IMG/VR virus record: IMGVR_UViG_3300030329_001881
Location: 1-32,980 of that record
Length of the DNA stretch: 32,980 nt
Source: a virus
Direction: 5' to 3' (one strand)
Part shown: piece after piece, positions 1 to 32,980 of the stretch
How positions within the stretch are numbered: position 1 is the first letter of the stretch
Layout: every line of letters starts with the position of its first letter
The notes under the pieces: generated by a model
The model's input: only the letters and a program-made list of their open reading frames with translations
What the model was told of the DNA's origin: nothing
Database searches by the model: none
Position numbers and translations under genes: made by a program

Positions 1-14
1 GGTTATACGAAAAG
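1..14. repeat. Terminal direct repeat, left copy (circular joint)
   Basis: The first 14 bases, GGTTATACGAAAAG, are identical to the last 14 bases of the window. This is what a circular or circularly permuted genome looks like when linearised, giving a unit length of about 32,966 bp. Reading across the joint keeps a short ORF open and places the terminase genes directly behind the gpZ-like gene. The repeat is short, so chance identity cannot be fully excluded. Confidence 0.7.
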
Positions 15-80
15 CGCAAAGTGTTCCTAGTATAAGCGCCATTTATAGTTGTTTATATTTGAAATTTTAGAAAAAAATAC

Positions 81-560
81 ATGGCAACGATAAAAACAGT
101 AGCAGAACATTTAGACCTTTCATCAGTAAGGGTACATGACCTTTTCAACGAAAATATACTTATAAAGTCTGGCAAGTCAGGCGGACAAGACCTAGATGAT
201 TGTCGTGTAAGATACATTCGTTATTTAAGATCACTTTCTAAAGGTAAACATCATGGAAGTGGCGATTTAAACGAAGAACGAACACGACTAACCAAAGCAC
301 AAGCCGATAGAGCAGAGTTAGAGCTACAAGAAAAGGAAGATGAACTAATATCAGCCGATCTAATTAAAACAATATGGTCTGATTATGTAACCAATGTAAG
401 AAGCAAGATATTAGCACTACCAACCAAGCTAGGACACCTAACCCAAGCAGCCGAAACACCACAAGAAGCACAAGCCATTATCAAAGAAGCTGTGTATGAA
501 TGTTTAGAGGAATTATCAGAAGATGCAACAGCTAAATCCGATATGGCAGACGATAAGTAA
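81..560 (+). CDS. Terminase small subunit (Nu1-like)
   Basis: This 159-residue protein should recognise the packaging site and recruit the large subunit. The N-terminal 45 residues look like a winged-helix/HTH DNA-binding region of the Nu1 type. A charged helical stretch follows (residues about 65-95, rich in E, R, K and Q), typical of Nu1 oligomerisation helices. Its 3' end overlaps the large terminase start by 38 bases, and its position before a gpA-type terminase supports the call. No clear Shine-Dalgarno sequence precedes the ATG, as for many late genes here. Assignment rests on context plus fold-like features, not a strong sequence motif. Confidence 0.8.
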   Translation: MATIKTVAEHLDLSSVRVHDLFNENILIKSGKSGGQDLDDCRVRYIRYLRSLSKGKHHGSGDLNEERTRLTKAQADRAELELQEKEDELISADLIKTIWSDYVTNVRSKILALPTKLGHLTQAAETPQEAQAIIKEAVYECLEELSEDATAKSDMADDK

Positions 561-2352
561 TATTTGGAAACCACCACCCAACTTATCCGTAGCCGAATGG
601 AGTGATAGCTATAGAAAACTATCATCTGAATCATCAGCCGAAGCTGGTCAATGGCGTACAGATCGTGTGCCATTTCAACGAGAGATTATGGAAGTTATCA
701 ATGATCCAAATGTTGAAGAAATAACCTTCTTAAAATCTAGCCAAGTTGGGGCAACTGAGGTGCTACTTAATACGATTGGCTATTACATAGACCAAGAACC
801 ATCAACCATACTATGCTTACAACCCACACTAACGATGGCACAGGCTTTTAGTAAAGATCGTTTAGCACCCATGCTTAGAGACACACCAAAACTGAAAGGC
901 AAGGTTCGTGATCCAAGAAGTAGAGATGCAGAAAACACCACCCTACACAAGAAGTATGCAGGTGGTCATATAACGATAGTTGGTGCGAATAGTGCAAGTG
1001 GTCTCGCTAGTAGACCAATTCGTGTACTGTTATGTGATGAAGTAGACAGATTTCCTATATCAGCAGGAACGGAAGGTGATCCTATTAATCTGGCGAGAAA
1101 AAGAACAACTACCTTTTGGAATCGTAAGATTATCCTAACATCAACACCCACAATAAAAGGATTATCACGAATAGAAAAAGCATACGATGAATCAGATAAA
1201 AGAGTGTATAAAGTACCATGCCTAGAATGTAACCAATACCAACAACTAAAATGGCAACAAATAACATGGCTTGAAAATAAACCTGAAACAGCTTCACTAT
1301 CATGTGAACATTGTGGAGTAATTATCCCTGAAAGTAAAAAACAACAAATGTTACTGAAAGGAAAATGGGAAGCACAGAATCCTGAAGCTAGAAAAGTGGG
1401 CTTTCATATCTCGGAACTCTATTCACCTTTTAGAACATGGGTTGAGTTAGTGCAAGATTTCTTAGAAGCTAAAAAATCGCCTGAACAGCTACAGACCTTT
1501 ATTAATACATCATTGGGAGAAACATGGGAAGAACAAGGAGAAGAAATAGAAGCAGAAGGTTTGATGGCTAAGTGTGAACAGTACAATCACGAAGCTATAC
1601 CTGATGAAGTCTTAGTAATAACAGCAGGAGTAGATACACAAAACGATAGAGTAGAAGTTCAGGTTATGGGCTGGGCTGATAATCATGAAACTTGGGTATT
1701 GGAATATAAAATCATTTGGGGCAATCCAGCCACAAGAGAAATATGGCAAGAACTAGATGAATTTTTAAAAGAAATCTACACCAAACAAGACGGAAGCAAA
1801 TTGCCTATTGCTTGTACTGCAATCGATTCTGGTGGACATCATACAGATCAGGTTTACGCCTTCTGTCGTGGTAAGAATCAAAGAAGAATATTCGCCATTA
1901 AAGGTGCATCTACTAAAAACAAACCAATAGCATCAAGACCAACATTTGTAGGTAGAAGAAGAACAGCACTTTATTCAATTGGTGTTGATACAGCAAAAGA
2001 GTTTATTCATGCAAGACTAAAAGACGAAGATACCAACCTAATACATTTTCCCAACACAGTAGATGAAGAATACTTTAAACAATTAACTGCTGAAAAACGA
2101 ATACAAAAGTTTGTACGAGGTAAAAAAACAATGGTGTGGAAGCAAACTCGAAAAAGGAACGAAGCTCTTGATACATTTGTGTACGGACTAGCAGCAATCC
2201 ACATATTGCAACCGAACTTTGATAAGCTACTACAAAAAGGAGTAGATACAGAAAAAGAGCCAAAAATTCAAGAAAAACCATCATTAATTAGGGATAGACG
2301 AAGATTATATCGTAGAAACCCTAGAAATTTTGTTACGAGTTGGAAAGATTAG
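523..2352 (+). CDS. Terminase large subunit (lambda gpA family)
   Basis: The DNA-packaging ATPase and nuclease, 609 residues, close to the usual gpA-family length. Residues 15-50 carry the typical gpA opening (WKPPPNLSVAEW). The Walker A-like loop KSSQVGATE is at 71-79 and the Walker B VLLCDE at 168-173. A CxxC...CxxC pair in the middle looks like the zinc-ribbon insertion of this family. The C-terminal half has nuclease-type segments, with ITAGVDTQNDR starting the RNase H-like domain and AIDSGGHHTD later. The start is inside the small-subunit gene, implying translational coupling. gpA-type terminases usually cut at cos, so cos packaging is inferred. Confidence 0.95.
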   Translation: MQQLNPIWQTISNIWKPPPNLSVAEWSDSYRKLSSESSAEAGQWRTDRVPFQREIMEVINDPNVEEITFLKSSQVGATEVLLNTIGYYIDQEPSTILCLQPTLTMAQAFSKDRLAPMLRDTPKLKGKVRDPRSRDAENTTLHKKYAGGHITIVGANSASGLASRPIRVLLCDEVDRFPISAGTEGDPINLARKRTTTFWNRKIILTSTPTIKGLSRIEKAYDESDKRVYKVPCLECNQYQQLKWQQITWLENKPETASLSCEHCGVIIPESKKQQMLLKGKWEAQNPEARKVGFHISELYSPFRTWVELVQDFLEAKKSPEQLQTFINTSLGETWEEQGEEIEAEGLMAKCEQYNHEAIPDEVLVITAGVDTQNDRVEVQVMGWADNHETWVLEYKIIWGNPATREIWQELDEFLKEIYTKQDGSKLPIACTAIDSGGHHTDQVYAFCRGKNQRRIFAIKGASTKNKPIASRPTFVGRRRTALYSIGVDTAKEFIHARLKDEDTNLIHFPNTVDEEYFKQLTAEKRIQKFVRGKKTMVWKQTRKRNEALDTFVYGLAAIHILQPNFDKLLQKGVDTEKEPKIQEKPSLIRDRRRLYRRNPRNFVTSWKD

Positions 2353-2379
2353 CATTATAATTTAGGTTACACTATTGAC

Positions 2380-2967
2380 ATGAGCAACTTATTCGACAGA
2401 GCAAACTATCCAACACAAGAACCAGACGAGCTAGTAGTAGGCGATAGATGGGTTTGGCGTAGAGACGATCTAGTAAGTGATTACCCTTTAGATACCTATG
2501 CTCTTGAGTATAGGTTCACAGAAGATAACACAGGATCATCAAATGCTTTCACTATTGCAGCTACAGAAGCAGAATCAACATATTTAGTTGAAATTGCTAG
2601 TGCTAGTACAGCCAATCAAGTTGCAGGTGACTATCAATGGGCTGCTTTCATTATTAGGTCAGCAGATTCACAAAGGCTGGTAGTAGATCAAGGCAGAACA
2701 ACGATCTTACCCAACTTACAAAACACAACAGCAGACTTAAGAAGTCATGCAAAGATTTGTTTGGATAATATAGAAGCTGTATTAGAAAATAGAGCAACAC
2801 AAGATCAGATGTCCTACTCAATAGCTGGTCGTTCTTTATCAAGAATGTCTGTTCCTGATTTACTTACATTTAGAGATAGATATAAAACCGAATATAATGA
2901 AGAAATAAAAAGAGCAAGAATAAAAAACAATCAGGACACAGGAAACACAATAAAAGTTAGATTTTAA
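2380..2967 (+). CDS. gpW-like head-tail connector
   Basis: A 195-residue protein between the terminase and portal genes. The last 60 residues (SIAGRSLSRMSVPDLL followed by a K/R/E-rich helix) match the helical pattern of lambda gpW, which plugs the portal and forms the head-tail interface. The first 100 residues are beta-rich (for example DRWVWRRDDL at 24-33) and have no counterpart in the small lambda gpW, so this is probably a two-domain version seen in marine lambda-like phages. No Shine-Dalgarno site is visible; a TATAAT box lies at 2356-2361, 18 bases before the ATG. Confidence 0.6.
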   Translation: MSNLFDRANYPTQEPDELVVGDRWVWRRDDLVSDYPLDTYALEYRFTEDNTGSSNAFTIAATEAESTYLVEIASASTANQVAGDYQWAAFIIRSADSQRLVVDQGRTTILPNLQNTTADLRSHAKICLDNIEAVLENRATQDQMSYSIAGRSLSRMSVPDLLTFRDRYKTEYNEEIKRARIKNNQDTGNTIKVRF

Positions 2968-2969
2968 AA

Positions 2970-4469
2970 ATGGCAATTTGGGATAACTTATTTAAAGGTC
3001 GTAAGAAAGTAAAGCGTAAGGCTAGAAACTATGCAGCAGCCAATTCAGGCAATCTATTTGCCGATTGGATTAGTGGTTCTAATAGTGCTGATGCAAATAT
3101 ACGCTTTAATCTAAGAAAAATAAGAGATAGATGTCGTGAACAGGCAAGAAATAACGATTATGCAAGGCGTTATTTACAGCTTTTAGTTACCAATGTCGTT
3201 GGACAACATGGTATTAGACTGCAATCTAAGGCTAGAAATCCTGATAATAAGCTAGATTTTATTGGTAATCAGCTTATAGAAAGAGAGTGGCGTAAGTGGT
3301 CGAAGCGTGGAAATTGCACCATAGATGGCAAAATGTCCTTTATAGATGCTCAAAAACTATTCATAGAAACACTAGCTAGAGATGGAGAGGTCTTAATTAG
3401 ACACATAACAACCAATGATGCTAACGATCCATACCGAATACAGTTCTTAGATGCTGATTATCTTGATGAAGAAAAGAATCAACTGCTTAAAAATGATGAA
3501 GAAATCATCATGGGTGTTAAATTAGACAAATTCAAAAAGCCTATTGCTTATTTATTGTTTAAAGACAACCCCTACAACAATGGCTTTGGTAAAAACAACA
3601 GACAGCACATAGAAGTACCAGCCGAAGATATACTTCATGCTTTTAAACCTGATAGACCTGAACAAACTAGAGGATTGCCATTTATGACTACAGCTTTAGC
3701 AAGATTAAAGATGTTAGATGGTTATGAAGAAGCTGAGCTTATAGCAGCTAGAGTGGGTGCTTCTAAAATGGGCTTTATTACTAGCCCAAGTGGTGATGCT
3801 TATGTCGGAGATGATACAGAAGATGATTACACCCCTATTATGAGTGCTGAAGCAGGTACATTTGAACAGTTAGCTGAAGGACAAGGGATAGAAACCTTTG
3901 ATCCACAGCACCCAACATCAGGATTTGATAGCTTTCATAAGTCAGTATTACGAGGTATAGCTTCAGGATTAGGCGTATCTTATGTCTCATTAGCCAACAA
4001 TTTAGAAGGCGTTAATTATTCTTCTATTCGACAAGGCACATTAGAGGAGAGAGATAACTATAGGATTCTACAAAAGTTTATGATTGACCACTTTATTCAA
4101 CCTGTTTTTGAAAGATGGTTACTACAAACAATGTCATTTAAACAAGATTTCATGTTACCACCAGACAAATACGACAAATTTTCAGATAGTGCTATCTTTG
4201 TCGGAAGAAGCTGGGGCTGGATTGATCCTACTAAAGAAGTAAAGGCTAATGTTGATGGCTTACAAGCAGGAATAGTAACCCTACAAGATGTGCAATCGAA
4301 TTATGGTAGAGATGTTGAAGAATTGTTTGAACAACACCAAAGAGAAGAAGAACTAGCTAAAGAAATGGACATTAAATTGGCTTATCAGCCTTATGGGGCT
4401 AATAAAGCACCTGTTGAGCCAGACATTGAAGGATTAGAAGATGGGGAAGGGCAGCAAGAGGAGACCTAG
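2970..4469 (+). CDS. Portal protein (lambda gpB family)
   Basis: A 499-residue portal that would form the dodecameric ring through which DNA enters and leaves the head. The basic N-terminus (residues 10-20), the early arginine-rich helix, and a central segment with IQFLDADYLDEEKNQ are typical of lambda-family portals. The acidic, glutamate-rich C-terminus is also usual. The start is two bases after the upstream stop. The tail of the gene overlaps the next small gene by 29 bases. Confidence 0.93.
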   Translation: MAIWDNLFKGRKKVKRKARNYAAANSGNLFADWISGSNSADANIRFNLRKIRDRCREQARNNDYARRYLQLLVTNVVGQHGIRLQSKARNPDNKLDFIGNQLIEREWRKWSKRGNCTIDGKMSFIDAQKLFIETLARDGEVLIRHITTNDANDPYRIQFLDADYLDEEKNQLLKNDEEIIMGVKLDKFKKPIAYLLFKDNPYNNGFGKNNRQHIEVPAEDILHAFKPDRPEQTRGLPFMTTALARLKMLDGYEEAELIAARVGASKMGFITSPSGDAYVGDDTEDDYTPIMSAEAGTFEQLAEGQGIETFDPQHPTSGFDSFHKSVLRGIASGLGVSYVSLANNLEGVNYSSIRQGTLEERDNYRILQKFMIDHFIQPVFERWLLQTMSFKQDFMLPPDKYDKFSDSAIFVGRSWGWIDPTKEVKANVDGLQAGIVTLQDVQSNYGRDVEELFEQHQREEELAKEMDIKLAYQPYGANKAPVEPDIEGLEDGEGQQEET

Positions 4470-4629
4470 AGCAATCTCACATAAAGAATTTGAAGATCGT
4501 TGGGATAAAATCTTTGCTCGTAAAAAAACACCCAAACAAGGTCTAACCAAAAGACATAAAGACAAAACTAAGTACGACAGAAACACCACTAAAAAAAAGA
4601 CACTTGAGGAAGTCGCTAAAAATAGTTAA
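4441..4629 (+). CDS. Small basic protein, GKGSKRRP type
   Basis: A 62-residue, strongly basic protein beginning MGKGSKRRP and containing FEDRWDKIF. Small proteins opening with GKGxxRRP occur in many phages, but I know no established function. It overlaps the portal gene by 29 bases in another frame and is followed 12 bases later by the capsid gene, so it belongs to the head operon. The many lysines and arginines suggest nucleic-acid or capsid-interior contact, which is inference only. Confidence 0.65.
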   Translation: MGKGSKRRPRAISHKEFEDRWDKIFARKKTPKQGLTKRHKDKTKYDRNTTKKKTLEEVAKNS

Positions 4630-4641
4630 AATCGAAGGATT

Positions 4642-6711
4642 ATGGAACAAGAAGCAGAAAACCAAATAGAAAACTCTGAAGAAGAAGCTCAAATCGAAGA
4701 AGCCGAAGAATCAGCAGAAGAAGCTGAAGAATCAGCAGAAGAAGCTGAAGAATCAGCAGAAGAAGCTGAAGAATCAGTAGAAGAAGCTCAAGATGCCCCT
4801 GAAATAGATTGTGAACATGAAGCAGGGTGCGACAATGAAGAAGAATGTGCTAAAGAAGAAGAATGTTTAGCCGAAGAAGATGCTGAAATCGCAAGGTTTT
4901 ACGCTGAAGAAAACCTACAAAGGGCTTTTGAATTTGATCGTAATAAGATTGATGAAGATAAAAGAACTATTGAAATAGGTGTATCTAGTGAATTACCTGT
5001 AATGAGAGGATTCGGATATGAGGTTTTAGGTCATAAAGAGAATGAAATAGATATGGATTTTATGACTTCAGGCAGATCGCCACTTCTTTTAGACCATGAT
5101 CCTACTAAACAGATAGGTGTGGTAGAAGCATTTGGCGTAGATCATAAAAATAAAAGAACAATAGCTAAAGTAAGATTTAGCAAAAATAAACAAGCTGATG
5201 AAATCTATAGAGATGTTATAGATGGAATCAGACAGAACATAAGTGTTGGCTATCAAGTCAATTCTATGCAGAGGGAAGATAACGAGAAAGATGGCGTACC
5301 CATCTATAGAGTAAATTCTTGGTCTCCCCTTGAAGTTTCTGCTGTAAGCGTACCAGCCGATATGTCAAAATCAGTTGGCTTTGCTCGTAGTAAAGAAACA
5401 CCAAAAATTAAGATTAACCCTAATAATAAAAAGGATATAAAAATGGAAAACGAAATGAAAACTCCAGAAGTAAATCCTGAAGAAGTAAGAAAAGAACAGG
5501 CAGCAGAAGCTAAAGCTATTCTTGATCTTGGTGTTCAACACAACAAGAGAGATATGGCACATGAAGCTATCGGCAAAGGTTTAACTCTTGCACAATTCAG
5601 AGGTGAACTTCTTGAAAATATCGCAAACGATAAGCCACTAGACTTAGCATCTAATGTGGATATGAATGAAAAAGAGCAAAGAGAATACTCATTGCTTAAA
5701 GCTGTAAGAGAATCAGCAAGTGGAAGATTATCAGGTCTTGAGAAAGAGGTTTCAGATGAAATCGCTGCTCAAACAGGTAAATCTGCTAGAGGTTTCTATA
5801 TGCCAACTAACATAGCATTTGGTAAAAGGGATCAAACAGCAGGTACTAACTCACAAGGTGGATTCTTAGTTGATACAGACCATTTAGCCAATGAATTTAT
5901 CGGTGCATTATATGACAAACTAACAGTAGGTGGTCTTGGTGCAAGATTAATGTCTGGCTTAAAAGGTGATGTTGCAATACCAAAACTAAGTGCTTCAATT
6001 ACTAATGCAGCTTTTGTTGCAGAAGGTAATGCCCCTAGTGAAGGTGCAGCTACATTTGCACAAGTAACTATGTCTCCAAAGACATTGGCTGCTTATGTAG
6101 ATGTAACTAGAAAACTAATGATGCAATCTGATCCATCAGTTGAAGCTGTCTTAAGAGACGACATTATTAATCAATTCGCAAGAAAGATTGATGGTGTAGC
6201 TATCAATGGTGGTGGTTCTAATGAGCCTTCAGGTGTTATTCAGAACTCAGATGCAACTGTAGTAGCTATGGGAACTAATGGTGCAGTACCAACTTACGCT
6301 AAAACTGTAGATATGGTTAAAGGCGTTGAAGTTGCTAAAGCAATGGGTGGAAATCCAGCTTTCTTAACTAATCCAAAGGTTGCAGCAGCTTTAAGAACTA
6401 CAGCTAAGCAAGGTTCAGGCGTTGAAGGCAACTTCATTCTGAACGAAAATGACATCTTAGGTTACAAAGTTGAATCAACAACATTAGTACCATCTAACCT
6501 AACTAAAGGTAGTGGTTCTAACCTATCAGCAATGATATTTGGTGACTTCAGCAATGTAATGCTTGGATTCTGGTCAGGTGTTGATGTAGTAGTGGATCAG
6601 GCTTCACTATCTACTTCAGGTGGCACAAGACTAGCTTTCTTCCAAGATTGTGATGTTGGAATCCGTCATGGTGAAGGATTCTCAGTGATTAAAGATATAA
6701 TCGCTTCATAA
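4642..6711 (+). CDS. Prohead protease fused to HK97-type major capsid protein
   Basis: A 689-residue fusion. Residues 1-85 are extremely acidic, with four EESAEEA repeats (about 22-49) and a C-x5-C-x5-C-x5-C stretch. Residues about 90-240 look like the S78 prohead protease: H152 in LLLDHDP and S201 in NISVGY are the expected catalytic His and Ser. Residues about 270-689 are the HK97-fold capsid protein, with the delta-like region first and the core from about 390 on (AAYVDVTRKLM, INGGGSNEPSG). The start has AAGGA upstream. A strong internal start at 5443 could make capsid protein alone. Self-cleavage of the fusion is the alternative. Confidence 0.92.
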   Translation: MEQEAENQIENSEEEAQIEEAEESAEEAEESAEEAEESAEEAEESVEEAQDAPEIDCEHEAGCDNEEECAKEEECLAEEDAEIARFYAEENLQRAFEFDRNKIDEDKRTIEIGVSSELPVMRGFGYEVLGHKENEIDMDFMTSGRSPLLLDHDPTKQIGVVEAFGVDHKNKRTIAKVRFSKNKQADEIYRDVIDGIRQNISVGYQVNSMQREDNEKDGVPIYRVNSWSPLEVSAVSVPADMSKSVGFARSKETPKIKINPNNKKDIKMENEMKTPEVNPEEVRKEQAAEAKAILDLGVQHNKRDMAHEAIGKGLTLAQFRGELLENIANDKPLDLASNVDMNEKEQREYSLLKAVRESASGRLSGLEKEVSDEIAAQTGKSARGFYMPTNIAFGKRDQTAGTNSQGGFLVDTDHLANEFIGALYDKLTVGGLGARLMSGLKGDVAIPKLSASITNAAFVAEGNAPSEGAATFAQVTMSPKTLAAYVDVTRKLMMQSDPSVEAVLRDDIINQFARKIDGVAINGGGSNEPSGVIQNSDATVVAMGTNGAVPTYAKTVDMVKGVEVAKAMGGNPAFLTNPKVAAALRTTAKQGSGVEGNFILNENDILGYKVESTTLVPSNLTKGSGSNLSAMIFGDFSNVMLGFWSGVDVVVDQASLSTSGGTRLAFFQDCDVGIRHGEGFSVIKDIIAS
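4705..4788 (+). repeat. Four-copy 21-bp tandem repeat in the capsid gene
   Basis: Four head-to-tail 21-base units (4705, 4726, 4747 and 4768), each beginning GAAGAATCAG and encoding EESAEEA. The fourth has one change (alanine to valine). The repeat keeps frame and encodes a highly acidic helix at the N-terminus of the protease-capsid fusion. Copy-number variation between relatives would be expected. Confidence 0.9.
5431..5445 (+). promoter_or_regulatory. Internal ribosome binding site for separate capsid protein
   Basis: Inside the fusion gene, AAGGA is followed after 7 bases by an in-frame ATG at 5443 (residue 268, reading MENEMKTPE). It lies exactly between the protease and capsid domains. 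Initiation here would give a capsid precursor of 422 residues. Most late genes in this phage lack such a clear ribosome binding site, which makes it stand out. Confidence 0.6.
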
Positions 6712-6730
6712 TTAAGTTTTACTTAATTTA

Positions 6731-6758
6731 AGGGCTACTTAGGTAGCCCTTTTTTTTT
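6731..6758 (+). terminator. Rho-independent terminator after the capsid gene
   Basis: A perfect 8-bp stem (AGGGCTAC / GTAGCCCT, loop TTAG) is followed directly by a run of T residues. It sits 20 bases after the capsid stop codon. A smaller inverted repeat (AATTAAG / CTTAATT) lies just before it. It would reduce transcription into the head-tail joining genes relative to the capsid gene. Confidence 0.9.
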
Positions 6759-6761
6759 ATG

Positions 6762-6767
6762 TATAAT
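6762..6767 (+). promoter_or_regulatory. Possible -10 element (TATAAT)
   Basis: A perfect TATAAT immediately after the terminator would restart transcription for the head completion genes. No convincing -35 box is seen at the right spacing. The first ATG downstream, at 6774, opens only a 15-codon reading frame that overlaps the next gene's start. Confidence 0.4.
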
Positions 6768-6811
6768 GGTTTTATGAATGAAGATCGTTCAATAAACTTT
6801 ATGAGGAAATT

Positions 6812-6988
6812 ATGGAAGTAGTAGCAACTAGAGATGTTTTTTATAATGGCACTTGGCACAAAGCAGGTGACACATTTAATTGCGATGAAGATGATTACGC
6901 TGGTTTAGAAGCAGCAGGTGTAGAAAAATCAAATGGTAAAGCACCAGCTAAAGCTGATAAAGCAGAGAAAGATTTAAAGACTAGATAA
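6812..6988 (+). CDS. Small head-region protein, unknown
   Basis: A 58-residue protein starting MEVVATRDVFYNGTWHK, with a good GAGG ribosome binding site 5 bases before the ATG. The first 40 residues look like a small beta-barrel (NGTWHKAGDTF, then DEDDYAGLEAAGV), a pattern common in short phage proteins located just after the capsid gene. The C-terminus is lysine and alanine rich. Its stop overlaps the next ATG by one base (TAATG). Function unknown. Confidence 0.65.
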   Translation: MEVVATRDVFYNGTWHKAGDTFNCDEDDYAGLEAAGVEKSNGKAPAKADKAEKDLKTR

Positions 6989-7290
6989 TGGCATTAGAAT
7001 CGGCACAAGACCTATTAAATTATTTTGATACCGATGCACATGGGGTAAGTGCATCTATTTCAATTAATGGCAGTAGTTCAACCATAAAAGTAATAATCAA
7101 CAAGGACTATTTTGCGATAGCAGGAGAATCAGTTGATATTGATGGTACACAACCTATAGTGACTTGCCGATCTTCTGATGTAACAAATGTAGATACAGCC
7201 GATACCATAACTATCGATTCTGTTACTTATAATATTATCAATGTACAACCAGACGGAACAGGGATTACCACACTAATTCTTCAAGACTAA
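6988..7290 (+). CDS. Head-tail joining protein (gpFII-like)
   Basis: A 100-residue beta-rich protein in the slot of lambda gpFII. It has a short N-terminal helix (ESAQDLLNYFDTDAHG) followed by strands with ISINGSSSTIKVIINKDYF, and a C-terminal half carrying DSVTYNIINVQPDGTG, the pattern of the gpFII/Phage_attach fold that bridges the head connector and tail. It is translationally coupled on both sides by TAATG overlaps. Assignment is by layout and length. Confidence 0.6.
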   Translation: MALESAQDLLNYFDTDAHGVSASISINGSSSTIKVIINKDYFAIAGESVDIDGTQPIVTCRSSDVTNVDTADTITIDSVTYNIINVQPDGTGITTLILQD

Positions 7291-7526
7291 TGCTTTTATA
7301 TACTGAAGCACAATTAGATGAAGCATGGTTACACGATTGCGATATTAGAAACAATCTAGGACAAAAAAACTTCACTCGCAAAAGATACGAAAAACTGTTT
7401 GTGTTTTATCTGGATCGTATTTTGGCAGGGGAACAGGAAATTGATTTAAAAATAAACATACCAAGATATATGTTAGAAAGCATAGATCAAGAAATTGGTT
7501 TAGAATTAGAACAGGAATTACATTAA
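7290..7526 (+). CDS. Unknown small protein
   Basis: A 78-residue protein, mostly helical, with aromatic and acidic residues (YTEAQLDEAWLHDCDI, then RYEKLFVFYLDRIL). It begins with an ATG overlapping the previous stop by one base and ends two bases before the holin gene, so it is part of the same coupled string. I do not recognise a family. Small acidic helical proteins in this position may assist head completion or lysis, but nothing in the sequence proves it. Confidence 0.6.
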   Translation: MLLYTEAQLDEAWLHDCDIRNNLGQKNFTRKRYEKLFVFYLDRILAGEQEIDLKINIPRYMLESIDQEIGLELEQELH

Positions 7527-7528
7527 GT

Positions 7529-8002
7529 ATGAAAAATTTATTAAAAAATATTGTCGGTGCAGTAGCACCAACACTCGGAACAGCATTAGGTGGACCTTTA
7601 GGTGGTATGGCTAGTAATGTTATATGCGATGTTTTGGGTTGCCCTAACAATCCTAAATCAATAGAAAAGGCTGTTGCAGAAGCAACACCAGAACAGATGA
7701 TGAAGCTCAAGAAAGCAGAGCAAGAGTTTGAAGTGCAAATGAAAGAGTTAGATGTAGATATATTTAAACTCGAAACAGAAGATGTGCAAGACGCTAGATC
7801 AAGATTTAGTGGAGATTGGACATCTAAATTTCTTGGCTTTATAACTATTGGTGGCTTTATGGGTTATATCTTTTTAGTTACTCTACAACCACCTGAACAA
7901 AACTCAGAAGCATTAATTAATCTAGTGTTAGGTTATCTTGGTGGACTTGCATCAGCAGTTATAAGTTTTTATTTCGGTGCTTCACACACACCTAAAGAAT
8001 AA
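7529..8002 (+). CDS. Holin, GTA three-TM family-like
   Basis: A 157-residue protein beginning with a glycine-rich amphipathic stretch (TLGTALGGPLGGMAS), then ATPEQMMKLKKAEQEFEVQM and an aspartate-rich helix, and ending with two hydrophobic segments at about 104-120 and 129-150. This order matches holins of the family found in gene transfer agents, which form inner-membrane lesions that release endolysin. It lies among head genes, far from the endolysin at 23379. That separation occurs in other lambda-like marine phages as far as I know. Confidence 0.7.
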   Translation: MKNLLKNIVGAVAPTLGTALGGPLGGMASNVICDVLGCPNNPKSIEKAVAEATPEQMMKLKKAEQEFEVQMKELDVDIFKLETEDVQDARSRFSGDWTSKFLGFITIGGFMGYIFLVTLQPPEQNSEALINLVLGYLGGLASAVISFYFGASHTPKE

Positions 8003-8161
8003 GTGCCAAAGAAATCAAAAGCACAATTCAAATCAGCTTATGTGCCTGTATGTGGTCGTAGGGGTAAGAAAACATGGCAAGGCAGAAACAATGTTGGCAC
8101 TTCAACTATGAATAAAAACAAAAAAAGAAGCTGGAAGAAATATCGAGGGCAAGGCAAATAA
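8003..8161 (+). CDS. Tiny basic protein with GTG start
   Basis: A 52-residue protein read from a GTG that directly follows the holin stop. It begins VPKKSKAQF and ends RSWKKYRGQGK, and about a third of its residues are K or R. Its 13 bases of downstream spacing to the tail terminator gene and lack of other coding in this gap support it as a real gene. It resembles the other short basic protein at 4441. Possibly it binds DNA or RNA, but the function is unknown. Confidence 0.55.
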   Translation: MPKKSKAQFKSAYVPVCGRRGKKTWQGRNNVGTSTMNKNKKRSWKKYRGQGK

Positions 8162-8174
8162 GCTACAATAAGTT

Positions 8175-8609
8175 ATGGCACATTTAAGACAACAAATTAG
8201 AGAACGAGTTGCAACCACGCTTACAGGTCTAACTACAACAGGCTCTAATGTCTTTCAATCAAGAGTTTATCCAATAGAGAACACCAAACTACCCTGTTTG
8301 TTGATCTACACCAGAGAAGAAAGCTCAGAGCCATTAGATATGTCTCCGCCTCGTACTATAGAAAAAAGATTATCGCTTGTTGTAGAAGGTTATGTGAAGG
8401 CTAACAGCAATTATGACGATACTATAGACACTATTACAAAAGAAGTAGAGGTGGCTATGTATGGCGATAGATTAATAAACAATCTAGCTAAAGATAGCTT
8501 TTTAGTCAGTACAGATATAAGTTTCAATGGAGAAGGTGATAATCCACTTGGAATTGTTGTAATGACATTTGAAATACCTTATCATCATACAGAAGGAACT
8601 TTAGAATAA
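8175..8609 (+). CDS. Tail terminator (lambda gpU-like)
   Basis: A 144-residue protein. The N-terminal helix LRQQIRERVATTLTGL, the strand VFQSRVYPIENTKLPCLLIY, and a central LSLVVEGYVKANSNYDDTIDTITKEVEVAM are the usual layout of gpU-type tail terminators, which stop tail tube growth and bind the neck. It sits just before the tail tube gene, as in lambda (Z-U-V order). No Shine-Dalgarno; TACAAT lies 6 bases before the ATG. Confidence 0.75.
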   Translation: MAHLRQQIRERVATTLTGLTTTGSNVFQSRVYPIENTKLPCLLIYTREESSEPLDMSPPRTIEKRLSLVVEGYVKANSNYDDTIDTITKEVEVAMYGDRLINNLAKDSFLVSTDISFNGEGDNPLGIVVMTFEIPYHHTEGTLE

Positions 8610-8613
8610 TATT

Positions 8614-9000
8614 ATGGCAACATTTTCAGGATCAGCAGGTGTCGTTAAAGCAGGTGGCAACGCCATCGCAGAAATTACATCATTCTCCGTAGAGCAAACA
8701 GCAGATACTATTGAAGATACTTCAATGGGTGATAGTGCAAAAACTTATAAATCATCATTAACAAGTTTCACAGCTTCAGTAGATGCAAGATTTGATGATA
8801 CAGATACAGCTCAAACTGCTATGTCTATAGGTAGTTCATTAGCATTTTTATTTCAACCTGAGGGATCAGGTTCAGGTGCTTATCAATTATCAGGTACAGG
8901 CATAGTTACAGGCATATCACAAAGTCAGGCTCACGATGGATTGGTGGAAAGATCATTCTCTGTACAAGGTACAGGTGCTTTAACAATAGGAACTGTTTAA
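8614..9000 (+). CDS. Major tail tube protein
   Basis: A 128-residue beta-rich protein with the typical opening ATFSGSAGVVKAGGNAIAEI, the motif VEQTADTIEDTSMGD and the late strand VERSFSVQGTGAL. These are the features of short lambda gpV/TP901-type tail tube subunits that stack into the hollow tail. It lies between the tail terminator and the tail chaperone, the standard siphovirus order. The abundance of the product would be high. Confidence 0.85.
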   Translation: MATFSGSAGVVKAGGNAIAEITSFSVEQTADTIEDTSMGDSAKTYKSSLTSFTASVDARFDDTDTAQTAMSIGSSLAFLFQPEGSGSGAYQLSGTGIVTGISQSQAHDGLVERSFSVQGTGALTIGTV

Positions 9001-9003
9001 TAA

Positions 9004-9339
9004 TTGAAAGTTATAGATAGAGCAAAAGCTCATTTTGATACCCTAGATATCAAAAAGATCATCGTACCTGAGTGGGGCGAGGAAGATAAACCCTTAGAGA
9101 TTTATTCCAAACCCCTAACTCTCCAAGAAACTCAAAAACTATGGGCTATGGCTAAAGATAATGAAATGACCATGTTAGCCTATGTGCTGATCTATAAAGC
9201 ACTAGATGAAAACGGAGAAAAAATCTTTTCTTTAGAAGATAAACAAGCACTCCTTACTAAAGTAGATCGTAATGTTCTCATTCGTGTCTCGAATGAAATT
9301 ATGGCAGAAGAAGCACCTGAAGAAGTAAAAAAAAATTAG
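9004..9339 (+). CDS. Tail assembly chaperone, G-type
   Basis: A 111-residue cytosolic chaperone expected to coat the tape measure during tail assembly. It opens KVIDRAKAHFDTLDIKKI and has LTLQETQKLWAMAK and LTKVDRNVLIRVSNEIM, matching phage tail chaperone proteins of this length. The start codon is TTG, three bases after the tube-protein stop; no in-frame ATG is close by. The gene ends in a run of nine A residues that looks like a frameshift site, giving a longer product. Confidence 0.8.
   Translation: MKVIDRAKAHFDTLDIKKIIVPEWGEEDKPLEIYSKPLTLQETQKLWAMAKDNEMTMLAYVLIYKALDENGEKIFSLEDKQALLTKVDRNVLIRVSNEIMAEEAPEEVKKN
9327..9335 (+). promoter_or_regulatory. Slippery A9 run for programmed -1 frameshift
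   Basis: Nine consecutive A residues, read in the zero frame as gtA AAA AAA AAt TAG. The zero-frame stop follows at once, which favours slippage. The -1 frame opens directly into the conserved T domain. RNA polymerase slippage on the A-run could give the same product. Confidence 0.75.
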
Positions 9340-9500
9340 ACCTAGATAATCACCTTTATAATCAACTACAATTAGCAGAGATTCTTGGTAAGTCTTTAGA
9401 CGAGATACAACAAATGTCTATGGAAGAATACCAATTATGGACAGCTTACTTTAAAATAAAACAAGAACGAGCAAAACAGAATGGCAAGTCAAGCATATAA
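9327..9500 (+). CDS. Tail chaperone T domain, made by -1 frameshift (GT fusion)
   Basis: In the -1 frame relative to the G gene, an open stretch encodes LDLDNHLYNQLQLAEILGK followed by SLDEIQQMSMEEYQLWTAYF, typical of the T part of lambda gpGT. It has no start of its own. Slippage on A AAA AAA at 9327-9333 would join codons 1-110 of G to this frame, giving about 165 residues and ending at 9500, 20 bases inside the tape measure gene. The order G-(GT)-tape measure is the conserved siphovirus arrangement. Confidence 0.82.
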   Translation, partial: KKKLDLDNHLYNQLQLAEILGKSLDEIQQMSMEEYQLWTAYFKIKQERAKQNGKSSI

Positions 9501-11277
9501 AATACTAATAAAAGCAAAAGATCAGGCAAGTGGCACATTTAAAAAAGTGGGTGGTGCTGCTAAAGGTGCTGCTGGTGCAGTTGGTAGTGTGGCAAAAGTA
9601 GCTCTGGGTGCTACTGTAGCTATAGCTGCTGTGGCTACAACATTAGCAGTATTAGCTAAAAAGTCATTTGATTTTGCTGATGCTATCGGCAAAGTGTCCA
9701 CTCGGACAGGAATGGCTACTGATACCATTCAAGGATTTCAAATTGCTTCTGTGTTAGCAGGAAGTACAGTTGATGCAGCAAACACTTCATTAGAAAAATT
9801 TACACGATCTGTTGGTGATGCACAAAGAGGTCTAAAAACCCAAGCCGATATATTTAGAGATTTAGGAGTTTCTATTACTGATGTTAGTGGCAACACTAAA
9901 GATATGGACACCTTATTCCGAGAGGTTACACAAGCAATGAAAGGTTTAACTTCACAATCTGCCAAAGCCACAGTAGCAGCCAATCTATTTGGTCGTGCTG
10001 GAATTAAAATTTTAGGTGCTATTGATGGTATGGGTTTAGGAATAGATGATTTTATTGAAAAAGCAAAAGACTATGGCTTGATACTAGATCGTGACAGCAT
10101 CAAAAAGTCTGAATTGTTTAATGATACTTTGTATGTTTTAACCAGACAATTTCAAATTTTAAAAGCTGAAATTGCAGTTGCCTTCTTGCCTATTTTCCAA
10201 AGATTGACAGCAATGTTTGTTCTTAGTAATCAAAAAATGTCTGATGGTGAAGAAGGTGTTAAGGGTTACGCTGAAACTATTAGGGATAGTGTGATAGGTG
10301 GTTTTTTATCTGCTTTAAAAACCATGAATGACTTTTTAAAGGGTATAGGTGCAACAGTAAGTGGTTTTAAAAGATTAAGTCTTGAAGCATCGAATTTAGG
10401 AATACATCTTCAAAGAGCAGGACAAATGTTTATGATGGTTGCTCATGCAGCAGACAAAAATGTGCTTAAAGCAGGTTTGGCTTTAGCTCAATACGAAGCT
10501 CTTGGAACACAATTTGTTGATGTTGAAGCAGCAATGGCAGAGTTTAATAAAACAAATGTAGATACAACTAAATCTTTAGACGATATGATAACAAGCCTTG
10601 AAAAATTCCTTGAAGGTGCTTTTGGTGAGCTTGATCCTGAAACAAAAAAAATAGTTGATGAATTGTTTAACCTTAGTGATGCTTTCAAAGTTGTTGAGGG
10701 TGGAATAACAGATAATCTTGATCCTATGGCAAAACTCGCTGCAACTTTTGAAACGCTTGAACAAAGACAAATGCAATGGAAAACAATATGGGCTAGAACT
10801 TTTGATCAAGCTGCCGATGCTTTAACTGATTTTGTTGAAACAGGGAAACTAGAGTGGCAAGATTTTATGAGAATGTTATTAAGAGATATAGTCAGACTGC
10901 AAATTCGTATGCAGATGGCTAATATCTTTGGTTTTATGGCTACAGATGATACACCAACACCAGAACCACCACCCCTTCCTCATGGTGGTTTTACAGGATT
11001 TTCAGGTGGTGGCTATACAGGTATGGGTGCAAGAGCAGGTGGTATAGATGGCAAGGGTGGTTTCCCAGCAATACTACACCCTAATGAAACAGTATTAGAT
11101 CACACAAAAGGTCAAGGTGGTGTAGTAATCAATCAAACAGTTAGTTTTGCTACAGGAGTACAAGACACAGTTAGGAATGAAGTTTTACAACTATTGCCTG
11201 ATATAGCAGAATCATCAAAAGGTGCTGTTTTAGAAGCTATGAATCGTGGTGGTGTTTTTAGAAGGGGCATGAAATGA
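9481..11277 (+). CDS. Tail tape measure protein
   Basis: A 598-residue protein setting tail length. At about 1.5 angstrom per residue the tail would be near 90 nm. It has an N-terminal KILIKAKDQASGTFKKVGG, a glycine/alanine-rich hydrophobic region at about 25-60, and long helices. Residues about 430-500 (ADALTDFVETGKLEWQDF and RDIVRLQIRMQMANIFG) match the lambda tape-measure C-terminal domain. A glycine-rich tail and FPAILHPNETVLDH follow. The start overlaps the frameshift product by 20 bases. Confidence 0.93.
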   Translation: MASQAYKILIKAKDQASGTFKKVGGAAKGAAGAVGSVAKVALGATVAIAAVATTLAVLAKKSFDFADAIGKVSTRTGMATDTIQGFQIASVLAGSTVDAANTSLEKFTRSVGDAQRGLKTQADIFRDLGVSITDVSGNTKDMDTLFREVTQAMKGLTSQSAKATVAANLFGRAGIKILGAIDGMGLGIDDFIEKAKDYGLILDRDSIKKSELFNDTLYVLTRQFQILKAEIAVAFLPIFQRLTAMFVLSNQKMSDGEEGVKGYAETIRDSVIGGFLSALKTMNDFLKGIGATVSGFKRLSLEASNLGIHLQRAGQMFMMVAHAADKNVLKAGLALAQYEALGTQFVDVEAAMAEFNKTNVDTTKSLDDMITSLEKFLEGAFGELDPETKKIVDELFNLSDAFKVVEGGITDNLDPMAKLAATFETLEQRQMQWKTIWARTFDQAADALTDFVETGKLEWQDFMRMLLRDIVRLQIRMQMANIFGFMATDDTPTPEPPPLPHGGFTGFSGGGYTGMGARAGGIDGKGGFPAILHPNETVLDHTKGQGGVVINQTVSFATGVQDTVRNEVLQLLPDIAESSKGAVLEAMNRGGVFRRGMK

Positions 11278-12134
11278 TAATTACAGTACCAACAAGCCCA
11301 AACTACGCTACAGTTTCATTTACGCTAAATAGAAATATTGCAGCTTCACGATCTGTATTTACTAACAGACAAAGAATACAAGAATACGATGGCTGTTATT
11401 GGACAGCACAAGTAACACTACCACCAATGCAAAGAGCAGATGCTTTAGAGTGGACAACATTTTTAACTAGGCTACAAGGTGTTAAAAACACTTTCTTGCT
11501 TGGTGATCCATCACATACAACTAATTCAGGCACATACAATGACGATCATTTAGCCACAGAAAACAGAGTAAACGATACTTCTGAAACTTTAACTTTTACT
11601 GCTTCTACCTCAACCATAACTGCTGGTACTAGCATATTCACCAATACTTTCGCAGGTGACTTCATTGTGGTATCAGGGGCAACCAATGATGATAACAATG
11701 GCACATTTAAAGTAACAACCAAAACAAGTGCTACAGCAGTAGTAGTCGATAGAGCTTTAGTTGATGAATCTTCAACTGCAAATTGTAAAGTTAGACAAAA
11801 TATAAAAGGTGCAACAGGACTATCTTTAACTAGAGTAGGTTCAGGGGCAGGAACAATCAAAAAAGGCGATTATTTAGCCATTTTAGATGCAGCAGCAACT
11901 ACAGGTGATCCTGTGCAATATGTCATGGTTGTAGAAGATGCTACAGCATCAAGCACAGATTATGGTGTCAGAATAGAACCAAAACTAAGGGCAGACATAA
12001 CAGCAGGGCATTATGTAAAATTTGCAAGCCCTAAAGGTCAGTTTAGGTTAGCTTCTAATCAAGTCTCATGGTCTGTTAATCAAGCATCTATTTATGGTCT
12101 TTCATTTACAGCAGTTGAGGTTATAAATGGCTAG
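11274..12134 (+). CDS. Minor tail protein, distal-tail type
   Basis: A 286-residue beta-rich protein directly after the tape measure, overlapping it by four bases (ATGA). The N-terminal 85 residues (ITVPTSPNYATVSFTLNRNI, then WTAQVTLPPMQRADALEW and FLLGDPSH) resemble the first minor tail protein in many lambda-like marine phages. The middle (about 100-180) is a threonine-rich domain that looks inserted, and the C-terminus (SPKGQFRLASN...SIYGLSFTAVEV) closes the fold. It probably forms the ring joining tube and tip. Confidence 0.65.
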   Translation: MIITVPTSPNYATVSFTLNRNIAASRSVFTNRQRIQEYDGCYWTAQVTLPPMQRADALEWTTFLTRLQGVKNTFLLGDPSHTTNSGTYNDDHLATENRVNDTSETLTFTASTSTITAGTSIFTNTFAGDFIVVSGATNDDNNGTFKVTTKTSATAVVVDRALVDESSTANCKVRQNIKGATGLSLTRVGSGAGTIKKGDYLAILDAAATTGDPVQYVMVVEDATASSTDYGVRIEPKLRADITAGHYVKFASPKGQFRLASNQVSWSVNQASIYGLSFTAVEVING

Positions 12135-12753
12135 TAGAGAAGATATACCAGCAGCAGTAGCTAGTAGATTAGCCAATGACGAACAAAAGATCGCTTTTGG
12201 TGTGAGCTTAGAATTTGATTCAGGAACGCTTAATTTGTGGTCAGGCATAGGAGATTTCACAGGCAGCGATGGCTTAACTTATACAGGGGCAGGTGAACTG
12301 TTAAATATAGAAAATGTTGATGAAGATAAAGAACTATCTTCAACTAATATGACTATTGGTATTTCAGGTTTAAGCGAAAACATAGTTACTTATGCGACAA
12401 CCGAAGATTATCAAAACAGACCTATGACGATTAAAATGTTTTTCTTTCACCCTGATACCGATGATGAAATTGGTAATGTAATTCTATTCAAAGGTAGAAT
12501 GGACACACTTACAGTAAATGATGGCGATAGCTTTAGTGTTGTTATTTCAGCAGAAAATAAACTTATAGACCTAACTAGACCAAAAAACCTTTTCTATACT
12601 GCTGAAACTCAAAATTTTCTTTATTCAGGTGATAAAGGATTGGAATTTGTTAGCAAAATAAGAGAACAAACTGTTAATTGGGGATCGTTAGCATCATGGG
12701 GTGGTAGTGTTGGAATAGGTGATGATGGGGGTACAACAACACCTGAGTATTAA
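12127..12753 (+). CDS. Minor tail protein, tip or hub
   Basis: A 208-residue protein with a good ribosome binding site (GAGGT 6 bases before ATG) that overlaps the previous gene by eight bases. Features such as FGVSLEFDSGTLNLWSGIG, an ISGLSENIV segment and VILFKGRMDTLTVNDGD are typical of the tail-tip protein lying between the distal tail protein and the gpJ-like protein. The C-terminus is glycine/threonine rich. Exact correspondence to lambda gpL or a DUF2163-like protein cannot be settled here. Confidence 0.6.
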   Translation: MASREDIPAAVASRLANDEQKIAFGVSLEFDSGTLNLWSGIGDFTGSDGLTYTGAGELLNIENVDEDKELSSTNMTIGISGLSENIVTYATTEDYQNRPMTIKMFFFHPDTDDEIGNVILFKGRMDTLTVNDGDSFSVVISAENKLIDLTRPKNLFYTAETQNFLYSGDKGLEFVSKIREQTVNWGSLASWGGSVGIGDDGGTTTPEY

Positions 12754-12755
12754 TC

Positions 12756-15700
12756 ATGTTAGGTAAAATAATAAAAGCAGCTATAGCTATAGCTCTTGTA
12801 AGTACAGGATTACAATGGATAACAGGCACACTTCCAGCAGGTTCTGTTTGGGGTAGAGCCTTTTGGAGACAAAAAGTTGCAGGGAATATTGCTTTATTAG
12901 GTCTTAGCTATCTTAGTGCTAAAGGTTCTGAAGATACTACCAAACAAAATCTAGCCATTAAATCAGCAGGTTTAAATGCGATTGCTGCTCGTAATGTTGT
13001 TTATGGCAAAACTAGAGTTGGTGGTACAGTAGTATTTCGTGGCACATCAGGGGCAAATAATTATTTATTACACAATGTTATAGCTTTAGCTGGACATGAA
13101 ATTAATGATCTAAAAAAAATATATATAGATGCAGGTCAAGGTTTAATTGAATTAGACCTAGCATCTGACTTTGTTTCTGCTACTGAAAATGGCGAAACTG
13201 TTTATCGAACCACTAAATCAGCTTTTGTTAATACTGATAATGATAATGCTTATACAAGTGGTAGTTTAATTAAAGTAACTTATGAAAAAGGAGATCAAAC
13301 AACTGCTAATGGTTATGCTGTAAATAATATAGGTGCTGCATGGACAACAGATCATAAGTTACAAGGCATAGCTTATATTTATATTGCTTGTGTTTTTGAT
13401 GTTGAAAAATTTACTCGTTACCCTGAATTTAGTTTTGAGATAGAAGGTAAGAAAGTTGTTGATCCTAGAGTTCATGAAACTAACAGAACTTTCTCTAGTA
13501 ACCCAGCTTTAATTATTCGTGATTATTTAAAAGATAACACCTATGGTTTTGGTGCTACTGATACTGAAATTAATGATGAAGCTAGTGGTGCTGGTTTTAA
13601 ACAAGCAGCCAATGATTGCGATGATGACATAACTACTGAAGGTTCTTCTACTGAAGATCGTTTTGCTTTAAATGGTGAGTTTGGTTCTAATGAAGAACCA
13701 CAAAGAGTGTTAGAACACATGCTTACATCTTGTGGTGGTCAATTAACTTACAACAATGGTAATTTTTCTTTATTTGTTGGTAAGGGTAGAACAGCAGCAG
13801 GAAGCATTACAGATGATAAAGTTTTAGCCCCTGTGCAAATAACAACCAAATCATCTGGCATGGGTTCAGCTAATGGTGTCAAAGCCACTTATGTTAGACC
13901 AAGTGACAATTATATTGGTGGAGAAATTACACCCTATAAGGACAGCACCTTTTTAACTGAAGATACACCATCAGGAGAAGCATCAGCCAGCTATGAAAAG
14001 TATATGAATTTAACTTTTCCTTACACACACACAACCTATACAGCTCAACGATTAGCTAGAATGGCTTTAAATTATACTAGACAAGATCAAACCTTATCTG
14101 TAGTAGTGCCAATAGAATTTTTATCTTATCAAGTTGGCGATGTAGTTAATTTTACTAATGAAAGATTGGGCTACGATGGTAAAGATTTTGAAATTACAGC
14201 AATGTCATTTGAATTTATGAATGACAAATATCTAGCTGTAAGGTTAGACCTAAAAGAATATAATTCTGCTGTATTTAATACCTTTACCTATGTAACTGAT
14301 CCAACATTACCAACAGCACCAACTTCAGGCGATACTTCTGTTTCTCCACCTACCAGCTTAAGTTTAAGTGAAATAGTTAAATCAGGATCAGTAATTAAAT
14401 CGGCTTCTGTTTTTGTCAAAGCTACTTGGACAAATGCTGTTGATGAAAAAATTGCCAACACTATAGTCATGTATAAAAAATCAACCGATTCTGTTTATGA
14501 TGGTGTAAGTGTTGGTTATCCAAACAATACTTTTCACTTTAAAGCAGACACAGGCATTACTTATGATGTAAAGGCTTATCATGTGTCGGTAGCTGGAATA
14601 CATAGTGCTGAAACGGCTGGAGTGCAAATAACAGTAGGTGCTGAAGCTGTAACTTTAAACACAGGAACTATTGGTGGTATTACTATTGCAGCAGATAAAT
14701 TATATGAAGGCACAGGAACTTTCAATAACTCTAATACAGGATTTTATTTAGATGATGATGGTCAATTCTCCCTTAAAGACAAATTATCTTTTAATGGTAC
14801 AACCCTAACTGTTTCAGGAAATCTAACAGTAGAAAATACGATAGATGCTGGCAAGATCACTTTAGATGGTCAAGATTTATCAGCTTTAATTTCTGCAAGT
14901 GGTAGTGGCACAGGTGGAACTTTTATTCATAATACAAAAATATCCCAATTCAAATGGGTAAATGGTGTAGGCACTACACAATGGGGTTTATTTATTGATA
15001 ACACCAATGCACAAGGTCGTTTAGGGATCGGTACAGCTAGTAATCCTACTTCTGCCCTACATATTTATAACACTACACCACACATTAGATTAGAAGATGC
15101 AGATACAAGTGAATATGTAAGAATCAAAGGTGACGATGGCAACATGGTCTTAGAAGTTGATCTAGCTGAATCTGATGCTAATTCTTATCTTGGTATTGAT
15201 ATAGATAATGGAGAAAGAGCAAGGTTTACTAGTTCAGGTCTATCAGTAACAGGTAATGCAACAATATCAGGTGATTTAACAGTAAGTGGTACAACCACAA
15301 GCATAGACACTACAAACTTAGATGTTAAAGATAAAAATATCACTTTGAATTATGGTTCTGGAGATACTTCATCTAATGCTGATGGTGCAGGAATAACTAT
15401 TCAAGATGCTGTCAATTCTTCTACAGATGCTACTTTCACATGGAACGCAAGTGATGATAATTTTGAACTTTCACATGGTTTAGATTTTGGTGATAGTGCA
15501 AAAATAAGACTAGGTACAGACCATGATGCCAGCATCTACCATAACGGAAGTGATCTATTTATAGATGAAGCTGATGCAGGAAGAATCTTTATAAGAAGTA
15601 GTAACGAAGTAAGAATAAACAAATATACAGGCGAATTTATGGTTAGAGCTATAGCTGATGGCTCTGTATATCTTTATCACGATAATACTGCAAGATTACA

Positions 15701-17159
15701 AACAACAAGTAGTGGTATAGATGTTAATGGAACTATAAATGGTGTGGGTGGTAATGCATCAGCCCCTAGTTATATATTTGAAGGTAATACTGATACAGGG
15801 TTTTTTCACCCTGCTGTGGACGCTATTGGTTTTTCAACTGCTGGTTCTGAAAGAATGAGGATTAATTCTTCAGGTCAGGTCGGAATAGGAACAACCTCAC
15901 CAACTGAAAAACTCCATGTTGAAGGTTCTTTGCTTTTAAATGTAGCAACAAGTAGTGGATTAGGAGAGGAAGGTATATTTTTTAGGAGTGGGTTTTCTGA
16001 TTCTAACAAATATAATATTTCGATATTATCCTATGCACACGATGGTTCTGGGAACTTTTCAGATGGTCTGTCAATAAATGGGTATGATGGTGTTTCATTC
16101 TGTACAGGATCAAATTCCAGACAAGAAAGAATGAGGATAGATTCTTCAGGAAATGTAGGAATCGGAGACAGCTCACCTTCTTACCCATTAGATGTAAAAG
16201 GAAAGGTTGGGGTTGGAAGTGATGGTACTATACGTTGGGGTAATGCTCATGATTATGGAAAGCTAACTTGGGATACAGGCAAAGCTATTGTTAGAGGTGA
16301 ATCTGGCAAAGCATTATCATTAGGGGCAAATGCTACACAAGACACCATATATATAAACACTTCACAAAATGTAGGAATCGGAACAACCTCACCTGATAAT
16401 GTTTTACATGTTCAAGAATCTGCACTTTCAGGCAGAAGTGCATCTAACAGCAATACCTCTTTAACTTTAGAACATTCAACAGATACAGGGATTCAATTCT
16501 TTTCAGCAACACAAACACAACTTAGGTTTGGTGATGCTGGTTCTACAGGGGCAGGGGCTATTATTTATTCACACAGCGATAACATACTTAGACTAAGTGC
16601 AGCATCAGCTCATAGGTTTACAATAGGCAGTTCAGAAGCTATGAGGATAGATTCTTCAGGTAATATAGGAATCGGCACTTCCTCACCTGCTTCAGGACAA
16701 AAATTAACAGTTTCAGGAGATGCAACAGTTCTTGGCACTATGACTTGTACCACAATCTCTAAAATAACAGGATCATTTAAAATAGATCACCCACTAAAAC
16801 CAAAAACCCATTCTCTAGTTCATTCATTTGTTGAAAGCCCACAAGCCGATAATACTTATAGTGGTAAATTAAGACTTATCAAAGGGGAAGCAGAACTCAA
16901 CCTAGATGAATATTTTGGTATGACAGAAGGCACTATAGTAGCTTTAAACAGAGATTTTAGAGTATTTACAACTAATGAATCTAATTGGGATAATGTCAAA
17001 GGCAGCGTGAAAAATAATATTCTATATATAGAAAGCAACAATCCTGAATCTATGGCTGAAGTTTCTTGGCTAGTGATAGGTGAAAGACAAGACAAAGAAA
17101 TACATGAATCAGACCTAACCAATGATGAAGGTAAAATTATATTAGAGCCAAGCAAATGA
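12756..17159 (+). CDS. gpJ-like central tail protein with long fibre
   Basis: The largest gene, 1467 residues, and the likely host-recognition protein. Residues 1-520 form a gpJ-like tail hub, opening with a hydrophobic helix and carrying VVYGKTRVGGTVVF. Residues about 530-640 look like a fibronectin-like domain. From 640 to about 1330 come fibre repeats, with phrases such as IDSSGNVGIG recurring. The last 130 residues (IDHPLKPKTHSLVHSFVE...WLVIGER) resemble a C-terminal module that I associate with tail fibres of marine phages. Its stop overlaps the next ATG. Confidence 0.85.
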   Translation: MLGKIIKAAIAIALVSTGLQWITGTLPAGSVWGRAFWRQKVAGNIALLGLSYLSAKGSEDTTKQNLAIKSAGLNAIAARNVVYGKTRVGGTVVFRGTSGANNYLLHNVIALAGHEINDLKKIYIDAGQGLIELDLASDFVSATENGETVYRTTKSAFVNTDNDNAYTSGSLIKVTYEKGDQTTANGYAVNNIGAAWTTDHKLQGIAYIYIACVFDVEKFTRYPEFSFEIEGKKVVDPRVHETNRTFSSNPALIIRDYLKDNTYGFGATDTEINDEASGAGFKQAANDCDDDITTEGSSTEDRFALNGEFGSNEEPQRVLEHMLTSCGGQLTYNNGNFSLFVGKGRTAAGSITDDKVLAPVQITTKSSGMGSANGVKATYVRPSDNYIGGEITPYKDSTFLTEDTPSGEASASYEKYMNLTFPYTHTTYTAQRLARMALNYTRQDQTLSVVVPIEFLSYQVGDVVNFTNERLGYDGKDFEITAMSFEFMNDKYLAVRLDLKEYNSAVFNTFTYVTDPTLPTAPTSGDTSVSPPTSLSLSEIVKSGSVIKSASVFVKATWTNAVDEKIANTIVMYKKSTDSVYDGVSVGYPNNTFHFKADTGITYDVKAYHVSVAGIHSAETAGVQITVGAEAVTLNTGTIGGITIAADKLYEGTGTFNNSNTGFYLDDDGQFSLKDKLSFNGTTLTVSGNLTVENTIDAGKITLDGQDLSALISASGSGTGGTFIHNTKISQFKWVNGVGTTQWGLFIDNTNAQGRLGIGTASNPTSALHIYNTTPHIRLEDADTSEYVRIKGDDGNMVLEVDLAESDANSYLGIDIDNGERARFTSSGLSVTGNATISGDLTVSGTTTSIDTTNLDVKDKNITLNYGSGDTSSNADGAGITIQDAVNSSTDATFTWNASDDNFELSHGLDFGDSAKIRLGTDHDASIYHNGSDLFIDEADAGRIFIRSSNEVRINKYTGEFMVRAIADGSVYLYHDNTARLQTTSSGIDVNGTINGVGGNASAPSYIFEGNTDTGFFHPAVDAIGFSTAGSERMRINSSGQVGIGTTSPTEKLHVEGSLLLNVATSSGLGEEGIFFRSGFSDSNKYNISILSYAHDGSGNFSDGLSINGYDGVSFCTGSNSRQERMRIDSSGNVGIGDSSPSYPLDVKGKVGVGSDGTIRWGNAHDYGKLTWDTGKAIVRGESGKALSLGANATQDTIYINTSQNVGIGTTSPDNVLHVQESALSGRSASNSNTSLTLEHSTDTGIQFFSATQTQLRFGDAGSTGAGAIIYSHSDNILRLSAASAHRFTIGSSEAMRIDSSGNIGIGTSSPASGQKLTVSGDATVLGTMTCTTISKITGSFKIDHPLKPKTHSLVHSFVESPQADNTYSGKLRLIKGEAELNLDEYFGMTEGTIVALNRDFRVFTTNESNWDNVKGSVKNNILYIESNNPESMAEVSWLVIGERQDKEIHESDLTNDEGKIILEPSK
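15855..16687 (+). repeat. Imperfect dispersed repeats in the fibre
   Basis: Four related stretches begin at about 15855, 16131, 16361 and 16641. They encode variants of MRIDSSGNVGIGTSSP and end in CTCACC. Spacing is 230-280 bases. At the DNA level ATTCTTCAGG and AGGAATCGG recur. Such repeats let fibre segments expand, contract or recombine with other phages. Confidence 0.75.
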
Positions 17160-17311
17160 ATATAGAAGCAGAAATAGAAAAAATCAAAATAGAGATAGAA
17201 GAACTTAAAAAAGATTCGCACCCACCTAAAGGCTTACACGATCTTAAAGGCACAAAAGAGTTACTAGAAAGATTTGAAAAATTAGAAAATTTATTACTCA
17301 ATAAGGTATAA
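17156..17311 (+). CDS. Small coiled-coil protein, unknown
   Basis: A 51-residue protein made almost only of charged helix (MNIEAEIEKIKIEIEELKK and later KELLERFEKLENLLLNKV) with a short HPPKGLHDL break. Heptad spacing of I and L suggests a two-helix coiled coil. It starts at an ATG overlapping the fibre stop (ATGA). It may be a fibre-associated or assembly protein by position. No family recognised. Confidence 0.6.
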   Translation: MNIEAEIEKIKIEIEELKKDSHPPKGLHDLKGTKELLERFEKLENLLLNKV

Positions 17312-17312
17312 T
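17307..17312 (+). promoter_or_regulatory. Possible -10 element (TATAAT) before a leaderless-like start
   Basis: TATAAT ends eight bases before the ATG at 17321, which has no Shine-Dalgarno site. If used, the transcript would begin at or next to the start codon. No -35 consensus is visible. Confidence 0.3.
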
Positions 17313-17320
17313 TTTTAATT

Positions 17321-17659
17321 ATGGCAATTTCTTATACATGGAATACAAAACAACACGACTATTATCCAAGTCATAATAGCAAGTCTAAAGTTATTCATAC
17401 TGTGCATTGGCGATTATTAGCAACTGATTCAACTAAAGATGCAGATGGTAATAATTACACAGCCGAAACTTATGGCTCTTGTGGTTTAGACACTTCTGAT
17501 CTTTCTAGTTTTACAGCTTATGGAAGTGTAGATGCAACCAAAACTCAAGCATGGGTAGAAGCTGCATTAGGCTCTACGGAAGTGGCTAATATGAAGTCAG
17601 CTTTAGATGCTAATATTGCAGAACAAAAATCACCTACAAGCGTTAGTGCTAGTTTTTAA
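17321..17659 (+). CDS. Conserved-looking small structural protein
   Basis: A 112-residue protein opening MAISYTWNTKQHDYYPSH. It has the compositional look of small beta proteins found near fibre genes in cyanophages and other marine phages (SKVIHTVHWRLLATDSTKDA, then a C-terminal AWVEAALGSTEVANMKSAL helix). It might be a fibre-tip, chaperone or decoration protein; I recognise the pattern but not a function. Starts without a Shine-Dalgarno site. Confidence 0.6.
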   Translation: MAISYTWNTKQHDYYPSHNSKSKVIHTVHWRLLATDSTKDADGNNYTAETYGSCGLDTSDLSSFTAYGSVDATKTQAWVEAALGSTEVANMKSALDANIAEQKSPTSVSASF

Positions 17660-17680
17660 ATATTAGTGTAGTATAACCCT

Positions 17681-17848
17681 ATGTGGATTTTAGATTTATT
17701 ACTTTACTTATTAGCTTTCGTAGGAACAGCTAATGTTATTATTCGCTTATACCCAGAACCAAAAGCAGATTGGAATAAAAAGGTATATGACTTTGTAGAT
17801 TATCTTTCATTAAGAAAAGGGGTTACTAATGGCAGACGAAAAAAATAA
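17681..17848 (+). CDS. Small membrane protein
   Basis: A 55-residue protein with a single hydrophobic helix at residues 2-22 (WILDLLLYLLAFVGTANVII) and a basic C-terminus ending GRRKK. The positive end should stay in the cytoplasm. It overlaps the next small gene by 20 bases. With the neighbouring membrane and coiled-coil proteins it could belong to a lysis or membrane-remodelling set, but no family is recognised. Confidence 0.55.
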   Translation: MWILDLLLYLLAFVGTANVIIRLYPEPKADWNKKVYDFVDYLSLRKGVTNGRRKK

Positions 17849-17993
17849 AAAAGACCAACCAAGTGTCGAAAGTTTACAAACACAAATAAGACAACTTGAA
17901 AAATTGGTCAATTACTATCAGCAGAAAGCCACCCAACTAGAAATAAATGGCGTTTTAGCTGAAGAAGAAAATCAAGAAAATAAAGTAAATTAA
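17829..17993 (+). CDS. Small coiled-coil protein
   Basis: A 54-residue soluble protein beginning MADEKNKKDQPSVESLQ, with heptad-like L/I/V spacing over residues 16-40 (a coiled coil) and an acidic, asparagine-rich C-terminus. An AAAGGGG ribosome binding site lies 6 bases upstream of the ATG. It sits between two membrane proteins and overlaps the first by 20 bases. Function unknown. Confidence 0.55.
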   Translation: MADEKNKKDQPSVESLQTQIRQLEKLVNYYQQKATQLEINGVLAEEENQENKVN

Positions 17994-17994
17994 G

Positions 17995-18201
17995 ATGGCT
18001 AGACAGACTGTGCAAGATGTTTCTGAATCTTTAAAAGAGCATCTTGCTAGTTGTAATGAGCAATCAAAAACTATCTTTAGTACCCTAGAAGAACTAAAAG
18101 AGGACTTAAGAACATTGCATAATAAGGTAGATATGTCTATTTATGCGACTACAGGCTTTCTAGCTACTACTTTAGTTGCTATACTTCTTGTATCGATCTA
18201 G
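17995..18201 (+). CDS. Coiled coil plus C-terminal TM, XhlA-like
   Basis: A 68-residue protein: residues 1-45 form a charged coiled coil (VSESLKEHLASC, IFSTLEELKEDLRTLHNKVD) and residues 49-68 a C-terminal transmembrane helix (YATTGFLATTLVAILLVSI). This is the layout of XhlA-type hemolysin/holin accessory proteins that anchor to the inner membrane. It starts one base after the previous stop. The similarity is of architecture only. Confidence 0.55.
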   Translation: MARQTVQDVSESLKEHLASCNEQSKTIFSTLEELKEDLRTLHNKVDMSIYATTGFLATTLVAILLVSI

Positions 18202-18252
18202 GGCTGGTATCTCCTATATTTTACCCCTTTCAATTTATTCATTTACCAGCCC
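18201..18252 (+). other. Inverted repeat before the accessory operon
   Basis: Perfect 9-bp arms GGGCTGGTA (18201-18209) and TACCAGCCC (18244-18252), separated by a 34-base pyrimidine-rich loop. It starts at the stop codon of the XhlA-like gene and ends just before a TATAAT box. The loop is long and no T-run follows, so it is not a standard terminator. It may be a protein-binding site, RNA structure or recombination scar. Confidence 0.5.
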
Positions 18253-18260
18253 ACCTTCTA

Positions 18261-18266
18261 TATAAT
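18261..18266 (+). promoter_or_regulatory. Possible -10 element for the accessory operon
   Basis: TATAAT ends six bases before the ATG at 18273. The -35 position (TTCATT at 18238-18243) is poor, so an activator or phage factor might be needed. A start site here would give a leaderless message for the gene at 18273 followed by the csgF-csgG-curlin-FecR-cyclase-endolysin string. Confidence 0.4.
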
Positions 18267-18272
18267 TAACCT

Positions 18273-18623
18273 ATGGAAGATGTAGTCACCATTATTCAAC
18301 AACTAGGATTTCCGATAGCAGCAGCTATAGGTCTTGGTATTTTCATATATAAACTGATTATGAAGATCATCAATGGTATGGAAACTAAACTAGATACTGT
18401 TGATGATAAGGTAAATACTTCATTAGATGCTATGGAAGATCGTCTTAGTACCAAACTAAATGCTCAACATGGTATATTAGTAGCATTAATAGATAGAATA
18501 AGAAGTCTTGATAATGAGATTATTAGACAAGATACTCTTATTAAAACTATATTAGGACTACCACAACTGATAGATACTAATAAGATAGCAAAGGCAGATA
18601 GAGATGATCAAAGAAAAGATTAG
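18273..18623 (+). CDS. Membrane-anchored coiled-coil protein
   Basis: A 116-residue protein with an N-terminal transmembrane helix (residues 10-31, FPIAAAIGLGIFIYKLIMKI) and a long coiled coil (MEDRLSTKLNAQ, ILVALIDRIRSLDNEIIRQ). The topology mirrors the preceding 68-residue protein, with the membrane helix at the opposite end. It might be a holin accessory or i-spanin-like protein. Its 3' end overlaps the csgF start by 20 bases, tying the curli genes to the phage operon. Confidence 0.6.
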   Translation: MEDVVTIIQQLGFPIAAAIGLGIFIYKLIMKIINGMETKLDTVDDKVNTSLDAMEDRLSTKLNAQHGILVALIDRIRSLDNEIIRQDTLIKTILGLPQLIDTNKIAKADRDDQRKD

Positions 18624-19098
18624 TAAAACTTTTAATTATTACAAAAATAAAAAGGGCTGTGCTTTTATGTTGTTGCCTTTATTAGCTATTCCTTTAATGG
18701 CTGATGAAATTAAGTTTCAATTTAAAAACCCTTCTTTTAGTGGTGTTGGTACATCAGCACACTATTTAACCATAGAGAACCAAGAGTACACTAGAAAAGA
18801 AGCCTTAGAAGCCGAAATACAAGCTCTGAAAGATGAATTAGAACGAGATGCAGAAAATACTACATTAGCCAGATTTATTCGTAATTTTGAATCTAGGATA
18901 TATGCCCAGCTATCAAGACAATTAGTTGAACAATTATTCGGTGAAAATCCAGCATCAGAAGGCTCTTTTACTTTATTTGATAATATAATTACATGGACTT
19001 CCGATGGTACTTATATAACACTAACGATATACAATGAAGCAGATGGCACAACAACTGAAATTACTATTCCTATTGGCGATTTTGGGTTCGCTGGTTAG
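18604..19098 (+). CDS. csgF: Curli assembly factor CsgF homologue
   Basis: A 164-residue secreted protein. A basic N-terminus and hydrophobic stretch (residues 18-33, ending LMA) form a signal peptide, with cleavage likely before DEIKFQFKN. FQFKNPSF at 38-45 matches the conserved CsgF N-terminus that plugs into the CsgG pore. After an inserted glutamate-rich helix, residues 86-160 fit the CsgF C-terminal region (RFIRNFESRIYAQL, ITLTIYNEADGTTTEITIP). In curli systems CsgF sits at the cell surface and couples secretion to nucleation. An internal ATG at 18667 is a possible shorter start. The gene overlaps both neighbours. Confidence 0.88.
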   Translation: MIKEKISKTFNYYKNKKGCAFMLLPLLAIPLMADEIKFQFKNPSFSGVGTSAHYLTIENQEYTRKEALEAEIQALKDELERDAENTTLARFIRNFESRIYAQLSRQLVEQLFGENPASEGSFTLFDNIITWTSDGTYITLTIYNEADGTTTEITIPIGDFGFAG

Positions 19099-19885
19099 TT
19101 GTGCAAGTCATGTTAGAAACATTGCCCCTTGTATAGATAACCCAGATTACGATTACAAAGATTTAGTTACTATTATTGGTAAAGCCCAATGTTTTTCTAA
19201 AAGTGCTTTTGTTAATGAGCCTATTACCGATGAAATTAAAAACATAAAAACACCAAATGTCAGACCTGTAGTAGCTGTATATAAATTTCAAGATTTAACA
19301 GGACAAAGAAAATCTGTAGATAACTACGCTAATTTTTCTACTGCTTTAACCCAAGCCCCTGAAACTTACTTAATCAGAGCTTTAAAACAATCAGGGTTCT
19401 TTAGAATTGTGGAAAGAGTGGGGATAGATCACCTAACAAGAGAACGACAAATCATTAGATCAACCAGAGAAAAGTTTGATGATGATACTGAACAATTACC
19501 CTTGTTATTCGCTGGATTGCTATTTGAAGGTGGTGTAGTGGACTACAACACAAATCTATTGACAGGTGGTGTGGGGGCAAGGTATTTGGGTATAGGCAAC
19601 TCAAAACAGTACAGAGAGGACACAGTAGTAGTTTCTATTAGAGTGGTATCAGTTTCTACAGGAGAGATACTATTAGAGAACTTAACAACCAAAACCATAC
19701 TATCAGTAGGTCTGTCTAACGATCTATTTAGGTATATTGCTGATGGAACTAAGCTAGTTGAGTTTGAAACAGGCAATGCAATGAATGAATCTAAGTCAAT
19801 AGCATTGCAATCAGCCATTGAAATTGGTATCGTTAATATCATTGAACAAGGCATAGAAAAAGGCTTTTGGTCATATAGAGAATAA
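19034..19885 (+). CDS. csgG: Curli secretion channel lipoprotein CsgG homologue
   Basis: A 283-residue outer-membrane lipoprotein. The signal peptide ends in the lipobox LVSC (Cys23), followed by A-S, which favours outer-membrane sorting. Core CsgG features are present: VVAVYKFQDLTGQ, the constriction-loop NFSTA, LIRALKQSGFFRIVER, GGVGARYLGIG, VVSVSTGEIL, TKTILSV and the final helix to GFWSYRE. It ends about 20 residues short of the E. coli tail. CsgG forms a nonameric pore that exports unfolded curlin subunits. The signal peptide is encoded in another frame inside the csgF 3' end (65-base overlap). Confidence 0.96.
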   Translation: MKQMAQQLKLLFLLAILGSLVSCASHVRNIAPCIDNPDYDYKDLVTIIGKAQCFSKSAFVNEPITDEIKNIKTPNVRPVVAVYKFQDLTGQRKSVDNYANFSTALTQAPETYLIRALKQSGFFRIVERVGIDHLTRERQIIRSTREKFDDDTEQLPLLFAGLLFEGGVVDYNTNLLTGGVGARYLGIGNSKQYREDTVVVSIRVVSVSTGEILLENLTTKTILSVGLSNDLFRYIADGTKLVEFETGNAMNESKSIALQSAIEIGIVNIIEQGIEKGFWSYRE

Positions 19886-19890
19886 GAATT

Positions 19891-20610
19891 ATGAGAATAT
19901 TATTACTGTTTTTATCTAGCTTTTTATTAGCAGATAACGAAATATTTATAGATCAGAGTGGTGCTAATGCCACCATTAAACTAGAACAGCTTGGTAGCAC
20001 TAATCTAATTGGTGGTACATCTTCTGTTGCAGGTTCTATGACAGCCTTCAGTTTAGATGGTACAGATATGACCTTAACCATTAATCAAATAGGTTCTAGC
20101 AATATTTTTAGATCAGATGGTTTTAACTCAGATTATGTAGAAGCACTTTTTGATTTTGATGGTGATTCTAACCAAATGGATATTCTAATGAACTCAGGTG
20201 GGGCTTATTCAGCCGATTATGCTAATTACAATGTTCAAGTAACAGGTGGTAGTAATACCTTTGATATTGAGATAGCTGAAAACTCAAATGCAGATTACCT
20301 AGATTTAGATTGGATTATTGATGGTGATAGTAATGAGTTTGAATTTGATATTGATTATGAAAATGCCACTAATTACATAGATTTATTTGGTGATAGCAAC
20401 ACTATTACTTTTGCAGGTAGTGGTTATTCAGGCACAACTGCTAGTGATTCAGGTTATTTATATATGGATATAACAGGAAGCTCTAATACATTTGATATTA
20501 CACAAGCATCAACTCTAGCTAGAGATTGGTTAAAAATTACAGGAAATGGATCGAATAGTAGTTGGTGTATTGTTCAAAATGATGATGGCTCTACAGCCAC
20601 TTCATGCTGA
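19891..20610 (+). CDS. Secreted curlin-repeat-like protein
   Basis: A 239-residue secreted protein with a short signal peptide (residues 1-14, cleavage before DNEIF). The early repeats fit the curlin pattern Q-x-G-x-x-N: QSGAN (22-26, one residue short), QLGSTN (33-38), QIGSSN (66-71). Later units change to an acidic form: DGDSN (90), GGSN (119), DGDSN (144), FGDSN (166), TGSSN (195), GNGSN (218), each followed by alternating hydrophobic residues. It should form a stacked beta structure. The end carries two cysteines (226, 239). Placement after CsgF/CsgG makes it the likely exported substrate. Whether it forms amyloid is unproven. Confidence 0.8.
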   Translation: MRILLLFLSSFLLADNEIFIDQSGANATIKLEQLGSTNLIGGTSSVAGSMTAFSLDGTDMTLTINQIGSSNIFRSDGFNSDYVEALFDFDGDSNQMDILMNSGGAYSADYANYNVQVTGGSNTFDIEIAENSNADYLDLDWIIDGDSNEFEFDIDYENATNYIDLFGDSNTITFAGSGYSGTTASDSGYLYMDITGSSNTFDITQASTLARDWLKITGNGSNSSWCIVQNDDGSTATSC

Positions 20611-21631
20611 TACGATAGGAGATATAACAGAGCTTAAGGGCTATGGTCAAATACTCAGAGATGAACCTTATGCAGCCACTTTAGATTTCAACATTAATTC
20701 TTACGATGATGTTCGCACAAGAGCTGGTCGTATTGGTATAACCTTTCTTGATAATTCTACAGTTAAACTAACAGAACATTCTAAGCTAATCATAGATGAA
20801 TACATTTATGATCCTAACCCTGATAAATCTAAGATGGCACTACAATTTGCTAGTGGTACTATCAGATTTACAAGTGGGGCATTTAATAAAAAGAATGTCG
20901 AACTATCCACCCCTACAGCCAATATAGCTGTGCTAGGAACAGATTTTACTTGCACAGTAGATGAAACAGGCAGAAGTCTAATAATCCTGTTGCCTGACGA
21001 ATATGGCGATGCTTCTGGCGAGATTATAGTTTCTACTGCTACAGGACAAGTCACCTTAAATAAACCATACCAAGCCACTACTACTAGCGTATATGAAGCT
21101 AATCCTTCTAAGCCTGTAACCTTAGATATAACACTAGATATGATTGACAATATGTTGATTGTCTCGCCACCCCAAGAAGAAATCAACAATGAACAAACAC
21201 AAGCAAGTCAAAAAGCCGATTATTTAGATTTTAACGATCTTGATGTGGATTTATTGAATGAAGATTTTTTAGATACCGAAGAAGATTTAGATTTTACTGA
21301 ATTAGATGTTGATTACCTTGATGTAAATTTCTTAGAAGATTTATTAGATGTTTTAGATGATTTAGATGAACAGGAAGAAGAAGATCAGTTGGTCGCTGTC
21401 GATGGCACTAACATAGTTGGTACAAGAATAGGACAAGATGGAGAAACCCAAATCACAACCATTCTGCAAGGAGATAAAATTAAATTAATTAGATCAGTTA
21501 ATCAAAATGCACAGGTTGTAGTTAATAGCGATGGTTCTTACACCCTAATCTTTATACAAGATGGGGTATCAAATACAGTAAAAATTAATGGTGGAACTTC
21601 ATCTAGTATTACAATAATACAAACACCATGA
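20546..21631 (+). CDS. Secreted FecR-domain protein
   Basis: A 361-residue protein with a putative signal peptide (residues 1-21, ending PLHA) whose codons lie within the curlin gene's 3' end in another frame (65-base overlap). Residues about 50-150 form a FecR domain: RAGRIGITFLDNSTVKL, LQFASGTIRFTSG, VELSTPTANIAVLGTDF. Residues 225-275 form an extraordinary Asp/Leu-rich tract with YLD, DLD and FLD steps. A beta-rich end follows. In many bacteria FecR-domain proteins lie next to CHASE2 cyclases, as here, suggesting a periplasmic or surface partner of the sensor. The exact start is uncertain. Confidence 0.83.
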   Translation: MDRIVVGVLFKMMMALQPLHADTIGDITELKGYGQILRDEPYAATLDFNINSYDDVRTRAGRIGITFLDNSTVKLTEHSKLIIDEYIYDPNPDKSKMALQFASGTIRFTSGAFNKKNVELSTPTANIAVLGTDFTCTVDETGRSLIILLPDEYGDASGEIIVSTATGQVTLNKPYQATTTSVYEANPSKPVTLDITLDMIDNMLIVSPPQEEINNEQTQASQKADYLDFNDLDVDLLNEDFLDTEEDLDFTELDVDYLDVNFLEDLLDVLDDLDEQEEEDQLVAVDGTNIVGTRIGQDGETQITTILQGDKIKLIRSVNQNAQVVVNSDGSYTLIFIQDGVSNTVKINGGTSSSITIIQTP

Positions 21632-23382
21632 TTAGATTAGGTTTATTAGTTATTTTCATTCTTAGCTTACCTTTAGCTTTTCAGGTTACACCTTTAGAGA
21701 TTCTAAAGTTAAAAACCTTTGATGCTTTAGTAGAGAAACATAAACCATCTGAATATTTTAGTATTCTAAATATAACTGATACTGATGTTAGGGCAGAGGG
21801 TGGTTATCCTTTTCCTCGTCAAAGATTGGCTGAAATAAATAACACGCTTTTACAAAATGGGGCTATTGGTGTAGGCTGGGTAGTATCTTTTATAGACATA
21901 GATCGGTTTGGTGGTGATGACATTTTTTCCAATTCTATTTCACAAGCAGCAGTTGTCGCCACCTTCTCTACTGACAATGGCATCTATCCCCAACCAACAG
22001 GCGTAGTCATATTGGGTGAGGAAGCACAGGGTATTCCTATTGCTGGTTATTATCCCAACATTCCTAAAATTGCTAATGTGGCTTATGAAGGTATGGTGTC
22101 TGCCCCTGTTGATGTCGATGGTCTAGTTAGACGATTACCCTTACTATTCAAAACACCTGATGGCTGGACACCTAGTTTTGGCACACAGGTCTTAAAGCTG
22201 TTAGCTGGTGCTGATACTTTTATTATTAAAACCAATGCAGCAGGTATTGAAGAAATTAAGGTTAGAGGGCTACCTGAAACTAAAGTAGATCAATATGGGC
22301 GTAAATGGATTGCATGGGTAGATACACCTGAAATATCACTTGCCGAAATGGAAAATGGTGTTGGTTTAGAAAAGATACAAGGCAAGTTTGTATTTGTTGG
22401 TGTAACAGCTAAAGGTGTAATGCCACAATTATCTACAAGTAGTGGTGAATTATTAGAGCCACACAAAATCCAAGCTGCCCTAGCTGAATCTATCCTTATT
22501 GATACGCCAAGCATACCTTATTGGCATTTGATGGCAGAATTAGCAATTATGGTAATTACAGGCTTTCTTATTTGGCTTGTAAGCTCATATCTCGGTATTT
22601 TTTGGTCTATCGTATTGGGTGGTGGCATATTTTTCTCTACAGGCTTATTTGGGCTTTACATGATAAATAGGGGCATTTTAATTGATTTTAGCTACACCTT
22701 AATAGCACAATTCGTTACTGCTAGTGTCGCTTACTACCTAAACTTTAGAAAACAATACAAATTACGCCAACAGATTAAGAAACAGTTTGAACATTATCTC
22801 GATCCACGACAAGTTAAACAATTACAAGATAATCCTGAACTGTTAAAACTAGGTGGAGAGAAAAGATACTGTACTTATTTGTTTACTGATGTAAGAGGAT
22901 TTACTGCTTTATCAGAAGTGTTACCACCTAAAGAAGTCACCAAGATTATGAATCAGGTCTTAACCATTCAAGCTGATTGTGTGAAATCTTATGATGGTAT
23001 GGTAGATAAGTATATTGGTGATGCAATGATGGCGATATTTAATGCACCTTTAGATTTAAAAGATCACGAAACAAAAGCTATTAAGTGTGCTATAGAAATA
23101 CAACAAAAAGTTAAAGCAGCTAAGTTGGGTGTTGAAATAGGTGTAGGGATTAATTCAGGAGAAGCCATAATTGGCAACATGGGTAGCAATGATAGATTTG
23201 ATTATAGTGCTATTGGTGATCCTGTGAATACAGCAGCTAGATTAGAAAGTGCAACTAAGGAAGTAGGAGTAGATATTTTGATTGGTCACAATACACAACA
23301 AAAATGCGATTTTAAGTTACAATCATTAAAGCCGATAAAAGTTAAAGGCAAACAAAATGAACTAAGGATTTATACAGTATGA
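21628..23382 (+). CDS. CHASE2-domain class III adenylate cyclase
   Basis: A 584-residue inner-membrane sensor enzyme expected to make cAMP from ATP. TM1 is at 4-20, a periplasmic CHASE2 sensor at about 25-295, then three TM helices (300-372) and a linker with FEHYLDP. The cyclase domain has both metal aspartates (D421 in FTDVRGF, D465 in KYIGDAM), the adenine-selecting K461 and D531, and the transition-state N534 and R538 (PVNTAARLE). All are intact, so an active adenylate cyclase is predicted. The start overlaps the FecR stop (ATGA) and the end overlaps the endolysin start. Confidence 0.93.
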   Translation: MIRLGLLVIFILSLPLAFQVTPLEILKLKTFDALVEKHKPSEYFSILNITDTDVRAEGGYPFPRQRLAEINNTLLQNGAIGVGWVVSFIDIDRFGGDDIFSNSISQAAVVATFSTDNGIYPQPTGVVILGEEAQGIPIAGYYPNIPKIANVAYEGMVSAPVDVDGLVRRLPLLFKTPDGWTPSFGTQVLKLLAGADTFIIKTNAAGIEEIKVRGLPETKVDQYGRKWIAWVDTPEISLAEMENGVGLEKIQGKFVFVGVTAKGVMPQLSTSSGELLEPHKIQAALAESILIDTPSIPYWHLMAELAIMVITGFLIWLVSSYLGIFWSIVLGGGIFFSTGLFGLYMINRGILIDFSYTLIAQFVTASVAYYLNFRKQYKLRQQIKKQFEHYLDPRQVKQLQDNPELLKLGGEKRYCTYLFTDVRGFTALSEVLPPKEVTKIMNQVLTIQADCVKSYDGMVDKYIGDAMMAIFNAPLDLKDHETKAIKCAIEIQQKVKAAKLGVEIGVGINSGEAIIGNMGSNDRFDYSAIGDPVNTAARLESATKEVGVDILIGHNTQQKCDFKLQSLKPIKVKGKQNELRIYTV

Positions 23383-23807
23383 ACGAAGAACTATTAAAAG
23401 AACTTACCGAACACATTAAAGAACATGAGGGCTATTCTCAGCTTGTTTATGATTGTCCAGCAGGATTTTCTACGATTGCTTATGGCAGAAATTTAGATAC
23501 TAAAGGCATATCGTTAGAGGAAGGCGAGTATCTACTTAAAAATGATATAGACCAAGCCTACAACGAAGTTAGAAAAATGATTAAAGATTTTGATGATCTG
23601 CCAATTAAAGCCCAATTAGTTTTAATTGATATGACTTTCAATTTAGGTTTAGGTGGCTTACTTAAATTTGAAAATATGCTTGATGCGATAGAATGTCGTG
23701 ATTGGGAAAAAGCATCTGAAGAACTATTAGATAGTAGGTATGCTGCTCAAACAAAAAGACGAGCCAGACTTAACGCAGCTTTTTTGCTTTCTTGTTCAGA
23801 CGCTTAG
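23379..23807 (+). CDS. Endolysin, T4-type lysozyme (GH24)
   Basis: A 142-residue muramidase that cleaves peptidoglycan at lysis. It has the GH24 pattern: E17 in KEHEGYS, then at the usual spacing C26 (in place of Asp) and T32, near STIAYGRNLD. The family motif is E-8-(D/C)-5-T, so cysteine is an accepted but less common residue. No signal peptide is present, so a holin is needed for release. Its start overlaps the cyclase stop (ATGA), tying the curli/cyclase genes to lysis timing. The 3' end overlaps the convergent HNH gene by 38 bases. Confidence 0.88.
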   Translation: MNEELLKELTEHIKEHEGYSQLVYDCPAGFSTIAYGRNLDTKGISLEEGEYLLKNDIDQAYNEVRKMIKDFDDLPIKAQLVLIDMTFNLGLGGLLKFENMLDAIECRDWEKASEELLDSRYAAQTKRRARLNAAFLLSCSDA

Positions 23808-24273
23808 TAGTTTCAATCATTTGCACATACTTCATTAGCATATCTTCTTTAAGATCGTGCTTCATTATGTTGCAACGATAACAAATAAGCTGAATGTTAT
23901 CAGAGGTATAGCTCTTTTTAGGATCAATCCTATCTAAAGATATGTTTGTATCTACTTTGCCTTGTCCTGTAAGCCAAGTCATTTTTTGTCCTGATAAGGC
24001 ACACTTACCTTCCTGTTTGTGAAATAAATTATATAGATGGGCTTGTGTGATCTCCCAAGTTAGCTTTGCTCTTGAGGTTCTTCTTGTGCCTGAGACAATT
24101 TCGTATCTCAGTTTGGAATAGAGCTTATCCATATAAGAATAAGCATCTAATCCAGCCTGATTAGCACGATATAGTCTATCGCAATCCTTACATCTTGCTC
24201 TGATGCGATCTCCACGATCTATCCAAGCGTTAGACTTGGATATTGGGACTGAACAATCCTTGCATTTTTTCAT
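23770..24273 (-). CDS. HNH nuclease with N-terminal zinc ribbon
   Basis: A 167-residue endonuclease-like protein. The first 31 residues have a zinc ribbon (C4/C7 and C28/C31). The HNH part is at about 88-150: KCALSGQKMTW, then LDRIDPKKSYTSDNIQLICY, RCN and KHD. The first position of the classic DH pair is D-R here, a variation seen in phage HNH proteins. It overlaps the preceding methyltransferase by 44 bases, so the two are co-expressed. It could be a packaging-associated, homing or restriction-type nuclease. Confidence 0.75.
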   Translation of the reverse strand: MKKCKDCSVPISKSNAWIDRGDRIRARCKDCDRLYRANQAGLDAYSYMDKLYSKLRYEIVSGTRRTSRAKLTWEITQAHLYNLFHKQEGKCALSGQKMTWLTGQGKVDTNISLDRIDPKKSYTSDNIQLICYRCNIMKHDLKEDMLMKYVQMIETTKRLNKKAKKLR

Positions 24274-25201
24274 TTATGTTTTTTTTCATTAGCTCAATAT
24301 AATCTGAATTTAATTCTACCAAGACAGCATTTCTATTGTGTGTTGCTGCAACAATACCTGTTGTGCCACTACCAGCAAACGGATCTAAAACTGTGCCAGC
24401 TTTTGTTTCACAAGTTTCGCAATTGCATTGTTTTTGCACTCCCAAATCCATTGGAGGATTTTCTCTATTATATTTATCTAATACGCCGCCAACCTTTCTA
24501 TCATCTAAACCACTTCTTTTGTTTCTCTCTACTTCTAATTGTTTTGGTCTTTGCATAACTCGTTCATAAGGTTTACCACAATCGACACATATTTTTTCTG
24601 GACAACCTGCTAATACGCATGGCTCAATTAAATCCATAGGAAAAGTTGCAAAGTGAGCTGCTTTAAATGGTTTAGTAGTTATTGTCCATACTGTGCGCTT
24701 GTTTCTTTTTGCTCCACTGCTTCTATATTCTTCTGTTGAATTTGCTACATCTTCTTTTATAGCTTCATTATCAAAGTAATATTTTTGACTTTTACTAAAT
24801 AAAAAAATGTATTCATGGGATTTAGTACAGCGATCAGTAACACTTTCAGGCATGGGATTAGGTTTATGCCAAATTATATCTTGTCGCAAGACCCAACCAT
24901 CAGCTTGTAATGCCAGAGCAACCCTAAATGGAATACAGCCTAATTGCTTATTGGGTAAATAACTATCACCCAAATTTAGCCAGACAGTACCATCATCTCG
25001 CAATACTCTTTTTACTTCTCTAAATACTTTAACCAAGTTATGCACAAATTCTTCTGGTGTATCTTCAAGTCCAAGTTGTTTTTCTTCATCATTGTAATTT
25101 CGCAAATTAAAATAAGGTGGAGAAGTAATAACTGTATTTACAGACCTATCTGCTAAATCTTTGATCCTGTCAAAAATGTCTCCTTGATAAATTTTTATCA
25201 T
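24230..25201 (-). CDS. Site-specific DNA methyltransferase (SPPY type)
   Basis: A 323-residue DNA methyltransferase. The catalytic motif TSPPY is at 26-30 and the SAM-binding DPFAGSGTT at 273-281. Motif IV before motif I means the beta-class order, which covers N4-cytosine and N6-adenine enzymes; SPPY leans towards N4-cytosine, but this is not decisive. A cysteine-rich insertion (CVDCGKPY and CNCETC) looks zinc-binding. I chose the ATG at 25201 because it overlaps the upstream TGA (ATGA); an ATG at 25216 is an alternative. It is followed by an overlapping HNH gene. Confidence 0.9.
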   Translation of the reverse strand: MIKIYQGDIFDRIKDLADRSVNTVITSPPYFNLRNYNDEEKQLGLEDTPEEFVHNLVKVFREVKRVLRDDGTVWLNLGDSYLPNKQLGCIPFRVALALQADGWVLRQDIIWHKPNPMPESVTDRCTKSHEYIFLFSKSQKYYFDNEAIKEDVANSTEEYRSSGAKRNKRTVWTITTKPFKAAHFATFPMDLIEPCVLAGCPEKICVDCGKPYERVMQRPKQLEVERNKRSGLDDRKVGGVLDKYNRENPPMDLGVQKQCNCETCETKAGTVLDPFAGSGTTGIVAATHNRNAVLVELNSDYIELMKKNINEKMQGLFSPNIQV

Positions 25202-25371
25202 GCTTTCTTCAGCCATCTAAAAACTGTGCTGTGGTCTATGTTATAACCCATATTTTTAAGTCGTTGCTTTATAGCTCGACAGGATATGGTTGGTTCTTCG
25301 TTAAACATAAGCATCGCATACTCATGTGCTTTTCGTTTTTCAGTTTGTATGTATCTAGTTCCTTTTTTCAT
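25198..25371 (-). CDS. Small helix-turn-helix protein
   Basis: A 57-residue protein starting MKKGTRYIQTEKRK, placed at the ATG with GGGGAG just upstream. The C-terminal half (SCRAIKQRLKNMG, then HSTVFRWLKKA) is a convincing helix-turn-helix with a terminal recognition helix. It lies between two DNA methyltransferases, overlapping both. It may regulate the early operon or guide a partner protein; no family name can be given. Confidence 0.65.
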   Translation of the reverse strand: MKKGTRYIQTEKRKAHEYAMLMFNEEPTISCRAIKQRLKNMGYNIDHSTVFRWLKKA

Positions 25372-25786
25372 AATTCTCCCCAAAAATAACTATCATTGAA
25401 TCGTGCATACCATCTTTTGTTTCTGTATATTCTCCAAAAGTATTTATGCCTTTAAATTTTACTCTACCACGAATAAATCTAATATCTTGGGCGTTGGGTA
25501 AAATATAATCTTGAAACAATACTGTAGAAGTTGAAACAGGTAATAAACAAACACAGAGTTTGCCCTGTTTAGATTCTTCAATAGCTTTTTTAACAAAAGC
25601 ATCTTTTAGTGGTCTTGAGTATGGTGGGTTAATGAAATTACTTTTACCCCATTCTATATCAAGACCATCAAAATCTGCATATAGTGGACATGGATCGAAA
25701 TCAAAATTAAATTCTTCATTTAGTTTGTCATACAATTCATGTGGTGTTTCCCAATGGTCTGAATGATTAAGATTTCTATTCTTCAT
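25355..25786 (-). CDS. Phage DNA N6-adenine methyltransferase (Dam-like)
   Basis: A 143-residue enzyme of the short phage Dam family. HWETPHELYDKLNEEF at 11-26 and FDFDPCP at 28-34 are characteristic, and the catalytic NPPY is at 53-56. The later RFIRGRVKFKG and a conserved DSMIVIFG end the fold. It should protect phage DNA from host nucleases or mark it. It starts inside the end of the exonuclease gene (11-base overlap), so the two are coupled. Confidence 0.9.
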   Translation of the reverse strand: MKNRNLNHSDHWETPHELYDKLNEEFNFDFDPCPLYADFDGLDIEWGKSNFINPPYSRPLKDAFVKKAIEESKQGKLCVCLLPVSTSTVLFQDYILPNAQDIRFIRGRVKFKGINTFGEYTETKDGMHDSMIVIFGENYEKRN

Positions 25787-26738
25787 GCTCTATTTTTTTA
25801 ATCCTCAATGTTTTGTTACGGACAGTTCTGGCTTCTTTTGCTGGTACGATCTTTTCAGGTTGTGCCTTGTAAGTAGTAGAACCCCATTTCACTTGGTAAT
25901 TTTTATTAAAACCAATTTCTGCATCACCCATTAATTCTTGTACTTTAATCTGTGCATTTTCTTTAGCTTTGTTCAGAGCCTTTATTTGCTCGTCTGCTGT
26001 GTAGATTAAATCAAGATAGGTACTTGCAGCATCATTGTCTAGTTCAATCTCCTTTGCCTTTACAGGCTCTGGAAACATGATTTGAGTATCTTTTAGGGTA
26101 ACAGGTGGGTAGTAATCTTCTTCTGCAATTCTTCTTTCAAAATCTAAGATCACTTCTTTAAGTTTGGTTTCAAAAGCAAAGTCTCGCCTTAACAGAAACA
26201 TCTTAAATAGTGTTGATCTGTAGATCGTTGAAACACAAGCCCAAGAATACCCTGTTATAGCCATTAAAGCCTTAACCTGTAGCAGCCCACGCCATAATGT
26301 GGGCTTACCATCTGCTTCAGGCATGAGGGCTGTGGCTTTGGCTTCTAATATGCCTTTGCCATCTAACATGATAGGTTTATCATCTTCGGTATAAATGATT
26401 TCATCATCAGGGGTAATTAAATTATTCTGACAATAAGCAATACCATCTATTGAACCACCTAAAGGATATTCTTCGTGTAATACAGGTGTAGTAATATCTT
26501 TTTCTAAATTAGATAGCCCTAGCTTTTCAGCAGTTATTTCTAATATTGGATTTTCTAAGATATTACCCATTTCAGCGTAGATGTTTTTTTCCGATCTAAC
26601 ATTTTCGCCTTTTCTTGCCCTGATCCTAGAATCAAGGTATTCGTTTTTTGTTTCATAAGGTGATGCCCCAAATAGTGCTGCTACCCCTGAACAAGAAGCG
26701 TGATTATCGCTGGTTAATTTGCCTTGTGCTTTTTCCAT
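25776..26738 (-). CDS. YqaJ/lambda-type exonuclease
   Basis: A 320-residue PD-(D/E)XK recombination nuclease. Family signs are the opening region VAALFGASPYETKNEYL, the motif MGNILENPILE around E62, and the active-site D98 in GGSIDG with E132-A-K134. Such enzymes degrade one strand from DNA ends, working with a single-strand annealing protein. I see no clear RecT or Erf partner, so the SSB-like protein at 28891 may fill that role. The start has GGGAGA upstream. Confidence 0.88.
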   Translation of the reverse strand: MEKAQGKLTSDNHASCSGVAALFGASPYETKNEYLDSRIRARKGENVRSEKNIYAEMGNILENPILEITAEKLGLSNLEKDITTPVLHEEYPLGGSIDGIAYCQNNLITPDDEIIYTEDDKPIMLDGKGILEAKATALMPEADGKPTLWRGLLQVKALMAITGYSWACVSTIYRSTLFKMFLLRRDFAFETKLKEVILDFERRIAEEDYYPPVTLKDTQIMFPEPVKAKEIELDNDAASTYLDLIYTADEQIKALNKAKENAQIKVQELMGDAEIGFNKNYQVKWGSTTYKAQPEKIVPAKEARTVRNKTLRIKKIEHEE

Positions 26739-26877
26739 TTTTCTCCCTTGCTTGTTGGTATTCTATTTTTGTAAGAAATAGTTTACCTTGAATTTCGTCT
26801 TTCTTGGCTTCTGCTTTTGCCAAGCGTTCTTCTAAGTCGCTAATTATTTTTTTAAAATATTTATCGTAAGTCATCAT
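26704..26877 (-). CDS. Small coiled-coil protein, unknown
   Basis: A 57-residue helical protein starting MMTYDKYFKKIISDLEERL with heptad-like leucine spacing and many lysines and glutamates. GAGG lies 8 bases upstream. It overlaps the preceding small gene by 17 bases and the exonuclease start by 35 bases, consistent with an early coupled gene. No family recognised. It may be an accessory to the exonuclease; this is inference from position. Confidence 0.5.
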   Translation of the reverse strand: MMTYDKYFKKIISDLEERLAKAEAKKDEIQGKLFLTKIEYQQAREKNGKSTRQINQR

Positions 26878-27019
26878 AATGTTTCCTCGATCTCATAATT
26901 AATTTTACAACATTGGAATAGATCACTCGGTCAGCCGATTTAAACGACTGACCAAACTTCTCTACCCCTAACTCTAAACAAGCCATTAAGGCTTCGTATT
27001 CTTCTTTGGTTAGTTTCAT
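26861..27019 (-). CDS. Small helical protein, unknown
   Basis: A 52-residue protein starting MKLTKEEYEALMACLELG. This start is chosen because AAGGAGAAAGAT lies right before the ATG, better than an upstream in-frame ATG at 27070. The rest (KFGQSFKSADRVIYSNVVKL) is helical. The ribosome-binding segment is a duplicate of that of the next gene upstream. Function unknown. Confidence 0.6.
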   Translation of the reverse strand: MKLTKEEYEALMACLELGVEKFGQSFKSADRVIYSNVVKLIMRSRKHYDDLR

Positions 27020-27034
27020 ATCTTTCTCCTTATT
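27014..27034 (-). repeat. 21-bp direct repeat, ribosome-binding cassette A1
   Basis: These 21 bases, which contain the start codon and AAGGAGAAAGAT site of the gene at 26861-27019, are identical to 27291-27311, which serve the gene at 27033-27296. The identity covers only the initiation region, not the coding sequences, so it is not a recent gene duplication. Confidence 0.85.
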
Positions 27035-27296
27035 ATTTTTCTGGGTATAGTCTTTCTCTAAGTTTTCCATTTTTTGTAAAAAATATCATTCCACTTTCCA
27101 AGTATGTCCAATCAGTTTTGAACATACTGTTTATTTCCAAATAAACTTTTTTAATAAAATCTATTTCTGCTAATATTTTGTTTTCACATATTGAAAACTT
27201 TTCCATATAAGTTTCTAAATCCACAAGTTTTTGTTGCTTCTTAGCTTCTCTAATAAACCCAACCTTTTCAAGTATGGTTTTTATTTCTTTTTTCAT
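27033..27296 (-). CDS. Unknown early protein
   Basis: An 87-residue protein with an excellent ribosome binding site (AAGGAGAAAGAT). It is helical and charged through residue 55 (ILEKVGFIREAKKQQKLVD) and has a short beta end (MIFFTKNGKLRERLYPEK). It sits among small early genes of the minus-strand operon. The family is not recognised. Such genes often inhibit host functions or defences, but nothing here proves that. Confidence 0.65.
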   Translation of the reverse strand: MKKEIKTILEKVGFIREAKKQQKLVDLETYMEKFSICENKILAEIDFIKKVYLEINSMFKTDWTYLESGMIFFTKNGKLRERLYPEK

Positions 27297-27311
27297 ATCT
27301 TTCTCCTTATT
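27291..27311 (-). repeat. 21-bp direct repeat, ribosome-binding cassette A2
   Basis: Second copy of the ribosome-binding cassette found at 27014-27034, lying across the start of the 87-residue gene and the stop of the gene upstream of it. It suggests that small early genes move or were inserted with a standard initiation module. Confidence 0.85.
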
Positions 27312-27471
27312 TATCGTATGATTTTTCTAGCTTATTAGGCTTATACTTTTTAATCTGTCTTGTTTCTTCGTCTCCAAACAAAACCGATCCATCTTTAGTA
27401 AAAGCAAGGCAAAAGCCAAAGATAGTTGTACCTTTTACTCTTACCCTGTCCGTTGCTCTATAATCAATCAT
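27307..27471 (-). CDS. Small beta-type protein, unknown
   Basis: A 54-residue protein starting MIDYRATDRVRVKGTTIFGF and including FTKDGSVLFGDEE and KKYKPNKLEK. The strand pattern resembles a small SH3/KOW-like barrel. It is coupled to the preceding gene by a one-base TAATG overlap. A regulatory or nucleic-acid-binding role is plausible but unproven. Confidence 0.55.
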   Translation of the reverse strand: MIDYRATDRVRVKGTTIFGFCLAFTKDGSVLFGDEETRQIKKYKPNKLEKSYDK

Positions 27472-27650
27472 TATTTCACCCCTGTTGTGCCTAAGTATTT
27501 GAACTTACATTTATCAAGATCGAATGTAGTCATTACTTCATTAATTACATTATTCTTAAATCCAAGATTGAATTTAATTACTTGCAGCCAACTCATTTCG
27601 CAATTAGTCGGCATATCGTTTGCCATATTTATAAAATTCATCGCTTTCAT
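27471..27650 (-). CDS. Small unknown early protein
   Basis: A 59-residue protein starting MKAMNFINMANDMPTNCEM, with methionine- and asparagine-rich content and a C-terminal FDLDKCKFKYLG. Its ribosome binding site AGGAGAAATT is strong and belongs to a 28-bp element repeated at the next gene. Stop and next start overlap (TAATG). No family recognised. Confidence 0.6.
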   Translation of the reverse strand: MKAMNFINMANDMPTNCEMSWLQVIKFNLGFKNNVINEVMTTFDLDKCKFKYLGTTGVK

Positions 27651-27672
27651 AATTTCTCCTATATAAAGAGGT
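27645..27672 (-). repeat. 28-bp direct repeat, initiation cassette B1
   Basis: These 28 bases are identical to 27850-27877, 205 bp away. On the minus strand the element runs from the arm of a hairpin, through TATATAGGAGAAATT, to the ATG and first lysine codon bases of the gene at 27471-27650. Confidence 0.9.
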
Positions 27673-27687
27673 GGCTTATGCCACCCC
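27668..27687 (-). other. Hairpin carrying an upstream stop codon in its loop
   Basis: The arms GAGGTGGC and GCCACCCC (one mismatch) flank a TTAT loop. On the minus strand the TAA stop of the gene at 27676-27855 begins in this loop. The hairpin lies just before the ribosome binding site of the next gene and pairs with a similar hairpin 205 bp away. It could stabilise mRNA ends or tune translational coupling. Confidence 0.6.
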
Positions 27688-27855
27688 TTGTTCTTTTCCT
27701 TGTTCTTTTATAAGTTTTTCCTTTTCTGTGTCTATAAGTAGCCAATACCCCATCAACTTCTCATTCCATTCTTTTTTAATTCTGTCAATTTTATTCAGAT
27801 AGTGAGCATCTATATCTTGCATTTTTCTTAAATAATCATCTGTTTTATTTTTCAT
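27676..27855 (-). CDS. Small helical protein, unknown
   Basis: A 59-residue protein starting MKNKTDDYLRKMQDIDAHYL. This start is preferred over an upstream one (27918) because it directly follows the strong AGGAGAAATT site of the 28-bp repeat. It has a charged helix with the segment EWNEKLMGYWLLIDTEKE and ends GKEQGVA. Function unknown. Confidence 0.6.
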   Translation of the reverse strand: MKNKTDDYLRKMQDIDAHYLNKIDRIKKEWNEKLMGYWLLIDTEKEKLIKEQGKEQGVA

Positions 27856-27877
27856 AATTTCTCCTATATAAAGAGGT
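27850..27877 (-). repeat. 28-bp direct repeat, initiation cassette B2
   Basis: Second copy of the cassette at 27645-27672. It serves the gene at 27676-27855. The encoded proteins downstream of the two copies do not resemble each other beyond the first two residues, so only the regulatory segment is duplicated. Confidence 0.9.
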
Positions 27878-27893
27878 AGCCTTAAGCTACCTC
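27873..27893 (-). other. Perfect 8-bp hairpin with a stop codon in its loop
   Basis: GAGGTAGC and GCTACCTC form a perfect stem with a five-base CTTAA loop. The loop contains the stop codon of the gene at 27882-28337. No T-run follows on the minus strand, so strong termination is not expected. It matches the hairpin at 27668-27687 in place and shape. Confidence 0.7.
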
Positions 27894-28337
27894 TTTTGTT
27901 TTTCTCCTTTCTTGCCATTTTTCTGCGTCCTCTCTGATTCCATTAACAGTAGACCTAATATTCCGCCAAGTCACACGATCAGCCTTTCCAAGATATTCTG
28001 ATAATTTGTTACTGTGGTAATTATCAAGTGAGGAATACACAAGCATAGAACCATACCAAGTTATCTTTTCACCTTTATCATTAATGAAATCAAACTCTTT
28101 CCAATTAGGGAGTAAATTTCTAGCCCCATTCTTATTAAGTATATGGAATAAAATGAAATGGAATTTATCAAGACCATCATCTGTTTCTAATTTATTTTCA
28201 ACTAAATCGAGTAAATCAATCCTGCGTTCATCTAGTTCCTCGCTGGTTATCTCATCGTTTCTATACTTTTTCAATAATTGCTTATTGTGTTTTTTAGCTT
28301 CTTTAAAATTTAGATTTTCGTTATTTTGGTTATTCAT
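27882..28337 (-). CDS. Unknown protein, first gene of the early minus operon
   Basis: A 151-residue protein starting MNNQNNENLNFKEAKKHNKQ, with AAGGAGAG just upstream (better than an in-frame start at 28373). It has an acidic helical first half (EELDERRIDLLDLVENKLE) and a second half with KITWYGSMLVYSSLDNYHS and a WRNIRSTVNGI helix. It is the first gene after the divergent promoter region and so should be made earliest. Not recognised; host takeover or regulation is possible. Confidence 0.65.
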   Translation of the reverse strand: MNNQNNENLNFKEAKKHNKQLLKKYRNDEITSEELDERRIDLLDLVENKLETDDGLDKFHFILFHILNKNGARNLLPNWKEFDFINDKGEKITWYGSMLVYSSLDNYHSNKLSEYLGKADRVTWRNIRSTVNGIREDAEKWQERRKTKEVA

Positions 28338-28379
28338 TTTTCTCTCCTTTTTTTTGTTTAAATAAATCTCCATAACTAA

Positions 28380-28407
28380 ATACTACTAAAAACAACCTAG
28401 TTTGCAA
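28380..28407 (-). promoter_or_regulatory. Probable promoter for the minus-strand early operon
   Basis: On the minus strand TTGCAA (28407-28402) and TAGTAT (28385-28380) form a sigma70-like pair with a 16-bp spacer. The first gene begins about 40 bases downstream. Each box matches consensus at four of six positions, so this is a moderate candidate. Confidence 0.5.
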
Positions 28408-28417
28408 CAAATATTGA

Positions 28418-28436
28418 AAAAAAGTACCACTTTTTT
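28418..28436. promoter_or_regulatory. Candidate operator, inverted repeat 1
   Basis: A perfect 8-bp inverted repeat, AAAAAAGT and ACTTTTTT, with an ACC centre. It lies between the two divergent transcription units, upstream of the -35 of the minus-strand promoter. It is adjacent to a second inverted repeat. The two small ribbon-helix-helix-like proteins encoded immediately downstream are obvious candidate binders. Confidence 0.5.
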
Positions 28437-28450
28437 ATACTTTTTGTATA
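28436..28450. promoter_or_regulatory. Candidate operator, inverted repeat 2
   Basis: TATAC and GTATA flank a TTTTT centre, a 15-bp perfect inverted repeat directly joined to the first one. It lies about 19 bases before the plus-strand -10 candidate, roughly where a repressor would block a -35 box. Confidence 0.45.
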
Positions 28451-28468
28451 GAAATGTTTAAAAAACCT

Positions 28469-28474
28469 TATAAA
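28469..28474 (+). promoter_or_regulatory. Possible -10 element of the plus-strand early unit
   Basis: TATAAA eight bases before the ATG at 28483. A TTGTAT at 28444-28449 could act as a -35 box with 19-bp spacing, overlapping the second inverted repeat. Weak but well placed. Confidence 0.35.
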
Positions 28475-28482
28475 TTAAGGGT

Positions 28483-28647
28483 ATGGAAGAACGAAAGATG
28501 ATACCAATAAATAAGAACTTACATACCGAGATTAAGGATTATTGCCGAAATAACGGATTAATTATGTCTAAATTCATCGAAGGTTTGCTGTGTACAAACT
28601 TTAAAAAATTACAGGGACAAAGCTATGAGGGAAATTTACGATCCTGA
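28483..28647 (+). CDS. Ribbon-helix-helix-like small protein
   Basis: A 54-residue protein, MEERKMIPINKNLHTEIKDY..., followed by SKFIEGLL. A short strand followed by two helices is the Arc/MetJ ribbon-helix-helix pattern, usually a dimeric repressor. It is the first plus-strand gene after the divergent control region with two inverted repeats, which suggests autoregulation. It overlaps the next gene by 23 bases. Confidence 0.6.
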   Translation: MEERKMIPINKNLHTEIKDYCRNNGLIMSKFIEGLLCTNFKKLQGQSYEGNLRS

Positions 28648-28843
28648 ATGTAGATACTTCAAGGAAAGAAATGGTAGAAAGAAAGTATGGGTAGATCGTG
28701 AACTGTTGGAGAGAATTGATAGAATTAGTGAGGAGAACAAAATAGAGCCACAAAAAGTGGTAGATTATTTTATATCTTTAGGGGTAAATACAGTTGAGAA
28801 TTATCCAGAGAAAAGGGTTATTTTCGATGTTAAAAAACTATAG
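28625..28843 (+). CDS. Second ribbon-helix-helix-like small protein
   Basis: A 72-residue protein. After a basic N-terminus, KVWVDRELLERIDRISEENK and then VVDYFISLGV follow the strand-helix-helix pattern of DNA-binding ribbon-helix-helix proteins. It overlaps the first such gene in another frame. Two adjacent regulators of this type could form a heteromeric switch or control different operators. DNA binding is inferred from pattern, not demonstrated. Confidence 0.6.
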   Translation: MREIYDPECRYFKERNGRKKVWVDRELLERIDRISEENKIEPQKVVDYFISLGVNTVENYPEKRVIFDVKKL

Positions 28844-28890
28844 ATAAAAGATCACAATAAAGTGAAAAAAGTAAAAATAAGGAGAAATAT

Positions 28891-29472
28891 ATGGAATCTT
28901 TTTTACAACTTAGTGAAGGCGAGGGTAATTCCTTGTATATAAAACATAGCTTTGCTATGGGAAAATTCGTTACCAATAATGGTGAAGGTGATGAGCCTTT
29001 ACAATTTGAGCATTTGTTAGTCCACCCTGATTTTCAAACAGGTTATGGTAAATACGATGGTCAATTTCAATATGTATGGGATCAGCAAGTTGGTGTCAGA
29101 CCTGACAACTATAAACAGTTGGTTGAACAAGGTTATAAGAGAGCCTTTTCTGCCAGAGTGTATATTAAAGATAAGGGGGTATATTTATGGCAAAGGTTCT
29201 CTTTCCTTGAAGGACAATCATTTGATGAAGCTCTATCAGCTTGCTGGAAGGATAAAGTTGAGGGCAAAGTACCTTGTTTTAAATATGTAGGATCAGAGAA
29301 AGTGTCTTTCTCAGGTGGTGCTAGTGGATTTAAAGCAAAACTCGAATATGTGAAATGGGTTGATAAACCAGCCGATTTTGACGAGCCATCAGATATGGGA
29401 TCATCTGAAGTTAGGAAAGTAACGCTAGGTGAAGGTGGATCAGGTGAATTGGAAGAAGATATACCATTCTAA
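28891..29472 (+). CDS. Single-stranded DNA-binding protein-like
   Basis: A 193-residue protein ending in ELEEDIPF. This acidic tip finishing in DIPF is the hallmark of SSB proteins, which use it to recruit replication partners. The body is beta and aromatic rich (YVWDQQVGVRPDNYKQ, VYLWQRFSF), compatible with an OB-type fold but not the bacterial SSB sequence. AAGGAGAAAT gives a strong ribosome binding site. It lies before the helicase-like ATPase, whose start overlaps its end. It may also act with the exonuclease in recombination. Confidence 0.65.
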   Translation: MESFLQLSEGEGNSLYIKHSFAMGKFVTNNGEGDEPLQFEHLLVHPDFQTGYGKYDGQFQYVWDQQVGVRPDNYKQLVEQGYKRAFSARVYIKDKGVYLWQRFSFLEGQSFDEALSACWKDKVEGKVPCFKYVGSEKVSFSGGASGFKAKLEYVKWVDKPADFDEPSDMGSSEVRKVTLGEGGSGELEEDIPF

Positions 29473-30562
29473 CGAAGATCGTGATAGCCCTAGTGCAAGT
29501 TCTAATTCTCTCTATACAAATGATAGCACTAGGGTTCACGAATCTAACACTAAGCTATGGGTAGAGCCACTAGGCAGCATACTTGATAAGAAGTACCCAA
29601 CACCTGAACCACTTATTGAGGGATTGTTGCATAGTGGCACTCAAACTATTCTGTATGGCAGATCAGGTTCAGGTAAATCCTATATAACCCAAAAGCTCAT
29701 GTTGCATTTGGCGATGGGCATAGATTTTGCTTATTACAAAGTGCCAAAGGCTTGTAAGGTCTTATATGTAGATGGCGAGATGTTACCAGCATCATTGCAA
29801 AGCCGATATCGCAAGATGAAACCCCAATTAGCTGATTTTGATGCTTGGGGTAGGGGTTTGGCTAATTTGCACTATATATCACGATTTATTCAGCCTGAAT
29901 TTAAGGAATTTAATGTAGATACAAATAAACTTGAGGTCAAACAAGAGCCTGAAATGATGTTACGAACCTTAGACGATAAGGCTAATATGCAACAGCTAAT
30001 GAATACCATTGAGGTGAATGAGTATGAGGTTGTGGTCTTAGATAACATCTTTACCCTGTTTTGTTTTGATGATTTTAGTTCGCCTACAGAATGGCTTATC
30101 CATGTGCAGCCTTTTTTAAATTGGTGTCGGCTGAATGATATAACTGTGTGGATCGTAGATCACTCCAGAAAGACAGCATCATCAGGTGGCAATTCAGCTC
30201 TATTCGGGAGTATGGTTAAACAAGTTACGCTAGATTTATTGATTAGCGTGGAATCAGAAAAGAAAGAAATTGATTATGACGATGATACTGATATTGAATT
30301 TGGTTTTAAGTGGACATTTGAAAAGGCCAGACATTTGAAAGCGATAGAGCAAGAAGATGTAGAGTTTCAAATTAGGAATGGTGATATAGAGGTGATAGAG
30401 AATCCTTATAAGAAGCAAATGGTGTTAGCTAAGAAGTATTATGAAGAAGGTATGCCACTTAGAAAGATACAAGAACAGATTATGGAAGATATGTCATACA
30501 ATGTTTCGCATAGCAAAATTCAAAGATGGGCTAAAAGGGAAGGTTGGAAAAGATTAGTGTGA
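29429..30562 (+). CDS. RepA/RecA-fold ATPase (AAA_25-like), replication helicase
   Basis: A 377-residue ATPase with Walker A GRSGSGKS at 77-84, VLYVDGEML at about 111-119, Walker B YEVVVLDN at 199-206, and VWIVDHSRK at 240-248. This is the RepA-type hexameric helicase or RecA-fold pattern used by small phages to load the host replisome. The last 45 residues (PLRKIQEQIMEDM, HSKIQRWAKREGW) look like an HTH DNA-binding tail. The start is a GTG overlapping the SSB-like gene; GTGs at 29435 and 29444 are alternatives. Confidence 0.8.
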   Translation: MKVDQVNWKKIYHSNEDRDSPSASSNSLYTNDSTRVHESNTKLWVEPLGSILDKKYPTPEPLIEGLLHSGTQTILYGRSGSGKSYITQKLMLHLAMGIDFAYYKVPKACKVLYVDGEMLPASLQSRYRKMKPQLADFDAWGRGLANLHYISRFIQPEFKEFNVDTNKLEVKQEPEMMLRTLDDKANMQQLMNTIEVNEYEVVVLDNIFTLFCFDDFSSPTEWLIHVQPFLNWCRLNDITVWIVDHSRKTASSGGNSALFGSMVKQVTLDLLISVESEKKEIDYDDDTDIEFGFKWTFEKARHLKAIEQEDVEFQIRNGDIEVIENPYKKQMVLAKKYYEEGMPLRKIQEQIMEDMSYNVSHSKIQRWAKREGWKRLV

Positions 30563-31479
30563 GGCACAAACAGGTAAATTTTGATTTTGGTCAAAGTTAT
30601 GAAACAGACAAAAATAAAACATTGATTATTAGCTTTAGTGGTGGTCGTACTTCTGGATACTTAACACACCAAATGCTAAAAGAAAAAAATCAATGGAAAG
30701 ATATTCATGTAGTGTTTGCTAATACAGGACAAGAACATGAAAAGACACTAGAGTTCATAAATAATTGTGATATAAACTTTGGCTTCAACACTAAATGGAT
30801 AGAAGCTGTCCACACATTCGAGAAGGGTAAGGGAGTAACATATAAAACAGTAGATTTTAAAACTGCTTCAAGGACAGGTGAACCCTTTGAAAATGCCATA
30901 AAAAAATTTGGCTTACCATTTTCTAAGTCACCTCATTGCACCAGAGAACTAAAAAATTATCCAATCAATTCATATATCAAAAGTTTAGGGCTTACAAAAA
31001 AAGATTACAAAATTGCAATCGGAATTAGGGCTGATGAAGCAAAAAGAGCAAATCCTGACAATAAATTAAACTTTATTTTTCCATTATTAGATACAAACAT
31101 TCATAAACAAGATGTGCTCGATTGGTGGGAAGATCAAAAATTTGATTTAGAAATTCCAGAACATATGGGCAATTGTGTGTGGTGCTGGAAAAAATCTTAT
31201 AAAAAACTTATGACAGTTATGGCAGAATGTCCAGAAGCCTTTGATTTTCCAGAAAGAATGGAAAAACTTTACAGCAGAAATGGTGCTGTTGCTAACAAAC
31301 TTCAAAAAGATATAAAAATATTTAGGGGCTGGAAGTCGGTAGAAAACATTAGAGAAATGATGTCTCAAGGGTTTGAAAAATATATTGACTTGCACCATTT
31401 ACACATTACTGATGGGTGTAGTGAATCATGTGAGCCTTTTTTAGATGATGACACAAAACCGATAAAAATATTAGATTAG
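30559..31479 (+). CDS. PAPS reductase-family (PP-loop) protein
   Basis: A 306-residue protein of the adenine nucleotide alpha-hydrolase superfamily. The PP-loop ISFSGGRTSGYL is near the N-terminus. A CTREL segment and a CVWC pair later recall the sulfur/iron-sulfur chemistry of PAPS-reductase and DndC-like proteins. I chose GTG at 30559 because it overlaps the preceding stop (GTGA); a TTG at 30544 is possible. Phage members are of uncertain function, with sulfur-based nucleic-acid modification or cysteine supply as options. Confidence 0.75.
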   Translation: MRHKQVNFDFGQSYETDKNKTLIISFSGGRTSGYLTHQMLKEKNQWKDIHVVFANTGQEHEKTLEFINNCDINFGFNTKWIEAVHTFEKGKGVTYKTVDFKTASRTGEPFENAIKKFGLPFSKSPHCTRELKNYPINSYIKSLGLTKKDYKIAIGIRADEAKRANPDNKLNFIFPLLDTNIHKQDVLDWWEDQKFDLEIPEHMGNCVWCWKKSYKKLMTVMAECPEAFDFPERMEKLYSRNGAVANKLQKDIKIFRGWKSVENIREMMSQGFEKYIDLHHLHITDGCSESCEPFLDDDTKPIKILD

Positions 31480-31505
31480 TATGAGTAGCAGAAGTAAGTA
31501 TATTT

Positions 31506-31545
31506 GTATCATATATCCCCCTTTAAGAGGGGTATATATTGATAC
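31506..31545 (+). promoter_or_regulatory. Long hairpin upstream of the nuclease gene
   Basis: GTATCATATATCCCC at 31506-31520 pairs with GGGGTATATATTGATAC at 31529-31545, with two single-base bulges and a CTTTAAGA loop. A TATAAT follows at 31547-31552. The arms are too perfect to be chance in a 120-base gap. It may be an operator over a promoter, a structured mRNA leader or an attenuator. The gap also holds an open frame of 38 codons (31481-31597), which I do not call a gene. Confidence 0.65.
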
Positions 31546-31600
31546 ATATAATATGCTTAGGAATAAAGGGCTTCAGAGGGTGTTGTTTCAGAGGTGAAAA

Positions 31601-32122
31601 ATGAGTGATACAAGAATTACATTACGAGAGAGATTAAAGAATTGTAAGTTTGAGGGTGATAAGGCAGAGGATCATTTTAAACAACTAATGGAAGCAAGGG
31701 GCTATTTTGTACTCCCAGCTACTAAAGAACAGAATATGAAAGACCATGTAGATTTCTGGGTAGATCGTAAAGAAACTAATACAGAACAAAAGGTCAGCGA
31801 TTACTATGGTGTAGATGTTAAAGGTAATAGACATCTTGATTGTATATGGCTAGAGCTAAAGAATGTGTTAGGTGATAAGGGTTGGTTAGAGGGAGAAGCA
31901 GAATACATTGTCTTTGATATTAAAGAATTGAAAGCGTTTTGTTTTTACAAAAGAACAGACCTATTGGAGTATTGTCAGAAGATAACCAAAAAGGCACAGA
32001 GCAAATGGGATTATAATAAAATCTATACTAGGTGGGGTAGAGCAGATAAACTTATTAAGGTACAACATAAGGACATTAAACATTTACAGAAGGGGATAAT
32101 GAAATATGAAAGCAACAGATAA
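31601..32122 (+). CDS. PD-(D/E)XK nuclease-like protein
   Basis: A 173-residue protein with the order of a PD-(D/E)XK nuclease: E23 in an early helix, D51 in DHVDFWV, then D72-V-K74 in YGVDVKG, and a later YIVFDIKELKAFCFY strand. It lies in the replication module and overlaps the next gene by 17 bases. Such small phage nucleases resolve or trim DNA. Activity is predicted from motif order only. Confidence 0.6.
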   Translation: MSDTRITLRERLKNCKFEGDKAEDHFKQLMEARGYFVLPATKEQNMKDHVDFWVDRKETNTEQKVSDYYGVDVKGNRHLDCIWLELKNVLGDKGWLEGEAEYIVFDIKELKAFCFYKRTDLLEYCQKITKKAQSKWDYNKIYTRWGRADKLIKVQHKDIKHLQKGIMKYESNR

Positions 32123-32321
32123 GCAGATCGCAGGATCACACTATAAAAACCTAAAGATTCAGCCTGTAGAGTTCTGTCAGAAGAACGAACTTAACTACTG
32201 TGAATCAGCTATTATTAAATATGTGTGTAGGCACAGGAATAAGAATGGGGCAGAGGATATACAAAAAGTTATCCATTATGCCGAATTGTTATTAGAATTA
32301 GAGTATGCAGATAAAGATTAA
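32106..32321 (+). CDS. DUF3310 protein
   Basis: A 71-residue protein matching the DUF3310 pattern: SHYKNLKIQPVEFCQKN, then SAIIKYVCRHRNKNGAEDI and a final helix IHYAELLLE. Family members are small phage proteins sometimes labelled nucleotide kinase, a function I regard as uncertain. A strong AAGGGG site precedes the ATG. It overlaps both neighbours. Confidence 0.85.
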   Translation: MKATDKQIAGSHYKNLKIQPVEFCQKNELNYCESAIIKYVCRHRNKNGAEDIQKVIHYAELLLELEYADKD

Positions 32322-32901
32322 AGACAATATCAAACAGTTTAGTAAGGGGCTTACTAATGTAGAAAAGAAAAAACTACCACTAATAACCAGATCAGCCATT
32401 AATAACACATTGTTTGGCTTGAAGAAAGAAATGGCTAAACAAACAATCAAGAAGCTAGACAAGCCCACACCCTTTACACAAAAAGGTTTCTTCATTGACA
32501 AAGCTAAAGGAAAGAAACTATCAGGCAAACTATTCATTAGACCAGAGGTTGCTAAATACTTGCGATGGGTAATAGATGGTGGCTTGAGAGACGAAAAGAG
32601 AATGATACCTGTACCCTTTACAGCTAACGCCAGATTAAATAAGTTTGGAAATATAGTCGGCAAAAGGTCAGGACTTATCAAGAAAAAGTCTCAATTCATT
32701 GGCACAATAAAAAATATTACAGGAGTATGGGAAAGATTTAACAAGGGTAAGAATGTTAAATTAATTATAGGATTCAAACCTTCTGTACAATATGAGGGTG
32801 GCAAGTTCCCCTTCTATCGCATTGGTAAAAAGTATGTTGAAAACACCTTCAATAAACACCTCACAAAAGCATATAAATTTAGAATGAAACAAATAAAATA
32901 A
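32305..32901 (+). CDS. Basic tail/neck protein, gpZ-like
   Basis: A 198-residue, very basic protein (lysine and arginine rich) beginning MQIKIKDNIKQFSKGLTNVE. The segment LITRSAINNTLFGLKKEMAK resembles the start of lambda minor tail protein Z, a tail completion factor, and the later WVIDGGLRDEK and GNIVGKRSGLIKKK fit that group. It lies right before the terminase genes on the circular map, at the boundary of replication and structural modules. Assignment to gpZ is tentative. Confidence 0.5.
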   Translation: MQIKIKDNIKQFSKGLTNVEKKKLPLITRSAINNTLFGLKKEMAKQTIKKLDKPTPFTQKGFFIDKAKGKKLSGKLFIRPEVAKYLRWVIDGGLRDEKRMIPVPFTANARLNKFGNIVGKRSGLIKKKSQFIGTIKNITGVWERFNKGKNVKLIIGFKPSVQYEGGKFPFYRIGKKYVENTFNKHLTKAYKFRMKQIK

Positions 32902-32913
32902 CAGGTAATATAA

Positions 32914-32980
32914 ATGACACTTATAGTTCATACAGCAAAAAGGTACTTTCTGGGCGTAGTTTTAAGGGTTATACGAAAAG
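32914..32980 (+). CDS. Possible short ORF crossing the circular joint
   Basis: An ATG at 32914, with AGGT upstream, opens a frame beginning MTLIVHTAKRYFLGVVLRVI. If the ends are joined at the 14-bp repeat, the frame continues to a TAG at bases 68-70, giving 40 residues and ending ten bases before the terminase small-subunit ATG. It may be a tiny gene or only an open stretch in the packaging-site region. Low confidence. Confidence 0.3.
   Translation, partial: MTLIVHTAKRYFLGVVLRVIRK
32967..32980. repeat. Terminal direct repeat, right copy
   Basis: Exact copy of bases 1-14. The neighbouring non-coding stretch (from about 32902 through the joint to base 80) lies immediately before the terminase small subunit, where cos sites sit in lambda-like phages. 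Two AAGCGC direct repeats occur at about 12-17 and 34-39 and would be worth testing as part of a packaging site. No cos site can be proven from the sequence alone. Confidence 0.65.

Follow-up and report, generated by a model that had tools for sequence, protein, structure and literature searches.

Why would a phage of about 33 kb carry genes for curli export beside its lysis genes, and what might they do for it? The window analysed here is the whole virus record IMGVR_UViG_3300030329_001881 (IMG/VR; 32,980 nt), and the carrier is a marine, λ-like siphophage with a GpA terminase. Six intact genes, all on the plus strand, fill positions 18273-23382 in the order 116-aa gene, CsgF, CsgG, curlin-like, FecR-domain and CHASE2 adenylate cyclase. 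These borders could be fixed because relatives without the block show the site without the cassette, which sits here between a small membrane-protein gene on the left and a lysozyme gene on the right. A first-pass annotation had listed the last five genes (CsgF, CsgG, curlin-like, secreted FecR and CHASE2 cyclase), each of which is indeed an open reading frame where it was placed. It had missed the sixth, at 18273-18623, so that the cassette comes to 5.1 kb and 15.5% of the genome rather than 14%.

The last backbone gene on the left (17995..18201, plus strand) encodes a 68-aa protein with a coiled coil and one transmembrane segment, a homologue of which lies shortly before lysozyme in the block-less relatives G003-G006; in those genomes, the region with the small membrane-protein gene is closely followed by lysozyme. 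On the right, the lysozyme gene (23379..23807, plus strand; PF00959, 2.2e-12) shares a 4-nt overlap with the cyclase gene. The cassette had been described as overlapping phage genes on both sides, which is true on the right only, because the gene that CsgF overlaps on the left is itself a cassette member. Counts of sigma-70 promoters and terminators were not above those in shuffled sequences, and the search for a host assignment found no tRNA or other firm marker.

Searching other phage contigs recovered the conserved block, in agreement with the proposal of a single phage-borne module, and all six genes are kept in each of the 43 contigs whose DNA spans it. For every cassette gene and every pair tested, dN/dS was ≤0.28, indicating purifying selection. 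An assembly chimera, or bacterial DNA misplaced in a phage contig, is suggested only by the cellular origin of the genes. We give it a negligible chance, since all 43 spanning contigs are intact, both filled and empty sites exist, the same phage-gene junctions recur in many contigs, and the phage phylogeny is nested. In the CsgG tree as well as in a four-protein tree, the cassette's proteins cluster with their counterparts from other phages. One gain for all siphophage copies was rejected (AU p = 0.001), and the siphophage group has gained the cassette at least twice independently, beside lysis genes. A unit that is gained repeatedly, takes up so much of the genome and is under purifying selection in every part must pay its way.

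The export machinery itself is readily recognizable, and the exported parts of the cassette carry Sec or lipoprotein signals. Judged against curated cut-offs, the Pfam matches for the CsgF, CsgG, FecR, CHASE2 and cyclase domains all exceed them, bearing out the original domain calls. The CsgF homologue (18604..19098, plus strand; PF10614, 3.8e-18) has a signal peptide and a mature N-terminus, FQFKNPSFSG, whose FxFxNPSFSG pattern is kept in an alignment with phage and Hyphomonas CsgF; in E. coli, this conserved N-terminus is the pore-binding segment. A single-sequence search of the PDB with CsgF gave no useful match. The CsgG homologue (19034..19885, plus strand; PF03783, 4.2e-48) is a predicted outer-membrane lipoprotein pore, with an LVSC lipobox and a nearly invariant Cys23, and its residues 68-281 match solved structures of E. 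coli CsgG (1.6e-43). Inside the cassette there is no gene for CsgE, CsgC, CsgD or a separate CsgB, and no unassigned gene is left to encode a CsgE gate or adaptor; an adaptor of this type may be encoded by the host.

The gene at 19891..20610 (plus strand) encodes a short, acidic, secreted protein with two canonical QxGxxN repeats and five further GxSN repeats, spaced 22-33 aa apart. With 15.1 bits (E 0.023), the Pfam curlin repeat does not reach its cut-off of 20.7 bits. The claim of curlin-like repeats nevertheless holds: the Q/G/N repeat positions are invariant in 24 phage homologues, a profile match links the protein to the long-repeat Hyphomonas curlin (2e-21), AlphaFold2 models it as a β-solenoid (pLDDT 75), and the named top viral fold matches are annotated "Curlin associated" (best E 1.3e-4). 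A PDB fold search with the model returned only non-significant matches, mostly β-solenoids, with CsgA at E 0.6. The protein is retained along with the pore in every case (43/43) and its Q/G/N positions do not vary, which is what one would expect if it is the cargo.

Downstream lies a secreted FecR-domain protein (20546..21631, plus strand), supported by PF04773 (1.4e-12), phrog_37870 (1.5e-68) and alignment, with an acidic, Leu/Asp-rich linker and a β-rich C-terminus. Its AlphaFold2 model was poor (pLDDT 48) and was left unused. Pfam found no anti-sigma domain in it, and no hydrophobic segment rose above the threshold used, leaving it with no membrane anchor. We rejected a role as an iron-citrate-type regulator, since both the anti-sigma N-terminal domain and the single-pass inner-membrane helix are missing. 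The last gene (21628..23382, plus strand) encodes a CHASE2 sensor (PF05226, 4.3e-26) joined to a class III adenylate cyclase (PF00211, Guanylate_cyc, 7.8e-20). Hydropathy places an N-terminal transmembrane segment before an extracytoplasmic CHASE2 domain, three transmembrane segments and a cytoplasmic cyclase, whose closest solved relatives are 6fht and 2w01. The active site had been called complete, and indeed D421, K461, D465, N534 and R538, which we take to be the two metal-binding aspartates, the purine-binding lysine and the transition-state Asn/Arg pair, occur unchanged in 71-72 of the 72 phage copies. The frequent pairing of FecR and CHASE2-cyclase genes in bacteria was likewise confirmed: in Alphaproteobacteria, a FecR gene lies no more than 3 kb from 34 of 112 CHASE2 genes, where 0.65 would be expected.

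At the left border, an inverted repeat, GGGCTGGTA(N34)TACCAGCCC (18201..18252, plus strand; fold -15.9 kcal/mol, z -4.15), is a possible leader hairpin or attenuator. Across 18 module-bearing siphophage contigs its stem is invariant except for G-U pairs, with no compensatory changes, and its loop is variable; the pattern was not found in G003-G006. Rfam gave nothing convincing for a known riboswitch upstream at either gathering or permissive thresholds. The sixth cassette gene follows (18273..18623, plus strand), encoding a 116-aa protein with one N-terminal membrane helix and then a coiled coil. It is present in every contig spanning the block, absent from block-less relatives and under purifying selection (dN/dS 0.00-0.13). 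In position and size class it corresponds to the "HK" gene of the pelagiphage module, and it belongs to the same profile family as the 92-115 aa genes that hold this position in HTVC008M and Melnitz. A Pfam search of the protein found no kinase and no significant domain of any kind, and its PHROG matches are weak and holin-like only. HisKA and HATPase domains are missing from it and from its full-length homologues (81-122 aa), and we conclude that the gene published as a histidine kinase in the marine phage module is a small membrane protein without a kinase domain.

Taken together, these features make it somewhat probable, in our judgment, that the locus is a mobile curli-export cassette coupled to a FecR/CHASE2-cAMP signal, which alters the surface of the infected cell. 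The six-gene cassette would descend from an alphaproteobacterial curli operon and be traded among marine tailed phages. A CsgG-CsgF pore would be made in the cell's outer membrane late in infection, a timing suggested by the position of the cassette in the tail-lysis region, on the same strand and overlapping lysozyme. Through this phage pore the curlin-like protein would be exported, assembling into an amyloid-like surface layer. The periplasmic FecR protein and the membrane-bound cyclase may act as a pair, in which CHASE2 responds to FecR or to the state of the envelope and the cyclase then makes more cAMP, linking export to host regulation; the 116-aa protein would be an accessory added by the phage. 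The likeliest benefit is a changed cell surface, which could keep out a second phage and/or make cells and virions adhere to one another; hypotheses of superinfection block, cell cohesion and release are already in the literature. We are surer of a working curli-type exporter than of this benefit. Counting against our explanation are the lack of CsgE, CsgC, CsgD and CsgB in the block, the shortness and acidity of the curlin, its having just two canonical repeats and a Pfam score under the cut-off, the lack of any significant match between its model and a solved amyloid (CsgA included), and the fact that clumping was not seen in Melnitz-infected cells (PMC9004378).

The lysis or egress device proposed for Melnitz (PMC9004378) would have CsgG-CsgF breach the envelope at lysis, with a holin-like 116-aa protein and the other genes gating or timing the event. 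Gene neighbourhoods agree with it: the cassette abuts lysozyme here, lies between a tail gene and membrane-protein/lysozyme genes in G007, and in HTVC023P-type podophages follows a homologue of this genome's 157-aa two-TM protein; the topology and PHROG matches of the 116-aa protein also fit. However, the model leaves it unexplained why a dedicated curlin cargo is so strictly retained and conserved, the annotated neighbours of the HTVC008M block are not lysis genes, and the block is dispensable for lysis, given that a homologous lysozyme and small membrane protein are present in relatives lacking it. We consider this model unlikely.

The cargo may instead be a non-amyloid β-solenoid, soluble or anchored, that takes the CsgG route and masks the phage receptor as a decoy or adhesin (superinfection exclusion). 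This would suit a protein with only two canonical repeats, an acidic sequence, a fairly confident single-chain β-solenoid model and a C-terminal CxxQ...C kept in siphophage and podophage copies, but the protein is homologous to the long-repeat curlin of Hyphomonas as well as to phage proteins labelled "curlin associated", and we think this reading quite unlikely. Very improbable, in our view, is the uptake channel raised in PMC7029224 and PMC9599517, in which an ungated CsgG pore admits nutrients or cofactors while FecR and the cyclase sense nutrient state; although the block has no CsgE gate gene, CsgF and curlin would be superfluous, and the FecR protein does not have the anti-sigma architecture of iron-citrate FecR.

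An extended form of the curli-export reading is a tentative proposal that we would not expect to hold in full: a five-gene bacterial operon, captured whole and then supplied with a membrane gene from phage and with leaders under RNA control, may circulate as a self-contained unit in four or more tailed-phage lineages that are unrelated to one another; the marine bacteria they infect would thereby gain a regulated coat of extracellular amyloid for which they have no genes themselves. Marine phages need not be large to carry the curli module. This small siphophage offers a compact test system for the role of phage-made amyloid, and its block-less relatives are natural plus/minus comparisons for measuring benefit.

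Compared with E. coli curli (csgBAC/csgDEFG), the cassette shares CsgG and CsgF homologues and a curlin-type cargo, does without the accessory genes named above, and adds FecR and the CHASE2 cyclase. Its genes and their order match the pelagiphage type VIII secretion (curli) module (PMC9599517; PMC7029224), published in 2022 for podo- and myophages as HK-CsgF-CsgG-CsgA/B-FecR-(CsgA/B)-AC (PMC9599517); expression of marine phage versions has been detected in metatranscriptomes (PMC9599517). The full set, for which the first-pass annotation cited no phage precedent, was already on record, and HTVC008M and Melnitz carry it as well. Unlike the pelagiphage modules, this one has a single curlin and a siphophage carrier, and its 15.5% genome share compares with 7.8 ± 1.6% reported for podophages; module proteins of HTVC023P-type podophages are about 57-86% identical to those here. 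The T4-like phages Melnitz (Methylophilales) and HTVC008M (Pelagibacter) share the six gene families and their order, but in them an additional curlin gene separates FecR from the cyclase, the small membrane gene is present twice, and CsgG is only 39-42% identical to ours. GpA-terminase λ-like siphophages, unrelated to the two marine phage groups (podo- and myophages) already known to have the module, are a new, third type of carrier. Also new is an operon on the chromosome of Hyphomonas sp. TMED17 (L201), csgF-csgG-curlin-fecR-cyclase, which matches the last five cassette genes in content and order, lacks the 116-aa gene and has a 504-aa curlin with many repeats; it is the sole example found, on a 705-kb MAG contig with bacterial flanks. 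Five further alphaproteobacterial curli loci have csgF/csgG only (three with curlins), and no FecR or cyclase. The CsgG of Hyphomonas joins all the phage sequences in one group (99/98), separate from the CsgG of other bacteria. Because this operon holds the same five genes in order, FecR and the cyclase appear to be part of the ancestral unit, which suggests that they date far back in the system and were not added by phages.

Judged from its sequence, the window has a backbone of the λ-like siphophage type, comprising a GpA-type terminase (phrog_15, 3e-261), portal, protease-capsid fusion, tape measure, distal tail and J-type tail proteins. Its 32,980 bases have a G+C content of 35.4%, and the same 14 bases, GGTTATACGAAAAG, occupy both ends (1-14 and 32967-32980). 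Because of these shared ends, and because the terminase gene lies at a nearly constant 506-514 bases from the contig start in many relatives, the window probably represents an entire genome, with termini of the cohesive type. The closest isolates by terminase are Roseobacter phages of 29-33 kb, such as CRP-406 and CRP-811 (46-50% identity). In two of these nearest isolates, neither the annotation nor a profile search revealed curli genes.

Between a small one-TM gene (17995-18201) and lysozyme, the window carries a cassette of six genes (18273-23382), the 3′ end of which overlaps lysozyme by 4 bases. Two near-complete relatives, G001 and G002, from the group with 75-94% identical terminases, also carry this block. 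Among relatives with 59% terminase identity, G007 has it between a tail gene and the lysis genes, and four genomes of 31-34 kb (G003-G006) lack it; in these, lysozyme either comes immediately after the homologue of the small one-TM gene or is separated from it by one to three small genes. All six genes are present in 43/43 contigs that span the block, window included, and in 15/15 of those of siphophage type, and none of the six exceeds a pairwise dN/dS of 0.28. In G001, an MT-A70 methyltransferase gene is inserted between fecR and the cyclase gene (L165:6520-7056); another contig, L007, has a gap of the same size.

The cassette includes a 116-aa gene (18273-18623) upstream of csgF. It holds this position in all contigs spanning the block and is missing from block-less relatives, and one or two homologues stand ahead of csgF in the T4-like phages HTVC008M and Melnitz. 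The gene at the first position of the module was labelled a histidine kinase in the 2022 literature (PMC9599517). We rejected this assignment, as the 116-aa protein combines one hydrophobic helix with a coiled coil and lacks a kinase domain.

The remaining five genes, which the first-pass annotation had read as CsgF, CsgG, a curlin-like protein, a FecR-domain protein and a CHASE2-cyclase at 18604-23382, were all found there. CsgG aligns with the solved E. coli CsgG (residues 68-281, 1.6e-43), its lipoprotein cysteine is nearly invariant across phage copies, and CsgF retains the mature N-terminal motif. The curlin-like protein does not reach the Pfam curlin threshold. Across 24 phage homologues its Q, G and N positions do not vary, and its profile matches a long-repeat Hyphomonas curlin (2e-21). 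Structure prediction suggests a β-solenoid (pLDDT 75, pTM 0.71), and the top viral fold matches of this model carry the annotation curlin-associated. A FecR domain and a signal-like N-terminus make up the recognized features of the FecR protein, in which no anti-sigma domain or membrane anchor was found. Metal, lysine and transition-state residues of the cyclase are kept in 71-72/72 copies. The overlaps between csgF and csgG (19034-19098) and between the curlin-like gene and fecR (20546-20610), 65 nt each in the window, are mostly 59-71 bases, with the 3′ end of the first gene doubling as the signal-peptide code of the next. These long overlaps are retained in siphophage and podophage copies; HTVC008M and Melnitz have short ones or none.

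The same module is found in HTVC023P-type podophages, whose portal is ~50% identical to that of HTVC023P, in the T4-like HTVC008M and Melnitz, and in a further phage type, G018 (L184), with a terminase unrelated to the window's (phrog_2) and a phrog_12 portal. G018 is a fourth carrier lineage, possibly with mosaic exchange within the block. Its cyclase is much more diverged (34%), and an extra DUF5658-like gene lies between fecR and the cyclase gene. In a tree of four proteins (CsgF, CsgG, FecR and cyclase), the eight copies from window-type siphophages fall into a single clade (97/97) set within the podophage copies, and G007 pairs with a podophage. Constraining all siphophage copies together was rejected (p-AU 0.0013), with the caution that G007 is a long branch. 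This points to two or more acquisitions of the module by siphophages, for which podophages with the same hosts would be the simplest source.

In the CsgG tree, the phage copies and Hyphomonas sp. TMED17 split from other bacterial CsgG (99/98). A 705-kb contig of this Hyphomonas carries csgF-csgG-curlin-fecR-cyclase in the phage gene order, beside genes that, read by eye, are ordinary bacterial ones (TonB receptor, FAH-type hydrolase). The five-gene operon of this one MAG suggests that a bacterial operon already included FecR and the cyclase before phage capture. FecR and CHASE2-cyclase genes are often adjacent in bacteria, as the first-pass annotation had held: 115 alphaproteobacterial genomes contain 112 CHASE2 genes, and for 34 of these a FecR gene lies no more than 3 kb away (0.65 expected), which supports the two as a putative working pair. 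Seven short contigs with a phage-type block (L200, L202, L203, L215, L219, L225 and L267), filed in MAGs of Pelagibacter, Flavobacteriaceae, Rhodobacteraceae and Pirellulales, are probably misbinned phage contigs; the phage-only small gene occurs on all except L219. A CsgG gene in OR851715.1, a 1.5-kb 'Salmonella phage' record, is likely host DNA.

Just 5′ of the first cassette gene, HTVC023P-type podophages have a leader of ~65-97 nt that folds as a three-way junction (L036:9088-9166, L048:5254-5338, L021:9078-9142 and 11 more variants). UUGACU...GGAACAU is conserved, and the outer stem covaries, with 10 pairs changed on both sides among 14 distinct variants, which are related sequences reflecting few independent events. 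This leader has no match in Rfam and is a candidate new cis-regulatory RNA. Window-type phages instead have a nearly invariant stem, GGGCTGGTA...TACCAGCCC (z -4.15), a strong inverted repeat marking the cassette's left border (18201-18252). Its loop varies among block-bearing relatives, and the repeat was not found in block-less ones. Either the podophage leader or the window-type stem could control the cassette.

From gene content, signals, catalytic residues, conservation and late-region position, we infer that the infected cell, directed by the phage, would assemble a CsgG-CsgF pore in the outer membrane and export the curlin-like protein through it, with FecR and the CHASE2-cyclase coupling the envelope to cAMP. 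Models with the pore acting alone have also been put forward, for lysis (PMC9004378) or for uptake (PMC7029224), but the constant presence and conservation of a cargo, the curlin-like protein, argue against them. With lysis genes adjoining it in both siphophages and podophages, the cassette may still have a role in egress. Melnitz cultures do not clump (PMC9004378), which makes aggregation on a gross scale less probable; a thin surface coat that hinders superinfection is therefore no less likely.

A 2022 paper (PMC9599517) described the module, FecR and cyclase included, and its transfer between podophages and myophages; we found no report of it from siphophages in the open-licence literature. 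New here are the siphophage carrier type, sharper borders, a correction to the identity of the first gene and, in bacteria, a counterpart with five of the genes.

Follow-up and report, generated by a model that had tools for sequence, protein, structure and literature searches.

Introduction

Pelagiphages carry a type VIII secretion (T8SS, curli) module that includes FecR and an adenylate cyclase (AC), for which a role in cAMP signalling was inferred and an alphaproteobacterial origin of the cyclase reported (Wittmers 2022, PMC9599517). Parts of the phage curli module had been described earlier, together with the proposal that siblings are captured by curli fibres (Zaragoza-Solas 2020, PMC7029224), and a role in lysis has been proposed for the CsgGF pore of Melnitz (Buchholz 2022, PMC9004378). 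The cyclase of phage HTVC008M is already annotated as an adenylate/guanylyl cyclase. In cellular systems, CHASE2 cyclases of Sinorhizobium meliloti are activated via the outer-membrane barrel protein NsrA and signal via Clr, a regulator of the CRP type (PMC13001267), FecR adjoins CHASE2 kinases in the Burkholderia BiofilmReg operon (PMC5192318), and FecR and CHASE2 cyclases are clustered in Campylobacterota (PMC9239204).

Here we analyse a CHASE2 cyclase gene and its neighbours in the window, by which we mean the whole 32,980-nucleotide stretch of IMG/VR virus record IMGVR_UViG_3300030329_001881. New in the present analysis are the co-variation of CHASE2 with FecR, a curlin-like end on FecR, the presence of FecR beside cellular relatives of the cyclase, and the scarcity of cNMP-binding domains and class III cyclases in the Pelagibacter family.

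The phage record and its curli cassette

The record is a 33-kb contig of a marine virus with a lambda-type siphovirus build. Upstream of the cassette it encodes a gpA (lambda-type) terminase, a lambda-family portal, capsid, tape measure and a J-like tail protein, and downstream of the cyclase lysozyme, methyltransferases and recombination genes. With phage structural genes on one side and lysozyme and other phage genes on the other, a cellular contig mistaken for a phage was rejected. The structural genes are collinear with those of Roseobacter phage CRP-811 (29–55% protein identity), which has no such cassette between its tail and lysis genes, and Roseobacter is the host of the nearest cultured relatives, as judged from the structural genes; this structural kinship is distant, and GC differs strongly from that of Roseobacter phages (0.53 vs 0.35). 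Also present in the record are a minus-strand cluster in which two DNA methyltransferase genes (N6_N4_Mtase, Dam type) accompany an HNH/endonuclease VII-like gene (23770-25786), and a gene for a PAPS-reductase-like protein (30544-31479), a known phage auxiliary gene family, located 3' of a RepA/primase-like AAA ATPase.

The cassette, its immediate neighbours and the relevant protein regions are as follows:

18273..18623, + strand: 116-aa coiled-coil protein with a single membrane helix at its N-terminus; matches only PHROGs of unknown function
18604..19098, + strand: CsgF-like curli secretion factor (Pfam CsgF, 3.8e-18)
19034..19885, + strand: CsgG-like outer-membrane curli secretion pore (Pfam CsgG, 4.2e-48)
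19891..20610, + strand: curlin-like fibre subunit with a signal peptide and imperfect curlin-type repeats (Pfam Curlin_rpt, 0.023, under the cut-off)
20546..21631, + strand: exported FecR-domain protein with a signal peptide, FecR domain (54-144; Pfam FecR, 1.4e-12), acidic region and curlin-like C-terminal end
21569..21628, + strand: curlin-like half-repeat in the last 20 FecR residues, ...GTSSSITIIQTP (motif [NS]x[IVF]x[IVL]xQ)
21628..23382, + strand: CHASE2 class III adenylate cyclase, 584 aa, ATG start (Pfam domains)
21661..22569, + strand: CHASE2 periplasmic sensor region, residues 12-314 (Pfam CHASE2, 4.3e-26, 92.5 bits)
22867..23361, + strand: class III cyclase catalytic domain, residues 414-578 (Pfam Guanylate_cyc, 7.8e-20; alignment; fold match)
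23379..23807, + strand: phage lysozyme (endolysin) (Pfam Phage_lysozyme, 2.2e-12; PHROG endolysin, 1.4e-20)

Within the cassette (18604-23382), CsgF, CsgG, the curlin-like protein, FecR and the cyclase occur in the order characteristic of the phage T8SS-FecR-AC module, with the cyclase last and the lysozyme gene next. FecR and cyclase, as well as cyclase and lysozyme, overlap by 4 nt (ATGA), which suggests translational coupling. The published module is described with a histidine kinase upstream; at that position the window has the 116-aa gene, whose product showed no kinase domain in a Pfam search and whose homologues lie directly upstream of CsgF in related phages, sometimes in two copies. 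This is probably the gene that Wittmers 2022 (PMC9599517) named histidine kinase, and the published label is probably wrong, with module membership itself in all likelihood unaffected. No ORF for the CsgE or CsgD of E. coli-type curli operons was seen in the cassette, and both are absent too from the published phage modules. A QxGxxN motif was found in 228 of 234 homologues of the curlin-like protein, and the FecR Pfam domain was matched in all 15 of the FecR homologues scanned. Unlike a FecR anti-sigma or iron regulator, which has a cytoplasmic N-terminus followed by a membrane helix and is encoded next to a FecI sigma factor, the FecR protein of the window has a signal-peptide-like N-terminus before its FecR domain and is encoded in a cassette lacking a sigma factor.

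An intact CHASE2 class III cyclase

The reading frame at 21628-23382 (+) has no internal stops, and both of its domain matches are far over the Pfam cut-offs (Guanylate_cyc 71.7 bits vs 21.9, and CHASE2 likewise), bearing out the full CHASE2 sensor described in a previous sequence-only reading of this DNA (Pfam CHASE2 4e-26, residues 12-314). The six canonical class III residues named in that reading (D421, K461, D465, D531, N534 and R538) are present in the translation at exactly those positions and align with the equivalent motifs of P. aeruginosa CyaB (3r5g) and other solved class III cyclases. They comprise the metal-binding Asp pair and the transition-state Asn and Arg of class III cyclases (D421, D465, N534, R538) and an adenylate-type base-recognition Lys/Asp pair (K461 and D531), from which the substrate is predicted. 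In the AlphaFold2 model of the protein (pLDDT 77), the catalytic domain superposes on 3r5g at 2.0 Å with a TM of 0.80 (by target length).

Four membrane helices are predicted, one more than had been claimed: an N-terminal helix (2-17) and three following CHASE2 (300-321, 324-347 and 355-388), with hydropathy peaks at all of these except the last. A CHASE2 region flanked by one N-terminal and three later helices is the topology of CHASE2 sensor proteins, and the predicted layout is as needed for a periplasmic sensor with a cytoplasmic cyclase. As judged from its sequence, the product of this gene is probably a maintained class III cyclase that is likely to be catalytically active.

Occurrence and selection among phages

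An IMG/VR scan with the window cyclase found relatives encoded by at least 598 viral stretches; hundreds of marine phages carry the gene, and its presence in phages is not due to chance. In the window clade, consisting of the window and the best 80 of these at least 598 relatives, the reading frame is uninterrupted in 80 of 81 cyclases and carries a stop in the remaining one. D421, K461, D465, N534 and R538 are invariant in the 80 intact proteins, and D531 is replaced by Ser in two. Pairwise dN/dS in this clade is about 0.15–0.16 for the cyclase gene (median 0.16), 0.12 for the cyclase domain and 0.15 for CHASE2. FecR lies upstream of the cyclase in all close relatives with enough sequence (61/61), and wherever enough upstream sequence was available (44/44) the order is CsgF-CsgG-curlin-FecR-cyclase, with the curlin-like gene between CsgG and FecR in every case. 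The intact residues, the dN/dS values and the fixed neighbours together indicate that purifying selection maintains the gene as a component of a module.

A decayed passenger was thus rejected on intact frames and residues and a dN/dS of about 0.15, in agreement with the sequence-only reading; frequent disruption in relatives was not seen, and dN/dS across related phages points to purifying selection. A free-standing cyclase was likewise rejected, FecR being nearly always upstream. The earlier view of an apparently active cyclase holds insofar as the gene is maintained and its product probably active by residues and selection, but it missed membership in a curli/FecR cassette, a context that points to fibre secretion rather than to a stand-alone sensor of periplasmic signals.

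Three wider scans, with the cyclases of HTVC008M and Melnitz and a third cyclase as queries, recovered FecR in 117 and CsgG in 111 of 119 loci. The catalytic residues are also kept in the HTVC008M clade. In Melnitz-like cyclases (L083:5917-7968, L245-L324), Ser replaces the transition-state Asn N534 in each of the 77 long copies, and the cyclase domain is under strong purifying selection despite this replacement (dN/dS 0.056). Given the Asn-to-Ser change, full activity may perhaps be dispensable in some carriers. The same pattern would fit a protein that is largely or wholly inactive as a cyclase and serves as a sensor scaffold, selected for CHASE2 and a structural role; we consider this very unlikely, as the catalytic residues are kept in both the window and HTVC008M clades. 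Separately, the cyclase pairs L005/L006, L012/L072 and L020/L021 have nearly identical CHASE2 regions and divergent cyclase domains, suggesting recombination that swapped the catalytic domain beneath a conserved sensor.

A lysozyme homologue was found within the available downstream sequence of 22 of 61 close relatives. Combined with the 4-nt overlap of cyclase and lysozyme genes in the window and the lysis role posited for CsgGF in Melnitz (PMC9004378), this could indicate that the CsgG/CsgF pore and the cyclase form a lysis-control programme. Such a function is distinctly unlikely in our assessment: the cyclases of HTVC008M and Melnitz are followed by opposite-strand structural genes, not lysis genes, and the conserved curlin-like protein and FecR would have no obvious part in lysis.

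A pattern scan of genome contigs for a cellular donor returned six hits, all judged to be probable phage sequence in metagenome bins: the phage-type cassette is present in L085, L087 and L090 and partly so in L086, and L088 and L089 have a phage-type cyclase with small coiled-coil genes. Two Acinetobacter 'phage' hits (H7 and H8) were not used, H7 being a CyaA-like cyclase of chromosomal type that neighbours mfd and hscA on a mislabelled bacterial contig. The record L084 (Acinetobacter phage MD-2021a, CAKLQH020000011.1), labelled as phage, carries the chromosomal genes mfd, hscA, hscB and cyaA and is apparently a bacterial contig.

FecR as a candidate bridge between fibre and sensor

Co-variation was assessed by correlating pairwise protein distances across phages after removal of near-duplicates. 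CHASE2 distances correlate with those of the FecR domain, with r 0.66 among the 45 phages of the window clade, 0.80 among the 74 others and 0.86 among all 119, compared with 0.46, 0.31 and 0.63, respectively, for CHASE2 and its own cyclase domain; such correlations also reflect shared phylogeny and recombination and do not prove contact. Bootstrap intervals for the difference between the CHASE2-FecR and CHASE2-cyclase correlations exclude zero. The distances of the curlin-like protein are tracked better by the FecR tail than by the FecR domain, and those of CHASE2 better by the FecR domain than by the tail. As the order on the DNA is curlin, FecR domain, FecR tail, CHASE2, simple linkage predicts the opposite of both patterns.

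The FecR tail itself resembles the fibre subunit. The motif [NS]x[IVF]x[IVL]xQ occurs within the last 20 residues of 179 of 208 phage FecRs against 3.2 expected from shuffling, these FecRs being related by descent and their counts therefore not independent. It is absent from the rest of FecR and averages 1.8 copies per curlin-like protein. Pfam Curlin_rpt matches none of the 15 FecRs (0/15), and the half-repeat therefore rests on the motif count; the AlphaFold2 model of FecR (pLDDT 45) was too poor for use. These sequence patterns suggest that FecR is a bridge whose tail is fibre-like and whose FecR domain faces the sensor.

Cellular relatives and a proposed mechanism

The neighbourhoods (at most about 10 kb to either side) of the 40 best alphaproteobacterial cyclase relatives were inspected. 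A FecR ORF is present in 17 of them, where 0.53 would be expected by chance as computed from the FecR counts of the same genomes (P 3e-20); the available sequence of the other 23, some on short contigs, contains no FecR. In nine of the 17 FecR-bearing loci FecR is directly upstream in opposite orientation, and curli genes were found near the cyclase in none of the 40. Of eight FecR ORFs scanned, five encode giant secreted adhesin-like proteins, 1346-2017 residues long and with RTX, cadherin-like, VWA or Calx-beta domains, in which the FecR domain occupies the N-terminal portion (around residues 140-270). Two loci, L132 (5175-18066) and L137 (4882-18444), encode, in this order, an ABC exporter, HlyD, the CHASE2 cyclase, a TolC-type protein and a giant FecR-RTX protein, and in L161 and L162 the cyclase is flanked by ABC, HlyD and TolC-type homologues.

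Intact residues, selection, gene order, co-variation, the FecR tail and the bacterial FecR-CHASE2 pairs lead us to propose that the cyclase is the signalling arm of the phage curli (type VIII secretion) cassette and reports curli export via FecR, a proposal that we hold to be evenly poised between right and wrong. The infected cell would make a CsgG pore with CsgF, a curlin-like subunit and an exported FecR protein, the tail of which would join or cap the fibre or its secretion complex. The FecR domain would remain periplasmic and dock on CHASE2, and the docked or undocked state of FecR would set cyclase activity, providing a report on whether curli export is running. The steps that we infer are a direct contact between FecR and CHASE2, the sense in which FecR controls the cyclase, the formation of cAMP in vivo and any downstream effect.

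If the proposal is correct, a FecR domain on an adhesin or curli end would inform a CHASE2 cyclase or kinase about fibre secretion, and the FecR bridge would be the reason for FecR and the cyclase travelling with phage curli. The ligands of CHASE2 are listed as unknown (PMC5192318); co-variation, the curlin-like end of FecR and the cellular FecR-adhesin pairs would offer a concrete and testable one. More tentatively, and with the balance of probability against it, FecR could be a general periplasmic reporter of fibre export with CHASE2 as its receptor, marine phages having acquired this unit and installing curli along with a cAMP signal in streamlined hosts otherwise devoid of a cAMP pathway.

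Hosts and potential cAMP receivers

The Pelagibacter family provides the hosts of the best-known carrier phages. Potential receivers of cAMP were sought in 118 genomes from the family to which G001 belongs; this bin bears the title Candidatus Pelagibacter, and its own cyclase is phage-type. Only five of these 118 genomes, some of which may be incomplete, have a cNMP_binding domain, control domains giving the expected matches, and three have a class III cyclase match. Neither the window record nor the carriers examined (two complete phages and four large contigs) were found to encode a cNMP-binding domain. A route from cAMP to a CRP-type receptor is thus unlikely in SAR11 hosts, and for several known or probable hosts it is not obvious how cAMP would be read. 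Roseobacter is a group known for Crp/Fnr regulators, and a Roseobacter-like host, if it is the host of the window phage, could hold cAMP receptors.

This bears on whether the cyclase reprogrammes the host, an environmental periplasmic signal raising cAMP that acts through a CRP-type receptor on host transcription, independently of curli. An intact enzyme and sensor under purifying selection are consistent with such a role, as is the infection of Roseobacter by the window's nearest cultured relatives, and the S. meliloti CHASE2 cyclases do work via CRP-type Clr (PMC13001267). We nevertheless regard host reprogramming as unlikely, given that the cyclase is virtually never found without FecR and is usually accompanied by CsgG, that cNMP-binding domains and class III cyclases are so scarce in the Pelagibacter family, and that receptor genes were not found in the carrier phages examined. 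The same scarcity, and the lack of cNMP-binding proteins encoded by the record and the carriers, leaves the sequence-only suggestion that raised cAMP alters host transcription unsupported as stated. With cAMP receptors so rare in the Pelagibacter family, the usual cAMP-to-CRP account is doubtful for hosts that are among the most abundant in the ocean.

The sequence-only reading had also raised interference with nucleotide-based defence. In such a role the cyclase would flood or mimic the nucleotide signals of host antiphage systems. We found no evidence linking the cyclase to defence and no support beyond the broad notion that defence makes use of nucleotide signals, and a FecR-linked membrane sensor in a fibre cassette, with cellular FecR-adhesin counterparts, would be an unexpected design for this purpose. 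Counter-defence is, in our view, hardly credible, and the curli-reporting cyclase remains our preferred reading.

Comparison with known systems

In gene content and order (CsgF, CsgG, curlin-like, FecR, cyclase), the window cassette matches the module of Wittmers 2022 (PMC9599517). It differs in lacking a second curlin gene between FecR and cyclase, in its carrier, a siphovirus collinear with CRP-811 rather than a podo- or myovirus, and in the CHASE2 region of its cyclase, which is not mentioned in that paper. As the cassette is already published for pelagiphages its novelty is modest, carriage by a siphovirus being an extension. The cassette of the methylophage Melnitz (PMC9004378) likewise encodes CsgF, CsgG, a curlin-associated protein, FecR and a cyclase, although its cyclase belongs to the clade with N534S and shares about 30% protein identity with that of the window; cyclase and FecR are left undiscussed by Buchholz 2022 (PMC9004378).

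Among cellular systems, CyaD1, CyaD2 and CyaK of S. meliloti combine CHASE2 with a class III cyclase as in the window, but are read by Clr and have not been described with a curli cassette. The Burkholderia (PMC5192318) and Campylobacterota (PMC9239204) pairs share with the window an exported FecR beside a CHASE2 sensor; the Burkholderia output is a histidine kinase, and neither pair is tied to curli or phages in those papers. The L132 and L137 operons are comparable in combining FecR and a CHASE2 cyclase with an adhesin-like protein and an outer-membrane channel, and differ in using type I secretion instead of curli and in the length of their cyclases (about 740-750 aa). The theme shared by these systems is FecR and a CHASE2 output adjoining an export or surface system, with curli as the partner in phages.
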